Below are positions 1 through 61,297 of a stretch of 61,297 nucleotides of DNA, piece after piece (within the stretch, counting starts at the first letter, position 1; the number at the start of each line of letters is the position of its first letter). This stretch comes from a virus. The stretch is taken from IMG/VR virus record IMGVR_UViG_3300028802_000015, positions 1-61,297 of that record; one strand, given 5' to 3'. The translations under genes were made by a program, and so were the position numbers. The notes under the pieces are model-generated. The model saw nothing but the letters and a program-made list of their open reading frames with translations, was not told the DNA's origin and did no database searches.

Positions 1-26
1 TCGGCGGCTACGTCGAGAACTGGTGA
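1..26 (+). CDS. 3' end of secreted protein gene (continues from window end)
   Basis: Bases 3-26 read GGYVENW then TGA. Bases 1-8 are identical to the last 8 bases of the window. Merging them places these codons in frame with the signal-peptide gene that starts at 60815, giving a 166-residue protein. The TGA overlaps the next ATG as TGATG, the normal coupling in this genome. Confidence 0.6.
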
Positions 27-184
27 TGCGCCTCGACACGGCGTGCCGGTACGCCGCACGCCGACCCACCCACCCCGCCTCCTGCCTGCACTGCGGGCAG
101 GCGGTGGCGGACCACACCACCCCGGAGCGCGACTACTGCGTCCGGCTGCTCGCCTCGCTCCGCGCCCTGTCGATCCGGCGGTAA
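26..184 (+). CDS. 52-aa Cys-rich mini-protein
   Basis: The ATG overlaps the preceding TGA, so the gene is translationally coupled to the secreted-protein gene. C7, C20 and C23 (CLHCG) and C38, plus nearby His, look like a zinc-ribbon knuckle. It ends just before the first palindromic site. Function unknown. Confidence 0.55.
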   Translation: MRLDTACRYAARRPTHPASCLHCGQAVADHTTPERDYCVRLLASLRALSIRR

Positions 185-190
185 CGGGGA

Positions 191-219
191 CCGCGCCGTT
201 TAGTTACTAAACGGCGCGG
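191..219 (+). repeat. TTTAGTNACTAAA site 1 (centre T) inside a GC-rich hairpin
   Basis: The core is at 199-211. The arms CCGCGCCG and CGGCGCGG extend the palindrome to 29 bp, so it could also act as a terminator or transcript-end hairpin. It lies 54 bp before the start at 265. Confidence 0.9.
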
Positions 220-264
220 TCCACGAGTCAACCGGCTCACTTCCCAGCAGAGAGGGTCATCCCC

Positions 265-525
265 ATGACCACCTACATCAGTGCCGTGCTGGCCCCGTCC
301 CGGGCCAACGCGGCGATCACCACCAAGGCCGCGCTCAAGGCGGCGATCAAGGCGGACCCGAACAGCGTCGAGTTCATCTCGACCTCGGCGATGCACCGCA
401 ACGGCAGCCACTTCACCCTCGGCGAGGCGGTCACCGCGTTCGGCCCGCGGGTCGGCATCGAGTTGCGGCTCGGCCGGAACGTGTTCATGGTCGAGGCCGA
501 CGCCCGGTCGGCGGTCGTCCGATGA
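265..525 (+). CDS. hypothetical protein, 86 aa
   Basis: The ATG follows an AGAGAGGG ribosome-binding region. The N-terminal half is rich in Ala and Lys and the C-terminal half (GEAVTAFGPRVGIELRL) looks like mixed alpha/beta. It overlaps the next gene by ATGA. I do not recognise a family. Confidence 0.7.
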   Translation: MTTYISAVLAPSRANAAITTKAALKAAIKADPNSVEFISTSAMHRNGSHFTLGEAVTAFGPRVGIELRLGRNVFMVEADARSAVVR

Positions 526-713
526 GCGGGCAGTACGGGCCCGAGCAGATCGCCGGGTGCTACGGGGTCACGGTCAACGACCCGTGCCCCGAGGTCAAGA
601 TCGAGTTCCCCGACTGGGCTCCGCTGGTCGGCGCGCTCACCGTGGCCGGTCGCACCGACCGGGTGACCGGTCGTCCGGCCACCGTGTTCACCCCGCCCGA
701 GGACCTTCGGTGA
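522..713 (+). CDS. hypothetical protein, 63 aa
   Basis: It starts inside the previous stop (ATGA) and ends overlapping the next GTG (GTGA). Two cysteines (GCYG and DPCPE) are near the N-terminus. It is a member of a tightly coupled three-gene set at 265-976. Function unknown. Confidence 0.65.
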   Translation: MSGQYGPEQIAGCYGVTVNDPCPEVKIEFPDWAPLVGALTVAGRTDRVTGRPATVFTPPEDLR

Positions 714-976
714 CCGAGGTCCGGCAGGTGGTCAGCCTGCCCCCGTCCACCGTCACCAAGGCGGAGCGGCTGACCCATGAGCAGCGGCGGGCCCGCATCT
801 CCGCTGGGATGCGACGGGCCCACGCCGAGCGAGGTAACCGGGTCAACGGCCCGGTCACCTCGAACGTCATCGAGCAGGAGGTGTGGCACACCGCGCTCCG
901 GCTCGCGCACGGCATCCTCACCCGCATCGAGCGGGTCAGCCCGACCGAGGTCATCGTCCACAACAACCCGCGCTGA
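710..976 (+). CDS. hypothetical basic protein, 88 aa
   Basis: The GTG start overlaps the previous TGA. The central segment is highly basic (EQRRARISAGMRRAHAER), which would suit nucleic-acid binding, and is followed by a helical segment ending in HNNPR. It is the last gene before the strong hairpin and palindrome at 991-1030. Function unknown. Confidence 0.65.
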   Translation: MTEVRQVVSLPPSTVTKAERLTHEQRRARISAGMRRAHAERGNRVNGPVTSNVIEQEVWHTALRLAHGILTRIERVSPTEVIVHNNPR

Positions 977-990
977 TCCCGGCGTAACGG

Positions 991-1030
991 CAGCCCGCCC
1001 CGCTTTAGTCACTAAACGCGGGGCGGGCTG
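991..1030 (+). repeat. TTTAGTNACTAAA site 2 (centre C) inside a 13-bp-arm hairpin
   Basis: The core is at 1004-1016, flanked by perfectly complementary 13-base arms (991-1003 and 1018-1030). It lies directly after the stop at 976, so it can form a strong hairpin at the 3' end of the preceding transcript. It is 59 bp before the next start. Confidence 0.9.
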
Positions 1031-1074
1031 ACGAGTCGCCCGGCTCACTCCACTTCCCAACCAGGAGGCATCCC

Positions 1075-1470
1075 ATGACACACCTCATCCACTCCGGCGA
1101 GGCACCGGCCGTCGGCCTGCGCGTCATCGACTACGACCGCGACCAGGGCACCATCGTCAAGGTCAGCGACCGCGGTCCGTGCGGCCCGCACTGCAACGCG
1201 TGGCACACCGTGCGCAAGGACAACGGCGCGACCGCCCTGTTCAACTGCACCCGGCTGACCACCGTCGGTGTCGTCGCCCGCCCGACCATCGTGGTCCTCA
1301 CCTTCGACCCGCGGGAGGACTGCGGCGTCGAGGTCATCGGCCCGTTCGAGAACGAGGACAAGGCGATGGCCTGGGTGGACCGGGCCCAGCCGACCCTGCC
1401 CAACGTCATCGACTTCTCGATCGAGACGATGACCCAGCCGTTCATCCCCGACTGGTCGGTGACGGCGTGA
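1075..1470 (+). CDS. hypothetical protein, 131 aa
   Basis: The ATG follows AGGAGG at ideal spacing. The first half is a small beta-rich fold with CGPHCNAWH, a possible metal-binding patch. The second half has a hydrophobic strand (TIVVLTF) and a helix with DKAMAWVDRA. It overlaps the next GTG by four bases. No family recognised. Confidence 0.7.
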   Translation: MTHLIHSGEAPAVGLRVIDYDRDQGTIVKVSDRGPCGPHCNAWHTVRKDNGATALFNCTRLTTVGVVARPTIVVLTFDPREDCGVEVIGPFENEDKAMAWVDRAQPTLPNVIDFSIETMTQPFIPDWSVTA

Positions 1471-1631
1471 CCCGACCCACCCTGGCCGACGAGACGCTGC
1501 TCCTGCTGCTCACCTGGGCGGTGCTCACCGCCGACCACCCCTCTCAGATCGTCATCGAGTCGTGGCCGGAGCCGTCGGTCCCGCTCGCTATCACCGTGCT
1601 GAACCAACCGGCGAACCCGTCGCCGGTTTAG
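1467..1631 (+). CDS. hypothetical protein, 54 aa
   Basis: The GTG is coupled to the previous stop (GTGA). The stop codon TAG is supplied by the palindrome core at 1627-1639, an example of the site doubling as the upstream stop. The N-terminal segment ETLLLLLTWAVL is hydrophobic, possibly one short membrane helix. Function unknown. Confidence 0.6.
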   Translation: MTRPTLADETLLLLLTWAVLTADHPSQIVIESWPEPSVPLAITVLNQPANPSPV

Positions 1632-1639
1632 TGACTAAA
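1627..1639 (+). repeat. TTTAGTNACTAAA site 3 (centre G)
   Basis: Contains the stop of the upstream gene. The Shine-Dalgarno sequence AGGAG follows within 3 bases and the start at 1653 is 14 bp away. It is one of only three G-centred sites in the rightward block. Confidence 0.92.
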
Positions 1640-1652
1640 CCTAGGAGCAGCC

Positions 1653-2123
1653 ATGCCTCCCGCAACCCGCAAGACCGCCGCTCCCCGGCGGGCCACGAAG
1701 AAGGCGGTGACCGCGGCCGAGTCGCCCCGGCGCACCGCGAAGAAGGCGACCCCCGCACGGGCCGCGGTTGACCGGTTCCCCTGGGACGCGGACTCGTTCC
1801 CCGACCAGGCCGCGGCTGAGGCTGCGCTGGTCGCGCTCAAGGCGGCGGTGGTCCGCAAGGTCAACGTGCTGACCGAGCGGCACGGGTGGTGCGACGAGGC
1901 GGTCCGGGCCATGCAGGAGATGCGGCTCATCAGGCCGCCGCAGCCGGTGACCATGACCATCGAGGTCGAGGTCAACCAGGCCGCGTTCCGGTCGATGGGG
2001 TGGAGCACCCGGTCTGACGCCGACGTGCGGCGGCGGCTCACCGACGACCCGGTGGCGGCGGCACGGTACGGGCGGATCAAGTCCACCCGGTTCGCTGACC
2101 CCACCCCGCCGGACGCCGCATGA
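1653..2123 (+). CDS. protein with histone-H1-like basic N-terminus, 156 aa
   Basis: AGGAGCAGCC precedes the ATG. Residues 1-38 are Lys/Ala/Pro/Arg-rich (TRKTAAPRRATKKAVTAA, RTAKKATPARAA), like H1-type nucleoid tails. Residues 45-156 form an acidic-to-neutral alpha-helical domain. This resembles phage proteins that bind DNA through a disordered basic tail. Role unknown, perhaps DNA compaction or host nucleoid binding. Confidence 0.75.
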   Translation: MPPATRKTAAPRRATKKAVTAAESPRRTAKKATPARAAVDRFPWDADSFPDQAAAEAALVALKAAVVRKVNVLTERHGWCDEAVRAMQEMRLIRPPQPVTMTIEVEVNQAAFRSMGWSTRSDADVRRRLTDDPVAAARYGRIKSTRFADPTPPDAA

Positions 2124-2287
2124 TCCGTCCGCTCACCGTGCTCCGTATCGCACGCGGCCTGCGCAGCGAACGGGGGGAGAACCCGGAGTACGACCGTGCC
2201 CTGGTCGAGATGACCGGGGACCTGCTCGGTATCGCCCACGATCTAGCCCGGGACCTGGTTCTCGGAGAAGGGACCATCAGCCAATGA
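2120..2287 (+). CDS. hypothetical protein, 55 aa
   Basis: Coupled by ATGA at both ends. Predicted mostly alpha-helical (LTVLRIARGLRSERG, ALVEMTGDLLGIAHDLARDL). No motif recognised. Confidence 0.6.
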   Translation: MIRPLTVLRIARGLRSERGENPEYDRALVEMTGDLLGIAHDLARDLVLGEGTISQ

Positions 2288-2709
2288 GTCGATCAGTCAC
2301 CATCAGGGACGCCGACCACGCGATCGCCCTGCTCGAAGCGCAGGTCAACGCGCTGGGTGCGGACTACGTGTACCCGCCCAGCGTGTCGGGCACCGGCACC
2401 TGCCGGTACTTCGACCAGGCAGCGGAGGAGTGCGACCCGGACGGCAGGCCGCTGCTCAAGGCGGGGTGCATCGTCGGCCACGTGCTCATCGCGCTCGGCT
2501 TCGAGCCGGACGTGGCGGGGTACTCGGGCGACCCGATCGAGGACAACAACGCTTCGGGGCTGGTCGATGACGGGACCATCATGGCCCCGGCGATCGTCGG
2601 CCACATCCTGACCGCGGCGCAGACCGCGCAGGATGCGGGCCAGACCTGGGGTGACGCGCTCACCACGGCTCGTCAGGCCCGCCTGGACTGGGAGGCGGAG
2701 GATGCCTAG
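2284..2709 (+). CDS. hypothetical protein, 141 aa
   Basis: The start overlaps the previous TGA. It contains two CxxG-like segments (TCRYFDQAAEECD and GCIVGHVLIALGFEP) and a helical C-terminus. Its stop lies 8 bp inside the next gene. Function unknown. Confidence 0.7.
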   Translation: MSRSVTIRDADHAIALLEAQVNALGADYVYPPSVSGTGTCRYFDQAAEECDPDGRPLLKAGCIVGHVLIALGFEPDVAGYSGDPIEDNNASGLVDDGTIMAPAIVGHILTAAQTAQDAGQTWGDALTTARQARLDWEAEDA

Positions 2710-3106
2710 GTATCGCTACCTGTCGGACGCGCTGAACGAGGTACTGCGCGAGCGGGCTTTAGTCACTAAACCGGGGACCGCTCAGCCGACGCCGATCTTC
2801 CAGCGGGTGATGGGCAGGCGGGGTCCGGTCCGGTTCCCGCATGACTTCACCGGCTGGTCGAAGCCGATGCTGCGCGGGTACATCGACCACTGGCACCCGG
2901 CCCGGCCGGACACGTCCCGCTTCAACAAGCGGTCGCTGACCCGGCTGGCCGAGCAGGTGCGGGACTGGCAGGGGTTCGACTCGGAGTACCCGTCGGACGA
3001 GGACCTGATCGTCCCGTTCCAGATGTGGAAGTTGGAGCACCGGTTCACCGGTGCCCGGCTCCTCAAGAACTCGCTCGACTCGGTGAATGGGGATGCCGAG
3101 GAGTGA
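2702..3106 (+). CDS. hypothetical protein with a palindrome site inside the reading frame, 134 aa
   Basis: GGAGG lies six bases before the ATG, supporting this start. Codons 20-23 (LVTK) are encoded by the palindrome at 2758-2770, so the site is inside a gene here. A later in-frame ATG near 2809 would put the site upstream but has a weaker ribosome-binding site. The C-terminal two thirds is basic, with an SRFNKRSL segment. Function unknown. Confidence 0.65.
   Translation: MPRYRYLSDALNEVLRERALVTKPGTAQPTPIFQRVMGRRGPVRFPHDFTGWSKPMLRGYIDHWHPARPDTSRFNKRSLTRLAEQVRDWQGFDSEYPSDEDLIVPFQMWKLEHRFTGARLLKNSLDSVNGDAEE
2758..2770 (+). repeat. TTTAGTNACTAAA site 4 (centre C), intragenic
   Basis: Lies in codons 20-24 of the gene starting at 2702 and is read in the only open frame of the motif, giving LVTK. 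Confidence 0.9.
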
Positions 3107-3138
3107 GAGCAGCAGCAGTGTGACCGCTGTTGCCTGTC

Positions 3139-3189
3139 GCGCATCGGGAAGGGAAGTCCCGGTGCGCGGTGGGGAGTGATGGTCACTCC
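3139..3189 (+). other. two stem-loops in a gene-free stretch
   Basis: Bases 3139-3149 pair with 3157-3167 (11 bp, one G-T). Bases 3173-3179 pair with 3183-3189 (7 bp, loop TGG). A third possible stem joins 3211-3216 with 3235-3240. The 183-base gap 3107-3289 holds no convincing gene. It could be a terminator plus structured leader for the secreted-protein gene. Confidence 0.55.
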
Positions 3190-3248
3190 GTAGGTAACTG
3201 CCCTAAGTGCGGGGCCTGCTCCATCAGGGGGGTGGGCCCCGCCGGTCA

Positions 3249-3261
3249 TTTAGTTACTAAA
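3249..3261 (+). repeat. TTTAGTNACTAAA site 5 (centre T)
   Basis: Lies 29 bp before the secreted-protein start at 3290, after a run of hairpins. One of nine A/T-centred sites. Confidence 0.92.
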
Positions 3262-3289
3262 CAGCCCGCGAGGGTGGAGAGGTACAGCC

Positions 3290-3592
3290 ATGTTCCGCAA
3301 GGCAATCACCGCCGTGGTGACGGCGGTCCTGGTCGGTGGGCTCGGGGTCACCTGGGCCGGACCGGCTGACGCAGCGCAGGCGTGCATGACCCGGGCCGAG
3401 TTCCGGCACGTGCACATGGGGATGACGCTGCCCCGGGTGGCACGCATCGTCGGCAGTCGGGGTCATGTGTTCTCGGTGACGGAGAGCGGCGACCACCGGT
3501 ACGTCATCCGTGAGTGGCCGGTCTGCGGGTCGGACTCGGCCGCTGCGTTCGGGTTCGCCAACGGCCACGTCCGGTCGCGGATGTGGGCATGA
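3290..3592 (+). CDS. secreted protein with BLIP/SmpA-like fold, 100 aa
   Basis: The signal peptide is at residues 1-28: MFRKA, then a hydrophobic core, then ADAA with likely cleavage before AQACM. The mature part (MTRAEFRHVHMGMTLPRVARI, then a W-rich strand and FANGHVRSRMW) has the pattern of BLIP/BamE-like secreted domains of actinobacteria. GGAGAGG precedes the ATG. A secreted early phage protein could act on the cell envelope, for example in superinfection exclusion or enzyme inhibition; that role is inferred. Confidence 0.7.
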   Translation: MFRKAITAVVTAVLVGGLGVTWAGPADAAQACMTRAEFRHVHMGMTLPRVARIVGSRGHVFSVTESGDHRYVIREWPVCGSDSAAAFGFANGHVRSRMWA

Positions 3593-3840
3593 GCCGGACG
3601 CTGCGCGAGGTCATGGCCGACGACCTGGCCCATCGCCTTGAGTACCTGGGCGGGACGCTGGTCCCGCACGTCGAGGGTGGCTACGAGGCTGCCCTGTCCC
3701 CGCGGCTGAGGCTCCGGTTGCTCGCCAAGACCGGCGGGGTCAAGTCGATCAACCGGCTGACCGCGGATGAGATCGTCATCGGCACCGCCCTGACCCGCGC
3801 TATCCACTCGCTGTACCGACAGGAGGTTCGCGACCAGTGA
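3589..3840 (+). CDS. hypothetical protein, 83 aa
   Basis: ATGA overlap with the secreted-protein stop sets the start. Alpha-helical and Arg/Leu-rich (LRLRLLAKTGG), with a conserved-looking TADEIVIGTALTRAIHSLYRQE helix. It ends in a GTGA overlap with the next gene. Function unknown. Confidence 0.65.
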   Translation: MSRTLREVMADDLAHRLEYLGGTLVPHVEGGYEAALSPRLRLRLLAKTGGVKSINRLTADEIVIGTALTRAIHSLYRQEVRDQ

Positions 3841-4106
3841 CACCCCCCGACCTGCCCGTTCCCCCGCCCGACTGGGCCCGGCTATGCCGGTGCTCCGGGC
3901 TGACCGAGGAGGAGGTGACCAGCGGCCACGGTGTGACCTGCTGGTGCGGTGCCTACGCCGACGAGGAGGACGCACTCTGCGAGAGGTGCCGCAACGGCTG
4001 CACCTTCACGGTCCTCACGCTGGACGAGGCACGGGAGCGCGCGGTACGCGACGCCGAGTGGATGCAGCAGGGGGCCAGTGGTTCAGTCAACGACCGTCTC
4101 GTTTAG
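3837..4106 (+). CDS. Cys-rich zinc-binding mini-protein, 89 aa
   Basis: GTG start coupled by GTGA. Cysteines fall in pairs (CRC, CWC, CERC) with a further NGC, which suggests one or two zinc knuckles at residues 17-58. The stop TAG lies inside the palindrome at 4102-4114. Function unknown. Confidence 0.65.
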   Translation: MTPPDLPVPPPDWARLCRCSGLTEEEVTSGHGVTCWCGAYADEEDALCERCRNGCTFTVLTLDEARERAVRDAEWMQQGASGSVNDRLV

Positions 4107-4114
4107 TCACTAAA
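4102..4114 (+). repeat. TTTAGTNACTAAA site 6 (centre C)
   Basis: Supplies the stop of the upstream gene and is followed immediately by the start-associated sequence GATCGGAGCAAC, 16 bp before the ATG at 4130. Confidence 0.92.
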
Positions 4115-4129
4115 GATCGGAGCAACGGC

Positions 4130-4306
4130 ATGGCGAAGCCGATCGCAGCAGGTGCGCTGCTGACGAACCTCGACAACGCGATCACCCCGATCGTGAAGAA
4201 CTTAATCGAGCAGGGTTACCCGGCGGATGAGGTGACCGCCACCTTGGCCCGGCACTGCGAGGTGCGGGTCGCGCAGTTGGTGGCGGAGGTGGCGACCGAT
4301 GGGTAG
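4130..4306 (+). CDS. hypothetical protein, 58 aa
   Basis: GATCGGAGCAAC at 4115-4126 is the ribosome-binding region. Small helical protein (ITPIVKNLIEQGYPADEVTATL). It overlaps the next gene by 8 bp. Function unknown. Confidence 0.65.
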   Translation: MAKPIAAGALLTNLDNAITPIVKNLIEQGYPADEVTATLARHCEVRVAQLVAEVATDG

Positions 4307-4556
4307 GTGGTGGCTCCGGCACAAGGACCCTGACCCGGTGCTCATCATCAACGGCACGGCCCGCAAGGTGTCCGACATTCGGTTGCACGCGATGAACGTG
4401 GCGGCCAACGACTGGGAGACGGGTGTCGAGCGTGGGCTGGCGATCACCCTGATCGCTGCGCTCGATGAACTCATGCACGAGGGCGGGCCCATCATGCACG
4501 AGGTGACGTGCCCGCAGTGTGGTGGCACGATCCGAGCCCGGATGGCTGACAAGTGA
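4299..4556 (+). CDS. zinc-ribbon-tailed hypothetical protein, 85 aa
   Basis: GGTGGCGACCG precedes the start. The C-terminal CPQCGG forms half of a zinc ribbon and HEVTCPQC could complete it. The N-terminal part has a VLIINGTARKV strand pair followed by helices. Coupled to the next gene by GTGA. Confidence 0.65.
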   Translation: MGRWWLRHKDPDPVLIINGTARKVSDIRLHAMNVAANDWETGVERGLAITLIAALDELMHEGGPIMHEVTCPQCGGTIRARMADK

Positions 4557-4816
4557 TCCGGGCGGTGATGACCATCAACAACCGGGTGACGCTGCTGCTC
4601 GGGCTGTCGGCGGAGAACCTGCGTCGTCTGCCTCTGGATCAGCCGATCGTGGTGGACATGCTCGCGTTGGAGCAGACCACCGGCAAGCGTGTTCAAGACC
4701 TGCTGCTCATCGCTGGTGAGACGGAGGACTCGATCACCGCTCAGATCCGTGGGGCAATCCCTGAGATGTGGGCCGAGGCGGTTCGGTCTGGTCGTGTGTT
4801 CGGGGTCAACGGATGA
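4553..4816 (+). CDS. hypothetical protein, 87 aa
   Basis: GTG start overlapping the previous TGA. A hydrophobic beta segment (NRVTLLLGLSAENLRRLPLDQPIVVDML) is followed by helices. The C-terminal SITAQIRGAIPEMWAEAVRSG is amphipathic. Function unknown. Confidence 0.65.
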   Translation: MIRAVMTINNRVTLLLGLSAENLRRLPLDQPIVVDMLALEQTTGKRVQDLLLIAGETEDSITAQIRGAIPEMWAEAVRSGRVFGVNG

Positions 4817-5151
4817 CCGCGCAACTGTGCGGCATCGGGTATCAGCGGCCGGATGGTTCGGTGGTGCGCTGCACCTACATCGCCGGGCACCCGGATGTGA
4901 TGGAGCGGTGTTCGTGGTTCGGGGTGAAGGCGCAGGACGAGGCTGACTCGGAGTCCGGCAACCACGACTACACGCCGCAGGTCATCCAAGCGCTGCTCGA
5001 CGCGATGCTGGCCGGTGACCTCGACCCGTACATCGAGGCGGTGCTGGCTGCTGGTCACACCCGGAAGCGTGCGCTGCGCGGGGAGCGTCACGAGTTCAGG
5101 ATCAACGTGGCGGGAGTTGACAACCCACCTCCCAGCCCTAAGTCAAGTTGA
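4813..5151 (+). CDS. hypothetical protein, 112 aa
   Basis: ATGA overlap at the start. Three cysteines lie in the first 37 residues (LCGIGY, RCTYIAGH, RCSWFG), as in small phage zinc-binding proteins, followed by a helical middle and a Pro/Ser tail. Its last codons overlap the -35 element of the promoter at 5147-5176. Confidence 0.65.
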   Translation: MTAQLCGIGYQRPDGSVVRCTYIAGHPDVMERCSWFGVKAQDEADSESGNHDYTPQVIQALLDAMLAGDLDPYIEAVLAAGHTRKRALRGERHEFRINVAGVDNPPPSPKSS

Positions 5152-5176
5152 CACACAAGGTCAACTCTGGAAGAAT
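5147..5176 (+). promoter_or_regulatory. promoter with GTTGAC-N7-GTCAAC operator
   Basis: TTGACA at 5148-5153 is followed after 17 bp by AAGAAT at 5171-5176. The inverted repeat GTTGACACACAAGGTCAAC at 5147-5165 covers the -35 element, and GTCAAGTTGAC at 5142-5152 adds an overlapping palindrome. The same arrangement occurs at 59388 and 60671, so a shared DNA-binding protein is likely. Confidence 0.7.
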
Positions 5177-5183
5177 AGTTCTT

Positions 5184-5219
5184 AGTCGGGACAGGTCTGC
5201 CCTTGGGTCTGTCCCGACT
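5184..5219 (+). other. leader hairpin, 11-bp stem
   Basis: Bases 5184-5194 pair perfectly with 5209-5219. It starts about where the transcript from the promoter at 5148/5171 should begin, so the RNA would open with a hairpin before the palindrome at 5224. Possibly an attenuator or mRNA-stability element. Confidence 0.55.
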
Positions 5220-5223
5220 CCCG

Positions 5224-5236
5224 TTTAGTAACTAAA
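5224..5236 (+). repeat. TTTAGTNACTAAA site 7 (centre A)
   Basis: Lies between the leader hairpin and the winged-helix gene, 18 bp before its ATG, and downstream of the promoter, so it is transcribed. Confidence 0.92.
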
Positions 5237-5253
5237 CGAGAGGTCGTATCCCC

Positions 5254-5742
5254 ATGTCAGACCAACCGATCCTTCCCTACGGCGGTAACACCGAGCCCAA
5301 CTCCGGCCACGCCGGGTCCGAAGCGAGCCGCGACCGTGCCCGCACCGAGGACGCCGACGGCACCACCTCCTACCGGCAGCGCAAGGTCCGCATGTTCATC
5401 GAGGCAGCGGGCGAGCGCGGCATGACGTGGGCCGAGGTGGCGGAGGCGTGCAGGCTGCACCACGGACAGGCGTCAGGCGCACTGTCCAGCCTGCACCGGG
5501 CAGGCAAGATCGCCCGGCTCAACGAACGCCGCAACCGCTGCTCCGTCTACGTCATGCCCGACCAGGTGGCCGGGCGTGAGGCGGTGCTGTCCGGTGTCAC
5601 CAGCACGACCGCGCTGCTCGGTGACATGGCTGCGTTGCTCACCCGGTTCAGCCACAACTGCGTGCACACCCCGTTCAGTGACCCGCACTGCATCCAGTGC
5701 GAGACCCGAGAAGTGTTGCGCCGCTACGAGGCGCGCACCTGA
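5254..5742 (+). CDS. winged-helix DNA-binding protein, 162 aa
   Basis: Residues 41-105 read as a winged helix-turn-helix: MFIEAAGERGMTWAEVAEA, then a recognition helix HHGQASGALSSLHRAGKI, then a wing with RRNRCSVYVM. The C-terminal part has C-x7-D-P-x-C-I-Q-C pairs, a possible zinc site. It is the first gene after a strong promoter that carries an inverted-repeat operator, so it is a candidate autoregulator of the early block. Target sites unproven. Confidence 0.75.
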   Translation: MSDQPILPYGGNTEPNSGHAGSEASRDRARTEDADGTTSYRQRKVRMFIEAAGERGMTWAEVAEACRLHHGQASGALSSLHRAGKIARLNERRNRCSVYVMPDQVAGREAVLSGVTSTTALLGDMAALLTRFSHNCVHTPFSDPHCIQCETREVLRRYEART

Positions 5743-5761
5743 GAGAAAGGGCAACCTGCTC

Positions 5762-5959
5762 ATGGACAACGTTTACCCCCTGTTCGGAGACAAGCCGCCG
5801 CCAGCGGCCGAGGCGTCGGACTGGGTGGAGAAGTTCATCGAGGACACACTCAGCCACTCGCTGTACCTGCTCCAACAGGTACATGAGGCCGAGAGCGAGG
5901 CTGGGTTCCGTGAGGCAGCGCGGAACTTCCAGCGTGACGTGGCTGCCTGGCCGGTCTGA
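5762..5959 (+). CDS. hypothetical protein, 65 aa
   Basis: GAGAAAGGG lies upstream of the ATG at 5762. Amphipathic helices make up most of the chain. Its stop overlaps the next start as TGATG. Function unknown. Confidence 0.65.
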   Translation: MDNVYPLFGDKPPPAAEASDWVEKFIEDTLSHSLYLLQQVHEAESEAGFREAARNFQRDVAAWPV

Positions 5960-6135
5960 TGACCTCACGCAAGCGGCACCTCATGGTCACTGTCCATCGT
6001 GCTGCCTGCGGAGCGGTTGATCCCCCACTCACGACCAGCGATCCGTCGCGGGTCACGTGTGGTGGGTGCAAGCGCACGTTGGCTATGGCCGATGCCGAGG
6101 TGCGCACGACAAGCAAGGTCCGTCCCATTCGTTGA
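5959..6135 (+). CDS. zinc-knuckle mini-protein, 58 aa
   Basis: Begins in a TGATG overlap. C17 with CGGC at 35-38, plus several His, suggests a metal-binding knuckle of the type shared by many small genes in this block. It ends just before site 8. Confidence 0.6.
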   Translation: MTSRKRHLMVTVHRAACGAVDPPLTTSDPSRVTCGGCKRTLAMADAEVRTTSKVRPIR

Positions 6136-6139
6136 TCCG

Positions 6140-6152
6140 TTTAGTGACTAAA
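6140..6152 (+). repeat. TTTAGTNACTAAA site 8 (centre G)
   Basis: Lies between the stop at 6135 and the GTG start at 6178. AGGAGCAGCC follows it. Confidence 0.92.
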
Positions 6153-6177
6153 CGGTGAGAGGTAACAGGAGCAGCCA

Positions 6178-7437
6178 GTGACACAGATCAACCGCGTGCA
6201 GATCGGGGACCGTCTCCACTCGTTCCCCGAGTTCCACGCTCTCCCTCCAGGGACCACCATCGGGACCCGCGCCGGTGACCGGGCCCCGTTCACCAAGGGG
6301 GAGAACGGGTTGTGGGTCAGCGTCAACACCTACGACCGGAACGGCATCTCGCCGGAGAACAACTTCTCCCTCGGTTACATGCGGGTCCTGACCTACCCGG
6401 ACAACTACACCCCGGAGCCCGCGGTCCCGCCGACGCTCACCCAGTTCAAGTGGCAGTTCCGTGACTACATGTTCGCGGCGCAGGAGATGCACGGCGTGTC
6501 GTTCGACGCGGTGAACCGCGCGATGCGTGAACTCGAAGTCACCGACGACCTGTTCCCGCTGGGTGTGGAGATGTTCATCGAGTCCAGCACCGAGCGGGAG
6601 CGACTGCCGGAGGGCACGATCATCGTGTCCGGCAACCCGCAGGACGTGTCACGCAGCGGCGCGTTCATCCGCGAGCCGAGCAGGTGGCGGGCACTGGGCC
6701 TCGGTCTGCTGCGCGAACCGCGCCGCGGCTACTCGGCCTACGTGGAGGCGATGCCCGGGTCGTCCGCTCCGCCGGACTGGTGGACTGAGATCGGCAGCAG
6801 CGCGGACGAGGACGCGGTGCTCGCGTTCAAGCAGCGGGCGTACCAGGTGTCGATGAAGGTCAAGTCCAACCAGCAGTGGTGCTCGACGTTGGAGTCGTGC
6901 ATCTCCCGGGTCGGGCTGACGCCAGAGATCATGCACATCCGCAACGTCGGCGACGTGCGGGTGGGTGACCAGGTGAACCCAGAGACGGCGCGCACGCTGC
7001 CGGTGGGCACGGTCCTGCGGTGGCAGTCGCAGGACCACCAGGCCACCCGGGTGCAGTGGTTCGTCCGTGACGACTCGGCGCAGAACTTGGCGCGCACCCG
7101 GCGGGTGTGCGGCTACCGGGAGGACGGGCTGGCGCTGGTCCACTACGCCCGGCGGATGGAGGTCATGGCGTTCCCGCCGCCCGAGGGTGGGTGGATGCAC
7201 CTGTCGGTTGACCTGGTTCGTGCGCTGCCGTCGATCGCACCGGGCACGGTGCTGGCGTACCGGGTCGAGGAGCCGCAGTACATGGTGGCCCGGGACCACC
7301 GGATCTCTGGGATCTACGACGTGATCGGCGGTGCGAACGGTCAGCCTCCGGCGACGGGGCAGCACCGTCTCGCGGACTTCGACAGCAGCGAGCAGTTGTT
7401 CGTCGCCCGGTTCGCCCTGCCTGAGGCAACGGCATGA
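6178..7437 (+). CDS. large protein with repeated LPxGT beta modules, 419 aa
   Basis: GTG start after AGGAGCAGCCA. At least three segments share a pattern of Gly-Asp, then L-P/A-x-G-T-x-[ILV], then a charged strand: VGDRLHSFPEFHALPPGTTI (8-27), VGDQVNPETARTLPVGTVL (about 261-279) and DLVRALPSIAPGTVLAYR (about 344-361). The unit also occurs in the protein at 7768 and in small actinophage proteins with the pattern F-x-x-LP-x-GTVV. Function is unknown; the shared unit suggests a ligand-binding beta domain used in tandem. Confidence 0.7.
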   Translation: MTQINRVQIGDRLHSFPEFHALPPGTTIGTRAGDRAPFTKGENGLWVSVNTYDRNGISPENNFSLGYMRVLTYPDNYTPEPAVPPTLTQFKWQFRDYMFAAQEMHGVSFDAVNRAMRELEVTDDLFPLGVEMFIESSTERERLPEGTIIVSGNPQDVSRSGAFIREPSRWRALGLGLLREPRRGYSAYVEAMPGSSAPPDWWTEIGSSADEDAVLAFKQRAYQVSMKVKSNQQWCSTLESCISRVGLTPEIMHIRNVGDVRVGDQVNPETARTLPVGTVLRWQSQDHQATRVQWFVRDDSAQNLARTRRVCGYREDGLALVHYARRMEVMAFPPPEGGWMHLSVDLVRALPSIAPGTVLAYRVEEPQYMVARDHRISGIYDVIGGANGQPPATGQHRLADFDSSEQLFVARFALPEATA

Positions 7438-7745
7438 CCGCCGAGCAGCACCAGGCGGGCCCGCCGGTCACGTCCCTGGATCAGGTGCTCAACCAGTTCC
7501 AGGGTGTGCCGGACGGCTTGAAGCAGGCGCTCATGGACCGCGAGGACAACATCGCGGACATGCTGCGGCTGGCCGGTGCGCAGTACGGGACGTTCCCGCA
7601 GATCGTGGCGGAGGTGCTGTGCCAGGTGGGACTCGGCACGCCACCTACGACCGAGGAAAGGGCCATGATCCACAACCAGTTCCACGCCGTGATCGAGGAG
7701 TTGCGGCGGCAGTTCGGGGTCGGCGACGACCCGACCAACCTTTAG
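7434..7745 (+). CDS. helical hypothetical protein, 103 aa
   Basis: ATGA overlap with the 419-aa gene. Predicted all-helical (LDQVLNQFQGVPDGLKQALM, IHNQFHAVIEELRRQFG). The stop TAG falls in the palindrome at 7741-7753. Its position between the two LPxGT proteins suggests a partner role. Confidence 0.65.
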   Translation: MTAEQHQAGPPVTSLDQVLNQFQGVPDGLKQALMDREDNIADMLRLAGAQYGTFPQIVAEVLCQVGLGTPPTTEERAMIHNQFHAVIEELRRQFGVGDDPTNL

Positions 7746-7753
7746 TCACTAAA
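7741..7753 (+). repeat. TTTAGTNACTAAA site 9 (centre C)
   Basis: Supplies the upstream stop codon. AGGAGCAGCC follows directly and the ATG at 7768 is 15 bp away. Confidence 0.92.
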
Positions 7754-7767
7754 CCAGGAGCAGCCAG

Positions 7768-8709
7768 ATGACAACGACAGCAGAAGCACCAGCAACCATT
7801 CCCATCCCAGCGGTCGGGCAGGTGCTCGCGGCAATGGTGGAGTTCGAGGCCCTGCCGATCGGGTCGGTGGTCCGCACCACCGGCTCGGCACCGGACTCGT
7901 GGGTCCGGGTCGATGACCGTGGGGACGGGACGCACATGTGGCGGACCGTGAGCGGGGCGACCCTGCCGATCCGGGGGGCGAACTTCGCGGGTGCGATCAC
8001 CTCGGGGTACGTGACGGTGGCGAGTATCGGCGGTGAGGCAGGGAGCAACGAACCGATGGTGTCCTCGGAGCAGGTGAAGGTGGGTGACACCTTCTTCCAG
8101 TTCGGCGCGCAGGACCGGGCGTTCGTGGTGGTCCTGCTCGACGCGGGGGCGCACGAGTGCCAGGTCGCGGAGTTCGTCCGCAACCAGGAGGGGGTCATGG
8201 TGTTCAACCGGATGACCCACTGCTCACGGAACTACGTGGTCGCCCGGCCGCGCTACCCGGTGACCCCGGACTGGGCGCAGGCGGTGATCCCGATGGCTGT
8301 GCTGCTCTACAACCGGGGCTCGGCAGCGGGGGCGACCGGCATGGCGGAGGTGCCCGAGGGGTTGGTCAACGACCTGACCCGGTACGGCCGGGAGGTGGAC
8401 GACGGCGACTTCGACGCGATCCTGCGCAGGCACAACCTGGTGGAGACGGACCACCGGATCGCGGTGCGGATCGAGGGCACGTCGGAGTGGGCACCGACCC
8501 GGGCTCAGGTGACCCAGGTCGGTGTGCTGGCTCCTGACCTGTTCCTCACGGAGGGGGTCGAGGGCACGGTCCAGGTCCGCTGGTCGCGGGTGGTCGATGT
8601 GACCAGGACCGGGCGGGGCTGCCAGTGCAGCACCATCAGCGATGGTGACGTGACGGGCTTCCTGCCGCCGAACACGACACGCTTCACGCACACCCAGACC
8701 TGCCGCTGA
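7768..8709 (+). CDS. second LPxGT-module protein, 313 aa
   Basis: ATG after AGGAGCAGCCAG. Residues 15-60 (VGQVLAAMVEFEALPIGSVV, then a W-containing strand and DGTHMWRTVSG) match the module seen in the 419-aa protein. Later parts include VGDTFFQFGAQDRAFVVVLL and a Cys pair near the end (GCQCST). The two proteins may form one system with the helical protein between them. Function unknown. Confidence 0.7.
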   Translation: MTTTAEAPATIPIPAVGQVLAAMVEFEALPIGSVVRTTGSAPDSWVRVDDRGDGTHMWRTVSGATLPIRGANFAGAITSGYVTVASIGGEAGSNEPMVSSEQVKVGDTFFQFGAQDRAFVVVLLDAGAHECQVAEFVRNQEGVMVFNRMTHCSRNYVVARPRYPVTPDWAQAVIPMAVLLYNRGSAAGATGMAEVPEGLVNDLTRYGREVDDGDFDAILRRHNLVETDHRIAVRIEGTSEWAPTRAQVTQVGVLAPDLFLTEGVEGTVQVRWSRVVDVTRTGRGCQCSTISDGDVTGFLPPNTTRFTHTQTCR

Positions 8710-8749
8710 CTGTCGGCACGGTCCGATAGGCTGGGTCAACCAGCCCCAG

Positions 8750-8762
8750 TTTAGTAACTAAA
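8750..8762 (+). repeat. TTTAGTNACTAAA site 10 (centre A)
   Basis: Lies after the stop at 8709 and 81 bp before the next start, just ahead of two hairpins. Confidence 0.92.
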
Positions 8763-8770
8763 CAAGACTT

Positions 8771-8818
8771 CGTAGACACACAGGGTGTCTGCGAGGCCGG
8801 TCGGAGAGTCCGACCGGC
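8771..8818 (+). ncRNA. two tandem stem-loops, structured leader or small RNA candidate
   Basis: Bases 8771-8779 pair with 8785-8793 (9 bp, one G-T, loop ACAGG). Bases 8796-8805 pair perfectly with 8809-8818 (10 bp, loop GAG). Neither is followed by a T-run, so they are poor terminators. They sit between site 10 and the ribosome-binding sequence GATCGGAGCAAC at 8828. Class assignment is inference. Confidence 0.45.
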
Positions 8819-8842
8819 AAGGGCACAGATCGGAGCAACTGT

Positions 8843-9172
8843 ATGAGCACCATCCGCGAGACCGTCAGCGAGCAGATGCGGGGCAGTCGGCTGTCCTCCT
8901 ACGTGCGGGAGGCAGAGCCGGTCATCTCCGCGCTGGAAGCGCGGGAGTGGGACATGGCCGACGCGCTGATCGAGGCGGGGACCCGGCTGGGTGCCAGCCG
9001 CACCCAGGTGACCGGGGTCCTGGTGGACGCCGGGGTCCAGACCCGGCCCGCGCCGGTGTCCGTCCAGAGCAACGGCGGCAGCAACGACCTGTTCGCCCAG
9101 ATCGACGCGCTGCGGGACTCGGTGAACCAGATCAACCAGGCGCTCGACACGATCGTGCGTCAGTCCCGCTAG
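8843..9172 (+). CDS. hypothetical protein with coiled-coil tail, 109 aa
   Basis: GATCGGAGCAAC at 8828 sets the start. N-terminal helices (MADALIEAGTRLGASRTQVTGVL) could form a helix-turn-helix. Residues 85-107 have the heptad spacing of a short coiled coil (IDALRDSVNQINQALDTIV). Preceded by a structured leader and followed by two strong hairpins, so likely its own transcript. Function unknown. Confidence 0.7.
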   Translation: MSTIRETVSEQMRGSRLSSYVREAEPVISALEAREWDMADALIEAGTRLGASRTQVTGVLVDAGVQTRPAPVSVQSNGGSNDLFAQIDALRDSVNQINQALDTIVRQSR

Positions 9173-9178
9173 TCCACT

Positions 9179-9214
9179 GACCAGGGGTGCCCGGCATGAC
9201 GGGCATCCCTGGTC
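9179..9214 (+). terminator. 15-bp stem hairpin
   Basis: Bases 9179-9193 pair with 9200-9214 with one G-T wobble and a 6-base loop. It starts 7 bases after a stop codon. There is no long T-run, as is common in high-GC actinobacterial terminators. Confidence 0.65.
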
Positions 9215-9225
9215 TCCCTATTCGT

Positions 9226-9268
9226 CGGTGGGGCGTGGCTCTCGGCTGCTCAGCCCTGCGCCCCACCG
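9226..9268 (+). terminator. second hairpin, 10-bp stem
   Basis: CGGTGGGGCG (9226-9235) pairs with CGCCCCACCG (9259-9268). The intervening 23 bases contain a further small stem. It sits in tandem with the 9179 hairpin, before the gene at 9285. Confidence 0.5.
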
Positions 9269-9284
9269 GCCAGGCAGGAGGCTT

Positions 9285-9551
9285 ATGGAACACACCACGA
9301 AACTGCTGCTGGCGCTCGGGATCACCGAGTGGTCCAGCGTTTCTGCGCATATGGAAGCCATGCGCAAGGGCGGCATCTCCATCCCGACCGACGTGTTTGT
9401 GAACGTGGCTCGGGAGACTGGCTTCCTCATCCGGCAGTGGCCCATCGAGCATGGGCAGACGCCTGAGGGTGTGGTCGCTGAGGCCCGCCGGTATGTGACG
9501 GCGCACCTGGATGAAGCGGAGGCGCTGCTCGGTCAGGTGGCGACGGTATGA
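9285..9551 (+). CDS. hypothetical protein, 88 aa
   Basis: GCAGGAGGC lies just before the ATG. Helical, with EWSSVSAHMEAMRKGGISIP and a helix RRYVTAHLDEAEALLGQV. Coupled to the next gene by ATGA. It begins the DNA-metabolism run that includes SSB. Confidence 0.7.
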   Translation: MEHTTKLLLALGITEWSSVSAHMEAMRKGGISIPTDVFVNVARETGFLIRQWPIEHGQTPEGVVAEARRYVTAHLDEAEALLGQVATV

Positions 9552-9874
9552 CCAAGCGGAAGGGGGACGAGCCGGTCAGTGAGATCGCTTGGGAGGACCC
9601 ACCGCCCAAGCGCACCACGTATGACTGGCCCGCTATCGCTGACAAGTTGCGGGCGAACCCGATGGAGTGGGCGCTGATCTTCCGCAACGACCGCACGTCT
9701 GTGGTCAATGCGATGAGGCAGGGGGCGATCGGTCCGCTGCACCGGGACCTGGGGTTCGAGTACCGCACGGCGAACAACATCCGTGAGCCGGAGCGGCGGT
9801 GCGATCTGTACGTCCGGTGGAACCCGGAGAAGGTGAAGCCTCTGCGTGAGGCGATCCGTGAGGCGAAGCAGTGA
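9548..9874 (+). CDS. hypothetical protein, 108 aa
   Basis: ATGA overlap at the start. The pattern YDWPAIADKLRANPMEWALI with a later C-D-L-Y-V-R-W resembles small conserved actinophage proteins with a helical DNA-binding look. Function unknown. Confidence 0.7.
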   Translation: MTKRKGDEPVSEIAWEDPPPKRTTYDWPAIADKLRANPMEWALIFRNDRTSVVNAMRQGAIGPLHRDLGFEYRTANNIREPERRCDLYVRWNPEKVKPLREAIREAKQ

Positions 9875-10257
9875 ACGTCATGGTCTGGCTCAACGGCAAG
9901 ATCACCGGGGTGACGTTCATGTACGAAGATCACCTGATCGACCACGTGTCGTTCTCGACGTTCGGCTCGTGCCGGGAGGCGGACCTGTCCGGCACGAAAC
10001 CTTTCTTCGGCAAGTGGGAGAGGCGGCGCACGTTCTACCGGGTCCCGGTGTCGAAACTCCCACCGGCTTTCATCGACGCGGTGGCATGGTCCAACCAGTT
10101 CATCAACAGAGGAAAGGCGGAACAGCGTGGTGCTCCCGCATGTGACGATCGAAGGACGGATGGTGGCGGACCCGGAACTACGGTTCGCACCGTCGGGCAC
10201 GGCGGTGGCGAAGTTCCGCCTGGTCGCGTCGAGCCGGAAGAAGAACGACGCGGGTGA
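9871..10257 (+). CDS. hypothetical protein overlapping ssb by 131 bp, 128 aa
   Basis: GTG start coupled by GTGA. Residues 1-85 look like a folded beta-rich protein (MVWLNGKITGVTFMYEDHLI). The last 43 residues are read out of frame over the SSB gene and are Gly/Arg/Pro-rich, so probably disordered. Either the long overlap is real or the ancestral stop was lost. Confidence 0.6.
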   Translation: MNVMVWLNGKITGVTFMYEDHLIDHVSFSTFGSCREADLSGTKPFFGKWERRRTFYRVPVSKLPPAFIDAVAWSNQFINRGKAEQRGAPACDDRRTDGGGPGTTVRTVGHGGGEVPPGRVEPEEERRG

Positions 10258-10564
10258 GTGGGTGGACGACCGGGTGTTGTGGATCAACGTCACGTCGTTC
10301 AAGCAACTCGCGGAGCATGTGGCGGAGTCCCTCGGGAAGGGTGACCTGGTGGTGTGCACGGGCAGGTTGCAGACCGACGAGTGGACCACGGACAGCGGTG
10401 AGAAGCGGTCGCAGACGGCCCTCATCGCTGACGCTGTGGCTGCGTCGTTGCAGTTCCGCACGATCAAGCACGGTGAGGGCCAGGTCGCCAGGTCCTCCGG
10501 TGCACCCGCGGACGCTGACCCGTGGGCGTCCGGTGGCGGTCAGGCAGAGGAGCCGCCCTTCTAG
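10127..10564 (+). CDS. ssb: single-stranded DNA-binding protein, 145 aa
   Basis: OB-fold SSB family. It shows the usual order: VTIEGRMVADPELRFAPSG, then AVAKFRLVASSRKK, then WINVTSFKQLAEHVAESLGKGD, then GRLQTDEWTTDSGEKR. The C-terminus ends DPWASGGGQAEEPPF, with the acidic tip that recruits partner proteins in bacterial SSBs. GTG start after GGAAAGGCGG. It acts in replication and recombination together with the annealing protein at 18968 and the primase at 11533. Confidence 0.93.
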   Translation: MVLPHVTIEGRMVADPELRFAPSGTAVAKFRLVASSRKKNDAGEWVDDRVLWINVTSFKQLAEHVAESLGKGDLVVCTGRLQTDEWTTDSGEKRSQTALIADAVAASLQFRTIKHGEGQVARSSGAPADADPWASGGGQAEEPPF

Positions 10565-10601
10565 TTGACACGCGCCCTCGACCCGCCAGGGTCAATAAGA
10601 C
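10565..10601 (+). promoter_or_regulatory. possible promoter region after ssb
   Basis: TTGACA at 10565 and TAAGAC at 10596 are too far apart (25 bp) for a standard pair. GACCC and GGGTC form an inverted repeat between them. It resembles the three GTTGAC-N7-GTCAAC promoters only partly. Confidence 0.3.
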
Positions 10602-10622
10602 TCAGTTCGTAGGTCCATCAGA

Positions 10623-10635
10623 TTTAGTAACTAAA
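10623..10635 (+). repeat. TTTAGTNACTAAA site 11 (centre A)
   Basis: Lies 21 bp before the ATG at 10656, with AGGAGG between them. Confidence 0.92.
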
Positions 10636-10655
10636 CCAGCCACACAGGAGGCTTG

Positions 10656-10940
10656 ATGCCCACCGCAGCACGGCAGTCCGAGACCGAGGTCACCGGCAAG
10701 GACCGGGACGGTCTGCTCCGCAAGGCGTACAGCGCCGCAGCCAAGGAACTGCGGGAGAACCACCGCGACGAGTTCAACCAGTTGCAGCAGAAGCACGCGA
10801 AGGAACTCGGGGTGGAGTGGTCGCCCCGGCTCAACGCGGAGGAGCGGGCGGCAGCGCAGATGGAGGCGCTGTTCTCGGAGTTCCCCGGGCTGCGTGAGCG
10901 CTACGCCGCACAGGCTGAGGACGACGCCGAAGGGGAGTAG
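10656..10940 (+). CDS. charged helical protein, 94 aa
   Basis: CAGGAGGC lies upstream. A TTG three bases earlier is an alternative start. Almost entirely charged helix (LRKAYSAAAKELRENHRDEF, LQQKHAKELG), ending in an acidic tail. Likely coiled coil. Function unknown. Followed at once by a strong hairpin. Confidence 0.65.
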   Translation: MPTAARQSETEVTGKDRDGLLRKAYSAAAKELRENHRDEFNQLQQKHAKELGVEWSPRLNAEERAAAQMEALFSEFPGLRERYAAQAEDDAEGE

Positions 10941-10949
10941 ACGCAAGGC

Positions 10950-10983
10950 GGGACCCGGCCGATATGGGAGTCGGCCGGGTCCC
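10950..10983 (+). terminator. 13-bp perfect stem-loop
   Basis: Bases 10950-10962 pair exactly with 10971-10983 around an 8-base loop, ten bases after the stop at 10940. High-GC terminator-like structure without a T-run. Confidence 0.65.
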
Positions 10984-10990
10984 GGGCGAG

Positions 10991-11002
10991 GATCGGAGCA
11001 AC
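10991..11002 (+). promoter_or_regulatory. orphan start-associated sequence GATCGGAGCAAC
   Basis: Identical to the sequence that precedes starts at 4130, 8843, 16875 and 60381, but here no start codon follows at the right distance. Probably the remains of a lost gene. Confidence 0.5.
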
Positions 11003-11036
11003 CAGTCCTCGGGCCTGAGCGTACAGCCTCGGGCCG

Positions 11037-11066
11037 TTGGACACGCACCCCTGACGGGTCTAGGTT
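11037..11066 (+). promoter_or_regulatory. sigma70-like promoter candidate
   Basis: TTGGAC (11037-11042), 18-bp spacer, TAGGTT (11061-11066). It would transcribe the small genes at 11150 and 11209 after a leader with an imperfect hairpin near 11090-11116. Confidence 0.45.
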
Positions 11067-11149
11067 CGGCTCCACAACAAGCGAACGCCGCCCCTGCTGA
11101 CAACAGGAACGGCGCTCTAACCAGTTCCGCGCAACCGGAAAGGCTTGAA

Positions 11150-11212
11150 ATGGAAACTAACACACCTGCCCCATTCGCGGTGGTACGCCACGCGGACGGG
11201 GCTTCGTTGTGA
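11150..11212 (+). CDS. 20-aa peptide, possible leader
   Basis: GGAAAGG lies 8 bases before the ATG. The reading frame METNTPAPFAVVRHADGASL ends overlapping the next GTG (GTGA). It may be a leader peptide or a real micro-protein. The 210-base stretch before it has only regulatory-looking sequence. Confidence 0.35.
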   Translation: METNTPAPFAVVRHADGASL

Positions 11213-11370
11213 GCGGGGCCAGCCTCCGCTCCCGCACCTCCCCGGTGTGCCCCCTCTGCGGCATCCCGGCGGAGAAGGGCCAGTCCTTCCGGATCGGCCG
11301 ACACCGCTGGCACGCTCAGTGCCGTGTTGCCTACGAGTCCACCCGTGCCCGCAAGGCGCACGGGCCGTAG
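11209..11370 (+). CDS. zinc-finger mini-protein, 53 aa
   Basis: GTG start coupled by GTGA. CPLC at 14-17 with H34, H37 and C40 gives a CxxC...HxxxxC metal site followed by a basic tail (TRARKAHGP). Probably binds nucleic acid. It is followed by 130 bases without a recognisable gene, up to the palindrome at 11503. Confidence 0.6.
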   Translation: MSGASLRSRTSPVCPLCGIPAEKGQSFRIGRHRWHAQCRVAYESTRARKAHGP

Positions 11371-11502
11371 CGCTGCCCGCCTGAGGGAAGAAGGGCTCCC
11401 CACCCCGGCCCTGCCAGTACCCAACCGGCTGTCCATTCGCCGAGACGCGCCGCACCCAGGGGTGGGGTCTGTGCCCAACCAGTCCCCCAGTCACGTCAGC
11501 CG

Positions 11503-11515
11503 TTTAGTCACTAAA
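11503..11515 (+). repeat. TTTAGTNACTAAA site 12 (centre C)
   Basis: Lies 18 bp before the primase start at 11533, with AAGGG following it. Confidence 0.92.
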
Positions 11516-11532
11516 CCCAAGGGATGCAGAGG

Positions 11533-13083
11533 ATGGATTCTTATGAGCGGGTGCTCGGTCTGCTGGAACGGATCACGGGAAACGGATCTTCGGTTCGCGC
11601 TTCCTGTCCCGTTCCGAGTCACGGCCAAGGCCGCGGCGACCGGAACCCCTCGTTGTCCGTCACGCACTCCGACGGCAAGACGCTGCTGAACTGCATGAAC
11701 GGGTGCCACCCGCAGGACGTGCTCATGGCGCTCGGGCTCGAATGGCCGGACCTGTTCGATGAGCCGATCACGAACGAGCGCGGCGTGAAGGTCGCCGAGT
11801 GGAAGTACCAGCGGCCCGACGGTGAGGTTCACTTCACGGTCGAGCGGTGGCAGAAGTCGGACGGCGGCAAGTCGTTCGTGCAACGGGTCCCCGGTCACGT
11901 CGGAGACGACGGTCGCCCCAAGGCCGGATACCCGAAGGGGTTCAAGCCGTGCCTCTACAACCTCCCCGCTGTTCTCGCTGCGGCCGGGGCGGGCGAGGAG
12001 GTGTGGATCGTGGAAGGTGAGAAGTCGGTCAGCGCAGCCCGGCACCTCGGGCTCACGGCCACCTGCTCACCGAACGGCGCGAAGGCATGGCGCGACTACT
12101 ACACGTCGTGGCTCAAAGGTGCGTCGGTCGTCAACATCGTGGCCGACAACGACACCGACGGGCAGCGGTACGCGGGCAGCGTCAGCGCATCGTGCCGGGC
12201 CGCTGGGCTCAAGACGAAGGTGTGGTCCACACCGGTCAAGCACAGCAAGGCTGACCTGTACGACCACGTGCTCGCCGGGCTCACGGTCACCGACCTGGTG
12301 CCGCTCGCGGTCAACCGGCTCCGACCTGCCGGGTCCACGATGAGCGGGCTGCTCAGCAAGGACTACCCGCCGGTGCGGTGGGCGGTGGACGGGCTGATCA
12401 GCGCCGGGCTGACCCTGTTCGGCGGGTCACCCAAGTTGGGCAAGTCCTACGTGGCGCTCGACCTGGGCCTCGGGGTGGCCTGCGGTGGGCTGGCACTGTC
12501 CACCCTGCACTGCCAGCAAGGCGACGTGCTGATGCTGGCGCTCGACAACGACACGGAGAGGAGAGTCAAGGAACGCTCGCTGTACCTGTTCGGGAACGTG
12601 ATGCCGGACTACGCGGTCCCGATGGAGGTGCACACCGAGTGGCCGGTCGGCGCGGACGCGTTGGCTGCCTGCCAGGAGTGGGTCGCGGACAGCGACAACC
12701 CGCGGATGATCGTGATCGACACGCTGGTCAAGGTCGAGCCGTACTTCGACGGCAACGGTGTGCAGAACTCGTACGCCGTGAGCAGCGAGGTGCTGTCCCG
12801 GTGGGCGAGGTTCGCGGCCGAGAGCAACATCGCGGTCGTCGCGATCCACCACGACCGGAAGCGGGGCAACGGCCAGGCCGAGGACGTGGACTGGCTCGAC
12901 AGGTTCACTGGGTCACGCGGCATCACCGCCGCGGCGCAGACCCTTCTGATGCTGGACGCCAAGAGAGGAGAGGACAAGGGAGTGCTGCGGGTGGCAGGCC
13001 GTGACATTGAGACTTCCGACTTGGAGATGACCCGGGTCGGTCGGTCATGGGCGGTGCTGTCGATGGTCCCGCAACCTGTTTAG
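11533..13083 (+). CDS. DNA primase/helicase: TOPRIM plus RecA-like ATPase, 516 aa
   Basis: The N-terminal zinc-binding region (C21, H26, then C-x-x-x-C at 55-60) is followed by a TOPRIM domain at about 155-215 (VEGEKSV, DNDTDG). Residues 285-500 carry a RecA-type ATPase: Walker A GGSPKLGKS, Walker B MIVIDTL, sensor IHHDRKRG. It should prime and unwind phage DNA. An ATG at 11524 is possible, but AAGGG sits at correct spacing only for 11533. The stop TAG lies in site 13. Confidence 0.88.
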   Translation: MDSYERVLGLLERITGNGSSVRASCPVPSHGQGRGDRNPSLSVTHSDGKTLLNCMNGCHPQDVLMALGLEWPDLFDEPITNERGVKVAEWKYQRPDGEVHFTVERWQKSDGGKSFVQRVPGHVGDDGRPKAGYPKGFKPCLYNLPAVLAAAGAGEEVWIVEGEKSVSAARHLGLTATCSPNGAKAWRDYYTSWLKGASVVNIVADNDTDGQRYAGSVSASCRAAGLKTKVWSTPVKHSKADLYDHVLAGLTVTDLVPLAVNRLRPAGSTMSGLLSKDYPPVRWAVDGLISAGLTLFGGSPKLGKSYVALDLGLGVACGGLALSTLHCQQGDVLMLALDNDTERRVKERSLYLFGNVMPDYAVPMEVHTEWPVGADALAACQEWVADSDNPRMIVIDTLVKVEPYFDGNGVQNSYAVSSEVLSRWARFAAESNIAVVAIHHDRKRGNGQAEDVDWLDRFTGSRGITAAAQTLLMLDAKRGEDKGVLRVAGRDIETSDLEMTRVGRSWAVLSMVPQPV

Positions 13084-13091
13084 TCACTAAA
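13079..13091 (+). repeat. TTTAGTNACTAAA site 13 (centre C)
   Basis: Provides the primase stop codon. AGAGGAGCAACC follows directly. Confidence 0.92.
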
Positions 13092-13119
13092 CCGAGAGGA
13101 GCAACCGACGGCGTACTGC

Positions 13120-13269
13120 ATGGCCCGATGGGAGGCGGGTCGGGTCATGGTTGACGCCGAGACTGGCTCGGTGTTCACCACCACACCGGTCACTCATGTG
13201 TGCGAGGAACCAGCAGGTCACGACACGCCCTGTAGATGCGTCTGCGGGCAGACGAGGAGCAACCAATGA
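13120..13269 (+). CDS. Cys-rich mini-protein, 49 aa
   Basis: The ATG at 13120 is 18 bases after AGAGGAG, longer than usual. Six small strands end in CEE...CRCVCGQ, a compact metal site. Its TGA overlaps the next ATG. Start uncertain. Confidence 0.5.
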   Translation: MARWEAGRVMVDAETGSVFTTTPVTHVCEEPAGHDTPCRCVCGQTRSNQ

Positions 13270-13754
13270 GCGAACCAAGGTTCGAGACGGACCTAGAGAC
13301 CATGCTCACCAACATGCGCAAGGCGGAGGAGCAGGCCAACAGCAGTCTCGCTCCCGAGCAGGAAGCGGTGGTGTACGGCGAATACTGGGTCCGGTTCCTG
13401 CCGGACCGGCTGGTGATCTTCGGGTACGTCATGCCGCGCGACGAGTTCCTTGCGTCCGAGCGGGCACTGGCCGACCCCGCCGACGCCGCGTACGCCGAGA
13501 TGGAGATGGCCGGGATCACCGACCACCACGACCAGTCCTACGCCCGCGGCTACCGGTTCGGGTGGTGCTACTCCACGGTGGAACCCACCGGTGAGCCGGG
13601 CTCCACCCACATCGCGAACGTGTGGCCGATCAGCCAGGGCACCTACGAGCAGGCCAAGGCGGTCGGCTGGCAGATCGACCTGTTGCCGCCGGACGGGAAG
13701 ATGGAGTTGGAGGCCGCCTACCAGGGCTACCGGAACCACATCCGCGGCCAGTGA
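13266..13754 (+). CDS. hypothetical protein, 162 aa
   Basis: GAGGAGCAACC precedes the ATG. Mixed alpha/beta: EYWVRFLPDRLVIFGYVM, then HHDQSYARGYRFGWCYSTVEP and a helix near the end. Coupled to the HNH gene by GTGA. No family recognised. Confidence 0.75.
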   Translation: MSEPRFETDLETMLTNMRKAEEQANSSLAPEQEAVVYGEYWVRFLPDRLVIFGYVMPRDEFLASERALADPADAAYAEMEMAGITDHHDQSYARGYRFGWCYSTVEPTGEPGSTHIANVWPISQGTYEQAKAVGWQIDLLPPDGKMELEAAYQGYRNHIRGQ

Positions 13755-14065
13755 GCACGATCCCGCTCGCGTCACGCCGCGTCGTTCGTGACCGGTACGC
13801 CAAGCGCTGCGCCCACTGTGGGATGCCAGCGGGAGGTGGGCACTGGCACCACCGCAGGTCCCGGTCCGTGGTCGATGACCACACCCACTGCCCCTGCAAC
13901 GGGGTGTGGCTGTGCGGCACCTGCCACGCCTGGGCCCATGCTCAACCGAAGAAAGCGAGGGACGACGGGTTCGTCATCAGCAGGTACGTCGATCAACCGT
14001 TCACCATCCCGATCGTCACACCGTGGGGCCGCCGGTTCCACGACTGTCGGGGCGTCAGTCTTTAG
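13751..14065 (+). CDS. HNH-type endonuclease-like protein, 104 aa
   Basis: GTG start coupled by GTGA. CAHCG then WHHRRSRS, then CPCNGVWLCGTCHAWAH gives the HH...N...H order of the HNH fold with structural zinc cysteines at both ends. It could nick or cut DNA in replication or packaging. It is not next to the terminase as in many HNH phages. The stop TAG lies in site 14. Confidence 0.75.
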   Translation: MSTIPLASRRVVRDRYAKRCAHCGMPAGGGHWHHRRSRSVVDDHTHCPCNGVWLCGTCHAWAHAQPKKARDDGFVISRYVDQPFTIPIVTPWGRRFHDCRGVSL

Positions 14066-14073
14066 TCACTAAA
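14061..14073 (+). repeat. TTTAGTNACTAAA site 14 (centre C)
   Basis: Gives the upstream stop. GAGGAGCAACC follows and the ATG is 13 bp away. Confidence 0.92.
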
Positions 14074-14085
14074 CGAGGAGCAACC

Positions 14086-14799
14086 ATGACCACAGAAGTT
14101 GTCGCCGACCACACCGTCGGCATCCGGTTCAAGACCTTCCACGAGCGGCACCCGCTGCCCGATCTCAACACCGAACTGCTGGCCCGGCTCATGGAGTGGG
14201 CGGAGTACGAGAACCAGGTGACCGAGGGCCTGATCGTGCGGGACCGCATCCCCGAGGAGTACCGCCTGTGGGGCGACTGGGACCAGGGCGTGTGGGGGTT
14301 CCTCGACACCGAGGGTCGGGAACTCACCGAGGACGAGAAGCAGGACTACCGCAACGGTGTGTGCCGGACCGCGTTCTGCATGGCCGGTCAGGCAGCCACC
14401 CAGTCCGGCTACCGCCTGATCTTCGGGCCGCACGACAACAGCAACCGGGAACGCGACGGCGTGCTGCACCACGGGTTCAGCGCGCAGATGGTGATCCAGG
14501 TGCAGGAGACCGGGAGGTTCGGGCCCCGCGGGTTCCCGATCATGGAGGACGTGCCCGGCGCAAACCGGCAGGACGTTGGCGCGGTCGGCCGGGAGGTGCT
14601 CGGCCTGAACCACGAGGAGTCGTCGGCGTTCTTCGACGGCGACAACAACCTCCTCACCTTGCAGCGGTACTGCAACACGTTCTACGCGGCACGCAACCTG
14701 CCGCCGCTCTACCCCGGGCTGGGCATGGCCTACGTGGAGAGCCCGAACTACGAGGTCATCGACGCGGCCGAGTACCCCGAGTCCGACGACGACTACTAG
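14086..14799 (+). CDS. hypothetical protein, 237 aa
   Basis: ATG directly after GAGGAGCAACC. Residues 85-110 hold CRTAFCMAGQAATQSGYRL and the middle contains LGLNHEESSAFFDGDNNL, a layout seen in small actinophage proteins of unknown role. Acidic C-terminus. Twelve bases before the next gene. Confidence 0.7.
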   Translation: MTTEVVADHTVGIRFKTFHERHPLPDLNTELLARLMEWAEYENQVTEGLIVRDRIPEEYRLWGDWDQGVWGFLDTEGRELTEDEKQDYRNGVCRTAFCMAGQAATQSGYRLIFGPHDNSNRERDGVLHHGFSAQMVIQVQETGRFGPRGFPIMEDVPGANRQDVGAVGREVLGLNHEESSAFFDGDNNLLTLQRYCNTFYAARNLPPLYPGLGMAYVESPNYEVIDAAEYPESDDDY

Positions 14800-14811
14800 G
14801 AGAGGATCACA

Positions 14812-16089
14812 GTGGCTAAGTCCAACGCTGCCCGACGCGACAGCGCTCGCGTCATCTCAGAGATCGGTCATAGCGGCATGGCGGAGGTCTCGCTGCGCGT
14901 GCTGATGATGGCCCTGGACCTCGGTTGGGACGCGACCGAACTTCGCGGCCAGGTGCAACTGTCCCGGGAGCACGAGGGCTCCCATGTCGTCGTGATGATC
15001 CCCACCAATCAGCGGTCCATCAAAGAGCAGGTCGGCAAGTCGTGGATGCGCAAGGTCCTCAGGTACGCCGACCCGATCAAGATGGCTTTCATGCAGGGTG
15101 CGGTTGACGACTGGTCATCCACGGACCCGGTTCGCCATGCCCGCGGCGAGAAGGCCCTCGACTCGATGCGGTCAACTCAGGTGTGGAAGGACCCGACGCT
15201 GCTCCGAGACTGGATCACACCACACGCTGTGACACCGGCCCCGGAGCCGGAGCCCACACCGGAGTCGGAGCCTGAGGTGGAGGAGCAACCGACCCCGGTC
15301 GTCGGTGAGGTCGTAGACAACGGCCCCACTGTCAGCAAGATCCGCCCGTGGATCGCCCGCCGCTCGATGCACAAGGAAGGCGGCGAAATCTACGAGAGCA
15401 AGGCGGTCCTCGAACGCAAGTGGACCGACGGCTCGCTGGACTACCAGTGCGCGTTCCCCGGCTGTGACAGCGGGCCCGACGGTGGCCCGTACACCGCCCC
15501 CGAGGCGCGCACCATCGCCAGTCACTACGGCGGCAAGCACGGCAAGGAAGCGCCGACCCTCAAGGCCGCGCAGGCGGAGTCGTGGACCGACCCCGGCATC
15601 TCGTGGACACCGACCCAGCGTCAGCAGGGCCGGATCGCCCGGTTGACCGCGGAGATCCTCGCCGCTGTCGAAGCGGTGCCGGACGAACTGCACGGCAGCA
15701 ACGAGGAGATCGCTTCGACGCTGGCTCAGTTCATCGTGAAGCGCCGCGACGCTGCACGGGAGTCGCTGACCGACGAGTCCACCCCGCTCACCTCGGAGCA
15801 GGTGATCGAACGGGTGCGTCGCCTGGTGGACGGTGGTGCCTACGCTGACCTGTTAGCGAGGATGGAGCAGGTCGAGGTCCAGGCTGCGGCCAAGATCGAG
15901 GAAGTCCGCACACAGTTGGGCAGCAAGGAACGCGGCATGACCAACGCGATCCGCGCGATGGAGGCCCGGCTGGACGACAAGGACAAGCAGATCGCGGAGG
16001 CCGAGGCGAAGGTGGCTGAGGCGCAGCGAGCAGAACGTGAGGCGAACGAACGGTGGGTCGCGCTGCGGGAGTTGGTCAACGGTCCCTGA
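14812..16089 (+). CDS. zinc-finger and coiled-coil protein, 425 aa
   Basis: GTG after AGGAGAGG. Residues 1-140 form an alpha/beta domain, 141-170 a Pro/Glu linker, and 212-245 a C2H2-like finger (CAFPGCDSGP...HYGGKHGK). Residues 335-420 are a long charged coiled coil (KIEEVRTQLG, EARLDDKDKQIAEAEAKVAE). The architecture suits a DNA-binding scaffold or replication accessory. The next nuclease gene overlaps its 3' end. Confidence 0.7.
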   Translation: MAKSNAARRDSARVISEIGHSGMAEVSLRVLMMALDLGWDATELRGQVQLSREHEGSHVVVMIPTNQRSIKEQVGKSWMRKVLRYADPIKMAFMQGAVDDWSSTDPVRHARGEKALDSMRSTQVWKDPTLLRDWITPHAVTPAPEPEPTPESEPEVEEQPTPVVGEVVDNGPTVSKIRPWIARRSMHKEGGEIYESKAVLERKWTDGSLDYQCAFPGCDSGPDGGPYTAPEARTIASHYGGKHGKEAPTLKAAQAESWTDPGISWTPTQRQQGRIARLTAEILAAVEAVPDELHGSNEEIASTLAQFIVKRRDAARESLTDESTPLTSEQVIERVRRLVDGGAYADLLARMEQVEVQAAAKIEEVRTQLGSKERGMTNAIRAMEARLDDKDKQIAEAEAKVAEAQRAEREANERWVALRELVNGP

Positions 16090-16382
16090 CCGAGGCCCAG
16101 TTCACGACCGCTGTCATCCAGTTGGCGAAGTACCGCGGGTGGTCCGTCACCCACTTCCGTCCCGCCAAGACGGAGCGTGGGTGGCGGACCGCTTTGCAGG
16201 GTGACGCAGGGTTCCCCGACCTGGTGCTGTCCCGGCGGGGCCGCACGATCATCGCCGAACTCAAGACCGAGACTGGTCGGCTCACTGACGGGCAGCGTCG
16301 GTGGGCCGACCAGATCGGTCCTGCGCTGTACCGGTTGTGGCGTCCCTCCGACATGCCGATCATCGGCCAGGAGTTGCGCTGA
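16053..16382 (+). CDS. VRR-NUC family nuclease, 109 aa
   Basis: GWSVTHFRPAK, then GDAGFPDLVLSRRGRTIIAELKTE, then LTDGQRRWADQI match the virus-type replication-repair nuclease fold, with catalytic D and ExK. Such enzymes resolve branched DNA. GTG 16053 overlaps the previous gene by 37 bp. No better canonical start exists, though a CTG near 16083 is possible. Confidence 0.85.
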   Translation: MGRAAGVGQRSLTEAQFTTAVIQLAKYRGWSVTHFRPAKTERGWRTALQGDAGFPDLVLSRRGRTIIAELKTETGRLTDGQRRWADQIGPALYRLWRPSDMPIIGQELR

Positions 16383-16383
16383 C

Positions 16384-16396
16384 TTTAGTGACTAAA
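16384..16396 (+). repeat. TTTAGTNACTAAA site 15 (centre G)
   Basis: Lies directly after the nuclease stop. GAGGAGCAGCC follows and the ATG is 15 bp away. Confidence 0.92.
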
Positions 16397-16410
16397 CGAG
16401 GAGCAGCCAT

Positions 16411-16860
16411 ATGAGGGTTCTGATCACCGGCTCCCGAGACTGGGAGGACGAGGCGCTGGTGCAGCGGACGTTGAGCCTGCTGCATCAGCAAGGGGGGACC
16501 GAGGTCCCGCTGTTGCCGCTGGACGCGCAGGTCCGGTTCGACGGGCGCATCCATGTGCTCGTCTCCGGCCACTGCCCGACCGGCGCTGACCGCATGGCGG
16601 AGGAGTGGGCTGAGGCTTACGACGTGGAGGTGGTGACCTACCCGGCGGACTGGGGCAAGCACGGCAAGGTGGCGGGCCCGGTCCGGAACGCGGTGATGGT
16701 CAAGCAGGGCGCTGACGTGTGCATGGCCTACGGCGGGCGGTGCATCAAGAAACGCTGCGACCGCGGCACCTACCCGCACTGCTCGCACGGCACGTTGCAC
16801 TGCGCGTCCCTCGCTGTGGACGCGTTGATCCCTACGGCGATGCACCGGCACGGCTGGTGA
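16411..16860 (+). CDS. SLOG/DUF2493-like nucleotide-binding protein, 149 aa
   Basis: RVLITGSRDWEDEALV at the start, GHCPTGADRMAEEWAEAY in the middle, then YPADWGKHGKVAGPVRNAVM are the signature of YspA/DUF2493 proteins of the SLOG superfamily. Members bind nucleotides or modified nucleotides. A cysteine- and His-rich insert (CIKKRCDRGTYPHCSHGTLHC) after residue 108 may bind metal and is unusual. Role in the phage unknown. Confidence 0.82.
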   Translation: MRVLITGSRDWEDEALVQRTLSLLHQQGGTEVPLLPLDAQVRFDGRIHVLVSGHCPTGADRMAEEWAEAYDVEVVTYPADWGKHGKVAGPVRNAVMVKQGADVCMAYGGRCIKKRCDRGTYPHCSHGTLHCASLAVDALIPTAMHRHGW

Positions 16861-16874
16861 AGATCGGAGCAACC

Positions 16875-17072
16875 ATGACCACCGACGAGGAACTGTGGGA
16901 CCTGGCGTACAAGGTGCTCGGTGAGTTGCACCTCGCCAGCGATGTAGCGGTCGCGCACCTGGCGGTGCAGGAGCGGGGCACCACGAGCCTGTTCTGGGCG
17001 ACCTGCGGTCAGCGTGGGTTCATCCCATCGAAGGACACCGGTCGCCCCGGGTTCCGGCGGGTGATCCAGTGA
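16875..17072 (+). CDS. hypothetical protein, 65 aa
   Basis: GATCGGAGCAACC immediately precedes the ATG. Small helical protein ending in a basic FIPSKDTGRPGFRRVIQ tail. GTGA overlap with the next gene. Confidence 0.65.
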   Translation: MTTDEELWDLAYKVLGELHLASDVAVAHLAVQERGTTSLFWATCGQRGFIPSKDTGRPGFRRVIQ

Positions 17073-17935
17073 CCCCCGACCGGGACGCCCTCGCCCGCAT
17101 CATCCGCGCCGCCATCGACGGGTGGCCCGTAGCAGACCCAACCGTCACCGTCACTGACACGATCACAGACGCCGTCCTCGCCCACCTCGCCACCACCCAC
17201 CCACCCACCGACACAGGGCTACGGGCCGAGTGGGAGAGCCGCCTGGCCGACTTGCTCGCGAAGCGCCGCACACACGGGCAGGTGTTCATGGGCGGCGAGC
17301 ATCACCCGATGCCCTCCGAGGTCAAGGATGCCCGGGAGTTCATCGGCGCGCTGTTGGCCGCCCTCGCCGCCCCCCACCCCGGGCCCGACCAGGCAGACGG
17401 GGGCAGGTGGGCCGTCTCCGACGCAGCGAACCGGCTGCTCACCGCACTAGCCGACTGCGTCCGGCAAGCCACCGACTACGGCGAACAGGACGGCGGCTTC
17501 GTCGCCTTCTACCTGCTCCCGACCGGGCCGATCCACCGCGCGATCCCGCTGCTGCAGGAGTACGGCATGACCGTCCGACCGCACACCGCCCCCGACCCCG
17601 GGCCCGACCAGGCAGACGACTGCCACTGCGACCGAACCGAGGCCGCGCTCGTCGTCTGCCCCGTCCACCCCGAGCGCATGGAGGCGTGGCTCGCAGCCAT
17701 CGAGGCACGGCGCGCCGACCCCGAGTTCATGGCCAGCATCCAGGCAAGCATCGCCCGCCACAAGCCGATCCTCGACCGACTAGCCGAGGACGACGGCCCC
17801 GCCCCCGACCCCGGGCCCGACCAGGCAGACGCACAGCGCGGGCGGCTCCGCGCGTGCAACTGCAAGGGGTGTGCCGAGCAACTAGCCGAGATGGACGCCC
17901 CCGCCCGTGACCGGGCCGACGGGGGGACGACATGA
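17069..17935 (+). CDS. modular protein with three identical PGPDQAD linkers, 288 aa
   Basis: GTG start by GTGA overlap. Three near-identical 25-bp blocks (17375-17399, 17594-17618, 17807-17831) encode PGPDQAD linkers that split the protein into four short modules. The third module has CHCDRTEAALVVCPVHPERM and the last CNCKGCAEQL, both metal-site-like. It reads like small phage proteins joined end to end. Confidence 0.65.
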   Translation: MTPDRDALARIIRAAIDGWPVADPTVTVTDTITDAVLAHLATTHPPTDTGLRAEWESRLADLLAKRRTHGQVFMGGEHHPMPSEVKDAREFIGALLAALAAPHPGPDQADGGRWAVSDAANRLLTALADCVRQATDYGEQDGGFVAFYLLPTGPIHRAIPLLQEYGMTVRPHTAPDPGPDQADDCHCDRTEAALVVCPVHPERMEAWLAAIEARRADPEFMASIQASIARHKPILDRLAEDDGPAPDPGPDQADAQRGRLRACNCKGCAEQLAEMDAPARDRADGGTT

Positions 17936-18258
17936 GCATCGACGAACGCAAACCGGGCGAAGCGTGGTGTCACGACTGCCCAGATCACGAGGCGTGCGCT
18001 ACCGGCTGGCGCTGTGATGACGTGAAAGAGATCAACGACCACGCCCGTGATCTCGTCGCCGACCTCGCCCAACGCGACGCCACCATCGCCGCCGTGCGGG
18101 CGCTGCACCGTCCGTCGCTGTTCCCGAAGCATGGTGGCCCGTTCCACGGCAAGACGATCTGTGTCGAGTGCAGCAATAAAGGGTGGGCCGAGGGTGACCA
18201 GCCTGGCGAGGTCTACCCCTGTCCCACCATTCGTGCCCTCGACGGGGGCGACCAGTGA
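17932..18258 (+). CDS. Cys-rich protein, 108 aa
   Basis: ATGA overlap at the start. CHDC-x4-C-x5-C at residues 13-28 and CVEC plus CP near the C-terminus suggest two zinc sites flanking a helix. Function unknown. Confidence 0.65.
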   Translation: MSIDERKPGEAWCHDCPDHEACATGWRCDDVKEINDHARDLVADLAQRDATIAAVRALHRPSLFPKHGGPFHGKTICVECSNKGWAEGDQPGEVYPCPTIRALDGGDQ

Positions 18259-18440
18259 GCACCTGCCCGTACTGCCACGGCACCGATGTGGCTCACACCA
18301 CCAAGGGCGACGGGTTCTGCCTCGACTGTGAGCGCACCTGGATCACCAAGGGGCAGCGGCGGGTGGTGGCGGCACAGCGGCGCATGGACTGGTTCGACCG
18401 GCTCAACGACCCCGCCCCCAGGGACGGGAAGCAGCAGTGA
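18255..18440 (+). CDS. zinc-ribbon mini-protein, 61 aa
   Basis: GTG start (GTGA). CPYCH at 4-8 and CLDC at 22-25 form a classical zinc ribbon, followed by a basic helix (KGQRRVVAAQRRMDWFDRL). Likely nucleic-acid binding. Confidence 0.68.
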   Translation: MSTCPYCHGTDVAHTTKGDGFCLDCERTWITKGQRRVVAAQRRMDWFDRLNDPAPRDGKQQ

Positions 18441-18625
18441 CCCGGTACTCACAGTGGTGCATCGAGGACCACGTGCTCTGCTGCCTGTGCTTCGGGTGCT
18501 TCCCGCTGACCGCACTGTGGCGCGACCCGGACGGGATGCTCACCGACGTGTGCGTGCCCTGCCAGACCAACGAGGCGTACGCGATGAACCGGCGCTACGA
18601 CAACCCGTCGCCCCAGCGCCACTGA
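18437..18625 (+). CDS. Cys-rich mini-protein, 62 aa
   Basis: GTG start (GTGA). CIED...CCLCFGCF and CVPC give seven cysteines in 35 residues. The last 31 bp overlap the 3' end of the opposite-strand gene at 18595-18846. Confidence 0.6.
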   Translation: MTRYSQWCIEDHVLCCLCFGCFPLTALWRDPDGMLTDVCVPCQTNEAYAMNRRYDNPSPQRH

Positions 18626-18846
18626 CGGCCGGTCCGTTCGTTCTCCGCCCGGGTCCAGGCCATGACCCGCTTGTGGGAGTGCAGGCTCAGCGCCATAGCG
18701 GCGTCGAGCCTGCCCTCCTGCCGGGCCCGGAAGTAGGTCCGCTGCCACTCGGCGGCGAGTTCCTTGTCCACCTCGTCCCGCACACCGGAGAGCCACATCA
18801 GGCGCTCGATCGCGTCGCGCGGGGCGTCGGAGAAGTCGCATAGCAT
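18595..18846 (-). CDS. lone leftward gene in the rightward block, 83 aa
   Basis: Helical protein (DAIERLMWLSGVRDEVDKEL, then ARQEGRLDAAMALSLHSHKR and RAENERTGRQWRWGDG) of a type found in other actinophages, function unknown to me. The ATG lies 7 bp after a TAGGCT -10 element (18854-18859, minus strand), so the transcript may be leaderless. It is the only gene against the direction of its block. Confidence 0.72.
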   Translation of the reverse strand: MLCDFSDAPRDAIERLMWLSGVRDEVDKELAAEWQRTYFRARQEGRLDAAMALSLHSHKRVMAWTRAENERTGRQWRWGDGLS

Positions 18847-18848
18847 GT

Positions 18849-18878
18849 TCGACAGCCTACCCCCAACTGGACTAGGAT
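18849..18878 (+). promoter_or_regulatory. divergent promoter region
   Basis: Plus strand: TCGACA (18849-18854), 18 bp, TAGGAT (18873-18878). Minus strand: TAGGCT at 18859-18854, 7 bp from the ATG at 18846. The plus promoter would start at about the ATG of a possible 19-codon frame (18884-18943) that stops inside site 16. Confidence 0.5.
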
Positions 18879-18931
18879 GGGCTATGAAAGGTGAGGCTGA
18901 GGTTTGTGTCCGACCCCCCAGGCACCCTCGG

Positions 18932-18944
18932 TTTAGTCACTAAA
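18932..18944 (+). repeat. TTTAGTNACTAAA site 16 (centre C)
   Basis: Lies 24 bp before the annealing-protein start. GGGAGCAACC sits between them. Confidence 0.92.
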
Positions 18945-18967
18945 CGGCCACCCCAAGGGAGCAACCA

Positions 18968-19600
18968 GTGGGACTCACTGCCAAGCAGATCAAGCGCCTC
19001 ATCACCCCGGTCCGGCAGAGCCGGGTCGAGAAGAAGCAAGGCAACACCTACGTCCCAGCCCACGAGGTCCGGGCCGAACTGTCCCGCATCTTCGGCCCCG
19101 GCAACTGGGACTCGACCGTCCATGACGTGCAACTGGTCTACGAGACCTCGTTCGAGAACGCAGAGAGGGGCAACAAGACCTACTGGACCGTGTGCTACCG
19201 GGCGGCGTGCACCCTGCGGATCAGGGACTACGAGGGCAACGTGGTCGCCGAGTTCACCGAGTACCACGCCGAGGAGAACGCACCCCAGCCCAACCGCGGT
19301 GAGGCGCACGCGCTGGCGCTGACCAGCGTCGAGTCCTACGCGCTGCGCCGGGCCGCGATCGGCCTCGGAGACGCGTTCGGGCTGCACCTCTACGCCGACG
19401 GGTCGCTGGCCCCCCTGGTCCGCGGCACCCTGATGATGGAGGAGGTGTTCGGTGAGGCCCCGCCAGCGCCGTCACAGGCCGCGCTGACGCCCGAGCAGCA
19501 GGCGGTGCTGGAGAACAGCCTGGGAGCCAGGGTCATCAGCGACGAGCCCACCCAGGCCCCCGAGACGGCCACCCCTGAGCCCGCGGAGGCGACGGCATGA
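18968..19600 (+). CDS. Rad52-like single-strand annealing protein, 210 aa
   Basis: GTG after GGGAGCAACCA. The core AEL...GPGNWDSTVHDV, then TYWTVCYRAACTLRI, then EAHALALTSVESYALRRAAIGLGDAFG, matches the Rad52/Sak fold in which the last segment lines the DNA groove. Residues 160-210 are an acidic, disordered tail. It probably pairs with the exonuclease at 20075 for annealing-based recombination. Confidence 0.82.
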   Translation: MGLTAKQIKRLITPVRQSRVEKKQGNTYVPAHEVRAELSRIFGPGNWDSTVHDVQLVYETSFENAERGNKTYWTVCYRAACTLRIRDYEGNVVAEFTEYHAEENAPQPNRGEAHALALTSVESYALRRAAIGLGDAFGLHLYADGSLAPLVRGTLMMEEVFGEAPPAPSQAALTPEQQAVLENSLGARVISDEPTQAPETATPEPAEATA

Positions 19601-19908
19601 ACGACGGACTGCCCACCACCCCACCCGACCTGCCCCCGACCATGTTGGAGCCCGTCGGCGAACTCGACTTCGGCGAGCAGGAACTCACCGGCATGTCGAT
19701 GGGCGACGACTACGTGCGCCGGACCATCGCAGTCGAGCAGGCCCGCAAGATCCTCACCGGCCCCGGCAAGTTGTTCGCCCCGGACGCGATCCCCGACGTG
19801 GGGTCGCTGATCGTCCTGGCCGACTGGCTGCTCGGGATCGAGGACGAGCCGGACACCGTGGAGATCACCAACATGACGGGCGAGGTCATCACCCGGGTGG
19901 AGAAGTGA
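19597..19908 (+). CDS. hypothetical protein, 103 aa
   Basis: ATGA overlap. Pro-rich start, then YVRRTIAVEQARKILTG and SLIVLADWLLGIE helices, and a beta hairpin TVEITNMTGEVI at the end. It sits between the annealing protein and the exonuclease, so a recombination accessory role is possible. Confidence 0.68.
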   Translation: MNDGLPTTPPDLPPTMLEPVGELDFGEQELTGMSMGDDYVRRTIAVEQARKILTGPGKLFAPDAIPDVGSLIVLADWLLGIEDEPDTVEITNMTGEVITRVEK

Positions 19909-20078
19909 TCCGCCGGGAGGACGTGGCGGACCGGCTCCGCAACGACATGGCCTCCACGCTGCGCGACTACGGGATCGACCCGCGCAAGCGGGAGCACATC
20001 GGCCCCGGCCTGGTGGAGGCGCTGGTCGAGGACGCGATGCACCAGGTGGACAAGGCGCTGGAAGGGAACGTGGCGTGA
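19905..20078 (+). CDS. hypothetical protein, 57 aa
   Basis: GTGA overlaps at both ends. All-helical, highly charged (REDVADRLRNDMASTLRDYG). Member of the recombination operon. Function unknown. Confidence 0.62.
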   Translation: MIRREDVADRLRNDMASTLRDYGIDPRKREHIGPGLVEALVEDAMHQVDKALEGNVA

Positions 20079-21013
20079 CCCCGCAGGAGCAGAGCCTCGC
20101 CGACGACATTTACGAGGCGATCATGCGCTCGTCGCTGGACTCGGCCCGCAGCCAGCAGAGCAAAGAGTTCCGGGTCGGCCTGTCCGACCTGGGTTACTGC
20201 TCCGAGCGGACCCGCCGGATGCTGGACCAGCAGGTGCCGGAGGACACCGACGTGCTGGCCGCGTTCATCGGGACCGCGCTGGGCGACCACATCGAAGCGG
20301 CGTGCATGGCGATCTGGCCGGACGCGCTGCGTCAGCAGGCCGTGACCTGCGTGCTGCACGGTGACCAGGGCGACTACAACGTGGACGGGCACCCCGACCT
20401 GGTGCGCCCCTCCGGGCTGGTCATCGACTTCAAGTCGGCCCGCGGGTTGGAGATCGTGTCCCGCAAGGGGCCGGACCCGCAGCAGCAGTTCCAGCGCCAC
20501 TGCTACGCCAAGGGGTGCTTCGAGTGCGGGCTGTTCGATGACGGCGTGACCCTGGACGACGTGTGGGTGGCGAACGTCTGGGTGGACCGGGCCGCGGACG
20601 ACAAGCGGCTGCACGTGAACATGGAGAAGTACGACCCGCTGGTCGTGGAGGACGCCGCCCGCTGGCTGGACGACGTGATCTACGCCTACATCAACCAGCA
20701 GGAAGCGAGGAAGGAACCGCCGCGGGAGGTCTGCTACGCCACCTGCGGCTACTACGGCACGTGCCGGGCGATGGACACCGACGTGACCGGGCTGCTGACC
20801 GACCCGACCGTGGTGACCGCCGCGGAAATCTACCGGGAGGGCCTGGCCCTGGTCAGCGCGGGCAACCGGCTCAAGGACCAGGGGCACGCGAACCTGGCCG
20901 GGGTCAGCGGGAGCACCGGGAAGTTCTCGATCCGGTGGGTGCACGTCAACGGCTCCCGGGTGGAGTACGACCGCAAGCCCTACGAGCGGCTCGACGTGAA
21001 GGAGGTGAAGTGA
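20075..21013 (+). CDS. Cas4/RecB-like exonuclease, 312 aa
   Basis: PD-(D/E)XK core GHPDLVRPSGLVIDFKSARG at about 109-128. An early CSER cysteine (49) plus a C-terminal CYATCGYYGTC cluster fit the four-Cys iron-sulfur site of Cas4/AddB-type nucleases. It should resect DNA ends to give single strands for the Rad52-like protein at 18968. GTG start coupled by GTGA. Confidence 0.85.
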   Translation: MTPQEQSLADDIYEAIMRSSLDSARSQQSKEFRVGLSDLGYCSERTRRMLDQQVPEDTDVLAAFIGTALGDHIEAACMAIWPDALRQQAVTCVLHGDQGDYNVDGHPDLVRPSGLVIDFKSARGLEIVSRKGPDPQQQFQRHCYAKGCFECGLFDDGVTLDDVWVANVWVDRAADDKRLHVNMEKYDPLVVEDAARWLDDVIYAYINQQEARKEPPREVCYATCGYYGTCRAMDTDVTGLLTDPTVVTAAEIYREGLALVSAGNRLKDQGHANLAGVSGSTGKFSIRWVHVNGSRVEYDRKPYERLDVKEVK

Positions 21014-21180
21014 ACGACGCCGCGGTCTGCCCGGAGTGCAGGCAGGGCAAGCACCTCAACTGCGACGGGACCGCATGGAACAACACGACGGACCAGCCAG
21101 TCGCCTGTGACTGCTGGAAGATCGAACACGACACATGGATCGGAGCACCGGATGAACGACCACAAGGTCCGCAAGGCTGA
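21010..21180 (+). CDS. zinc-binding mini-protein, 56 aa
   Basis: GTG start by GTGA. CPEC at 7-10, then H15 and C18, then CDC at 34-36 form a compact site of a type common in actinophages. Its last 29 bp overlap the next gene and contain its ribosome-binding sequence. Confidence 0.65.
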   Translation: MNDAAVCPECRQGKHLNCDGTAWNNTTDQPVACDCWKIEHDTWIGAPDERPQGPQG

Positions 21181-21502
21181 CCTGATCGCGCGGATCAAAG
21201 AGAACCGGGACAACCACCGGCAGCAGTTCGACACGGCGCAGCAGGTCTACCGGCAGCGGGTGATCGAGGAACTCGACCGCCGCCTGGACGACGCCAAGAA
21301 CGGCCGGAAGATCGACCTGTACTTCCGGATGCCGGAACCGCAACTGTTCCTCAGCGAGTACGACGCCGCGCTTGAGGCGTTGGAGTGGGAGATTGACGAC
21401 GAGATCGTCATCGACCACGACTCGTTCCGGCAGTTGGTCCTCAACCAGTGGCACTGGGCGCAGCAGTTCGCCGCCTCCACCGGTGTCTACCTGGCCGAAT
21501 GA
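21152..21502 (+). CDS. charged helical protein, 116 aa
   Basis: GATCGGAGCACC at 21138 sets the start. The first half is a charged helix (KADLIARIKENRDNHRQQFD, RQRVIEELDRRLDDAKNG) and the second half acidic (LEALEWEIDDEIVIDHDSF). Function unknown. Confidence 0.68.
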   Translation: MNDHKVRKADLIARIKENRDNHRQQFDTAQQVYRQRVIEELDRRLDDAKNGRKIDLYFRMPEPQLFLSEYDAALEALEWEIDDEIVIDHDSFRQLVLNQWHWAQQFAASTGVYLAE

Positions 21503-21654
21503 CCACCGGCGAGGCGTGCCGGGTATGCGGCCACGAGTTCGGCCTCCACGGGCTGTACTGGTGCAACGGCTCCCGCATGTCTGGCGGGCCCAGTGGCATC
21601 CGCCAGACCTGCTCCTGCCCGGGGTTCACCACCGAGAAGCCGAAGCGCCGATGA
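21499..21654 (+). CDS. zinc-binding mini-protein, 51 aa
   Basis: ATGA overlap. CRVCGHEFGLHG with WCNG, then CSCPGF, gives a His/Cys metal site. Another of the many Cys-rich small genes in this block. Confidence 0.65.
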   Translation: MTTGEACRVCGHEFGLHGLYWCNGSRMSGGPSGIRQTCSCPGFTTEKPKRR

Positions 21655-21959
21655 GCGCCCACCACGCGCTGATCATCAACCCGCTCGGGCTGTTGGAGAT
21701 CCTGCACTCCGACCTCCCGATCGACCTGCACTCGTACCTGTCCGGTGACCAGCACAAGGTCACCTCGCTGGCGATGACCTTGGAGGACGGAGGCCAGGTC
21801 ACCGCCCACTACGTCGCTGACCCCACCGGGCAGGCGAACCCCAGGGCCCGGGAAGTCCTGGCGAGTCTTGCCGGGGTCCATGTCTACCTCACAGGTAGCG
21901 TCGGGTTCACCGGGCTCACCCAGGAACACCTGATGCGGATCATCGGTGAGGTGGGCTGA
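21651..21959 (+). CDS. hypothetical protein, 102 aa
   Basis: ATGA overlap. The beta/alpha pattern HHALIINPLGLLEILHSDLP is followed by a hairpin around GGQVTAHYVAD. No Cys. It ends two bases before site 17. Confidence 0.65.
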   Translation: MSAHHALIINPLGLLEILHSDLPIDLHSYLSGDQHKVTSLAMTLEDGGQVTAHYVADPTGQANPRAREVLASLAGVHVYLTGSVGFTGLTQEHLMRIIGEVG

Positions 21960-21961
21960 GA

Positions 21962-21974
21962 TTTAGTCACTAAA
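21962..21974 (+). repeat. TTTAGTNACTAAA site 17 (centre C)
   Basis: Last site of the rightward block. GGAGCAGCC follows and the GTG is 11 bp away. Confidence 0.92.
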
Positions 21975-21984
21975 CGGAGCAGCC

Positions 21985-22308
21985 GTGATCCACAAGACCA
22001 GGGTCGTGCAGGTCGGGGTCGAGTGGGCCGGGCGCTGCTCCTGCAAAGCCCGCGGTGAAGCAGGCTCACTGCGGAGCGAAGCAGAGGACTGGGGTGCCTG
22101 GCACCTCCGCGAAGTGCAGCGTGCGCGAGCGCACCTGTCAGGCCGGGCCCCCAGCCTCCGCGACCAGTACGACTACTACCGGCGGATGCAGGACGACCCT
22201 GACACCCCACCCGGTGACCGCGCCCAGTGGAAGGTGCTCGCCGACGGGCTTGAGCACCGGTTGGGCCTGACCGAGACCACCCCCAGCATGTTCGAGGAGA
22301 CCGGATGA
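21985..22308 (+). CDS. hypothetical protein, 107 aa
   Basis: GTG right after GGAGCAGCC. The N-terminus has VEWAGRCSCKARGEAG, then a W-H helix resembling small phage proteins that bind metal through CxC...H. A central basic helix holds RDQYDYYRRMQDD. Coupled to the next gene by ATGA. Confidence 0.65.
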   Translation: MIHKTRVVQVGVEWAGRCSCKARGEAGSLRSEAEDWGAWHLREVQRARAHLSGRAPSLRDQYDYYRRMQDDPDTPPGDRAQWKVLADGLEHRLGLTETTPSMFEETG

Positions 22309-22604
22309 GGCTGCCGTACGCCGCGAAGCAACTGATGAGAGAGGTCGCCCACATCGATGAGGGTGCGCTGAGCACCCCGGTGGTGCGGCCGGACGGACTC
22401 GGCGTGTGGCGGTCAATCGCGTTCGACGTGGAGACCTCGGCGTGGCTGGAACCGGCGCTGCGGGCCTGCGCGGACGAACGGATCGTTTCCCTGGTGCTGG
22501 ACGAGGACAGGCTGATCGTGACCTTCCGGCCCGATATCAGCGCGGACGAGACCTACCCGTTCGGGGTGCGCGCCGCGGACGACGTACTCAGGGGAGACGA
22601 CTGA
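22305..22604 (+). CDS. hypothetical protein, 99 aa
   Basis: ATGA overlap. Mixed alpha/beta with LVLDEDRLIVTFRPDI near the end. No known motif. Confidence 0.63.
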   Translation: MRLPYAAKQLMREVAHIDEGALSTPVVRPDGLGVWRSIAFDVETSAWLEPALRACADERIVSLVLDEDRLIVTFRPDISADETYPFGVRAADDVLRGDD

Positions 22605-22615
22605 GCCACCTGGCG

Positions 22616-22738
22616 GTGATCCTGGGGATTGTCGGGGGGACTGTCGCTTCCGGCTGGGTGATCGGCTGGCTGCTCAGTACACCCAGGCGAAACAGGTCCC
22701 GACGACCGTCTGACCCGCCCAAGCGGCCCCGTCGGTGA
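22616..22738 (+). CDS. single-span membrane peptide, 40 aa
   Basis: GTG at 22616 (or an upstream CTG). One hydrophobic helix (VILGIVGGTVASGWVIGWLL) is followed by a very basic tail (RRNRSRRPSDPPKRPRR). Its last 65 bp overlap the 3' end of the opposite-strand fibre gene. It is the last gene of the rightward block. Confidence 0.5.
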   Translation: MILGIVGGTVASGWVIGWLLSTPRRNRSRRPSDPPKRPRR

Positions 22739-23606
22739 GGTGCCACACCTTGCCCTTGATCGTGGCCCCGGACACGAACGGGACGACGCTCATCGCCAGG
22801 GTGGTCACCTCTTGGAACTCGACGCTGATGATCCCGGCCCGCCCGGACAGGTCGGTGGAGTTCAGCAGGGTGACCTCGCCGCTGCCGTCGCTGGTCGCGC
22901 TGAACTGCTTGACCATGTAGGTCAACCGCTGGTCGGTCCACGGCCCGGACAGCCGCAGCAGTTCGTTGCCGCCGGGGCCCGGGATGAGCATCTGGTCGTA
23001 CTTGTCCTTGACCGGCAGCCAGTCGGAGCCGTCCCAGTAGTCCACCTGCCCGGGGGCGGACTCCAACGTGGACAGCGTGTTGAGTTCCGGCGGCAGGCTG
23101 GTGGCGTCCCGGTCGGCGGTGTTGACGAAGTGCCGGGTCATCCGGTTCATCCCGGCCTGGGTCAGCCCGACCCCGCCGGTGTCGCCGACCACGAACCGGG
23201 AGGTGTCGCCGACCACCCCGAGCGGGGCACCCGCGGACCCGTCGCCGAGCATCGTCAGGTCGTGGGTGACCGCCCCGGTGGGTGCGGTCACCGGGTCCTG
23301 CGCGACCCACTGCTGCAACGAGGTGTTCCAGCCGAGGACCTGCCCGCCGTTGGGTGTGGTCGCGGACACGTCCGGCAGGTCCGACAGGGTGGCCGTCTCC
23401 GCGTAGTCCACCCGCAGCGTCCACGGGTCCTCGGTGGTGCCGCTGCCGCCCAGGGACAAGTCGAACGGGGTGGTGTCGTCCACTTCCAGCGACAGGTCGG
23501 AGGTGATGACGAACGGGTCGGCCGCCGAGCCTGAGCCGGAGACGGTGATGTTCGCGCCCGCGACGACCTTGCAGGAGCAGGAGGCACCTCCACAACAGGC
23601 TGGCAT
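22674..23606 (-). CDS. tail fibre/tip protein with Cys adapter, 310 aa
   Basis: AGGAGCACAG precedes the ATG. The first 35 residues (CCGGASCSCKVVAGANI, then VSGSGSAADPFVI) match the N-termini of the next two fibres upstream. The body is beta-rich and has a WDGSDWLPVKD tip-like motif. Likely a receptor-binding or tip component. It ends tail to tail with the last rightward gene. Confidence 0.72.
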   Translation of the reverse strand: MPACCGGASCSCKVVAGANITVSGSGSAADPFVITSDLSLEVDDTTPFDLSLGGSGTTEDPWTLRVDYAETATLSDLPDVSATTPNGGQVLGWNTSLQQWVAQDPVTAPTGAVTHDLTMLGDGSAGAPLGVVGDTSRFVVGDTGGVGLTQAGMNRMTRHFVNTADRDATSLPPELNTLSTLESAPGQVDYWDGSDWLPVKDKYDQMLIPGPGGNELLRLSGPWTDQRLTYMVKQFSATSDGSGEVTLLNSTDLSGRAGIISVEFQEVTTLAMSVVPFVSGATIKGKVWHLTDGAAWAGQTVVGTCFAWVY

Positions 23607-23616
23607 CTGTGCTCCT

Positions 23617-24558
23617 CTACGTCTTGATGATCTTGTTGAAGGCGATCCAGGGTGGCATGTTCGCGTCCGTCCCGCTGGTCCCCGCGGAGGTGGCGTCCGT
23701 CACCGAGGTGTGGTTATGGGAGAACGCCGACGCCGTATTGGTGGTGAAGCCGTGCTCGTGAGTGATGCTGTGCCCGCTCGTACCGAACGTGTGGGAGTGG
23801 AGCGCGCCCTGCGTGCCGGTGTGCCCGGTGCCCCCGGTGTCACCGGGCGACCCGGTGATCTGGCCCACGTCGGTGACTCGGGTGCCGGTGCCGGACGCCC
23901 CGGTGGCCCACCGCACGTTGACGCCGTGGTCGTGGGTCTGACCCTCGTTGTTGGTGGTGCCGCTGTGGGAGTGGTCCCGGTTCGCGCTGGCGGTGGTGCC
24001 GCTGTGGTTGTGGTCCACACCACCGGCGTTGATGACGTGGCTGTGGCTGTGGCTGTGGGTGACGGCGATGGCGTCCTGCGACCCGCCCTTGGCGGCGAGC
24101 ACCCGGTTGCTCTGCCCGGCGCTCTGCCCAGCACCGACGGTGACCCGGCTGCGGGCGTCCGGCACGTTGAACGTGTTCACGCCGTCGCCGACGCCGTACT
24201 TGGTCTGGATCACCTCGAACAGTCGGGAGAACTCGACCCGGGCCACGGCCTGCCCGTTGCACATCAGCCACCCGATCGGCGGCGTGTCCCCAGCGAAGTC
24301 GGTGACCGTCCCCGCAGGGACGCTGCCGCCGCCAGTGGGCTCGGTCGCCAGGTCCGCGCCCAGCAGGTACGGGCTGTCCTCGGTGCCCTCGCCGGTGAGC
24401 ACCATGTCGATCGACACCGAGTCCCGCACGGTGAGCACCGTGGGGATGCCAGACACCTTGTACGGGGCAGCGGTCGTGCCGACCCCGGTGATCTTGATGT
24501 TGTCGCCCGGGATGACCTTGCACGAGCACGTCTGGTTGGAGCATCCGCAACGAGCCAT
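23617..24558 (-). CDS. tail fibre with phage tail collar domain, 313 aa
   Basis: The ATG at 24558 follows the upstream TGA by one base. The Cys adapter (CGCSNQTCSCKVIPGDN) covers residues 1-40. From about 90 a tail-collar fold runs through AGDTPPIGWLMCNGQAV and FNVPDARSRVTVG, followed by a His-rich tip (HSHSHSH, HNHTSVTD) ending MPPWIAFNKIIKT. Such His clusters bind metal in fibre tips. Shares its collar with the gene at 27116. Confidence 0.85.
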   Translation of the reverse strand: MARCGCSNQTCSCKVIPGDNIKITGVGTTAAPYKVSGIPTVLTVRDSVSIDMVLTGEGTEDSPYLLGADLATEPTGGGSVPAGTVTDFAGDTPPIGWLMCNGQAVARVEFSRLFEVIQTKYGVGDGVNTFNVPDARSRVTVGAGQSAGQSNRVLAAKGGSQDAIAVTHSHSHSHVINAGGVDHNHSGTTASANRDHSHSGTTNNEGQTHDHGVNVRWATGASGTGTRVTDVGQITGSPGDTGGTGHTGTQGALHSHTFGTSGHSITHEHGFTTNTASAFSHNHTSVTDATSAGTSGTDANMPPWIAFNKIIKT

Positions 24559-24559
24559 G

Positions 24560-25804
24560 TCACAACTCCGCGGAGAAATCGACGTAGGTCGGGTTGGCAC
24601 CGGTGCGGCACAGCACCGCCGGGTGGCCGACGGTCATGGTCGAGGTGGTCGTGGTGACCTCCACCGTCACCAGGTCCAGCCCGACCGTCGTCTGCGTGAT
24701 CGACTGGACGGCGTACGTCCCGCCCGGGGTCCGCACCGTGTAGTTGCCGAGCGTCGGGTCGAAGGCCACCCCGACCCCGATCCCGTCCGGACGCAGCGAC
24801 GGGGCAAGCGCGAAGTCCACCTGCGCCTTGTTGGTGGCGCTGACGTACCCGGAGTTCGACAGGTGGTGCATCGAGGAGTTCGGGTCGTTGTTGTACTTCC
24901 GGTGGAACCAGCGGCGGCACTGCTGCAACACGTCCACCGGGTGCAGCCGCTCGTAGGTCGTCGCCTTCGCGCCCGCCTCCAACTGGATATCCGTGAGCCG
25001 GAACGTGGCGTTCTGGATGCCGATGCCGGAGGACCTGACCGCGTACGTCGTCCCGGCCGAGAGCCAGAAGTAGAGTTGCAGGAAGTCGTTGTGGTCCGAC
25101 CCCATCGCCCCCGAGCCCTTCCCGGCGATGCTCGGCAGGGTGAACGAGATTTCGTACGACTGCCACACGGGGCTGAGTTGGATCGCGCCCGGCGAGGTGT
25201 AGTAGGCGTAGGTGCCACCGGTGCCGGTGCCGAGGTGCTGCATCAGTTCGATGCCGACCTTCGCGCTGTCCGGGCTCTGCCCCAGGAACGACAGGGTGCA
25301 GACCCGCCCGGCCAGGGTCCGGGCGCTGGCGATCCGCTGTAGCCAGGTGGCGGTGCTGCCCACGCCGCTGAGCCCTGCGGTGACCAGTTGCGCGTAGTAC
25401 GGAGCGCCGTTCATCCCGGCGTCCACACCGAGCCCGGCCTCCGGGCGGCTGAGCGTGACCGTCCCCCCGGACGCGGACTTCATCCACCGGTCAATGTCGC
25501 CACCGGCGGCCCCCATCAGCCCGCGCTGGTACACGGACATGTCGCCGTTTTCCAGCACGTTGCGAGAGCCGAACGAGGTGGTGGGGACGGCGGCCAGGTC
25601 GGCGGTCAGCCGGTACGGCAGGGTCTCGGACCCGTCGCCCACCAGGGTCAGGTCGATGCTGGGGGTGTCCTGCGTGGTCAGTTTCGCCATGCGGGAATGG
25701 ACCTGGTACGGGTCAGTCTCGCTGCCCGAACCGGAGACCTCGGTGTTGTTGCCCGGGAGGATCACACAGGTGCAGACGTTGCCTGCGCATCCGCACCGTG
25801 CCAT
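24560..25804 (-). CDS. tail fibre with Cys adapter and carbohydrate-binding-like domain, 414 aa
   Basis: AGGAAGCGC lies upstream. The adapter CGCAGNVCTCVILPGNN is followed by RNVLENGDMSVYQRG, a jelly-roll-type beta domain like carbohydrate-binding modules. The C-terminus ends TYVDFSAEL, close to YLDLSSEL of the paralogue at 28143. Probably host-surface binding. Confidence 0.8.
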   Translation of the reverse strand: MARCGCAGNVCTCVILPGNNTEVSGSGSETDPYQVHSRMAKLTTQDTPSIDLTLVGDGSETLPYRLTADLAAVPTTSFGSRNVLENGDMSVYQRGLMGAAGGDIDRWMKSASGGTVTLSRPEAGLGVDAGMNGAPYYAQLVTAGLSGVGSTATWLQRIASARTLAGRVCTLSFLGQSPDSAKVGIELMQHLGTGTGGTYAYYTSPGAIQLSPVWQSYEISFTLPSIAGKGSGAMGSDHNDFLQLYFWLSAGTTYAVRSSGIGIQNATFRLTDIQLEAGAKATTYERLHPVDVLQQCRRWFHRKYNNDPNSSMHHLSNSGYVSATNKAQVDFALAPSLRPDGIGVGVAFDPTLGNYTVRTPGGTYAVQSITQTTVGLDLVTVEVTTTTSTMTVGHPAVLCRTGANPTYVDFSAEL

Positions 25805-25848
25805 GCGCTTCCTCCTACGGGTTCACACCGCCTGTGGCTCCGACCTCG

Positions 25849-25861
25849 TTTAGTGACTAAA
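25849..25861 (-). repeat. TTTAGTNACTAAA site 18 (plus-strand centre G)
   Basis: Lies 45 bp before the start at 25804. Read along the leftward gene, the centre is C. Confidence 0.92.
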
Positions 25862-25896
25862 CGGACCGGCCGTCCTACGCAGGGCCACCATAGCCC

Positions 25897-26739
25897 CTAC
25901 GCTTCGGCGAGGTAGTTCATGTTGGCAAGCGAGAAGTAACCAGCGACACCGGTCTGGAACATCACCGACCCGTCGAGCCGGACCCGGATCTCCGAGTAGT
26001 ACGGGGCACCGGCCAGCGGTGAGGTGCCCGCGGTGAGGATCTCGTTGACCGCGGGCCGGAACCCGACCGGCATCGTGAACACCGCCACAGTGGTCGAGAC
26101 GGTGCCGCTGGCCGCGAGCCCGTTGCCGACGACCATGCCGTTGATCTTGCGCCACCGCATCGGGCCGTACGGCGCGGCGTAGTGCAGCCAACCGTTCGCC
26201 AGGGCGGGCTGAACCCAGGGCGTCATCGAGATGCCGTTGGCCCACTGGATCGTCTCCGGTGTCTCCGTGCTGTTCCGGGTGGCGATGGGCAGCCAGTCGT
26301 ACGGGACCACGAAGTCGCTCGTGTACTGCACGATCCGGAAGTTCGCGGGCAGCGACGCCTCGCTCGACCCCAACGGCAGGATGTAGTAGAGCGCGTCCCA
26401 GGCGTTGAAGTTGATCCCGGCCGAGGTGACCGTCACGCTGGACGGCGCGGTGTCCCCGACCCGCGGGATGACCGTGCCGACCGGCGGCATGACGATAGAG
26501 AAGTGCCCGTTGGTCGCGGTCGTCGCACCCCGGCCCGCGCCCATGACGAGGAACCGCAGGGACCACTTGATGTTGTAACCGCTGTCCACCGACAGCACGC
26601 CGCCGCCTGAGATCAGCGACTTGGCGTTGCTCATGTAGTCGCGCTTCGGCTGGGCAGCCGCGGCAGCAACGACAGCAGCGAGGTCCGCCTCGGTCGTCGC
26701 TGGCAGCGTGACGATCGAAGGGACAGCGGTCAGGCCCAT
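25897..26739 (-). CDS. tail fibre/structural protein, 280 aa
   Basis: The ATG at 26739 is two bases after the upstream TAA. An Ala-rich helical start (EADLAAVVAAAAAQPKRDYM) is followed by beta-rich sequence with no clear family. It sits inside the fibre cluster. Confidence 0.75.
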   Translation of the reverse strand: MGLTAVPSIVTLPATTEADLAAVVAAAAAQPKRDYMSNAKSLISGGGVLSVDSGYNIKWSLRFLVMGAGRGATTATNGHFSIVMPPVGTVIPRVGDTAPSSVTVTSAGINFNAWDALYYILPLGSSEASLPANFRIVQYTSDFVVPYDWLPIATRNSTETPETIQWANGISMTPWVQPALANGWLHYAAPYGPMRWRKINGMVVGNGLAASGTVSTTVAVFTMPVGFRPAVNEILTAGTSPLAGAPYYSEIRVRLDGSVMFQTGVAGYFSLANMNYLAEA

Positions 26740-26741
26740 GC

Positions 26742-27107
26742 TTACTCCGGGCGCTCGTCGTCGGTGATCCCGGCCAGCGGGTCCCACATGCTGTTGACGG
26801 TGAACTGGATATCCGAGTCCGACGACGGCGCGTCGATCGCCGGGTTGCTCGACACGGCCAGCGCGATCCGCTGGATCGTCGGCTCCGGGTCAGCGGGTGG
26901 CATCGACAGCCCACCCATCGGCGACGTGTTCGCGGTCACCCCGAGCACCGAGTTCGCCAGGACCGCGCGCTTGTCGTGGTAGTCATCGAACCCCTTGCCG
27001 CGCGCCTCCGAGAGGATCGCAAGCGCCGCGCTGATCGACGCCATGCGGACCCGGTTCTGGAAGTTCGGGTCGTTGGCGAGGTTGTACTGGTCGAGGAACG
27101 TGGGCAC
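26742..27107 (-). CDS. small tail-cluster protein, 121 aa
   Basis: Starts 9 bp after the collar-fibre stop with GTAGGAGGCACC upstream. The helical N-terminus (DQYNLANDPNFQNRVRMASI) resembles short phage structural proteins. C-terminus acidic. Function unknown. Confidence 0.72.
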   Translation of the reverse strand: MPTFLDQYNLANDPNFQNRVRMASISAALAILSEARGKGFDDYHDKRAVLANSVLGVTANTSPMGGLSMPPADPEPTIQRIALAVSSNPAIDAPSSDSDIQFTVNSMWDPLAGITDDERPE

Positions 27108-27115
27108 GGTGCCTC

Positions 27116-27805
27116 CTACGTCTTGATGATGAAGTTGATCCCGAGCCAGGGTGGCATGTTGGCGTCCGTCGGTGAGACACCAGCCGCGACCGCGCTCGCG
27201 TCTACGGTGATCGCGTGGGTGTGGTTGGCGCTGATGCCTCCGGTGCTGAACGTGTGGCTGTGCAGCGCTGACTGGGTGCCACCGTTGCCAGTGCCCGCCG
27301 CCTGACCGGCCTGCCCGTTCGCGCCACCTACGTCACGGACACGGACCTGCGCGCCAGCGCCGCCGATCTGGCTCACGTCCCACTGCACGTTGATGCCGTG
27401 CGAGTGGAGTTGCGCCTCACCGGCGGTGGTGCCGGAGTGGGTGTGGTCGGCGCTGACCGTGCCGGATGACGCGGTGTGCGCGTGGCTGTGGGAGTGGCTG
27501 GCGACAACCGCGTCCTGCGCACCACCGGTCGCGGCCCGGACCCGGTTCGTCAGCCCGGTCCCGGTCCCGACACCGAGCGGCACCCGGCCCCGCAAGTCGG
27601 GCACGTTGAACGTGGTGGACCCGTCACCCGTGCCGTAGGCCGTACCGATCGCGTTGAACAGGTTGGCGTAGGCGGTGCGGGACACCGCTGTCCCGTCGCA
27701 CAGCAGCCACCCGGCCGGTGCGGCTGCGCCCGCGTACATGGTCGCCGCGCCAGGGGGCACGGCTGCCAGGGCAGCGGGCTCCGGGTACAGCGTGACGCCG
27801 CTCAT
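27116..27805 (-). CDS. phage tail collar protein, 229 aa
   Basis: Collar signature AGAAAPAGWLLCDGTAVSR and FNVPDLRGRVPLG at about 25-80, then His repeats HSHSHAHT, DHTHSG, LHSHTF, NHTHAIT, ending MPPWLGINFIIKT. Near-paralogue of the distal half of the fibre at 23617 but without the Cys adapter. Receptor-binding tip candidate. Confidence 0.87.
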   Translation of the reverse strand: MSGVTLYPEPAALAAVPPGAATMYAGAAAPAGWLLCDGTAVSRTAYANLFNAIGTAYGTGDGSTTFNVPDLRGRVPLGVGTGTGLTNRVRAATGGAQDAVVASHSHSHAHTASSGTVSADHTHSGTTAGEAQLHSHGINVQWDVSQIGGAGAQVRVRDVGGANGQAGQAAGTGNGGTQSALHSHTFSTGGISANHTHAITVDASAVAAGVSPTDANMPPWLGINFIIKT

Positions 27806-28146
27806 GCGAAGGTCAGCCCGCTCACCGTGAGGGTCAGCGCTGAGGCGGCTGAGGCGTGGGCGACGACGGTCCCTCCGGCCGGGAGGATCTGGGACAGGTC
27901 GAACGTCAGCACCGACTTCACTGGCACGTCAATGTCATGCAGCACCCGGTTGGCTGTTCCTCCCGTCCCGCCACCGGGGACCAGTGACACGAACGCGCTG
28001 GCGGTGGCGTTGGTGATGTTGGCGATGATCAGTTGCTTGACGATGATCGAGAGTCCGACGGGCACCGTGTAGATCACCGCCGCCGCGTTGGCGAGCGTGA
28101 GTTGTGCGAGACGCACCGGGATGTAAACGGGGGGTGCTGGCATCAC
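27802..28146 (-). CDS. beta-sandwich tail protein, 114 aa
   Basis: YIPVRLAQLTLANAAAVIYTVP and NRVLHDIDVPVKSVLTFDL match the first 110 residues of the gene at 29258 (same order of motifs). Probably a duplicated fibre accessory or chaperone. Confidence 0.75.
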   Translation of the reverse strand: MMPAPPVYIPVRLAQLTLANAAAVIYTVPVGLSIIVKQLIIANITNATASAFVSLVPGGGTGGTANRVLHDIDVPVKSVLTFDLSQILPAGGTVVAHASAASALTLTVSGLTFA

Positions 28147-29261
28147 AACTCCGAACTGAGGTCGAGGTAGGCACCAGCGGTGCCGTTCCTGATCCAGACA
28201 CCCTGCCCAGAGGTGGGCCCGGCTGCGGTGTTGACGTGCAACTCAAGGGAGTCGGCGCTGGTCCCCGCAGCGGCGACAGCCGTGCTGGTGCCGCTGGCCC
28301 CACCACCCCATGCACTGAAATGTGTCTGCGCCGAAGCGGTCAGTGTCGGTGCGGCGCGCATGGTCGGGTAGTGCAAGGCGCAGTAGTAGTCGAAGTTCTG
28401 CCAGGCCGTGCCGCTGGCGACAGCCGTGTTCGCAGCCGAATACAACTTGCGGATGAAGTAGCGCTGGTTCCACACCATCTGCAACGCCTGCGGCAAGCGG
28501 TCGAACGGGGTGGCGAGCGACCCGGCCTCCAACTGCACGTCGGTCAGGGTGATCGTGGCGTTCTGGATGCCGATGCTCGACGCGTGGCTGGCATTGGTCG
28601 TACCCGACGACAGGTAGATGTTGATCTGCAACGAGTCGGTGCCGCTGCTGCCGTAGGTCTTGCCGGTCAGCGACGGCACGGTGAACGTCACGAAGTACCG
28701 GGTCTTGGTGGTGCTGATCGTAATCGCCGCGACCGGGGTATAGACGATCGCCGACGGAGCCCCGCCGGACCCGAAATACTGGACGCACTCCACGCCGACC
28801 TTCGGGGTGCCGGTGCCGCTGAACGCCTCGAATGAGAGGGTGGCCTGCTGACCGGCGAGCCGGTGCACGCCCTCGACCACGAAGGTCCAGCCAGCGAAGT
28901 CACCGGCCGCAGACTGGCTGGCGACCACCGACTCCATGCCGTACCGGGCACCGGTGCCCAACGTGAGTTGCCGCAGGTTGGCGGTCATGGTGCCGCCGGA
29001 CACGAACTGATACCAGCCGTCGATGGTGTACCGACCGCTGGTGGTGAACGGCCCAGGGCCGCGCTGCGCTATCTGGCAGTCGCCGTTGCGGATGACGTTG
29101 CGGCTACCTGGCAGCGCCAGGAGTTGCGCGATCGTCGCGTCCCTGGCGGCGAGCAGCGTCTCGACTCGCTCGGCCAGCAACTTGATCGTGTTGTCGCCGT
29201 CGCGCACGTCGTCGCCGCCGACCGGGTACGGCAGCGCGTAGGTCGGGGTGCTGGCGCTCAC
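28143..29261 (-). CDS. tail fibre with carbohydrate-binding-like domain, 372 aa
   Basis: GTG 29261 overlaps the upstream TGA (GTGA). Residues 1-60 hold YALPYPVGGDDVRDGDNTIK and a short coiled coil. RNVIRNGDCQIAQRG starts a beta domain paralogous to the gene at 24560. It lacks the Cys adapter, so attachment differs. Confidence 0.8.
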   Translation of the reverse strand: MSASTPTYALPYPVGGDDVRDGDNTIKLLAERVETLLAARDATIAQLLALPGSRNVIRNGDCQIAQRGPGPFTTSGRYTIDGWYQFVSGGTMTANLRQLTLGTGARYGMESVVASQSAAGDFAGWTFVVEGVHRLAGQQATLSFEAFSGTGTPKVGVECVQYFGSGGAPSAIVYTPVAAITISTTKTRYFVTFTVPSLTGKTYGSSGTDSLQINIYLSSGTTNASHASSIGIQNATITLTDVQLEAGSLATPFDRLPQALQMVWNQRYFIRKLYSAANTAVASGTAWQNFDYYCALHYPTMRAAPTLTASAQTHFSAWGGGASGTSTAVAAAGTSADSLELHVNTAAGPTSGQGVWIRNGTAGAYLDLSSEL

Positions 29262-29701
29262 CCGGACCACGAGTCCCAGGTCGTACCGGCGGGGATCGAG
29301 TCCCAGGTCCGGCCCAACGGCTGCGCGTCCCAGGCCCGGGTGTCACCGGGCCAGTCGAACTCCACCCCACCGACGGTCATCGTCACGATGCTCGCCGTCG
29401 CAGCGTGGCCGACCACCATGTCCCCGGCCTCCAACACCTGATGCAAGTCGAACGCCAGTGACGACTCGGCCCGCAGGTCGAGGTTGTGGATGATCCGGTT
29501 CCCGACCCCGCCGACCCCACCGCCGCGGGGGACCAGGCCGATGAACACCTGGGTGGCCGCTCCGGTGTTGGCGAGGGACACCTGCTGGACCACCGCCATC
29601 TTCCCGCTCGGCACGGTGTACGCGGTGGCGGAGGCGGCGTTGGGCAGCACGACCTGACCCATCCGGGCGGGCAGGTAGAGAGCGTTGGGGTTGGTCGGCA
29701 C
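29258..29701 (-). CDS. beta-sandwich tail protein, 147 aa
   Basis: LYLPARMGQVVLPNAASATAYTV, then NRIIHNLDLRAESSLAFDL match the paralogue at 27802. A W-D-S repeat tail (TWDSIPAGTTWDSWSG) follows. It pairs with the fibre at 28143 as the paralogue pairs with the collar protein. Confidence 0.75.
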   Translation of the reverse strand: MPTNPNALYLPARMGQVVLPNAASATAYTVPSGKMAVVQQVSLANTGAATQVFIGLVPRGGGVGGVGNRIIHNLDLRAESSLAFDLHQVLEAGDMVVGHAATASIVTMTVGGVEFDWPGDTRAWDAQPLGRTWDSIPAGTTWDSWSG

Positions 29702-30490
29702 TTAGAAGCCGCCCATCGCCATGACCGGTTCCCAGCCACGCACCCCGGTGCCGGACACCGCGACCCACTCGGTGCCGTTCCACACGTAGAGCGTGTTGTC
29801 GTCGGTGTCGAGCCAGGTCCAGCCGGGGTCGGGAGTCGCCGGAGGCCCCGGCTGGACGTAGATGGGCTGACCGGGCACACCCTGGTCGCCTTGCGGACCT
29901 TCGGGACCGACAGGGCCAGCGGGTCCTACCGGCCCTGTCGGTCCGGTCGCCCCGGTCGGGCCGGTGTCGCCCTGCGGGCCCTGGTTGCCGGTCGGCCCGG
30001 TGTTGCCGATGGGCCCCTGCGCACCGGTCGCACCGGTCGGTCCCTGGGGTCCGGTCGCGCCGGTGTCGCCCTTCGGTCCCTGCGGTCCAGCGGCCCCGGT
30101 GGAGGCGCTGGCCCACGCCGAGTAGACCCGGATGCCGCCCTGGGTGCGGAATGTCCGGATGTACCGGTCCGGCGGGGAACCAGCGAAGCCCTTCTCTGAC
30201 ACCTCCTGCACGCCGCTGCCGTCCGAATAGGCGACGGTGGTCCCGATCCACTGCCGGGCCCCGTCCGGGCTGTTCAGGGCCCCCACAGGCGTCCAGAAGT
30301 ACCCGTTGAACGCGGCGGTGTCCGTGTTCCAGTCGTTGATCGGGGTGGCGTAGGGCGCGAACCCCGGTCCGAGCAGGTCGGAGGCGGACCGGACCTGCGG
30401 ACGCCGCTCCTCGTGCAGCACCCGCTTCTCGACGCCACGCATCCAGTCGTTCGCGTCCACGTCGATCGTCCAGTTGTTCTGGCCGCCCAC
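29702..30490 (-). CDS. collagen-like tail fibre, 262 aa
   Basis: Residues 1-130 form a tail-attachment domain ([18 protein letters not shown]). Residues 131-208 are about 25 Gly-X-Y triplets ([16 protein letters not shown]). The C-terminal tip has [21 protein letters not shown]. Collagen-type trimeric shafts are common in phage fibres. Confidence 0.87.
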
Positions 30491-30504
30491 GACCCACCTC
30501 CTCG

Positions 30505-30517
30505 TTTAGTGACTAAA
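30505..30517 (-). repeat. TTTAGTNACTAAA site 19 (plus-strand centre G)
   Basis: Lies 15 bp before the collagen-fibre ATG. GAGGAGG lies between. Confidence 0.92.
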
Positions 30518-30520
30518 CGC

Positions 30521-33500
30521 TCACTCGGCAGCCGCAGCGTCAGCGTCCGGGTCCTGTCCACCACGTGGTGCGGGGCTCATCACGACCTGCACCTTCTCAC
30601 CGTTGGTGTCGGCGACGACGGTCACCGAGTCCAACTTCTGCCACTGCCCCACCTGGCGGCAGGTCCCCTCGGACCGCAGCGGTATCCACACCCCGGGGAC
30701 CAGTTGGTCGAACCCGACCCCGACCTGCGGGTTCAGCATCGAGTTGTCCGGCACCCGCACCACGATCGGCGACGGCCACCGCCCGGCGATGTTCCGCTGG
30801 GCCTGCGACTCCAACTGCGTGATGAGCGCCTGCCGTGCGGCCGGGGTTAGCGCCTCGTCGGTGGCCGCGGACGCCTCGTCGTAGGCGGACGCCAGCATCT
30901 CGATCGGCCCGTAGTAGGCGTTGGGGAACGGCTCGTCCTTGGGACGCACCGCGCCCCACACCCCGGACCCGTTGGTGACCGCCTCGTAGTTCGCGGTCTG
31001 CATCCCGTACTCGGTGACGATCGGCGGCTGGTCGAAGTCGTTGTCCCGCATCTCCGGCAGGCGGCCGATCGCCCGGTGGGTGTCCCACAGGATGATCCGG
31101 CGACCGACCGTGGTGTAGTCCAGCCCGGCGGTCGCTGCCAGGTCGTCCACCTGCTCCCACGCGGTCTGGCTGTAGTCGGCGACCACCCGGGACTGCCGGG
31201 CGTCGTCCGGCCCGTTCAGCGCCGTCAGGTGCGGCAGGATGTTCGGGTCGCTGGGGGCCAGCGCATTCACGATGATCATCTGCGCGCGCTCGACCACGGT
31301 CCGCAGCCCGCGCTGCACCCCACCGGAGGTGACCGGCAGCCCGGTGACCGGATCGACCATCTGGAACGAGTCGTTGTACCCCTGCCGCATGATCCGCCGG
31401 TAGAGGTACGCCATCACGTCCTTCGCCTCGATCTCGACGGACTGCGTGGTGTATGTGATCCGGGTGATCGGCCCCTCCCACACCCGCTTCTCGTCGCGGA
31501 ACACCACGAGTTCGTGCGCCCAGGAACGCAGGTCGGCGTAGAGGCGGCAGCAGTCCGGGCCGAAGCCGTTGGTGTCCACGACGCACGCGGAAATGTCGTC
31601 GCGGCGACGGCTGAACGTGAGGTTGCTGACCGGGGTGATCTCGCCCCTGGGGGTGCGCCCGCCCTGGTCGTAGATGAACACCCGGTAGGTGCCGCAACCC
31701 AGCGCACCCTGGATCTTCGGGTTCGCCACGACCGGCTTCGCGGTGACCTCGGAGCCGGGGGTGGCGATCGACCAGAACGTCGCCGGTGCCGACCAGTCCG
31801 ACTGGGTGCCGCCACCGGTGTCGTAGGTCCGGACCTGCCACTCGTAGTGGTAGCCCGGCGCGAACGTCTCGATCGGGAACACCCAGTACGGGTTGGCCCC
31901 GGGGATGCCCGGGGTCTGCGCACCCACGTGGGTGATCCACGCCGAGTCGTCCTGACCGACCAGCCGCCACCGCACGTCCGCGCGCTTCTGGGTGTCACCG
32001 GCGTCGTAGTCGATGAACCGCCACGCCATCGTGACCGTCTTGGTCACATCCACCGCCACGTCCCGCACCGGCAGGAGCAATTGCGGTGGGCTGGTGGTGC
32101 CCATCGAGTAGAACGAGTTGGCGAACGACCAGTCCGACCAGCGGCCCTGCAAGTCCTTGGTGCGGACCATCCACTCGTAGTACGTGGAGCCCTTGAATGT
32201 GCCGGGTGGTGCCGTCCAGTTCACGACGGCGCTGCTGGACCCGTCCACCAGGACCCACGGCCCGGACGCCTGGGACACGGTGGCCGCGGTCCGGTACTGC
32301 AACTGGAAGCCGGACTGCGCGTCCCCGTCGTCGGGGTCCTCGAACGTCCACGAGAACCCGATCGGGGACAGCGACGGCATGTTGGCGTTCTCGGCCGGGC
32401 TGATCAGCGTGGACGCCGTGGGGCCACGGTTGGTCCAGAAGTCGATGCTGTTGAAGTCCTCGCTGATCAGACCCCGGTTGTCCTGCGCGTACAGCCGTGC
32501 GTAGTAGTGGGTGTCCTGCGCCAGACCGGTCAGGTCGATGAACGCCCGCTGCTCGTTGCCGAACCAGTCGGTCCAGTAGTCCCCGTAGGTCGCGAAGTTG
32601 CTGATCGTGGTGAGCCGGACCAGCATCCGGATCACATCTTCGGGGTTCGGGTCGTTGACCTCCGCCTCGACGCGCACCGTCCCGGTGGACCGGGTGGGCA
32701 CCTCGGTCTCCGCGTCAATGTCGTTGATCTTCACGGCGGTCGGCGCGGTGGGCTTGAGGTTCTCGGGCGGGGGCTCGCCCCACTTGACGACAACCGTGCC
32801 ACCAGCGGTCCCGCCGGTCCCGCGCTCGCTCTTGGCCGCGGTCAGGCCACCGGTGTAGTTGGCTCCACCGGCACCGCCGCCGCCGACCCTGACGCCCTTG
32901 CGGGACGCTGCGCCGCCGCCGCCGGAGTGGTAGCCACCACCGCCGCCGCCGCCACCGTGGCAGTCGCCTGAGGGAGGGGAACCGCCCTCGCCGCCGGGTT
33001 GCAGGATGCCGGTGCCCGGGGTCCTGTCGTTCGGCTTGTGGCCGCCGCCCCAACCGGCGAACCCGCCACCGGCCGGGGTGGTGCCACCGGCACCGCCGCG
33101 GGTCTGGGTGCCGCCGAGAGCGGAGTCGATCGGCCCGTCACCGGAGTTGCCGTCCGCGCCAGCGCCACCGGTCGCAGCGCCGCCAGCGCCACCCTTGCCA
33201 GCGTCCCCGGACGCGCCACCAGCACCACCGGCGACCGCCTTGAGGGAGCCGCTCTGGGTGCCGAGGCGGATGACGGTGGCACCGCCGCCACCGTCGCCAC
33301 CCTGACCGTTCCGGCCGCGACCACCAGCCCCGCCACCACCGAACACCGCGGACCCGGGGTTGGCCCCGGAGTTGGGCTTGCCGACACCGCCGCAGGAGAT
33401 CCAGAGTTTCTGCAACGGGGTGACCGCGAGACGGCCCTCGACCTTGCCGCCATGGCTGTTACCGGACCCACCGCCGGTCAGCGTGAGCGTCACCGATGTG

Positions 33501-33562
33501 ACGCCCTCGGGCACGGTGAACGTCTGCCACCCGCCCGAGTACCCGTATGACTCGGTGGGCAT
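30521..33562 (-). CDS. large minor tail protein, 1013 aa
   Basis: Residues 1-265 are Gly-rich (SYGYSGGWQTFTVPEGVTSV, then long Gly runs). Residues 270-620 hold fibronectin-III-like beta repeats (STYYEWMVRTKDLQGRWSDW, YHYEWQVRTYDTGG). The C-terminal 380 residues resemble the baseplate hub part of siphovirus minor tail proteins (WEQVDDLAATAGLDYT). It starts in a TGATG overlap. Confidence 0.85.
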   Translation of the reverse strand: MPTESYGYSGGWQTFTVPEGVTSVTLTLTGGGSGNSHGGKVEGRLAVTPLQKLWISCGGVGKPNSGANPGSAVFGGGGAGGRGRNGQGGDGGGGATVIRLGTQSGSLKAVAGGAGGASGDAGKGGAGGAATGGAGADGNSGDGPIDSALGGTQTRGGAGGTTPAGGGFAGWGGGHKPNDRTPGTGILQPGGEGGSPPSGDCHGGGGGGGGYHSGGGGAASRKGVRVGGGGAGGANYTGGLTAAKSERGTGGTAGGTVVVKWGEPPPENLKPTAPTAVKINDIDAETEVPTRSTGTVRVEAEVNDPNPEDVIRMLVRLTTISNFATYGDYWTDWFGNEQRAFIDLTGLAQDTHYYARLYAQDNRGLISEDFNSIDFWTNRGPTASTLISPAENANMPSLSPIGFSWTFEDPDDGDAQSGFQLQYRTAATVSQASGPWVLVDGSSSAVVNWTAPPGTFKGSTYYEWMVRTKDLQGRWSDWSFANSFYSMGTTSPPQLLLPVRDVAVDVTKTVTMAWRFIDYDAGDTQKRADVRWRLVGQDDSAWITHVGAQTPGIPGANPYWVFPIETFAPGYHYEWQVRTYDTGGGTQSDWSAPATFWSIATPGSEVTAKPVVANPKIQGALGCGTYRVFIYDQGGRTPRGEITPVSNLTFSRRRDDISACVVDTNGFGPDCCRLYADLRSWAHELVVFRDEKRVWEGPITRITYTTQSVEIEAKDVMAYLYRRIMRQGYNDSFQMVDPVTGLPVTSGGVQRGLRTVVERAQMIIVNALAPSDPNILPHLTALNGPDDARQSRVVADYSQTAWEQVDDLAATAGLDYTTVGRRIILWDTHRAIGRLPEMRDNDFDQPPIVTEYGMQTANYEAVTNGSGVWGAVRPKDEPFPNAYYGPIEMLASAYDEASAATDEALTPAARQALITQLESQAQRNIAGRWPSPIVVRVPDNSMLNPQVGVGFDQLVPGVWIPLRSEGTCRQVGQWQKLDSVTVVADTNGEKVQVVMSPAPRGGQDPDADAAAAE

Positions 33563-34926
33563 CAGGCGGCTCGGCTGTAGAGCGACAGGTCAACGATCGG
33601 CGGCTTCTGGGTCTGCGGCAGGTCCACCGTCACCACGTAGCCGATCCCGCAGGACAGTTCCGGCCACGCGAACGGGTTGCCGTCGGAGCCGAACACCAGG
33701 CTGTCCGCGCGGCGGCGGCCACCACCGGGGGTCTGCAAGTAAACCACCCGGTCGGAGCCGTCGAACACCAGCGTGGAGTTCTGCGGGATGTACGAGAACA
33801 CAATGTCGCCGCAGAAGTTGCACGGGTCCTGGTTGGGGTCACCGGCCCCAGAGGAGTCGCTGTAGAACCGCAGCCGCATCGAGCGCACCTCGTACAGCGG
33901 GGCCCTGATCTGCAACATGGGCACGACCTCACCCCACAGCGGCACCCGGTCCTTGGGGATCACGAACTGCCGCCTGATGTAGTTGACCGGGAAGTCGAAG
34001 CAGGCGATATCCACGTTGGGCAGGCCGGGCGGCGGGATCACGAACGGGCAGGCCGGGTCGAACACCGGGGTGTAGTCCTCGACGGGGCAGGTGACCTCGG
34101 TCTGCACGAACCCGTCCACGTCGAACATGCCGCCCTCGGGGACCTCGCCACCGGCGTAGGGCACGTCCACCTCGGGGTCCATGAAGCCGATCACGACCGG
34201 CTCCTCCTGGCCCCACTCGTAGGGGTTGCCCGCGACGATCGTGAACGTGGCGGTCCATACGCAGCCGCCGTCGGTCATCGTCTGCTTGCCGCTGACGGTG
34301 GGCCCGGTGAGCAGGGTCGCGTTGCGCAGGGTCCGCAGGTAGGCGTTGAGGCAGGACGACATGTCCACGGTCGGGTTCATCCCGTCCATGCGCACACCGT
34401 CCACACCGAAGCCGAACCGGCGGTCGAGCATCGCCAGGTCCAGGGTCGGCTCGCACTTGAGGTAGCACAGGTCGTGGCCCTGGCAGGAGCCGCTGGCCGG
34501 TCCGGCGCACGCCTGCCCGCCGAGGGCCGCGCGCAGCCACCGCATCCCCGCTTCGACGCCGCACTCGTTGGCACCGATCAGTGCCACGTTGAACGTGACG
34601 CTGCGGGTGGTGTGCCGGACCCGGCCGATGACACCGCCGTCGCCGACGTTCTCGGTGATGGTCGCCGACCAGGTGGCGTCCTCCACGCCGCCCACGTCCA
34701 GCGGGTAGCAGCCGAAGAAGTCGAAGGTGTCGGGGTCGCGCCAGTCCAACCACGGGGCGTCGTCCTGCAACGGGCTGGTGTACGTCTCCTCCAACAGGGG
34801 GCCGAGGTACTCGTTGCGGTAGATCGGCTTGAACCACCCGACGCCGGAGTTGCGGGCGTACACCTCGGTCCGCTGGGCGTTGACGATCTCCGTCCCGCCG
34901 TACTCGTAGTAGCCGATCCACGCCAC
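33562..34926 (-). CDS. distal-tail-type minor tail protein, 454 aa
   Basis: First gene after the tape measure, the usual place of the distal tail protein. NSGVGWFKPIYRNEYLGPLL and 15 or more Cys (CQGHDLCYLKCEP) suggest disulfides or metal sites. GCATGG context with GGAGGCCCC upstream. Probably links tube to tip. Confidence 0.83.
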   Translation of the reverse strand: MAWIGYYEYGGTEIVNAQRTEVYARNSGVGWFKPIYRNEYLGPLLEETYTSPLQDDAPWLDWRDPDTFDFFGCYPLDVGGVEDATWSATITENVGDGGVIGRVRHTTRSVTFNVALIGANECGVEAGMRWLRAALGGQACAGPASGSCQGHDLCYLKCEPTLDLAMLDRRFGFGVDGVRMDGMNPTVDMSSCLNAYLRTLRNATLLTGPTVSGKQTMTDGGCVWTATFTIVAGNPYEWGQEEPVVIGFMDPEVDVPYAGGEVPEGGMFDVDGFVQTEVTCPVEDYTPVFDPACPFVIPPPGLPNVDIACFDFPVNYIRRQFVIPKDRVPLWGEVVPMLQIRAPLYEVRSMRLRFYSDSSGAGDPNQDPCNFCGDIVFSYIPQNSTLVFDGSDRVVYLQTPGGGRRRADSLVFGSDGNPFAWPELSCGIGYVVTVDLPQTQKPPIVDLSLYSRAA

Positions 34927-34940
34927 CGTGGGGCCTCCTG

Positions 34941-34953
34941 TTTAGTGACTAAA
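34941..34953 (-). repeat. TTTAGTNACTAAA site 20 (plus-strand centre G)
   Basis: Lies between the tape-measure stop and the next minor tail gene, 15 bp before its start. Confidence 0.92.
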
Positions 34954-34958
34954 CCGAC

Positions 34959-37598
34959 CTAGAAGTAGGACGCTGCCGCGAGCCTGTTGACTGCCTCCCG
35001 GGCGACCGCCGCCGGGTCCTTGGCGGGGGTGACGATGGTCAGCCCACCGACGTTGATGCTGCGGGAGTTGTTGGTGTTCGTCTCACTGAACGCTGCCTTG
35101 CCCTGGGCGATGGCGGACAGCGAGCGGACCGCGGGGTCCACCAGCCCGAGTGGCCGGTTCAGCGGGACGACTGCTTCGGGCCCGTCCTCACCGATGAGCC
35201 GGGTCTGCGGTCCGACGAACACACCGCCGGACGCGGAGCGTGGTGCGTGCCCTGACATCTTGATGATGTAGGAGGTGGTCACCGACCGGGGGACCTGGTT
35301 CCACTCCCATTGGAGGTCGGCTATGTCATCGAGCGCTGCCTTGCTGCCGACGATGCTGTAGTCGGTCTTGACCGTCGGGGTGACCCCGCGCAGCGACCGG
35401 TTCACGTCGTTCTTGAACTTCTCGAAGTCCGCTGCTGCGGCCCGCAACCTGGGGCCGATCTTCGGCATCCAGCCGAACGCCTTCGCCGCGCCGGTGACGA
35501 ACACACCCACCAGGTCGAGGAACTTGCCGACGATCGACGCGAGCGCGTTGCGGATGGGCTGCACGATGCCCTGCGCACCCGACTTGAGTGCCCGCCACGC
35601 GTCGTCCCCCTTGCGCCCGATGCTGACCAGGTCGCTGATGGTGGACGCGAACGGGATGGACGGCAGCACCGACTTGAGCGCGCCGAACGCGCCGTTCACC
35701 CTGTCGATCGCCACCGACGCCCCGTGCAGACCAGAGGCGAGGCCCCCGAATATCTGCGACGCCAACTTCCGGTTCTCCGGGGTGTCCAGTGCGTTGAAGA
35801 TATCGAGGATGCCGCGGACCGCGTTGCCGACCTCCTTGGCGATCCGCACCCCGTCACCGATCCACTTCTTGATCGCACCGGGGTGGGTGTCGAGGTAGTC
35901 GATGAACTGCTGCACCGATTCGGTCATGCTCTGCAACAGGTCGTTGCCGCCCTCGCGAGCGTCGTCGCTGAACAGGACCTTCCCGATCGCCTCACCGACG
36001 GTGGTGATCAGGTCCCAGAGTTCCTGCGCGGAGTCGGCGGCCCGGGACATGAACCGGACGATCCCTGCCTGACCACCGGCAGAGTTGGCCCACTCGGCGA
36101 ACTCGCTGGTGACACCGGACAGCCAGCCCAGGAAGTCCATCGTGATCGGGGCAAGCCCCCGCAGCAGCCCACCGATCCCGGCGAACACGTTCCTGGCGAC
36201 GGTGCCCATCGTGCGGATCGCGTCAGGGATGAACTGCTGCATCGCCCTGACGAAGGTCCTGAATCCCGGGCTGTTCGACGCCTTGGCGAACTGCCCGATC
36301 ACGTCGCCGATCGCGTCGGACACGTCCTTGATCAGCGGGGTGATGTTCTTGAACGACCCCTCAATGTCATCCGCGGAGTCGGTGATGCCCGCGACGATGC
36401 CGCCAGCGGCGACCGTCTTGAGTTCCTTGAACTGGTCGATCGTCCCCTTGAGGGACTCTTTGAGCCCCTTCTTCATCTTGTCGTCCAGCCCGATGAACGC
36501 CAGGCCCACCGTTGCCAGACCGAACGCGATCGGGGCGAGGAGCCCGCCGAGGACACCGAGCCCAGCGGATAGCGCGAACGACACCGCTGAGCCAAGCGCG
36601 ACGATCGCCCCGACGATGCCGCTGATCAGACCGGCGACCGGGCCGAGGATCAGGATGAGACCGGCTATGGCACCGCCGACGGCGAAGATGTTCCCGGCCA
36701 GTGGGGCGAGTTCCTTGCTGAGCGCACCTAGCCCAGAGAAGCCGCCACCGGCCTGACCGAACACATCCTTGAGCCGCCTCCCCTCGTCGGCCAGCCCACC
36801 GATGCCCCGCACCACTCGGGCGAGGATCTCCACTGGGGCCTGCACGAACGCGCCGAAGAAGTTCAGCAGGTCGTTGCGGGAGCCGCGGCCGAACGCCTTG
36901 CCGACCTTGTTGCCTGCCGTGTCGAGACTGTCACCGAGCCGGTCGAGGACGTTGCGCCCGCTAGTCACTCCGCGCTCAATGTCGCGGAACCACTTCTTGA
37001 GGTGGTCCTTCTGGGAGAACTCCTCGATGTTGTGGGTGACGGTCCGCAGGTGGTGCCCGTAGTCCCTGATCGACTCGGATGCGCCGTCGAACGCGTTGCG
37101 CGCATCGACCTCGATCTCGGCCATGTTGCGGCGGAACTTGCGCTCGAACTCGTCGGCGTCCATGACCTCGGCGAGCGCCTTGTCGATCTGCCCGCGGATG
37201 TTGCCGGGCAGCACCCCGGTGCGGGACAGGCCCTCGGACATGTTCTTGGCGACCTTCTCGCCGACACGCTGAGCGCGCCCGCCGAGTTTGTCGTCGTCCA
37301 GCCCGGCGACGATCCCGCGCTGGATCTTCTCCTCCAAGCCGCGGGCGAGCAGTTGGGTGTCGGCGTCGATCTGCCCGAACGCCCGGTCGATCTTCGCGCG
37401 CAGCCCCTTCTCAAGGTTGCGGTCCTTCTTGTTCTGCGCGTTGAACCCTTCGGTGTACGCCCGGGAGTGCTCCTCGCCCTTGTCCTCGAACACCGGGTCG
37501 AGGTCGTCCATCTCGTCGCGGATGGACTTGGGCAGGCCGGTGCCGTCCGCGAGGATGCGGACGTAGGCGGTGCCGACGGTTTCCCTACCGAACGCCAC
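34959..37598 (-). CDS. tape measure protein, 879 aa
   Basis: Long helical protein with an amphipathic N-terminus, hydrophobic glycine-rich spans in the middle (GAIAGLILILGPVAGLISGI, FALSAGLGVLGGLLAPIAFG) and a C-terminal GEDGPEAVVPLNRPLG motif common in tape measures. At about 0.15 nm per residue this predicts a tail near 130 nm. The GTG start overlaps the chaperone extension. Confidence 0.93.
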   Translation of the reverse strand: MAFGRETVGTAYVRILADGTGLPKSIRDEMDDLDPVFEDKGEEHSRAYTEGFNAQNKKDRNLEKGLRAKIDRAFGQIDADTQLLARGLEEKIQRGIVAGLDDDKLGGRAQRVGEKVAKNMSEGLSRTGVLPGNIRGQIDKALAEVMDADEFERKFRRNMAEIEVDARNAFDGASESIRDYGHHLRTVTHNIEEFSQKDHLKKWFRDIERGVTSGRNVLDRLGDSLDTAGNKVGKAFGRGSRNDLLNFFGAFVQAPVEILARVVRGIGGLADEGRRLKDVFGQAGGGFSGLGALSKELAPLAGNIFAVGGAIAGLILILGPVAGLISGIVGAIVALGSAVSFALSAGLGVLGGLLAPIAFGLATVGLAFIGLDDKMKKGLKESLKGTIDQFKELKTVAAGGIVAGITDSADDIEGSFKNITPLIKDVSDAIGDVIGQFAKASNSPGFRTFVRAMQQFIPDAIRTMGTVARNVFAGIGGLLRGLAPITMDFLGWLSGVTSEFAEWANSAGGQAGIVRFMSRAADSAQELWDLITTVGEAIGKVLFSDDAREGGNDLLQSMTESVQQFIDYLDTHPGAIKKWIGDGVRIAKEVGNAVRGILDIFNALDTPENRKLASQIFGGLASGLHGASVAIDRVNGAFGALKSVLPSIPFASTISDLVSIGRKGDDAWRALKSGAQGIVQPIRNALASIVGKFLDLVGVFVTGAAKAFGWMPKIGPRLRAAAADFEKFKNDVNRSLRGVTPTVKTDYSIVGSKAALDDIADLQWEWNQVPRSVTTSYIIKMSGHAPRSASGGVFVGPQTRLIGEDGPEAVVPLNRPLGLVDPAVRSLSAIAQGKAAFSETNTNNSRSINVGGLTIVTPAKDPAAVAREAVNRLAAASYF

Positions 37599-38198
37599 TT
37601 GCCACTCCTGCCGATCCGGCCTTGCCCATCAGTTCCATGAAGCCCGCGCCCTCGTCCTCGATCTGCGCGGGGGTCGGCTTGCGCACCTCGCCGGGGATGG
37701 GCTCGGTGAGCATCGTCTCCCACTCCTCCCTGCGCTCAGGGTCGATGTGCGCCACGCACCACGCGTAGGTGAGGCTCAGGAAGCGATGGAAGGGCTGGCG
37801 GATGAGGTCGGTTTGCGCGTACGCGGCGTCGATTTCCGCCCACCGTTCCTCCGCGATGAGGCAGAGCCGGAGGACGACTGGGTAGGGCGGCCGGACCAGT
37901 CCTCCATCATCGCCTCGATGATCTCGTAGACCTTCTTGATGCCGAACGGATCGTTGCGGTCCATCAGCCGGGCGATCAGGTGTTCCTTGCTGTCCTGGTC
38001 GAACAGTTCGATGAAGAAGTTGATCGTCGCCCCGGTCCGGTCGTTCTCCGTGGAGTGCCGACCGGTGGACGCCATGTAGAGCATGATCTGCCCGTCGGAC
38101 GGCCGGAAGTAGGTGAGGACCTCACCGTCCAGGGTGAACTGTTCGCCTTCGGTGGGCTCCTCGAAGGCGTCCTCGGCGCTGGTGATGAACTCGCGCAT
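37585..38198 (-). CDS. tail assembly chaperone, -1 frameshift product
   Basis: The zero frame (37776-38198, 140 aa) begins MREFITSAEDAFEEP. In the -1 frame a second open stretch reads PYPVVLRLCLIAEERWAEID and continues to a TAG at 37585, directly before the tape measure. This is the conserved G/GT arrangement of siphophages. The shift must occur near 37890-37960. I see no canonical XXXYYYZ heptamer, so the slip site is unresolved. Confidence 0.8.
37776..38198 (-). CDS. tail assembly chaperone, short form, 140 aa
   Basis: ATG after GAGAGGAGCAAC. Conserved core: FTLDGEVLTYFRPSDGQIML, then FFIELFDQDSKEHLIARLMD. The last 35 residues (Ser/Arg/Thr-rich) are the non-frameshifted tail. Acts with the extended form as a chaperone for the tape measure. 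Confidence 0.85.
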   Translation of the reverse strand: MREFITSAEDAFEEPTEGEQFTLDGEVLTYFRPSDGQIMLYMASTGRHSTENDRTGATINFFIELFDQDSKEHLIARLMDRNDPFGIKKVYEIIEAMMEDWSGRPTQSSSGSASSRRNGGRKSTPRTRKPTSSASPSIAS

Positions 38199-38274
38199 GT
38201 TGCTCCTCTCGTCCAGGGCAGGTTAGGAGAGATGCTCCTGGCTCTCCTACTCCCCCAGCGGCGGGAGGGTACGG

Positions 38275-38287
38275 TTTAGTGACTAAA
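38275..38287 (-). repeat. TTTAGTNACTAAA site 21 (plus-strand centre G)
   Basis: Lies 77 bp before the chaperone start. A 6-7 bp stem around 38223-38246 lies between. Confidence 0.92.
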
Positions 38288-38342
38288 CGCAGGGCCCCGA
38301 TGGTGTCCGGGCTGGCGGTCAGCCACCGCCACAGGTCGCCTC

Positions 38343-38906
38343 TCACAGGTCCCTGATCCACGACGGGACCCGGCCGCGGATCGCCCGGTGGTTGTGCTGG
38401 GTCGCTCGCCACGCGCCCATCAGGAAGTTGTTCGGTGCCTGCCCCGCCACCTGGGAGGCGTAGAACGGCTTGCTGCCTTCCGGTGACGGCGGGATGCGCA
38501 TCCAGTGGCCCTTCTTGGGGATGCGGTGCCGCTTGCGTCGCACCCCGGGGATGCGGCGGCGGGTGAACTTCCCGGTCTTGGGGTCGATGGACCCCCACAG
38601 GTACGTGTACGGCTCACCGCCGGACGCCCACCCGGCGGTCGTCATAATCGGCCCGGTGGTGCCCCGCAGCACGAACATCGTGTAGGGCGCGGTGGACTCG
38701 ATCAGGCCCTCGACCTGCCGTGGACCGACCTGGTTGGTGTCGCCGCTGATCCCGTTGGCGAGCCGCCCGGTCCGCTTCGGTGCCCGTTCCTTCGCGTGCA
38801 TCACGAAGTGGGTGGTGACCAGCCCGACCCAGCGGTGCACCATGTGGCCGGGCTTGTAGAGGTCCCGGTCGAACACGACCGTCTTGACCAGGAAGCCGAC
38901 AGCCAC
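38343..38906 (-). CDS. head-tail connector/tail component, 187 aa
   Basis: GTG start immediately after the previous TAG. HAKERAPKRTGRLANGIS is typical of HK97 gp10-like neck proteins. The C-terminus is basic (RRIPGVRRKRHRIPKKGHW). Position between connector and chaperone supports a neck role. Confidence 0.78.
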   Translation of the reverse strand: MAVGFLVKTVVFDRDLYKPGHMVHRWVGLVTTHFVMHAKERAPKRTGRLANGISGDTNQVGPRQVEGLIESTAPYTMFVLRGTTGPIMTTAGWASGGEPYTYLWGSIDPKTGKFTRRRIPGVRRKRHRIPKKGHWMRIPPSPEGSKPFYASQVAGQAPNNFLMGAWRATQHNHRAIRGRVPSWIRDL

Positions 38907-39392
38907 CTAGACCTCCATGAGCGAGGCGGACCACATGCCGCCGCCGAGCCCACCGGACGGGCCGACCGGCGTGTAGACGCCGAGCCGTATGTCCTTGCTG
39001 GTGGTCACGCAGCACAGGATCGCGCGGCGCATCGTCAGCGCGTCGGCGACCTGTAGTTCGGCGTCGGCGAGCACCTCGGCGGCGGTGGGCGGGTTGCCGT
39101 CCTCGTCGGGTGTGGACACGCACCGGACGATGCCGACCTCCACGTCGAAGCCCAGCAACTTGCCGCAGTTGTCCGCTTCGATCGACGGCTCCCCGAGGGT
39201 CACCGACGGGTACATCGTGATGAGCCGGACCCAGGCCATGCCGCACCGGTCGCCGCAGTCCTGCCCGGCGTAGTCCAGCACCGTCTGCTCGCCGCCGACG
39301 ACACCGCAGAAGCACACGTTGGGCAGCGCGTCCTCGATGATCTGCGCGCACAGACACTCGGCCAGCCGTTCCAGCCGGTCCATGACTCCCAT
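38907..39392 (-). CDS. tail terminator/connector-like protein, 161 aa
   Basis: ATG in a TGATG overlap. Helical start with CLCAQIIED, then strands including GFDVEVGIVRCVS. Eleven or so Cys are unusual for the family. Gene order suggests the tail terminator or head completion protein. Confidence 0.7.
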   Translation of the reverse strand: MGVMDRLERLAECLCAQIIEDALPNVCFCGVVGGEQTVLDYAGQDCGDRCGMAWVRLITMYPSVTLGEPSIEADNCGKLLGFDVEVGIVRCVSTPDEDGNPPTAAEVLADAELQVADALTMRRAILCCVTTSKDIRLGVYTPVGPSGGLGGGMWSASLMEV

Positions 39393-40168
39393 CAGCCACT
39401 CACCCGGGGGGAGCGCAGGTCAGGGGACCACACCCGGGCGGCCTGCCGGATCGGTGTCGGGTTCCACAGCGCGATGAACGCGTCCACCTCGCGGATGCCG
39501 GTCAGCCCGTCGGGGAACGCCCCGCTGTTGACCGTCATGCTGATGCCCTGCCGGGTGATCTGGGTGACCCCGGACGGCAGTCGGCACTTGCCGCCGACGC
39601 ACGCCTTGGCGAACTCCGCGGCCAGGATGCCCGCGGCGTACTGCCCGAGCGCATCGACCGGGTGCGAGTTCAGGTACGTGATCGAGAACGTGCCGATCTC
39701 GCTGTCCGGCAGGGAGAGGTCCTGGCACACCGGCCAGGGGCACGGCCCGGCCCCGACCCACACGACCCGGTTGCCGTCGAGCCGGTAGTCCGTGGGGTCC
39801 ACCACGTCACCGTCGAGCCGGACCTCCTGCAACTCGCCCACCGGGGGCGGGAGGGCGATCTCGCAAAGGGCCTGACACGAGCAGTCGGTGGTGCAGCCGC
39901 ACGAGTTGATCCAGATACCGCTGACCACCTGCGGGAACGGGGTCGTGCCGTACAGCGCCGCCATGTCCCAGTACGCGGGCATCGCGTACGGAGCGGCGCA
40001 GTTGGTCATGCACGGCCGGACCTTCACCGGGCAGCCGCCGACCCGGTAGCCGGTCAACCGGTTCAAGGTGGACGACGCGAGCAGCACCGCCCGGTCCTGC
40101 ACCTCAGGGTCGTAGGCGTCCCAGTCGTCGCCCAGGCACCCCGGGTCCACCGTCCACGGACACGTCAC
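39392..40168 (-). CDS. head-to-tail adaptor, 258 aa
   Basis: Starts after GAGAGGAGCCC. The N-terminal helix (DAYDPEVQDRAVLLASSTLN) and a Cys-rich insert (CGCTTDCSCQALCE) fit gp15/gp6-type adaptors of actinophages. It probably docks on the portal ring. Confidence 0.75.
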   Translation of the reverse strand: MTCPWTVDPGCLGDDWDAYDPEVQDRAVLLASSTLNRLTGYRVGGCPVKVRPCMTNCAAPYAMPAYWDMAALYGTTPFPQVVSGIWINSCGCTTDCSCQALCEIALPPPVGELQEVRLDGDVVDPTDYRLDGNRVVWVGAGPCPWPVCQDLSLPDSEIGTFSITYLNSHPVDALGQYAAGILAAEFAKACVGGKCRLPSGVTQITRQGISMTVNSGAFPDGLTGIREVDAFIALWNPTPIRQAARVWSPDLRSPRVSG

Positions 40169-40190
40169 GACGGGCTCCTCTCATGCGACA

Positions 40191-40219
40191 GCCCCGACTT
40201 TAGTGACTAAAGCCGGGGC
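40191..40219 (-). repeat. TTTAGTNACTAAA site 22 (plus-strand centre G) inside a terminator-like hairpin
   Basis: The core is at 40199-40211. Arms 40191-40198 and 40212-40219 pair with one mismatch. It lies 15 bp after the major tail protein stop, a place where phages often terminate, and 31 bp before the adaptor start. Confidence 0.9.
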
Positions 40220-40233
40220 CACCGCTGTTGTGC

Positions 40234-41112
40234 TTAGGCGGCTCCTGCCGCCCAGGCCGAGCCGGTCCAGTGGGCCAGCGACCCGTCGCGGAGCCGGACG
40301 TACTGGCCGGTGGTCCATGCCGTGTTCGGGCTGGCGGTGACGCCGGTCAGGTCGGCCAGCGTCTCGGGACCGTAGGAGTTGGCCGGGGTGTAGGTGCCGG
40401 GCGAACCGGCGTCCGCACCTGTGGCCGGGGTGCCCAGTTCCTCGCCACCGTCCGACGGCTCCGGCGGCGCGACCGACGTGAGCGTGACGAGCAGGTGGTC
40501 GTTGGTGTCGATCGCTTCGAGCAGCGGGCTGGGGACGTTGGTGTCATCGAACACCACGTCGTAGGGTCCGACGCCCCACTGCGACCCGTCCTTGCTGGAC
40601 GCGCCGGAGAGGGTGAAGTTCACCGCGTCATTGCCGATGGTGAAGTCACCGATGATGCCGCCCCGCAGGAACGGGATGAGCATGTAGCCGTACTGCGCCT
40701 CCGCGCCGGGCTCGCACGCGGCGGACGGGACGTTCGACCACACCTCCAACGCGAAGCCCGAGTCGCAGGCGTCCACGGCGGAGTTCATCTTGAAGCCCAC
40801 GGCCTCGTCGGCTGCGTCGAGCACGACCGGCTGGCCGGTCATCAGGTTGTAGAGGTCGGGGTCCACACCGCAGAACGCGACCTCCGCGGTGTAGCCGGTG
40901 AACTGCGGGCACGGCTGGTCGAGGATGCAGATCTTCCCCGCAGCGTTGGTGACGCTGATGGTCGTGCCCTCGTCGGTGTTGGCGGTCAGGCCGACGGTGA
41001 TGAACCCGTCGGAGGTGACCACGGAATCCGGGCCAAGCACCACTGCGCCACAGCCGTCCAGGCGGGTGACGCGCATGACCCGGCCCCGGACAAGGGCGAA
41101 CTTCTTGGGCAT
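40234..41112 (-). CDS. major tail protein, 292 aa
   Basis: The MPKKFALVRGRVMRVTRLDG, GKICILDQPCPQFTGYTAEV and FCGVDPDLYNLMTGQPV pattern is typical of actinophage tail-tube proteins. The last 60 residues form an extra domain (WTTGQYVRLRDGSLAHWTGS), probably displayed on the tube surface. GGAGAGCGAC upstream. Confidence 0.85.
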   Translation of the reverse strand: MPKKFALVRGRVMRVTRLDGCGAVVLGPDSVVTSDGFITVGLTANTDEGTTISVTNAAGKICILDQPCPQFTGYTAEVAFCGVDPDLYNLMTGQPVVLDAADEAVGFKMNSAVDACDSGFALEVWSNVPSAACEPGAEAQYGYMLIPFLRGGIIGDFTIGNDAVNFTLSGASSKDGSQWGVGPYDVVFDDTNVPSPLLEAIDTNDHLLVTLTSVAPPEPSDGGEELGTPATGADAGSPGTYTPANSYGPETLADLTGVTASPNTAWTTGQYVRLRDGSLAHWTGSAWAAGAA

Positions 41113-41128
41113 GTCGCTCTCCTACTCG

Positions 41129-41323
41129 TCAGGGCACTGTGGGTTCGCAGCCGTAGTCAACCCCGGCTGTGTCGGCTATGTCCCGTGGCACCACGAAGGC
41201 ACCGGAGACCGTACGGACTTCACTGGCGTCGCGGTCCATTTCCTCGGCCGCGGCCAACAGCAGGGTCGCTGTGTCCTGGGAGTCGGTGCCCCAGGGGATC
41301 TCGACCAGCGGCTCACTCATCAC
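41129..41323 (-). CDS. hypothetical protein, 64 aa
   Basis: ATGA overlap with the previous gene. Acidic helical centre (TATLLLAAAEEMDRDASEV). It sits between a virion protein and the major tail protein. Function unknown. Confidence 0.65.
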   Translation of the reverse strand: MMSEPLVEIPWGTDSQDTATLLLAAAEEMDRDASEVRTVSGAFVVPRDIADTAGVDYGCEPTVP

Positions 41324-42135
41324 GCCACCTTCACTTGGACTGCTGCGACATAGCCGTCCACAGCAGCCACGTAGGCGCGCTCCGCGAGCACGTACACATC
41401 GTTGGTGGCGCGGTCGAGTTCGGCCTGCGAGAACACGTCGCTGCGGGCGACCGCGATCTCACCGGTGGCGAACATCCACTCGACACCCGCGGCCGGGGCG
41501 GCACCGGAAGGACCGGTGTTGGGGCAGCCGTAGCCGCCGCCCGCCGCGACCCTGGTCCCCAGTTTGGTGAGCAGCCGGTCGCCCTCGCGGACCACCGACC
41601 CCTGCACCCCGGTCAGCAGCGACGCCACCGCGCGGGACGCGTGGATGATCCCGGCACCGGCGTAGTTGCAGGCGATCGCACCTTCGAGCAGCGCCAACGC
41701 GACAGCCGGGGTCGCCGCACCCCCAGCGGGGGTCACGTCGTCCACGTCGTCCCACTCGGAGCCATCGATGAACCGGGTGGTCATCAGCGCCCGCTCGACG
41801 CCGACCGACTCCATCGCCAGGAACGCGTCCCGGGTCTTGGTTTCCGCCTCGGCCATGTCGAAGCCGGGCCCCTTGCAGGTGACCCCGCCGTACACGGCGA
41901 ACCGGATGCCGTCGATCCACGACGACGGGTTGAAGTCCTTCGTGGTGGGTGCACCGGGCGGGCACGGCCACACGGGCACCGAGTCCAGCCGCAGCGTGTT
42001 GTACGACTCCGCGAGGCCCTCGGGCTCCATGAAGCCCATGCCCTCGGTGACATGCACCAGGTCGAGCAGGCCGCCGACAGCCTTCGTCGGTGCCGGGAAC
42101 GAGAACGCCGGTGGGCGGACCATCATCTCCGTCAT
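41320..42135 (-). CDS. probable virion (head) protein, 271 aa
   Basis: CGAGAGGAGGTGGCGC lies upstream. Residues FNPSSWIDGIRFAVYGGVTC and SVGVERALMTTRF, plus C-terminal LAERAYVAAVDGYVAAVQVKV, suggest an HK97-like or encapsulin-like shell or head-completion protein. It follows the capsid gene across a strong hairpin. Family not certain. Confidence 0.65.
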   Translation of the reverse strand: MTEMMVRPPAFSFPAPTKAVGGLLDLVHVTEGMGFMEPEGLAESYNTLRLDSVPVWPCPPGAPTTKDFNPSSWIDGIRFAVYGGVTCKGPGFDMAEAETKTRDAFLAMESVGVERALMTTRFIDGSEWDDVDDVTPAGGAATPAVALALLEGAIACNYAGAGIIHASRAVASLLTGVQGSVVREGDRLLTKLGTRVAAGGGYGCPNTGPSGAAPAAGVEWMFATGEIAVARSDVFSQAELDRATNDVYVLAERAYVAAVDGYVAAVQVKVA

Positions 42136-42157
42136 GCGCCACCTCCTCTCGTCAGGT

Positions 42158-42190
42158 CAGGGGGACCGGGGCGCGCAGCCGGTCCCCCTG
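42158..42190 (-). terminator. 12-bp perfect hairpin after capsid gene
   Basis: Bases 42158-42169 pair with 42179-42190 around a 9-base loop, ten bases after the capsid stop. Likely trims or ends the abundant capsid transcript. Confidence 0.72.
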
Positions 42191-42199
42191 CCTCACGGA

Positions 42200-43840
42200 T
42201 TAGGCGCAGGTCAGGTTGGCCGCGCCGACCCGACCGGCGTTGCAGACGGGCAACGTGACCAGTGCGGCCTCGTTGCACATCTTGGCGACCAGGACGCCCT
42301 CCTCGAAGAACAGGGCGGTGTAGACGTTGGTCGCGAGGCTCGCCGAGTCGTACACGGCGTTGAGGCTGATCACGTCGGACGTGCCCTTGATGAAGGTCCC
42401 GGCCGGGTACATCAGCGCGTTGAACGTGGTGGGGTACGCCACGGCGGGCGGGGCCGCGAGGTCCTGCCAGTCGTAGACGAACTGGACCGCGAGGTTGCGG
42501 GCCGCGAAGTGCGCGGTGATCTGCTGGTCCGTCACGGCGTCCGAGGACGACTGGCCCTGGCGGTTCGCCAGGTCGGAGCGGATCGCACCCTTGGCCCAGA
42601 ACGGGAGCACGACTTCCAGGCTGGCCGACATGCTCATCCGGTACTTCTGCCGGATGCCGTCGGCGATCAGTTCGAGCCCGCCGAGGGTGTCGGACGCGGT
42701 GGACCCGAGCCCGGTGATCACCTTCGCGGCACCGGCCGCGGTCGCCAGCGCGGCGATGACCTTGGCGTTGACCTTGTGCTGGTGGGCGACCATCGAGCCG
42801 GACAGCCAGCGCTGCACGAGTTCCGGGTACGCCACGTTCGTGAGGATCGGGGCCTTGATGCACAGGCCCACCACGTCCAGGCGCACGTCGGTGAACGACG
42901 GGCAGGGGACCTCGTAGCAGGTCTTGGAGGTGCCGCTGATCGCCTGCGCCTCGGTCTGGCTGAACCCGACGTTGGTGTAGATCGTGGAGAAGTCGGGGCC
43001 GGACGTGTAGCGGATGCCGCCACGGGCCACGTTGACCTCGGGCACCGACAGGATGCCCTCGCTGGTCTCCGAGGTGCACAGGTCGTACAGCGTCTCGGAC
43101 GGGGCGCACCAGCCACCGGCGGCGACGAGCGAGTTCCCCGGCAGGCGGGACTCGCTCTGCGCGCGCGACAGGACCTCCATGTCGTCGCTGCCGCGGTCGA
43201 TGGTGAGGTCGCGCGGGAAGTCGAGGCGGAACGTGGCGACGCCGTAGTGGTGCAGGTTCTCCGTCTCGCCGTCACCGGACGGGGTGCCGAACCCGCGCAT
43301 CCGGTTGACCAGGGCGGTGCCGACAGCCTCCATGCCGTCCAGCGCGGACCCGGTGGCGAACTCCGGTACGTCGGCGGCGGCGGTGATGCTGATCGGGTTG
43401 GCCGTGCGGCGCGGGGCCGGGGGCCGGGTGGTGCGGCGGGCGAGTTCCCGCACGTTCGCCGGGCGCGTGGTCGCGCTCGCGGTCGTGGTGTCGCCGGAGC
43501 CACCGCTGTCGCCACCGCTGTCGCCGTCCTCGGCGACCTCCTCGTCGGTGGGCTCGGCGCTCTCGTCGCCCTCGCCCTCACCCTCGGGCTCGGCGGTCGT
43601 GTCGGAGAAGCGGCTGCGCAGCGCCTCGTGGCGCGCGGCGAGTTCTGCGGTCGCGGCCTCGCGGCCCTGCTGCTCGGTGACAGCGGCCTCGATCGCGTCC
43701 GCGTACTGCTCGGCCTGGGTGACCTGCTCGGCGGTCGGCGTCTCGTTCTCGACCAGTGCGCTGAACGCCGAACGCAGACCGGAGACGTACTCGGCCAGTC
43801 GCTCGTCGGACAGTTCCGCGAGGTTGCTGAGGATTTCCAC
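42200..43840 (-). CDS. major capsid protein with N-terminal scaffold domain, 546 aa
   Basis: TAGGAGCCACC precedes the GTG at 43840. Residues 1-85 are a charged coiled coil (LSDERLAEYVSGLRSAFSAL), followed by an acidic Glu/Asp/Ser linker, the usual removable delta domain. The shell domain carries GGWCAPSETLYDLC and ends with a Cys-containing tail. The protease encoded at 44267 should remove the N-terminal part. Confidence 0.92.
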   Translation of the reverse strand: MEILSNLAELSDERLAEYVSGLRSAFSALVENETPTAEQVTQAEQYADAIEAAVTEQQGREAATAELAARHEALRSRFSDTTAEPEGEGEGDESAEPTDEEVAEDGDSGGDSGGSGDTTTASATTRPANVRELARRTTRPPAPRRTANPISITAAADVPEFATGSALDGMEAVGTALVNRMRGFGTPSGDGETENLHHYGVATFRLDFPRDLTIDRGSDDMEVLSRAQSESRLPGNSLVAAGGWCAPSETLYDLCTSETSEGILSVPEVNVARGGIRYTSGPDFSTIYTNVGFSQTEAQAISGTSKTCYEVPCPSFTDVRLDVVGLCIKAPILTNVAYPELVQRWLSGSMVAHQHKVNAKVIAALATAAGAAKVITGLGSTASDTLGGLELIADGIRQKYRMSMSASLEVVLPFWAKGAIRSDLANRQGQSSSDAVTDQQITAHFAARNLAVQFVYDWQDLAAPPAVAYPTTFNALMYPAGTFIKGTSDVISLNAVYDSASLATNVYTALFFEEGVLVAKMCNEAALVTLPVCNAGRVGAANLTCA

Positions 43841-43973
43841 GGTGGCTCCTACGGGGTGGTCCGGGCGTATGGGCGCGCTATGCGCAGCAGATTCACCGGG
43901 CACCAAGGCCGCCGTGATGTTCCTGGCCGGGACCGTACTCCTCGCAGGGGGGTCTGGGAACAGGAGGGTCGGA

Positions 43974-43986
43974 TTTAGTAACTAAA
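43974..43986 (-). repeat. TTTAGTNACTAAA site 23 (centre A)
   Basis: Lies 134 bp before the capsid start, with GGA and TCC extending the palindrome. It is the only A/T-centred site in the leftward block. Confidence 0.9.
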
Positions 43987-43995
43987 TCCTTGCGC

Positions 43996-44100
43996 TCAGC
44001 CACCGACCATGAGGTGAGCAATCAGGAGGTATGTGCCGTAGAACACCAGCGCAGCGGCGGCTGTCAGACCCAGCAACGCCGCTGCGCTGATGATGACCAA
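43996..44100 (-). CDS. 34-aa hydrophobic peptide
   Basis: TTG start after AAGGGGA. Almost entirely hydrophobic (VIISAAALLGLTAAAALVFY, then LLIAHLMVGG), one or two membrane spans. It lies between the connector mini-gene and the capsid promoter region. Too short for confidence. Confidence 0.4.
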   Translation of the reverse strand: MVIISAAALLGLTAAAALVFYGTYLLIAHLMVGG

Positions 44101-44114
44101 GGCGATCCCCTTGG

Positions 44115-44267
44115 CTATCGGGTGACGGCCTTGTATGTCCCGCCCCCGTTGCGGATCTGTGCGGCCCGTGCCTCGACCTCGGTCTTGTAGGTCTTGGTCA
44201 CGCCGTTCGGTGCCTGGTACACGAACGCCGACGGTTGCTGGTTCTTCTTGCCACAGTTGCAGCCCAC
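44115..44267 (-). CDS. conserved small protein, 50 aa
   Basis: GTG overlaps the protease TAG (TAGTG). CNCGKKN, then TKTYKTEVEARAAQIRNGGGTY is a pattern common between protease and capsid genes of actinophages. Function unknown; possible scaffold or capsid accessory. Confidence 0.72.
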   Translation of the reverse strand: MGCNCGKKNQQPSAFVYQAPNGVTKTYKTEVEARAAQIRNGGGTYKAVTR

Positions 44268-47098
44268 TACTGCTCCACTCCGACCCGGGCCGCGAGCGCG
44301 GCCATGTTCTGACGCCGCTGGCTGCGGTCGCTCATCTCCCGCTCGATCGCGTCCACGATCGCTGGCACGTCCACGTCCACCTTGACGGTCGTCTCGGCGG
44401 CCAGGGGGACCGCACCGGCCGCGACCAGGGCGACCTGGGTGCCGTTCTTGACGCCGACCCGGGGGACGGGGAAGCCCTGGACCGGGACGGACAGTGCGGC
44501 GATCATCTCCATCTCGCCGCCGATTCGCCGCCAGTCGCCGGACAGCGGGCAGGACCGCAGTGCGGCCTTGGTGTCGTCGTCGCAGTCGGGCCGGAGGCAC
44601 CCGGCGACCCAGATGCCGTGCTCGTCCTCCCCGCAGGTGATGTTGGCGACCACACTGGACGTGCTGTCGTAGTGCGCCACCGCGGCCTGCGGTCGGAGGG
44701 TCCGCCCGGCGTGCCCACCGCCGAGGGTGATGTTGCCGCAGGGCACCGGGCCTGCGGTGGTCTGCACCTCACCGGTCAGGAAGTACGCGTAGTTGCTGGC
44801 CGAGTGCGGCGGGGCGACGCACACGTCCTCGAACCCGACGTGGCACGTCTCCCACCCGGCGAGGTGGCCGAACACCCGGCCGTCGTCGGTGATGGTGAGC
44901 GGGGTGAGGCTGTCGAACTCGGGGTCCTCGAACCACTCGGACGGCGCACACCAGCCGCCACCGGCGACCAGGCTGACCGCGGCGGCGGGCTCGGCGTCGG
45001 CGCTGTGCTGCTCGGTCGGGGCGCGGCCGGGCCAGAAGCCGAGCGCGTCGTGGTGCCACTGCGCGCAGATTTGGTTCAGGAAGCGGGTCTTGTCCGGGGA
45101 GTTCTCGGCGATCTCCTCACCGACCAGGGTGCGGCACCGGTTGAAGTCGCCGGGCACACCCCAGTTGATCTTGGCGTAGCCCTCCTCGCCGGGGCGGGTC
45201 CAGTAGTCGTGCAGCCGCTTCGTCTCCCGCGGGTGGGTGACCCAGCCGGGGCCGCGGCGGAACGCCTCGGGCAGGATGACCGCGGCCTTGAGCACATCCG
45301 GCGGGTCCTCGCCCAACTGCTTGTACGCGCCGCGCAGCGCGGACTTGGCGCGGGCCTTGGCCTCCGCCGGGGCGGACACCTGGTTGAACCGGGCCGCTGC
45401 CGCGTGGACCCCGTTGCGGTTCAGCGCACCACCGGGTTCCTTGATCGGCAGGCCGTGACAGGACTTCTCCATCCCGGCGCACTTGTGCAACACGCACGCG
45501 GCCTTCCACTGCTGGTCGCTGTAGTCGGCCTGGGTGAAGTCGGACCACGGCTTGTCGGAGACGAACGTCACCGCTGCGGTCATCGCTTCCTCGTCGTCCG
45601 GCCAGCCTCCGAGGGCGATGAACGCCTGGGAGAACGCGGGGATCGGGACCATCGCCGCGGAGCAGATCCGGGCGTCGGAGAAGGTGATCTCCGAGGACTC
45701 CTCATCGAACTCGAACTCCGAGTCGTCGGCGTCGATCGACACCCCGAACTTGCCGAACTCCGCGGTGAGGCCGATCACCTCGTCGGCCTCAGGGGTCTGC
45801 AAGAACACGCCCCACCCGGCCATGAGGTTGCCGCGGCGCTCGATGCCGTCGATGCGGCCGACGACCACGGAGCCGTCGTGCCCACCGGCGGACACCTTCT
45901 GCCAGGTCAGCGGGAGGGGCAGGTCGCGGAACCGCAGCGACCCCTCGGCGAACCGGCGCTTGTCACCGGACCACACTCCCTCGGGCGCGAGGATGCCGTG
46001 CCAGGGCACCGCCTCGGTGGACGCGGCCACCTCGTCGTCCTGCACGGGGGCCTCGGTCGCGGTGTCGGTCATGGTGCCTCCTACCGGGTACTCGGTGCGG
46101 TCCTCACCGTCCCACACGGCGAGCCGGTCGAACGTGATGGACTGCACGTCGGTGGCCTCGGGCGGGAAGTCCTCGCCGTAGCCGATGGTGACGTGCGGGA
46201 TGAAGTGCGGGTGCTGGTCGTCGCTGGTCTCGTGCGCGGCGGCGACCGGCCCCTCACTGAGGAGCACGTCCCGCGCCGCCTGGATCATCGGTGACTCGCA
46301 CAGCAGGACCTTCGCGTGGTCCTCGCCGAGCGTCGCCATGCCGTTGACGCTGGCGTCGAACGGCTCGCCGATCTTCTCGGCCAGGCTGCTCACCGTGTCG
46401 TGGATGCCCTCGCGGTCAAAGTCCTGGCCTTTCCCGAGGTAGGCCAAGGTCAGGTGCTTGTCCTCCTCACCGATGCCGTGGATCGCGTGCCCCTGCTCGG
46501 GCAGCGCGACCACGACCATCGGCTTATCGGTGTCGGCGGCGGCGGTGACCGACTCCGACCCGAGCACTGGGGCGAGGGTGCAGCGGCAGTTCATCCACAG
46601 CGACGGGCTCGCCGACGGGTCGCCGGGGTAGCGCAACTTCTCGCCGCCCACGTCGAACGGCTCGAACGGTGGGCGCTGCTGCCCCTCCACATCCTTGTGG
46701 GCGACCCGCACGTCCTTGTCGTGCATGGTCACCCACTCCATGACGACGAACTCCTCGTCGGTCTGCGCGGCGGCGGAGGTCCCGGCGTTCAGGATCGCCG
46801 TCGCCAGCCACGTCGAGATCCGATCGACCGAGTTGGCGTCCGGGTCCTTCGTCTTGTCCAGCGCGCCCCGGATCTCCGCGGCGAACTCCGCACCCGTGGG
46901 GTGCGGGTCACCGGTGCCGCCCTCGGTGTGGAACACCGAGAGGTACTGGCGGGTCGCCTCACGGATCAGGTCGTCGTACCAGCCCTGCACCGGGAACGCG
47001 TCCACCGCCTCCCGCACGATCGGGAACAGCGACTTCTCCATGTCGTCCTGGTCGCCGCGCCGCTGGGCGGCGAACTCGGCGATCGCAACGAGCCTCAC
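44267..47098 (-). CDS. MuF / 2H-phosphoesterase / capsid protease fusion, 943 aa
   Basis: GTG start overlaps the portal stop (GTGA). Residues 1-175 are a MuF-type minor head domain (MHDKDVRVAHKDVEG, YPGDP, NCRC). Residues 192-340 are a 2H phosphoesterase: H215-L-T217 (KHLTLAYLG) and H302-V-T304 (PHVTIGYG). Residues 343-600 are a prohead protease (WHGILAPEGVWSGDKRRF, GHDGSVVVGRIDGIERRG). Later come a DUF6582-like helical part, a Cys/His-rich domain and a GGWCAPSE copy. GTAGGAGG before M343 (46072) would also give the protease alone. Confidence 0.85.
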   Translation of the reverse strand: MRLVAIAEFAAQRRGDQDDMEKSLFPIVREAVDAFPVQGWYDDLIREATRQYLSVFHTEGGTGDPHPTGAEFAAEIRGALDKTKDPDANSVDRISTWLATAILNAGTSAAAQTDEEFVVMEWVTMHDKDVRVAHKDVEGQQRPPFEPFDVGGEKLRYPGDPSASPSLWMNCRCTLAPVLGSESVTAAADTDKPMVVVALPEQGHAIHGIGEEDKHLTLAYLGKGQDFDREGIHDTVSSLAEKIGEPFDASVNGMATLGEDHAKVLLCESPMIQAARDVLLSEGPVAAAHETSDDQHPHFIPHVTIGYGEDFPPEATDVQSITFDRLAVWDGEDRTEYPVGGTMTDTATEAPVQDDEVAASTEAVPWHGILAPEGVWSGDKRRFAEGSLRFRDLPLPLTWQKVSAGGHDGSVVVGRIDGIERRGNLMAGWGVFLQTPEADEVIGLTAEFGKFGVSIDADDSEFEFDEESSEITFSDARICSAAMVPIPAFSQAFIALGGWPDDEEAMTAAVTFVSDKPWSDFTQADYSDQQWKAACVLHKCAGMEKSCHGLPIKEPGGALNRNGVHAAAARFNQVSAPAEAKARAKSALRGAYKQLGEDPPDVLKAAVILPEAFRRGPGWVTHPRETKRLHDYWTRPGEEGYAKINWGVPGDFNRCRTLVGEEIAENSPDKTRFLNQICAQWHHDALGFWPGRAPTEQHSADAEPAAAVSLVAGGGWCAPSEWFEDPEFDSLTPLTITDDGRVFGHLAGWETCHVGFEDVCVAPPHSASNYAYFLTGEVQTTAGPVPCGNITLGGGHAGRTLRPQAAVAHYDSTSSVVANITCGEDEHGIWVAGCLRPDCDDDTKAALRSCPLSGDWRRIGGEMEMIAALSVPVQGFPVPRVGVKNGTQVALVAAGAVPLAAETTVKVDVDVPAIVDAIEREMSDRSQRRQNMAALAARVGVEQ
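46070..46083 (-). promoter_or_regulatory. internal ribosome-binding site and start inside the fusion gene
   Basis: Read leftward, GTAGGAGG is followed by CACC and ATG at 46072, in frame at codon 343. It would yield a 601-residue protease without MuF and 2H domains. This fits two originally separate genes joined by loss of a stop, or deliberate dual expression. Confidence 0.65.
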
Positions 47099-48876
47099 GT
47101 GGGCACCTCCGCGAGTAGCAGCCAGTCCACCAGCCGACCGCGTTCATGCGCGGACTGCTCGGCCAGCAGAGCGTGGCAGTACGAGTCGAGCACCGGCACG
47201 ATCTGCGCCGGGTCAGCGATCCCGTCGAGCACCTGTGCGGCGCACGACCAGGCGTCCTCCAACAGCCGGTCACCGGAGCCGTTCGACTTCACGTAGCAGT
47301 GCGTCTCGTACGCGGGGACCCCAGGCGGCTTGAGCCCGTTCGAGTTGCGCAGCCGATTCCCGGCCCGTTCCAGCGCCCGGAACACCAGGGCCTCACTCGC
47401 CGCGAGCAGCGCCGCGGCCGGTCGCTCCGCCGGGGTCCTCGGGTTCACCGGGTGGTCGAGCAGGCTCGGCGACTGCGGTGTCTCGCGGGTCTGGCCGCCG
47501 TCCGTGAGGACTCCGAGGTCTACGCCCAGAGCGGCGAGCGCGGCCTGCACCTGTTCCGGTGTTGACGACCCGGACGCGACCTTCACCAGCAGCCACTTCC
47601 TGTGTTCCTCCTCATCTGGCAGGTCGTCCATGTCGAAGCCGTTCTCCCGCAGCAGGGCCTCGACCTTGAGCAGCCCACGGTCGTACAACTCGAACGCTTC
47701 CTTCGACCGGTCCGGGCGCAGCCGCAGCCGGGACGAGTCGTAGAGCACCAGGGCGAACGAGTTGGTGCCGAGCGCGGGCCGCAGGTAGCCCATCGTCAGC
47801 GCGTTGACGACCACATCGAGCATCGGCTCGATGAACATCTTGATCGTGGACTCCTCGATCTGCCACGCGCCCCAGTGGGACACGCCGTTCGAGGAGCCGC
47901 CTCCGGTGCCGCCGTTGCTGCTCATCCCGAGCACCTGCTCCGGCGGCAGGTCCATGCCGAGCGCGAACCGGCGGATCGCTTCGTCGCGCAGTTCCTTCGC
48001 GTTCGCGTCGAGTTCCGACCAGAAGGTCAGCAGCCGCGCCTTGTCGATCGCGTCGTCGGGGGCGGTGACCACGATCGGGACCATCGCCGCCGGGGACCCC
48101 GGGTTCTCGATGGGGGTGAGCATCGCGTCGGCCAGGGTGAGCATGAACGAGTCGGCGTCGTTGGTCGTCTCGATCGCCATGCCGTCCCGGTCCGGCGGCG
48201 GCGGGAACGTCATGCCCTGCGGCATCATCAGGATGCCCGCACCGGCGAGGCGGGACTGGATCTGCGCGAACACGTGACGGGTCAGCCACTCGATCTCGCC
48301 GAGCAGCGGCAGCAGCGACCGGAACGGGGAGTCCGCCTCGATCCGTTTCGCTGGCGATGGCAGCCAGATGCGGATCACCACGTCGTCCTCAGACAGCGGG
48401 ATCGGCGGGTTGCCGTCCTGATAGTTGATCACCCAGGTGTCGCCGGTGACGACCAACTCCAAGACGGAGATGACCTCCCACACGTCCACACCATCGACCT
48501 CCCGGCCGACCAGGTAGCACTCCCCGGCGATGGTGAGGTGGACACCGATCGAGTCGAGCATCTCGGTCTGGCCGTCCTTGCCGTTGAACAGCGCGTCGAG
48601 CGCGTCCTGGGCCGGACCGGTCGGGGTGTCCACCACCACCCCGCCCTGCATCTCCCCGGTCTTGAGGCTGGCTCGCGACACGGCGTGACCAAAGAACCGG
48701 GCCGCGAACCGCGCCTCCCCGCAGATCGCGTAGTGCCGGTAGCACTCCCGCTGCCAGTCCTGGTGCGGCAGGTAGATCCGCGCGGACGACTTGCCCGGGT
48801 AGCGGGTGGATGAGGCGACCAGCGAAGTCGTCGGCATGACGGGTGCTGGGGCGGGCTGTCGTCGCGTGCGGGGCAT
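47095..48876 (-). CDS. portal protein, 593 aa
   Basis: Portal architecture: ARFFGHAVSRASLKTGE near the clip, then WEVISVLELVVTGDTWVINY, FAQIQSRLAGAGILMMPQGM and the long helical stem and crown with LDVVNALTMGYL. Forms the 12-mer DNA gate. GTGAGGTAG precedes the ATG. Confidence 0.92.
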   Translation of the reverse strand: MPRTRRQPAPAPVMPTTSLVASSTRYPGKSSARIYLPHQDWQRECYRHYAICGEARFAARFFGHAVSRASLKTGEMQGGVVVDTPTGPAQDALDALFNGKDGQTEMLDSIGVHLTIAGECYLVGREVDGVDVWEVISVLELVVTGDTWVINYQDGNPPIPLSEDDVVIRIWLPSPAKRIEADSPFRSLLPLLGEIEWLTRHVFAQIQSRLAGAGILMMPQGMTFPPPPDRDGMAIETTNDADSFMLTLADAMLTPIENPGSPAAMVPIVVTAPDDAIDKARLLTFWSELDANAKELRDEAIRRFALGMDLPPEQVLGMSSNGGTGGGSSNGVSHWGAWQIEESTIKMFIEPMLDVVVNALTMGYLRPALGTNSFALVLYDSSRLRLRPDRSKEAFELYDRGLLKVEALLRENGFDMDDLPDEEEHRKWLLVKVASGSSTPEQVQAALAALGVDLGVLTDGGQTRETPQSPSLLDHPVNPRTPAERPAAALLAASEALVFRALERAGNRLRNSNGLKPPGVPAYETHCYVKSNGSGDRLLEDAWSCAAQVLDGIADPAQIVPVLDSYCHALLAEQSAHERGRLVDWLLLAEVPT

Positions 48877-48917
48877 CTACCTCACCTGCCGTGAGCGAGC
48901 GCTTGAACGGGAGTGTG

Positions 48918-49253
48918 TCACTGCTCGGGTGGTTCGTCGTAGGCCACGACCATCGCCGCCACGTAGGAGGTCGCCCACCAGCCGTTCAGCAGCCACCACG
49001 TCCAGTGGAAATCGGACAGGAACGCCCAGGCGACCATCACGGCCATGAGGTACGGGGAGAGACAGAACGGGCACCGCAGTAGCGGGGCCCATTTACTGTC
49101 CGGTCCGATGGTCACCAGGATCTTCGTCCGGAGCCACATCATCGGCGGGAAGTCATCGAAGGTGATGAGCCGCGCAGTCCTCGCGACCGACAGGACCCCG
49201 ACCACGAAGGCAGCGATGATGGTGAACTTGTCTAGGCCCTCGAACGGGTGCAT
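48918..49253 (-). CDS. DUF1360-like membrane protein, 111 aa
   Basis: AAGGGAGCC upstream. Hydrophobic start (IIAAFVVGVLSVARTARLIT) with the RxxRLITxDxxP signature, CPFCLSPYLMAVMVAW and a last span near WWLLNGWWATSYVAAMVV. Placed between portal and terminase. Role unknown. Confidence 0.78.
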   Translation of the reverse strand: MHPFEGLDKFTIIAAFVVGVLSVARTARLITFDDFPPMMWLRTKILVTIGPDSKWAPLLRCPFCLSPYLMAVMVAWAFLSDFHWTWWLLNGWWATSYVAAMVVAYDEPPEQ

Positions 49254-49267
49254 GGCTCCCTTGTCGG

Positions 49268-49280
49268 TTTAGTGACTAAA
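49268..49280 (-). repeat. TTTAGTNACTAAA site 24 (plus-strand centre G)
   Basis: Overlaps the terminase stop region and lies 15 bp before the membrane-protein ATG. Confidence 0.92.
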
Positions 49281-50697
49281 CGGCGCGCAGGTGTCGCCCG
49301 TCGGCGACCCTCTCACGGAGCAGGGTCGTCGGGTTGGCGATCGCTGCGGGCATGACCTGCTTGGCGAGTTCCGTGACGGCGTGCACCAGGGCGTCCAGCC
49401 GGTTCGGGGAGTCCATGTTGCTGCCCGGCACCCAGGTGGTCAGTTCGTCCTCCAAGGTCGCCAGGTCGCCCCGGCGGCCCACGTGGAACACCCGCTGCTT
49501 CTCGTACAGCGCGACCACCGGCTCCGCGCGGATCGCCTTGCCGCGGCGGGAGTTGACCGGGATGATCCGCGCACCTTTGTGGCCGGAGGACTCCAAGGTG
49601 TGCTTGACCATCTCGCCGCCGTAGTTCTTCTCCGGCACGATCGCGTCAGCGGAGAGGTCCTCGTACTCGGCGTTGGCCCGGCTCGCCCACCCGGCGGGGG
49701 TGTAGCGGTCGGACACGTCGGAGAGCACGTAGAGGTTCTTGTCCACGCCGATCCCGACGGCGACGATCCCGGTCTCGTCGTTGGCGGGCTTGTGCCCACC
49801 GGCGGGGTCCACGCCGATGACGATGCGGATCAACTGCGGGACGGCTTCGGGCTCGATCCACTGGAACATGTCCCAGGTCCACAGCGCGCCCTCCACGTCC
49901 TCCAACACCTCGCCGTGGAGTTCCTGCTTGCCCAGGCGGGTGCCTTCGTAGCGGTCGAGGATGACGGCCTTGAAGGTGTCCGCGAGGTTGGCGAGGTTGG
50001 CGTAGGTCGAGGCCCGGTGGGTGACGGTGAGCGGGTCGGCGATCAGTGCCTTGAGCCACTTGATCGGCTTAGGTGTGGAGGTCGCCACGATCTTCGGGTT
50101 ACGGCCCATCCGCAGCCCGAACAGGGCGTTGTCCCACACGTCCTTGATGAGCGGGAAGTGGGCGGGCTCGTCGGCCCAGACGAACCCGGTCTGCGGCCCG
50201 CGGAGCCGGTCGGGTTCCTCGGCGGAGAACCCTTGGCCGATGCAGCCGTTGGGCCAGGTGAGCCGCTTCTTGCTGGGCTCCCACTCGGGGCGCTTGCCGG
50301 GCGGGCTGGTCGCCAGGATGCCGGACACGCCTTCGATCATGGTGTCGCGCAGGTCGGGTCCGGTGGCGGCGATGAGCGCGACGCGCGGGGTGACCTTGGT
50401 GACCCGGTGGGTGACCTCCGCGCCGGTCCGGGTCTTGCCGGACCCGCGGCCACCGGACAGCAGCCAGGTCAGCCAGTTGTCGTTCCACCTGGGCGGGCGC
50501 TGGTCGAGGCGGGCGTGCTCCCACTCCCAGCCCTCGTGCGGGCGTCCGTCGCAGGTGAGGATCGGGCAGTAGAACGGACGCCACGCAAGCGTGTGCTCCC
50601 GTTCCCTCAGGAGTTCGAGAGCACGCGCCTGCGCTTCGGGCTTCCACTGTCGGTAGGCGTCCAGCGCTGACACGTCGCCTTGTGCTTCATCACGCAT
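49276..50697 (-). CDS. terL: large terminase subunit, 473 aa
   Basis: Walker A GGRGSGKT (82-89), Walker B at FVWADEP, coupling STPKP, then the RNase-H-like nuclease IGVDPAGG with later acidic residues. The N-terminus contains CPILTCDGRPHEGWEWEHAR, an unusual Cys insert. ATG 50697 removes an implausible Arg-rich extension to 50775. A small zinc-ribbon gene overlaps its start. Confidence 0.93.
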   Translation of the reverse strand: MRDEAQGDVSALDAYRQWKPEAQARALELLREREHTLAWRPFYCPILTCDGRPHEGWEWEHARLDQRPPRWNDNWLTWLLSGGRGSGKTRTGAEVTHRVTKVTPRVALIAATGPDLRDTMIEGVSGILATSPPGKRPEWEPSKKRLTWPNGCIGQGFSAEEPDRLRGPQTGFVWADEPAHFPLIKDVWDNALFGLRMGRNPKIVATSTPKPIKWLKALIADPLTVTHRASTYANLANLADTFKAVILDRYEGTRLGKQELHGEVLEDVEGALWTWDMFQWIEPEAVPQLIRIVIGVDPAGGHKPANDETGIVAVGIGVDKNLYVLSDVSDRYTPAGWASRANAEYEDLSADAIVPEKNYGGEMVKHTLESSGHKGARIIPVNSRRGKAIRAEPVVALYEKQRVFHVGRRGDLATLEDELTTWVPGSNMDSPNRLDALVHAVTELAKQVMPAAIANPTTLLRERVADGRHLRAV

Positions 50698-50801
50698 GGG
50701 ATGCACCACAGGGTGCGGTGCAGCCGGGTCGCCCGCTGGCCCACGGTGAACACGCGACCGCAGCCGCCTGCGCATCGCGCGGTGTACCGGACCTTGACCA
50801 T
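50607..50801 (-). CDS. zinc-ribbon mini-protein, 64 aa
   Basis: ATG at 50801. Residues CAGGCGRVFTVGQR and CIPC form a ribbon. It overlaps the terminase start by 91 bp in another frame. Common near actinophage terminases. Confidence 0.6.
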   Translation of the reverse strand: MVKVRYTARCAGGCGRVFTVGQRATRLHRTLWCIPCVMKHKATCQRWTPTDSGSPKRRRVLSNS

Positions 50802-50832
50802 GTGATCATGTTACCCACCTGACACATGGTCC

Positions 50833-51165
50833 TCACCTGACTTCCTCGACCGTGTTGGCAGGGCCGACCAACACGACACCGCCGGTGCGGTCCTCGGTGA
50901 TCGACCGGCGCATGGTGCCCTCGGCCGGGTCGTACACGTGGGCGGACGGGCCGCGGGGCTCCGGCAGGTCGTCCAGCAGGGCTTGCAGGTCCAGACCCAG
51001 GTCGCGGGCCAGGGCCTCGCAGACCGCGTGCTGCACGTACACCGTGTTCGACACGATCCCGGTCGCCAGACACGCCTGGTAGATCATGTGCGGCATCGCC
51101 GCGGAGGTCGTGAACTGGATCTTGGCCCGGTTCGGCCAGCGGTCCGGGTCGAGGCGGAAGGTCAC
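50833..51165 (-). CDS. hypothetical protein, 110 aa
   Basis: GTG overlaps the small-terminase TAG (TAGTG). RWPNRAKIQFTTSAAMPHMI, then helix NTVYVQHAVCEALARDLGLD. A ribbon-helix-helix-like fold is possible. Sits between the terminase subunits. Confidence 0.68.
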   Translation of the reverse strand: MTFRLDPDRWPNRAKIQFTTSAAMPHMIYQACLATGIVSNTVYVQHAVCEALARDLGLDLQALLDDLPEPRGPSAHVYDPAEGTMRRSITEDRTGGVVLVGPANTVEEVR

Positions 51166-51701
51166 TAGCCCCCCAGAGCGCGCGGCTCGTCGTCGGGGAT
51201 GATCTCCCCTTCGAGAATGTCGTACTCCTCCACGTCGGGCACCCGCAGCGCGGTCACCGCCGCCACCCACTCCTCCAACTGCGACTGGGTGGGGCTGTGC
51301 ACGACGAACTCGGTCGGTGCGTCGAGCCCGAACAACTTGGCGTGCCGGTCCACGATCTCGCGGGCCTTGGTCACCGCGAGCAGGTGCTCCGGGTGCTCCC
51401 CGTCGATCGCCTTGGGCCACACCCCGAGCAGCAACCGGTCCAGCCGGGCCCCCGCCAGGCGGCGCATCGCGTCCCGGTCCTCGGTGTGGAGTTGCCGCTC
51501 CAACGCCTTCTCGGTGGCAACGAGCGCCTGCCTGGCGGTCGGGTAGCCGAGGGTCTTGGCGATATCCGCCCAGGTGGCCCCCGCCAACTTCATCTGGATC
51601 GCTGCGTTCGACTTGCGCTCCCGTGCCCGGCGCACAGCGGTCCGATCTTGCCCAGGTCCCTTGGCGACCCCGGTCGGGTCGGACGAGTCCTGAGCGTGCA
51701 C
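51165..51701 (-). CDS. terS: small terminase subunit, 178 aa
   Basis: Helix-turn-helix IQMKLAGATWADIAKTLGYP near residue 40, then the oligomer helix AVTKAREIVDRHAKLFGLDAPTE, a hallmark of actinophage small terminases. Recognises phage DNA for packaging. Confidence 0.83.
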   Translation of the reverse strand: MHAQDSSDPTGVAKGPGQDRTAVRRARERKSNAAIQMKLAGATWADIAKTLGYPTARQALVATEKALERQLHTEDRDAMRRLAGARLDRLLLGVWPKAIDGEHPEHLLAVTKAREIVDRHAKLFGLDAPTEFVVHSPTQSQLEEWVAAVTALRVPDVEEYDILEGEIIPDDEPRALGG

Positions 51702-51727
51702 GTCTACTCCTAACGAGACCCCGTGTG

Positions 51728-51740
51728 TTTAGTGACTAAA
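51728..51740 (-). repeat. TTTAGTNACTAAA site 25 (plus-strand centre G)
   Basis: Lies 27 bp before the small-terminase start and 6 bp after the 32-codon membrane peptide. Confidence 0.92.
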
Positions 51741-51745
51741 CCACG

Positions 51746-51844
51746 TCAGTCCGCGTTGATCGAGACGCCGAACAGGAGAAGCACCACTCCGACCAGGACG
51801 AGAGCCAGCAGAATCGTGATCGCCTGGACCTGTCGTGGGGTCAT
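51746..51844 (-). CDS. 32-aa membrane peptide
   Basis: ATGA overlap with the upstream gene. MTPRQVQAIT is followed by a hydrophobic stretch (LLALVLVGVVLLLFGVSI) and a short acidic end. Single span; candidate small holin, antiholin or spanin-like accessory. Confidence 0.55.
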   Translation of the reverse strand: MTPRQVQAITILLALVLVGVVLLLFGVSINAD

Positions 51845-52026
51845 TCCTCATCGCCTCCGTTGCTCGCGCTGTTCTTGATCGCCTCGCGCTTGTGGAACCC
51901 GCGGGGCCAGTGGTACGCCGCATACTGGATGATCGCGGTGGCGATCGCACCTCCGATGACGCTGATCGCACCAGCGATTGACGGATCGACGGCGTGCACC
52001 GTCATCACCGCCAGGCTGTTACTCAC
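51841..52026 (-). CDS. holin-like membrane protein, 61 aa
   Basis: GTG 52026 with GGAG seven bases upstream. The first span runs about 18-35 (IAGAISVIGGAIATAIIQYA), then a basic W-P-R-G-F-H-K-R stretch and an acidic tail. Charge layout suits class III holins or accessory proteins. Confidence 0.58.
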   Translation of the reverse strand: MSNSLAVMTVHAVDPSIAGAISVIGGAIATAIIQYAAYHWPRGFHKREAIKNSASNGGDEE

Positions 52027-52474
52027 GTGGGACTCCGTTGCTGTTCTCATGCACCGTCTTGAGGTGCGGTTTCCCGAATGGGTCGTGATCCGGGGTGGAG
52101 TCCCTGACCTCTTGGAAGAACGCCCCCGCTGCCATGATCACCGTGAAGAACGCCAGCCCTGACCGATACCAGGCGGGATGGGTCGCCAGGACATAGAGCA
52201 GGAACCGCCCCACCCATACGCCGCAGGCGATGGACATGGCGATCTCCATGACGTGCTGCTTGCAGTTCCACCAGGAGAAGGCGAGCATGAGCATGGAGAG
52301 CAGGGCAGCACCGCCGACGAGTCCCGCAATCCAGGTCTGCCCCAGGGCGGTGTCGTCGGCAAAGAACGCTTCGGCTGCGGTGACGCCCATCATCCCCATC
52401 AGGCCGAACGAGAACGGCTTGATCGGGCGGTTGAGGAACAGCCACGGCAGGTCCATAGATGCCAGGTTTCTCAC
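52019..52474 (-). CDS. four-span membrane protein, 151 aa
   Basis: Four hydrophobic segments (near 18-40, 45-67, 78-100, 106-125). A GATAAT -10 element at 52481-52486 lies 6 bp from the GTG, so the mRNA may be leaderless. ATG 52456 is an alternative. In the lysis region; could be a holin or envelope protein. Confidence 0.68.
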   Translation of the reverse strand: MRNLASMDLPWLFLNRPIKPFSFGLMGMMGVTAAEAFFADDTALGQTWIAGLVGGAALLSMLMLAFSWWNCKQHVMEIAMSIACGVWVGRFLLYVLATHPAWYRSGLAFFTVIMAAGAFFQEVRDSTPDHDPFGKPHLKTVHENSNGVPRE

Positions 52475-52550
52475 CCATCCATTATCGGACGCTCACGCAG
52501 CGTCATTGACCCGTTTGCCCTCGGATGATCGGCCATTTCTGCACGCCGAT

Positions 52551-53075
52551 CTATCGAGCGCAGGTGAGGATCGTCCGGTTGGTGTCCACTGGTTCTCGCT
52601 GGTGCACGCTCAGTTCTTGCAGAGTAAAGCCGGGCGGGCAGGTCGCTGCCGGACCTGCTGGGCCGGTGGCTCCGGTGGCTCCGGTGGCTCCTGTTGCCCC
52701 GGTCGCACCGGTCTGTCCGGTCACTCCCTGTGCACCGCGTGGGCCGCGCCTGCCCCTGGGTCCGCGAGGCCCCTCCGCGCCTGTCGCACCTGTCGCTCCG
52801 GTCGGGCCGGTGGCACCCTGAGGGCCGGTGGCACCCACACCCCCCCTGACGGTGGCACCGGTAAGGCCGGTCGGTCCCTGTCCCCCCTGCGGACCGGCCG
52901 GTCCCCGTTCCCCCACCGGGCCTGCTGGTCCTGTCGGCCCCGGTGGTCCGGTGGGCCCGGGTTTAGTGACTAAACGCGCCGCCTCGACCGGCTCCGGTTC
53001 TGGCACGGCGATGGCGATCGTGAACGAGGTGACGGTCAGCACTCCGGCGGCGGCGAAGCCGAGGACGGGGTTCAC
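52551..53075 (-). CDS. membrane-anchored collagen-like protein, 174 aa
   Basis: A signal-anchor ([20 protein letters not shown]) at residues 5-24, then from residue 40 about 35 Gly-X-Y triplets, then a C-terminal Cys pair (TCPPGF...LTCAR). Codons 35-38 (LVTK) are the palindrome at 52962, exactly between anchor and collagen parts. Collagen repeats in a lysis cassette are unusual. Confidence 0.78.
52962..52974 (-). repeat. TTTAGTNACTAAA site 26 (plus-strand centre G), intragenic
   Basis: Read in frame as LVTK, at the join between the membrane anchor and the collagen domain of the 174-aa protein. Confidence 0.9.
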
Positions 53076-53314
53076 TCGTCCCCCTTCCCCCTGGCCCGCA
53101 TGGTGGCGTCGCTGCGCCCGGCCAGGAACCCGGCCAGCAGGCTGATCAGGGTGTTGATCACGTCGGCGACCGCGGCGAACCCGCCCCGGTTGTCCGGCTG
53201 CACGAACGAGAGGATCAAGACGGTGACGGTTGCTGAGAGCACCGCGAAGCAGACGGTCCCCGCGATCATCAGCAGCAGCAGGTCCGTGGTCGGCCGGTCC
53301 CGCAGGCCGCTCAC
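53072..53314 (-). CDS. holin, 80 aa
   Basis: Two spans ([21 protein letters not shown] and [19 protein letters not shown]) with a charged tail ending GKGDE. Starts 5 bp after the endolysin stop. Best holin candidate of the cassette. Confidence 0.72.
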
Positions 53315-53318
53315 GGGC

Positions 53319-54317
53319 TCAGCGCGGCCAGTAGAGCGCGCTCACCCCTGCGCTGGCGATCTCCAAGTTCCCGCCGCGCGCCTTGACCTCGACCCTGATC
53401 CGGTTCTCCGGGTTGCACGTGTCGATCACGTTGTCGTGCACCCCGGTTTCTCCTGAGGTCAGCGCGTACTCGCCGGGCCCGGGTGCCGAGTAGAACTTCC
53501 CGTCCTCCTTGTTGTATTCGGCCCAGCGGACCACCAGGGTCGCGCCGGGCTTGTCGGAGGTGACCTCGTTGAGCCGGACCTGGCCGGTGTAGCGCATCCC
53601 GCCGAGGTTGAGCCACGCGTAGTCCCCGGAGTGCACGCCACCGGCGTCGGAGGACTCGGTGTCGAACTTCACCGGGGCCCAGTCGGCACCGGCAGCGACT
53701 TTCATCCCCGGCCCTGACACGGACAGGTAGTTGGGCACGTCCTCGCCTCCTCCTCCGCCGCTGGACAGCAGCGCTGCCACGTCGGCGCGCATCTTGTCCA
53801 GGGACACGTTGCCCGGGTCCCACTTGCCGGTGACCGACGTTTCCTTGTGGCCCCGGCAGTAGTTCGCGCTGTGGTCGTAGTGCCGGGACACCGCGACACC
53901 GGCCCGGATCGCCGCGTCGTACTGCTGCGGCCCCATCTCCTGCGTGCCGTCGTAGTCGATCTCGAACCCGACGTACATCTCGTTGCCGTCCCCGGCCGGG
54001 ACGGGCCCGGAAGCCCGAGCCCGCCCCGCGTGGTTGGCACGCCCCGCGGCCACCACGTGAACCACTCCGTCCCAGCCGATCAGGGCCGCGGCCAAGGGAC
54101 CGGGCAGATCGGGACGGCCCTCGATGATCGTGTGGAGGGTCGGGTTGGGGCGGTTCGCCGACGTGCGGGTGCCGGTGTGGTGCCACAGCGTCGCGAACGT
54201 GTTGAACTGCCCGGTCGAGGCGGGACGGCCACGGGTGCGCCACCCGTCGTAGACCTTGACCGTGCAGCCTTCGGCGCGCAGTGCGTCAGGCAGCCACAGA
54301 ACCGGCTTGTAGACCAT
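53319..54317 (-). CDS. endolysin: N-acetylmuramoyl-L-alanine amidase, 332 aa
   Basis: Residues 35-185 form an Amidase_2 domain: zinc ligands at TLWHHTGT and GHKET, then conserved NEMYVGFEIDYDG. The C-terminal 130 residues are a beta-rich wall-binding domain (GDYAWLNLGGMRYTGQVRL). Cuts host peptidoglycan at lysis. Next to the holin. Confidence 0.9.
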   Translation of the reverse strand: MVYKPVLWLPDALRAEGCTVKVYDGWRTRGRPASTGQFNTFATLWHHTGTRTSANRPNPTLHTIIEGRPDLPGPLAAALIGWDGVVHVVAAGRANHAGRARASGPVPAGDGNEMYVGFEIDYDGTQEMGPQQYDAAIRAGVAVSRHYDHSANYCRGHKETSVTGKWDPGNVSLDKMRADVAALLSSGGGGGEDVPNYLSVSGPGMKVAAGADWAPVKFDTESSDAGGVHSGDYAWLNLGGMRYTGQVRLNEVTSDKPGATLVVRWAEYNKEDGKFYSAPGPGEYALTSGETGVHDNVIDTCNPENRIRVEVKARGGNLEIASAGVSALYWPR

Positions 54318-54319
54318 CG

Positions 54320-54565
54320 CTACTCGGTGGGCTGCTGGGTTTCCTGCTGCGGCTGCGGCTGGGCCTTACCGGGGTCGCCGGTGTTGGTCTCGTCGGCGGG
54401 CCGCTGCCCCTGCGTGTTCGGGTCATACCCGCCGACCGACTCGCCGTGGGTGCCGATGACGGTGCCCTCGCTGTCGTTGTCGGTCTTGAGGGACTCGTCC
54501 GCCTCACCGAGCGGGCTGCTCACCTGGGTCGGGTCCACGTACCCCTGCTCGTCCTTCTTCGCCAC
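54320..54565 (-). CDS. acidic disordered protein, 81 aa
   Basis: GTG 54565 follows AGGGAGAGAG. Low-complexity Asp/Glu/Gln/Pro sequence (KAQPQPQQETQQPTE at the end). Two bases from the endolysin start. Role unknown; such peptides may be virion decorations. Confidence 0.62.
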   Translation of the reverse strand: MAKKDEQGYVDPTQVSSPLGEADESLKTDNDSEGTVIGTHGESVGGYDPNTQGQRPADETNTGDPGKAQPQPQQETQQPTE

Positions 54566-54575
54566 TGCTCTCTCC

Positions 54576-54680
54576 CTACTTGTTGAACTCGTCATCCGGA
54601 TCGGCGTCGTCGTAGGCGTCGTCGTCCGGCCCCGGGGTGGGGTACTCGTCCTCTGCCCGCTCGGAAGGCTGATCGCTCAT
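54576..54680 (-). CDS. 34-aa acidic peptide
   Basis: MSDQPSERAEDEYPTPG then DDDAYDDADPDDEFNK. Very acidic; no clear Shine-Dalgarno sequence. Could be a DNA mimic or simply spacer. Tentative. Confidence 0.42.
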   Translation of the reverse strand: MSDQPSERAEDEYPTPGPDDDAYDDADPDDEFNK

Positions 54681-54717
54681 GCGCGCAGCATGTACCCGAT
54701 CCGCTGAGAACGGAAGA

Positions 54718-54864
54718 TCAGTTGGGTACGTGGTCGTCGTCGGGCTTCGGCAGTATCCGGTTCAGTACCCATTCGGTGCCGGATGCCACCCGGCGGAACA
54801 AGAGCGGGTAGAGCAGGATGCTCAGCGAGCCGATGATCCACCACAGGATGTGTATGGAGCCCAT
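54718..54864 (-). CDS. single-span membrane protein, 48 aa
   Basis: ATG in a TGATG overlap with the ParB-like gene. One span (LWWIIGSLSILLYPLLF), then a basic-to-acidic tail. Function unknown. Confidence 0.62.
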   Translation of the reverse strand: MGSIHILWWIIGSLSILLYPLLFRRVASGTEWVLNRILPKPDDDHVPN

Positions 54865-55448
54865 CACTTGCCGTCCCATCCGGCCATGCGCATCAGCAAC
54901 TCGAAGCGTTCCCGGTCGCCCACAGCCGCATCTGTCATCTTGAAGTACGCGCGTCGCACGTGCGGGGGGACCCTGACCACGATCATCGGCCACTGCGCGA
55001 AGTCGTCATAGTTGGTCGTCATCTCGGCGAGTTTCTTGATCTGCGCGAGATCGTGATCGGCGTACCCGGTGCCGTTCAGGGTGTCGGCTGCGGCGATCTT
55101 CTCCAGCAGCGGGAGCAGCAGCGCGTTGTCCGGTTCGGCTAGTGCGGCGGTGCGGTTGTCCGCGAGCAGGATGCGGGTCGCGGTCAGGTCGTCCACGTCG
55201 AGCATGACCACCGGGATCTCGGTGGCCCCGAGGGTCTTGCACGCTTCCCAGGTGTGGTTCCCGGCGATGATCCAGTTGGTCGCTTTCTGGACGAACACCG
55301 GCCGGTACATGCCATTGATCTCGATGCTCTCGATGATCTTGTCGAGATCCCCGTTGTTGTAGTTGTCGGGGTGCTGCTGCACGTCATCGATCGGCATGAG
55401 CAACTGGGTCAGGTCCTCGTGGAACTGGACCATCCCTGATGCGATCAT
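54864..55448 (-). CDS. ParB-like nuclease-domain protein, 194 aa
   Basis: Residues 14-110 form a ParB/sulfiredoxin domain: YNNGDLDKIIESIEINGMYR, then IAGNHTWEACKTLGATEIPV, then RILLADNRTAALAEPDN. The rest is helical with no clear helix-turn-helix. No ParA gene is present. It could bind or nick DNA, or hydrolyse a nucleotide, and is one candidate reader of the palindromes. Confidence 0.8.
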   Translation of the reverse strand: MIASGMVQFHEDLTQLLMPIDDVQQHPDNYNNGDLDKIIESIEINGMYRPVFVQKATNWIIAGNHTWEACKTLGATEIPVVMLDVDDLTATRILLADNRTAALAEPDNALLLPLLEKIAAADTLNGTGYADHDLAQIKKLAEMTTNYDDFAQWPMIVVRVPPHVRRAYFKMTDAAVGDRERFELLMRMAGWDGK

Positions 55449-55500
55449 CGCTCGCCCTTCCGGTTCCGAGACAAGAGGCTTGGTGCCCCACCGGGCGAGG

Positions 55501-55527
55501 CCCGGCGTTTAGTGACTAAACGTCGGG
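55501..55527 (-). repeat. TTTAGTNACTAAA site 27 (plus-strand centre G)
   Basis: The core is at 55508-55520, with 7-base arms that match at six positions. It lies 60 bp before the ParB-like start. Confidence 0.9.
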
Positions 55528-55722
55528 GGTCCTAGGTTGGCAGGCATCGATGTAATCCAGCAAGAAAGCCACGGCCTGTCTCATGGTCACCTTGTTGGCT
55601 TCGGGCACATCGGCCCATTCCACCCGGCTGTGGATCTGTGTGTTCCATCCGGCTTCGAGCGCGGCCCGTTCGTAGGACTCGTGCAGCACCCGGCAGCAGG
55701 TGTCCAGGTCCGGCCGGATCAC
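55516..55722 (-). CDS. conserved small protein, 68 aa
   Basis: The pattern HESYERAALEAGWNTQIHSR, then W-x-D-V-P-x-x-N-K-x-T-M-R and LLDYIDAC recurs in actinophage genomes. Its stop lies in the palindrome. Function unknown. Confidence 0.72.
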   Translation of the reverse strand: MIRPDLDTCCRVLHESYERAALEAGWNTQIHSRVEWADVPEANKVTMRQAVAFLLDYIDACQPRTPDV

Positions 55723-55880
55723 GGCATCGTCCCGTGCCGCATCAGGTGCACCTCGGCGCGGGTCTGCGCCTCACCGATCTGCACGCCCAGCGGCCCGCAC
55801 TCACTGCACTCCATCACGTACACCAGCACCTCGCTCGGCCCCGTCCCCGGGGTCGGGATCGCTATCACCGTGATCTCCAT
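55719..55880 (-). CDS. small Cys/His protein, 53 aa
   Basis: GGAGGAGCCTG gives a strong start at 55880. CSEC with H43 and H47 (EVHLMRHG) suggests a zinc site. ATGA overlap with the next gene. Confidence 0.65.
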   Translation of the reverse strand: MEITVIAIPTPGTGPSEVLVYVMECSECGPLGVQIGEAQTRAEVHLMRHGTMP

Positions 55881-55962
55881 CAGGCTCCTCCGGTGTGACG
55901 ATCGCCAGCAGCAGCGCGACCGCGAGCGCCGCACCCATCGGCTTCTTCCTGGTGTAGGGCAT
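55801..55962 (-). CDS. possible membrane peptide overlapping the previous gene, 53 aa
   Basis: ATG in a TGATG overlap with the fibre gene. One span (MGAALAVALLLAIVTP), then an acidic tail read over the neighbouring gene for 80 bp. Could be real or a frame artefact. Confidence 0.4.
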   Translation of the reverse strand: MPYTRKKPMGAALAVALLLAIVTPEEPDGDHGDSDPDPGDGAERGAGVRDGVQ

Positions 55963-57650
55963 CAGGGTGCGGTGATGCACAGGGTCCGGATGACCACGAC
56001 GCCGGGCGCTCCGTCGCCGCCCTTGCCGGACGCGAAGGTGTTGCGGGACGCCGCTCCTCCTCCGCCGCCCGCGCCGTACTTGGCTCCGTCGCCACCCTTG
56101 GCTCCGGTGGCGTTGGTGGTTGCGGTCCCGCCGCCGCCGCCGTTGCCTCCCAGGTAGGCGAGTGGGTTGCTGGCGTTGCCGTTGGCCCCGCCGCTGGTGG
56201 AGGCCAGGGCCCGGGGCTGGTCGAGGGCTGCGCCGGTGACCCCGCCGGAGCCCCCAGCGAGCGCGCTGTTGCCCGCGGTGATGGACCCGCCGCCTGCCCC
56301 GCCGCCGGGCGCGGCGTTGCTGTCGGTGCCGTTTGCTGCGGTGGCGCTGATGGACCCGGCCCCGCCCGCGGCCCCTCCGTAGCCTCCGGCACCGCCGAAG
56401 CCGCCTGCCCCGGCACCACCGGCGGCTGAGCCGGTGCCTGCCCCGCCACCGCCACCGGCCCCGACGCGCATGAGTCGGGCGGTGGAGGTGGCCTGGTCCG
56501 CGGTCAGTGACGCGCCGAACGAGCACGCGCCGCCAGGGTTCCCGGCCTGCCCGACGGTGTTGTCGGTGCCGATCGCCGGGCCACCTGCCCCGCCGCCCGC
56601 GACGACGACGGTCTCGCTGGTGTCGAGGGCGTCCGCGCCGAACCACCAGTGGCCGTAAGCGCCGCCTCCTCCGCCGCCGCCACCACCGGCGACCGAGGAG
56701 GTCGCGGTGCGGGCACCGGACCCGCCTCCGCCTCCTCCGGCGACCATGATGACCTCGGCCAGGACGGCACCGGCGGGCTTGTTCCAGGTGAACGTCTGGG
56801 TGACGAGCGGGTTGCTGGGCTGGAACACCTGCACGTCCACGGTGACCAGCGAGCCGCCTGCTCCGGCTGCGCCGGTGAGGCCCTGGATGCCTTGCGGGCC
56901 TTGGTCGCCGGTGTCGCCCTTGTCACCCTTGGGTCCTTGCAGCCCTTGCTGGCCTTGAGCGCCTTGGGGACCTTCGGGACCTGTGGCCCCGGGGGTTCCG
57001 GGTGTTCCGGCGGAACCGGCGGGTCCTTGGGCTCCGGTGTCGCCGGTGTCGCCCTTGGGACCCTGGGGTCCGGTCGCTCCGCTCGGTCCTTCCGCTCCGT
57101 CCTGTCCGGCGGGTCCGGGTGCGCCTCCCTGACCGGTCGGGCCCTGGGTTCCCGTTGCGCCTGTGGGTCCGGCCGGTCCCATTTCGCCGCGGGGGCCTTC
57201 GACTCCGGGGTCCCCGGGGTCACCCTTCTCCCCGGGGGTCCCGGCTGGCCCGGTGTCACCGGGGTCACCCTTGTCGCCTTTGGTTCCGGTGGTGCCGCGG
57301 TCGCCTTTGGGGCCGCGCAGGGTGAGGATGCCGGGGGTGATCTCGACGGGTGCTTCGTTGGGCAGGTCGATGGTTGCCCCGGCGGGGGCGTGGAACGCGA
57401 ACCGCCTGCCGCCCTTGACGGTTTCCCGCACCATCCAGGTCCACCCGGTCGGGGACAGCGCGGGGTCGTCGGTGGCTTGGAGTTGGACGGTGAACGACCC
57501 GTCTTCGTCCAGCGGGACCCGGATGCGGCGGGGCACGACCACCGCGTCGGGGTCCTCGCGGGTCAGCAGCGGTGGGATGAACGTGAGGTAGCCCTTGGCG
57601 GGTGACCCGTCGAGTTCGGTGTAGCGGCCGGTGACGGTGGCGGTGGTCAT
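55962..57650 (-). CDS. collagen-like and glycine-rich fibre protein, 562 aa
   Basis: Residues 1-110 form a beta domain ([20 protein letters not shown]). Residues 111-275 hold over 50 Gly-X-Y triplets. From 278 a Gly-rich domain ([20 protein letters not shown], then Gly runs) resembles the N-terminus of the 1013-aa tail protein. It lies far from the tail genes, next to regulators. Confidence 0.8.
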
Positions 57651-57659
57651 TCCCTCACC

Positions 57660-57887
57660 TCAGTTGCACTTGCACTTCGCGCCTTGGCCCGCGCTGGCCT
57701 TCTTGGCGGGGGCCTTCTTGGGTGGTGCTTTCTTGGCGGTGGCTTTCTTGGCGGTGGCGCGTTTCTTCCCGACCTTGACGGCGGTGCCGATCTTCACCTG
57801 GGGCACCTTGATGGTGACCTTCTTGGTGCCGCCGCCTTTCTTGGGGACGTGGGTGCAGTGGCAGACGGTCCGTTTGGCGGGGGGCAT
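57660..57887 (-). CDS. histone-H1-like Lys/Ala-rich protein, 75 aa
   Basis: CHCTH near the start, a beta pair (KKVTIKVPQVKIGTAVKVG), then repeats such as KKATAKKAPPKKAPAKKA, ending CKCN. The two CxC ends could bind one metal. Probably binds nucleic acid. Confidence 0.75.
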   Translation of the reverse strand: MPPAKRTVCHCTHVPKKGGGTKKVTIKVPQVKIGTAVKVGKKRATAKKATAKKAPPKKAPAKKASAGQGAKCKCN

Positions 57888-57923
57888 GGGTCCTCCTGGG
57901 TTGGGCCCATGATGCCGGACGGG

Positions 57924-58097
57924 TCAGCCGAGGCCAGGGTTGGCGAGCATCTTCGTGAGGTGCTCGGCGACGACGGCGCAGCAGGGGGAGAAGTCCTCGG
58001 TGGTCTGCTGTCCTTCGATGAGCGCGGTGAGTTGGTCTACCTCCTCGGGGTCGAGGGTGACCATGAACTGGCCGTGGGCGTGCTCGGTGATCATCAT
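57924..58097 (-). CDS. hypothetical protein, 57 aa
   Basis: GAGGAGACACC before the ATG at 58097. GQFMVTLDPEEVDQLTALIEG, then FSPCCAVVAEHLTKML. Overlaps the HIT gene by four bases. Function unknown. Confidence 0.68.
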   Translation of the reverse strand: MMITEHAHGQFMVTLDPEEVDQLTALIEGQQTTEDFSPCCAVVAEHLTKMLANPGLG

Positions 58098-58438
58098 GGT
58101 GTCTCCTCGTTGGTCTGCTGGCTGGTCCACGGGAGGGTGAGCCCGTCGTCCTGGCGGCGGGGCACGAGGTGCAGGTGCAGGTGGTGCACGGTCTGGGTGG
58201 CGTACCGGCCTTTGGACGTGATCAGGTTCCACTCGCCGCCGATCTGGCGGGCGAACAGCGCGGCGGCGTGCGCGGCGTGGGCGGTGGTGGCGGGGTCGGT
58301 CGCGAAGTCGGGGATGTGGCGGTGCGGGATGACCATGATGTGGCCGAGGGTGACCGGGTTGATGGGTTCCAGCGCGTAGCAGTGGGGTCCGAGCGGGTTG
58401 CCTTCGGGGGGCATGGGGCAGAACGGGCAGTTGGTCAC
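58094..58438 (-). CDS. HIT-family nucleotide hydrolase/transferase, 114 aa
   Basis: CPFC at residues 4-7, GHIMVIPHRHIPDF in the middle, and the catalytic triad run TVHHLHLHLVPR near the end. Members hydrolyse nucleotide phosphoramidates or dinucleotide polyphosphates. GTG overlaps the upstream TGA (GTGA), tying it to the ribbon-helix-helix gene. Confidence 0.87.
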   Translation of the reverse strand: MTNCPFCPMPPEGNPLGPHCYALEPINPVTLGHIMVIPHRHIPDFATDPATTAHAAHAAALFARQIGGEWNLITSKGRYATQTVHHLHLHLVPRRQDDGLTLPWTSQQTNEETP

Positions 58439-58875
58439 CGTTCCCACGTCCGGCCGCACTCGCACCGGAACGCGATGATCTTGGTGCCGTTCTCGTAGCG
58501 GAACCCGGTCTCGGTGCCGACGCAGAGGTGCCGTGCGCCGGGCACGGTGGCCGCGAACCTGGTGTGGTGGGTGATCACCGGCTCGGTGGTGCCCGCGGGC
58601 GCGACGGCTGCGGAGATATCGCCCGCCCAGTGGGTGATATTTGGCTCGGGGGGCTTCTCGATGACCTTGGTGGGGCGGTGCCGGGCCAGCGCTGCCTTCC
58701 GGATCTTCGCGGTGGCCTCCTCCCGGGTGGTGAGCCAGTAGATCAGCGCCTCGCGGGCGACCTGGCTGCGGGTCATGCCTTGGGAGATGGCTTCGACGCG
58801 TTCGGTCTCGTCGGCGGTGAGCCGGGTGGAGTAGACGACGCGGCGGGCTCGTGGTCCGAGCGGTGGTCTCGACAT
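58435..58875 (-). CDS. ribbon-helix-helix regulator with C-terminal zinc motif, 146 aa
   Basis: RRVVYSTRLTADETERVEAI then GMTRSQVAREALIYWL fits a CopG/Arc ribbon-helix-helix. The C-terminus has H-L-C, then FRCECGRTWER, a likely zinc knuckle. ATG 58875 lies in the GTAGAC operator array. No Shine-Dalgarno sequence, so possibly leaderless. GTG 58887 is an alternative. Confidence 0.8.
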   Translation of the reverse strand: MSRPPLGPRARRVVYSTRLTADETERVEAISQGMTRSQVAREALIYWLTTREEATAKIRKAALARHRPTKVIEKPPEPNITHWAGDISAAVAPAGTTEPVITHHTRFAATVPGARHLCVGTETGFRYENGTKIIAFRCECGRTWER

Positions 58876-58878
58876 AGT

Positions 58879-58949
58879 TGTAGACACTAACCGTTTCTGT
58901 AGACGGAAACCAGGGGTTGTTGTCTACATCTACTGGGTTTCTGTCTACG
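58879..58949 (-). promoter_or_regulatory. GTAGAC/GTCTAC operator array
   Basis: GTAGAC at 58880-58885 and 58899-58904; GTCTAC at 58922-58927 and 58943-58948, spaced 19-23 bp. GTTTC and GAAAC bracket the second copy (58893-58910). It covers the 5' end of the ribbon-helix-helix gene at 58875, as an autoregulatory site would. Confidence 0.68.
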
Positions 58950-58962
58950 TTTAGTGACTAAA
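58950..58962 (-). repeat. TTTAGTNACTAAA site 28 (plus-strand centre G)
   Basis: Abuts the GTCTAC array and overlaps the end of the upstream ribbon-helix-helix gene, 75 bp before the next start. Confidence 0.92.
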
Positions 58963-59167
58963 CGCCGGGGTCCGTAACCTCACCTGACCCACTTGCCTTC
59001 ATCTGGTCCAGAGCCGAGTGAGCCATGATCAGATTCCGCACCATAACCCCACGTGACACACCCCCGAACCGCCTCCGTACCGTATCCAAAACCCGGGCTT
59101 CGGCCACCGACAACCGCACCGTCAACACCACCGGCCTGCCCCCAGCCGTACTCAACGGCCTCCCCAT
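58958..59167 (-). CDS. ribbon-helix-helix regulator, 69 aa
   Basis: GRPVVLTVRLSVAEARVLDTV, then FGGVSRGVMVRNLIMAHSAL matches a strand-helix-helix fold. First gene of the leftward block. ATG 59167, GTG 59173 possible. Upstream are two GTATACG repeats. A prime candidate for controlling the late block. Confidence 0.8.
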   Translation of the reverse strand: MGRPLSTAGGRPVVLTVRLSVAEARVLDTVRRRFGGVSRGVMVRNLIMAHSALDQMKASGSGEVTDPGV

Positions 59168-59208
59168 AACCACACCTGCCCTACCTCGACGGACCTCACC
59201 GCACCCTA

Positions 59209-59263
59209 CCGTATACGGAACTCAGCGGAGCATAACCCCAGGTCAGGGCGGTATACGAAACTC
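59209..59263 (-). promoter_or_regulatory. paired GTATACGRAACTC repeats
   Basis: Copies at 59211-59223 and 59251-59263 differ at one base and are 40 bp apart, about four helical turns. The first sits in CCGTATACGG. Placed upstream of the first leftward gene, likely operator sites of its product. Confidence 0.65.
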
Positions 59264-59357
59264 TGCCCCAATGCCAGACACCCAACCGACCGGCTAGCGC
59301 TCCCTCCGGGGCCGCGGGCCGGGGACCGGGGGTGCCGGGGGTGTGATGCGTCTCACG

Positions 59358-59370
59358 TTTAGTTACTAAA
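59358..59370 (+). repeat. TTTAGTNACTAAA site 29 (centre T)
   Basis: Located between the divergent blocks, 18 bp before the GTTGAC repeat of the rightward promoter. Confidence 0.92.
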
Positions 59371-59387
59371 CGCGGGGCCTAGGTCAA

Positions 59388-59417
59388 GTTGACACAGCGG
59401 GTCAACCCGTGAGAGAG
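59388..59417 (+). promoter_or_regulatory. promoter with GTTGAC-N7-GTCAAC operator
   Basis: TTGACA at 59389-59394, 17 bp, weak -10 AGAGAG (59412-59417). Inverted repeat at 59388-59406, preceded by GTCAAGTTGAC. It drives the first rightward gene. The weak -10 suggests an activator. Confidence 0.6.
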
Positions 59418-59448
59418 TGCTCTCAGTGGCCGAGAGAGACTCGGTCAC
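59413..59448 (+). other. leader hairpins of the first early transcript
   Basis: GAGAG/CTCTC (59413-59424), then 59426-59434 pairs with 59440-59448 (9 bp, one G-T). As at 5184 and 60711, the promoter is followed at once by stem-loops. Confidence 0.45.
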
Positions 59449-59486
59449 ACGGACAGGGGCTAGGGCCCCGGAGAGCAAGGTTCGAG

Positions 59487-60188
59487 ATGACTGAGTACGT
59501 CAAGATCACGGATGACAAGGCGGCTGTTGCGCTGGTCACGCGGGTGGCCCGGACCTACCGTTCGGCGCAGGGTAAGGTGCGTTCGCTGACCGCGGATGCC
59601 GCCTACGCGACCGAGGCTGCGTTCTCGGCGGGCATCATCGCCAAGGGCGCAAAGTACGACACGGCCCGTGAGTACGCCGCAGCGTTCGACGTGGCCCCGG
59701 CGACCGTGACCCTCTGGAAGCGTCTCGGTCGCGCGCTGGTCGTCGGCGTGACCACTGACTCCCCGCTGTGGCAGACGCTCGCGTTCCGCACCGCAGCGAA
59801 CGACAAGGCGGTCGCGGAAGCGATCATGGCCGACGACGCGACGGTCGCCAAGATCGCCGCGGCTGTGGCGACCACCCGGAAGCCGGACGGGTCGCGCGCG
59901 ACCAAGGTCGGCGGGAACGACGGCAAGCCGAACGACGGCACGGACGCTCCCGCGACCGACCCGCTCGCGGGCATCACCGACCCGACCGAGCAGGCGATGA
60001 TCTTGGTCGGTCTGTTGAAGCGCGTGGTCGCGGACACGGACCGCGACGGGTGGGCGAAGGTCGAGTCCGCGCTGGGCGAGATCATCACCCGCGAGAACAC
60101 GGTCCGGGCGAAGGCGGCGAAGGTCGCCGCGGACAAGGCGGCGAAGGCGGCGAAGGTCGCGGCCCCGGCCGACAAGATCGCCTCCTAG
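59487..60188 (+). CDS. putative helix-turn-helix early protein with basic tail, 233 aa
   Basis: ATG after GCAAGG. Residues 55-85 read as a helix-turn-helix (YDTAREYAAAFDVAPATVTL, then WKRLGRAL). The last 30 residues are Lys/Ala repeats (KAAKVAADKAAKAAKVA). First gene of the rightward block and followed by two hairpins, so a separate early transcript. Possible repressor or nucleoid protein. Confidence 0.68.
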   Translation: MTEYVKITDDKAAVALVTRVARTYRSAQGKVRSLTADAAYATEAAFSAGIIAKGAKYDTAREYAAAFDVAPATVTLWKRLGRALVVGVTTDSPLWQTLAFRTAANDKAVAEAIMADDATVAKIAAAVATTRKPDGSRATKVGGNDGKPNDGTDAPATDPLAGITDPTEQAMILVGLLKRVVADTDRDGWAKVESALGEIITRENTVRAKAAKVAADKAAKAAKVAAPADKIAS

Positions 60189-60199
60189 TACCACCGATG

Positions 60200-60233
60200 G
60201 TGGCCCGGCCCGCGACGTAGCGGGTCGGGCCAC
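60200..60233 (+). terminator. 14-bp stem hairpin
   Basis: Bases 60200-60213 pair with 60220-60233 (one G-T, loop GACGTA), 12 bases after a stop. Confidence 0.7.
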
Positions 60234-60258
60234 CGGCACGTCCGGCCCCGCCCGGTCG

Positions 60259-60294
60259 GTGCGCCTCCCACGGGTCACGCTTCGGGAGGCGCAC
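60259..60294 (+). terminator. 11-bp stem hairpin
   Basis: GTGCGCCTCCC (60259-60269) pairs perfectly with GGGAGGCGCAC (60284-60294). Tandem with the hairpin at 60200. Confidence 0.65.
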
Positions 60295-60310
60295 TGTCCA
60301 GGCGCGACCG

Positions 60311-60323
60311 TTTAGTTACTAAA
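60311..60323 (+). repeat. TTTAGTNACTAAA site 30 (centre T)
   Basis: Follows two hairpins and lies 58 bp before the GTG at 60381. Confidence 0.92.
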
Positions 60324-60380
60324 CGCGCTGACCCTGGCTGCCCGGCCGGGTCAATCAATCAACCGATCGGAGCAACCGCC

Positions 60381-60626
60381 GTGCCTCACCGTCGCTCAGT
60401 CAACCAGTCAACCGACGCGTGGCAGGACCTCGCCTCCCGCACCGTTCTCACCTGCCCGCACCCGGAGCCGGACGCGCTGATCGTCAGCCACCGCGGCTAC
60501 GTGGTCCGCCTCTGCGTCCCGTGCCTCACCCTCTACTGCGGTGGCAGCGAGGTGCGCGCGGGCCGGGACGACGGCCGGTACGCGTCGGTCAGCCAGGACG
60601 ACGGGGTGTGCCTGGACCTGTCCTGA
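60381..60626 (+). CDS. Cys-containing protein, 81 aa
   Basis: GATCGGAGCAACCGCC precedes the GTG. LTCPHPEP, then RLCVPCLTLYCGG form a metal site, and the end is acidic (DDGVCLDLS). Function unknown. Confidence 0.68.
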   Translation: MPHRRSVNQSTDAWQDLASRTVLTCPHPEPDALIVSHRGYVVRLCVPCLTLYCGGSEVRAGRDDGRYASVSQDDGVCLDLS

Positions 60627-60670
60627 CACACCATGCCCCACAACGGGGGTCGTCACCCACCGTTGACTCA

Positions 60671-60700
60671 GTTGACACACAGGGTCAACTAGGGTAAGAT
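60671..60700 (+). promoter_or_regulatory. strong promoter with GTTGAC-N7-GTCAAC operator
   Basis: TTGACA (60672-60677), 17 bp, TAAGAT (60695-60700). Inverted repeat GTTGACACACAGGGTCAAC at 60671-60689 and an extra GTTGAC at 60662. AGTGGG/CCCACT (60711-60728) forms a leader hairpin. Best promoter in the window. Confidence 0.78.
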
Positions 60701-60776
60701 TGATCTTGTGAGTGGGAGTCTGCCCACTTTCAGCCGCACCCGCCACTTCCCGTCGGCGGTCACCCCATCCGGTCCG

Positions 60777-60789
60777 TTTAGTAACTAAA
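60777..60789 (+). repeat. TTTAGTNACTAAA site 31 (centre A)
   Basis: Lies in the leader of the secreted-protein transcript, 26 bp before its ATG. Confidence 0.92.
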
Positions 60790-60814
60790 CGCCGGGCGAT
60801 CTTGGAGGCTCAAC

Positions 60815-61297
60815 ATGCGCATGACACGACGCGGCATGATCGTCGCCGCACTCACCGGCTGCCTACTCGGCCTGCCCATCGGGCACGTCACCGCCAACGC
60901 CGCACCCCTCCCCACCCAGCACCCGGGCTACCACCCGTGCCCGGTGGAGGACGCCCCCGGCCCCTGCTGGTGGGACGCCGGGTCATCCGGCAACGGGCAG
61001 GGTCAGTCGTTCTACGTGACCCGCGATCAGCGCGTGGTCTACGGTCACCTGCACTGGCGGGTCATCGCCAACCGGCACACCGCCACGCTGCCCGACGCGC
61101 ACCCGTGCCGTCAGGACCGCGGGTCCTACGGTGACCCGACCACCTGCCTCACCGTCGGCCCGTGGCACCGGGTCAGCCAGCCGCTCGCCGACGCGCTGGC
61201 CGAGGGGTCGTCACCCCACGCCACCACCCGCGACTGGGAGGGTCGTTGCTTCACTCACCGCAACGGACCCGAACGGCTCATCGCGTGCGTCGGCGGC
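60815..61297 (+). CDS. secreted protein, 161 codons in window (166 aa if joined to base 1)
   Basis: CTTGGAGGCTCAAC gives a good start. The signal peptide MRMTRRGMIVAALTGCLLGL runs to about residue 30 (ANAA). ALTGC could also be a lipobox. The mature part has several Cys (HPCPVED, PCWWDAG, HPCRQD, TTCLTV, RCFTH, IACV), suggesting disulfides. Expressed from the strong early promoter. A secreted early protein may alter the cell surface. Reading frame continues at the window start. Confidence 0.75.
   Translation, partial: MRMTRRGMIVAALTGCLLGLPIGHVTANAAPLPTQHPGYHPCPVEDAPGPCWWDAGSSGNGQGQSFYVTRDQRVVYGHLHWRVIANRHTATLPDAHPCRQDRGSYGDPTTCLTVGPWHRVSQPLADALAEGSSPHATTRDWEGRCFTHRNGPERLIACVGG

Follow-up and report, generated by a model that had tools for sequence, protein, structure and literature searches.

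The named terminases nearest to that of the virus considered here come from Arthrobacter phages of cluster AP and their kin, from Curtobacterium phage Kithara, and from Microbacterium phages of cluster EG and their kin. Ten of these phages, with terminases 40-52% identical to the one at hand, were compared end to end; all ten carry an exact direct terminal repeat, 202 to 953 bp in length (Tank 589, Hyperion 203, MellowYellow 587, BruhMoment 953, AWGoat 833, SilentRX 838, Kithara 337, Marcie 202, Fransoyer 209 and Ranunculus 900 bp). The repeats published for Tank (589 bp) and Hyperion (203 bp) agree with the computed ones (PMC5513430, PMC7302621). In every one of them the outermost right-hand gene points inward (leftward) and encodes 231-288 residues, and 158-430 bp separate its start from the right end of the genome.

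The DNA analysed here (the window) is the whole of virus record IMGVR_UViG_3300028802_000015, 61,297 bases. The terminase tree places the window, together with related uncultivated viruses, in a 27-row group that also contains the three named lineages and the ten phages just listed; the support of 99/97 belongs to that group as a whole, and the tree does not settle the order among the lineages. By this tree, the terminase is of the same lineage as those of the EG- and AP-type phages with direct terminal repeats. The window's own clade comprises 11 rows, none of them a cultured phage with mapped ends.

Cluster EG (Hyperion, OneinaGillian, Marcie) resembles the window in several ways: genomes of about 62 kb; terminases 40-47% identical; two divergent operons with the ends (in the window, the predicted ends) between them, and a HIT-family gene near that end; and short inverted repeats upstream of genes. 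It differs in having a mapped terminal repeat of 202-203 bp, in an end-adjacent first gene that is not detectably related, and in the sequence of the inverted repeat, GATCAACCNNGGTTGATC as opposed to TTTAGTNACTAAA in the window. Tank (Arthrobacter cluster AP) and the phages related to it (BruhMoment, AWGoat, SilentRX, MellowYellow, Ranunculus) share a terminase about 47-52% identical, and late and opposite operons laid out alike around the ends, which in the window are predicted ones; their genomes, however, are larger (65-70 kb), and their terminal repeats measure 587-953 bp.

Closure of the record

The first-pass annotation had observed that the window begins and ends with the same eight bases, TCGGCGGC. 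A scan of overlap lengths up to 200 bases, exact and near-match, bears this out: it is the sole exact overlap between the ends, and the scan found no longer near-match and no inverted terminal repeats. Two cut positions drawn at random from this sequence agree over eight bases with a probability of 7.6e-5. To call a genome closed, CheckV needs its ends to repeat over 20 bp or more (PMC8116208); the overlap here is only 8 bp, so the record is missed as closed under that rule. The threshold is a rule of detection, not a biological requirement.

Table 1. Coordinates, strand and supporting evidence of features in the 61,297-base window
Feature	Position	Strand	Basis
Left copy of the 8-bp end overlap	1..8	.	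sequence, overlap scan
3' part of split gene after collapse, TACGTCGAGAACTGG (YVENW) + TGA	9..26	+	join, tails of relatives
Downstream gene, 86 aa	265..525	+	homologue follows split gene on one contig in two relatives
Next small gene, 63 aa	522..712	+	also downstream in IMGVR_UViG_3300025924_000067
Next gene, 131 aa	1075..1470	+	also downstream in both relatives
Terminase large subunit	49276..50775	-	groups with terminases from direct-repeat phages
Predicted physical virion terminus (outer edge of putative collapsed direct repeat)	58979..59329	.	inferred from gene order
First gene of rightward operon, 259 aa (233 aa from ATG 59487)	59409..60188	+	position matches end-proximal gene of direct-repeat phages
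5' part of split gene, 161 codons, signal-peptide-like start	60815..61297	+	homologue of Streptomyces phage Itza gp74
Right copy of the 8-bp end overlap	61290..61297	.	sequence, overlap scan

An ORF starting at 60815 leaves the right end of the window after 161 codons; collapsing the eight bases adds YVENW and a TGA, as had been proposed, and yields a 166-aa product with the C-terminus ...CVGGYVENW-stop. When overlaps of 0 to 8 bases (nine in all) were tried, only 2, 5 and 8 reached the TGA at 24-26; relative to the 8-base collapse, an overlap of 2 inserts two extra codons and an overlap of 5 inserts one, and only 8 gives the tail length of the relatives. This TGA does overlap the ATG at 26-28, as claimed; the 52-aa ORF that follows (26-184) has no convincing relative, so the overlap of stop and start counts for little as evidence of the join. 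It is the sequences of relatives that carry the argument.

Two kinds of relative are informative. The first consists of two IMG/VR contigs, IMGVR_UViG_3300028802_000053 and IMGVR_UViG_3300025924_000067, which were found through their terminases (76-77% identical). Unlike the window they are partial (25.5 and 35.1 kb), but in both the homologue of the split gene is unbroken, and downstream of it, on one strand and in the order seen in the window, come homologues of 265-525 and 1075-1470. The second kind is represented by Streptomyces phages of the Arquatrovirinae (Itza, VieEnRose, Nerdos), in which the homologue has different gene neighbours and sits several kb inside the genome; no terminase match to the window was found in Itza. 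Counted from the last cysteine to the stop, each of the six sequences examined has nine residues: CVGGYVENW in the window, CPRGYVELF and CPDGYAELF in the uncultivated relatives, and C..GF.ETS in the Streptomyces phages (CRSGFFETS or CFDGFRETS). The alignment runs across the join without a gap; the Itza and VieEnRose homologues match through residue 161 and then continue for exactly five residues before the stop. Because this spacing holds in six of six, and overlaps of 2 or 5 would add codons, the eight-base join is correct to the nucleotide, with nothing apparently missing between the ends.

A protein scan for close relatives with the split gene as sole query confirmed none (those described came by way of the terminase), and its 28-residue tail, searched alone, gave only a chance hit. 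Neither end region has a DNA-level match among named phages. The exact junction pattern had no match in IMG/VR, so no near-identical record has been shown there. OR148984.1 (Caudovirus D_HF2_7), a circular phage record from human saliva, contains a relative of the N-terminal half of the split gene, with 35% identity over 82 residues.

The ends of the window thus adjoin, the split gene is restored, and two relatives are continuous at this place; the earlier suggestion that the genome is complete is confirmed, at 61,289 bp with the overlap counted once, closed by assembly. The cut is an arbitrary point inside a gene, where the assembly was opened. Four full-length close relatives (58.9-62.4 kb) are closed assemblies too, with end overlaps of 78-123 bp and cut sites at unrelated places relative to the terminase; the window differs from them only in its very short end overlap. 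Such closure is ordinary but useful, and the junction itself holds no new biology. It provides a complete genome, one that the 20-bp end-repeat rule would miss, for this record and for a clade of uncultivated 60-kb actinophage-like viruses; checking for homologous genes that run across contig ends could recover further complete genomes with very short overlaps.

A predicted virion end near 59 kb

A closed assembly need not mean a circular or permuted molecule in the virion. Short-read assembly turns a short direct terminal repeat into a circle. The account we favour, and hold to be probable, is that an uncultivated actinobacteriophage-like virus is represented here by its complete genome, closed by assembly and opened arbitrarily within a gene, which would leave the 8-bp overlap; and that its virion DNA would be linear and carry at its ends a fixed direct repeat of a few hundred bp. 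The repeat would sit where the leftward late operon and the rightward operon diverge, with its outer edge at about 59.0-59.3 kb, and would extend rightward from there, perhaps for 0.2-1 kb. Reads of the two identical copies would merge into one and produce a circular assembly graph; a collapsed terminal repeat would then explain the closure without circular permutation.

We infer the repeat, its place and its length from terminase kinship and gene order. Between 58.9 and 59.5 kb the window has the layout seen at the right ends of the ten named phages: the gene at 59409-60188 is separated by a divergent region from the leftward late genes, although the match is one of position only. Its product is 70% identical to its counterpart in IMGVR_UViG_3300028802_000053. 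It has no detectable sequence relation to the end-proximal counterparts in the ten named phages, so the argument for a virion end here is made from position; a test for homology to Tank gp105 and Hyperion gp104 was negative. A search of 57.5-59.5 kb for repeats that might mark a terminal repeat gave nothing decisive, as expected if the repeat has collapsed. On this comparison the true end most likely lies near 58.98-59.33 kb, roughly 2 kb away from where the contig was cut, which gives the real virion ends a testable place.

A second reading accepts the closed genome and supposes headful packaging, so that virion DNA is circularly permuted and terminally redundant, with no fixed end. It would yield an identical circular assembly, it occurs in some other actinophage clusters, and the unrelated cut sites of the closed relatives suit it; arbitrary cuts, however, are equally produced by a collapsed repeat, and every one of the ten named phages closest in terminase has fixed direct repeats. 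We regard it as unlikely. It is likewise rather improbable that the window's clade of 11 uncultivated terminases switched its packaging mode, for example to headful, from a short-direct-repeat ancestor. The first-pass description of the genome as 'circular or circularly permuted' is not borne out in that form: the assembly is the same either way, and for the virion the description is probably wrong, given the ten direct-repeat phages and the gene order.

A third reading takes the contig ends as real cohesive ends, an 8-nt 5' overhang having been filled in during library preparation. A GC-rich 8-bp end repeat is how a filled 5' overhang might be expected to look. The cohesive ends that two surveys report for phages of Arthrobacter and Microbacterium are 3' overhangs (PMC5513430, PMC7302621); end repair trims such overhangs and does not fill them. 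Moreover, a cohesive end should be a fixed site, non-coding or near the terminase, and not continuous in relatives; here the site is coding, in a conserved gene at a distance of about 10 kb from the terminase; two relatives are unbroken there, the Streptomyces phages carry the gene well inside the genome, and the nearest terminases are associated with direct repeats. The first pass had called a cohesive end within a gene the less likely option; very unlikely would now be fairer.

The gapless alignment of proteins across the join all but refutes the idea that the 8-bp match, short as it is, arose by chance and that the contig is a fragment lacking sequence between its ends. That reading is scarcely credible; against it also stand the low probability of the match alone, the relatives' exact tail length with the next genes in order, and a total length equal to that of the closed relatives.

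Palindromes and a collagen-like protein

The window contains 31 exact copies of the palindrome TTTAGTNACTAAA, from 199 to 60777, a number with close to no likelihood of arising by chance; examples lie at 199-211, 1004-1016, 16384-16396, 30505-30517 and 60777-60789. A plausible start codon follows each copy at a distance of 7-76 nt, and the centre base, read in the direction of the gene, is mostly C. Among the relatives searched, two have 7 and 8 copies and the others none. The placing resembles that of the 18-bp repeats of cluster EG phages, although the sequence differs; TTTAGTNACTAAA itself was not found in the phage literature. At 185-225 and about 990-1030 the palindromes lie within longer GC-rich hairpins whose outer arms differ in sequence (CCGCGCCG...CGGCGCGG and CCCGCCCCGC...GCGGGGCGGG) yet still pair, which suggests a role as RNA hairpin or terminator at some of the sites.

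Upstream of the terminase and apart from the other tail genes, 55962-57650 encodes a collagen-like tail protein. Its 562 aa include long Gly-X-Y repeats, and the C-terminus is rich in glycine.

Follow-up and report, generated by a model that had tools for sequence, protein, structure and literature searches.

A cysteine-rich N-terminal adapter shared by tail-fibre proteins with different tips in an actinobacterial-type phage

The DNA analysed here (the window) is a virus record of 61,297 bases from IMG/VR with a GC content of 68%; its portal protein is 37-39% identical to portals of Arthrobacter and Microbacterium phages. On the minus strand, the tape measure gene (34959-37598) is followed by the gene for a phrog_838 protein (33562-34926) and by gene K (30521-33562), which codes for a tail-tip protein whose C-terminal 400 amino acids correspond to a phrog_837 minor tail protein. 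Two blocks of tail-fibre genes lie behind K, the first from J to D (30490 down to 25897), the second consisting of C, B and A (25804-22674) and closing the tail module. Two small paralogous phrog_1276 proteins, 48.6% identical (29258-29701 and 27802-28146), each adjoin a fibre gene, which suggests that a two-gene unit was duplicated. A second collagen-like fibre gene is located at 55962-57650, distant from the tail module, and collagen-type repeats are additionally present at 52663-52960.

Genes C (24560-25804, 414 amino acids), B (23617-24558, 313 amino acids) and A (22674-23606, 310 amino acids) are all encoded on the minus strand, and the coordinates given for them in the first-pass annotation were borne out. 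The start of B is the ATG at 24558, 1 nt past the stop codon of C; an open reading frame starting with GTG at 24600 was rejected as an over-extension. C consists of the adapter and a tip that has PHROG tail fibre matches and is homologous to the product of 28143-29270. B combines the adapter with a phage tail collar domain (PF07484) and a His-rich tip, and A carries the adapter, a LxDLPDV...GQVLGW fibre repeat and a C-terminal beta-sandwich tip.

The three proteins start with MARCGCAGNVCTC... (C), MARCGCSNQTCSC... (B) and MPACCGGASCSC... (A). The adapter comprises residues 1-75 in C (25580-25804) and in B (24334-24558) and residues 1-73 in A (23388-23606), again on the minus strand. It opens with a strict block of four cysteines, CxC-x4-CxC, which reads MARCGC-AGNV-CTC in C and MARCGC-SNQT-CSC in B and occurs as the variant CC-x4-CxC in A (MPACC-GGAS-CSC). 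Two hairpin-like repeats of the type GxG-x3-6-P[YFW] follow (GxG..PY in C). The order behind the cysteine block is the same in all three proteins: GxN, a GSGSxxDPYxV unit and a weaker second copy of this unit. The degenerate second copy (approximately residues 50-68) had escaped the first-pass annotation; 0-4 of 2,000 shuffles were equally good.

Pairwise comparison of the adapters over 70-75 residues with BLASTP gave 46.7% identity for B and C (75 amino acids, E 1.7e-20), 40.3% for A and C (E 1e-11) and 38.0% for A and B (E 8e-11). The z-scores against shuffled sequences are 32, 20 and 19, respectively, and removal of the cysteine block still leaves scores of 12-24. Residues M1, C4, C6, C11, C13, G18, N20, G25, G27 and P32 (positions as in C) are identical in all three proteins. 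The proposal that A, B and C share a cysteine-rich N-terminal adapter was thereby confirmed (38-47% identity, z-scores of 19-32). Beyond residue 75 or so, BLASTP detects no similarity among the three proteins; this single phage combines homologous N-termini with non-homologous C-termini.

Residues 1-50 of the adapter have no profile match in Pfam or NCBIfam. Among the PHROGs, only phrog_863, a 690 amino acid "tail fiber assembly" profile, extends into the adapter, and it does so solely in members of the Woodruffvirus type. Searches by sequence returned no significant solved structure for the adapter, A, B, C or K. In the AlphaFold prediction for A, the adapter contains strands at residues 20-23/33-36 and 48-53/63-68, which fits a modelled hairpin for each GxG..P unit; residues 1-12 are undefined and the rest of the adapter has a pLDDT of approximately 59-75.

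A profile made from the three adapters retrieved 16 loci from IMG/VR. The full-length proteins A and C, used as IMG/VR queries with strict short-peptide seeding, found no relatives, which were recovered by the profile and motif routes. A search at the DNA level for the motif MA[RS]CxC-x4-CxC-x4-G identified 40 stretches, and 38 of these have a downstream GxG..P motif, which was outside the search pattern. In bacteria and archaea (85,000 species, one genome each) the same motif matched 13 times, twice with GxG..P, both in Streptomyces. Altogether, the profile and motif scans yielded 90 proteins from 60 loci including the window, 71 of which are non-redundant. The four cysteines and a GxG..P[YFWL] unit are kept in all 71, a conservation that is, for the cysteines, partly imposed by the scans; neither the second and third adapter genes of a locus nor the variants (CC, x2-x9) were selected on cysteines, and the second and third genes agree. 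The gap between the last cysteine and the GxG..P[YFWL] unit is exactly 11 residues in 68 members. The cysteines are spaced as CxC-x4-CxC in 52 proteins and as CC-x4/5-CxC in eight, and 11 have other loop lengths. According to the first-pass annotation, a spurious adapter should not be alignable in whole-family profiles; these profiles gave the contrary result and aligned the adapter in 71 proteins.

Different phages have this module on many kinds of tip. When 67 members were grouped by their C-terminal 150 residues, 20 clusters resulted, with collar, Gly-rich, polysaccharide deacetylase, beta-helix and other tip types. Named phages with the adapter are Streptomyces phages (Woodruffvirus), Rhodococcus phage Tonitrus and Saccharomonospora phage PIS 136, and the GC content of the non-redundant loci is 64-71%. 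The PIS 136 protein (JX006077.1, 91093-91824; L082:2959-3690) is labelled as a magnesium chelatase subunit and is an adapter fibre protein. In two loci (L034:6832-8148 and L036:1256-2638) the adapter is fused to a polysaccharide deacetylase domain (PF01522 in Pfam); as predicted from the domain, such a tip would modify and not merely bind sugars of the cell surface. Short adapter proteins of 141-208 amino acids that end in GDGTxxxPxRxxxCTYxxLKxxC and have no obvious tip are encoded in L031, L035, L040, L053, L054 and L065; perhaps they carry another protein. A protein of 92 amino acids in L014 (7723-8001) is nearly the adapter alone, with a short C-terminal part, and its gene is flanked by two full adapter genes.

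Two of the tips in the window have paralogues in the first fibre block. The tip of B is 46.8% identical over 252 amino acids (E 6e-68, BLASTP) to F (27116-27805, minus strand), a collar protein without adapter, and the tip of C is 34-37% identical (E 5e-41, BLASTP) to H (28143-29270, minus strand). Both paralogues had been described as adapter-free: the paralogy holds for both, whereas only F simply lacks the adapter, and H has a different N-terminal module (TPTYALPYPVGGDDVRDGDNTIKxLAERVE; within the first 45 residues or so, at approximately residues 8-42), which is also present in virion proteins of Gordonia phages. Because H starts with this other module, one kind of tip is combined with two distinct N-terminal pieces in C and H. 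The collar assignment for B was correct (PF07484, E 4e-19): with 68.7 bits for B and 87 bits for F, both proteins pass the curated cut-off of 24. The suggested sugar-binding-like fold of the C tip, in contrast, found no support: Pfam gave no carbohydrate-binding match and hhalign against a relative bearing CBM_4_9 was negative (with a query alignment of five sequences only), so that a CBM_4_9 identity is not supported. The AlphaFold model of C, with a mean pLDDT of 40, is too poor to be informative.

The tip of A had been called unique, which is true inside the window only: full-length relatives with 42-63% identity occur in other viral contigs. Its model is confident only in the C-terminal sandwich (residues 213-310 approximately, 22674-22970, minus strand), a block with pLDDT values mostly of 72-94. 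This predicted sandwich has weak structural matches to the R2 pyocin fibre (6cl6), phi297 gp61 and LKA1 gp49; none of the matches in the PDB is significant, and a few viral predictions were also matched. In eight of eight non-redundant loci that have it, the A-type tip comes with its CC-x4/5-CxC adapter variant. Tips are thus not freely shuffled everywhere, as the A adapter variant and the A tip are kept together.

Two or three consecutive adapter genes are present in 25 of the 60 loci, many of which are cut by contig ends. Of the 40 loci in which a homologue of K was found, 39 have it upstream of the adapter genes and in the same orientation, and most of the remaining loci have little upstream DNA. 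In the simplest arrangements an adapter gene follows immediately after K, as in L041, L049, L050, L061 and L022; in L024, L026 and L044 the adapter genes lie beside the terminase gene, with no K gene within the stretch covered. The A-type gene is always the last one, behind another adapter gene with a distance of at most 10 nt or an overlap (8/8 non-redundant loci), and the tip of this upstream partner varies (collar, Gly-rich, short or other). K-type hubs were found in 157 records in all, among them Microbacterium and Arthrobacter phages. In three inspected phages with K (Rowlf, Ranunculus and Kowalski) the cysteine adapter was not found; their fibre-type genes begin with other modules, in Kowalski with a coiled-coil-like start on a collar tip. 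Several alternative N-terminal modules therefore seem to be in use behind the K hub family, and the cysteine adapter would be one of them.

The nearest relatives found are L063, L058, L052 and L046, with adapter genes identical in BLAST, and L032. They match the window gene by gene (L063 has J, I, H in two copies, G, F and D, then B and A), and K is 73-77% identical in L052 and L063. Gene C is missing from the nearest relatives; in L032 and L063 the cassette consists of B and A alone. The sequence leading up to B in these relatives is almost identical to the C leader of the window, down to a palindrome and the CAGGCGGTGTGAACCCGT stretch. Therefore, either the window phage has acquired a slot at the front of the cassette or its relatives have lost one. 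In a tree of the collar proteins, the adapter-collar proteins of the window lineage form a clade (96/96) inside a larger one (85/94) to which the adapter-free collars from these phages also belong, and the adapter-collars of L013-L015 form a separate clade (100/99). This topology weakly favours more than one fusion between adapter and collar tips: the tree needs at least two label changes, but the starred branches force just one.

The palindrome in the leader of the C-B-A cassette, TTTAGTNACTAAA (25849-25861), has 31 exact copies in the window, with none expected from shuffled sequences. They start at 199, 1004, 1627, 2758, 3249, 4102, 5224, 6140, 7741, 8750, 10623, 11503, 13079, 14061, 16384, 18932, 21962, 25849, 30505, 34941, 38275, 40199, 43974, 49268, 51728, 52962, 55508, 58950, 59358, 60311 and 60777, and many are located at most 60 nt from a start codon. 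A palindrome also precedes the first adapter gene in L032, L063, L027 and L066, with a different sequence in some of them (GTTCAGTCACTGAAC in L066, CTTTAGG-TTCG-CCTAAAG in L063 and GGTTTCAG-AAT-CTGAAACC in L027). Since palindromes with other sequences occupy the same position, it may be the shape rather than the sequence that is conserved. The element is a candidate operator or stoperator, or a candidate 5′ leader hairpin.

The module, four invariant cysteines followed by one or two GxG..P[YFW] units, is homologous in A, B and C, is located at the N-terminus, occurs on approximately 20 tip types and is encoded in a cassette behind the K family. We think it likely that A, B and C are tail-tip fibres that plug into the virion via this shared module of approximately 40-75 residues, and that virion docking would be the most probable function of the adapter. 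The adapter would anchor each fibre at a tail-tip site used in common, where K or one of its neighbours is the candidate partner; the synteny with K would fit an attachment there. A trimeric shaft would begin with the beta-hairpins of the adapter, the cysteine quartet might lock the plug via a metal (e.g., zinc) or disulfides, and the C-terminal tips would bind or modify polymers of the host surface. New fibres could arise by fusion of the adapter to a copied tip gene, of a kind that may also occur with another N-terminus. The modular receptor-binding toolkit proposed in the first-pass annotation is thus strongly supported as far as a common module with interchangeable tips is concerned, but the A tip is not swapped freely, and the receptor-binding role is suggested by position and domains (collar, deacetylase, beta-helix, Gly-rich).

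Instead of docking, the N-terminal block might initiate the folding of a beta-rich fibre or cap its start, with attachment through another region. The GxG..P[YFW] unit also recurs as a repeat inside the fibres, and part of the adapter is therefore generic shaft. The cysteine quartet with its fixed spacing of 11 residues, however, is present only once, at the extreme N-terminus and on unrelated proteins, and such uniformity over 20 tip types would not be needed for a cap, which makes this explanation unlikely. That the shared start merely reflects a recent duplication in one genome, with no modular meaning, can hardly be correct: the genes are adjacent and in tandem, but the adapters within this phage are just 38-47% identical, the A-type adapter and the A tip recur together in other phages, and the distribution of the module over 60 loci refutes a simple recent duplication.

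The adapter might also join different chains in mixed trimers, with A as a constant partner and C and B supplying variable tips. This would agree with the A-type gene being last behind another adapter gene with a variable tip in 8/8 non-redundant loci, and the gp35/36/37 baseplate heterotrimer of mycobacteriophage Mysterious is a precedent (PMC13252515). Several phages nevertheless have a single adapter gene directly after K (L022, L061), so that one chain kind suffices there and mixing is not obligatory; moreover, the A adapter is the distinct CC variant and the adapter has no sequence similarity to any solved chain. We give mixed trimers only a small chance. For the docking plug, phage fibres assemble in a reducing cytoplasm, which slightly favours a metal over disulfides. 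A metal-bound or disulfide-stapled plug with twelve cysteines from three chains at the tail tip, together with a conserved A chain as constant partner of exchangeable chains, is a tentative idea with a low but real chance of being right; if it were true, one particle could present several host-binding tips on one socket.

One conserved anchor with swappable tips is an already known principle. Like the window, CBA120 and other Ackermannviridae have several receptor-binding proteins (TSP1-4) with N-terminal assembly or anchor domains and differing tips; unlike the adapter, the N-terminal parts described there are far larger (335 residues in TSP4) and come from E. coli phages (PMC8825819; PMC11414711). 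A sequence search with the cysteine adapter detected no similar solved chain. Receptor-binding proteins of Klebsiella phages likewise combine a conserved N-terminal anchor with a variable C-terminal specificity module but use other anchor families in other phages (PMC6872550; PMC8262889). Mysterious, compared by description only, shares with the window three consecutively numbered actinophage tail proteins, and its trimer docks by N-terminal beta-hairpin arms (PMC13252515); the words cysteine, zinc and disulfide are absent from that text.

Closest to the window are tail proteins of Woodruffvirus-type Streptomyces phages (TP1604 gp25, Geonosis, YDN12, phiSAJS1 gp32, Xkcd426 gp31/32), which share the cysteine adapter at the N-terminus. 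Their genes likewise close the tail module, following those for phrog_838 and phrog_837 minor tail proteins, whereas their tips are Gly-rich or of the RGxGGATYxRIQ type. These proteins are annotated as hypothetical or "tail fiber assembly", and the adapter is not described there as a domain.

In actinobacterial-type phages, the cysteine adapter seems to be a common plug, so far without a name, for receptor-binding fibres that can be exchanged. It raises the structural question why four invariant cysteines are located at a fibre socket. In actinobacterial phages, receptor-binding proteins are difficult to spot, and the members identified here are labelled as hypothetical, "tail fiber assembly" or magnesium chelatase. 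With the strict and short N-terminal signature, fibre tips, including enzymatic ones such as polysaccharide deacetylases, could be listed straight from genomes, and the end of the adapter would offer a convenient boundary for finding out which tip determines the host range of laboratory Streptomyces phages.
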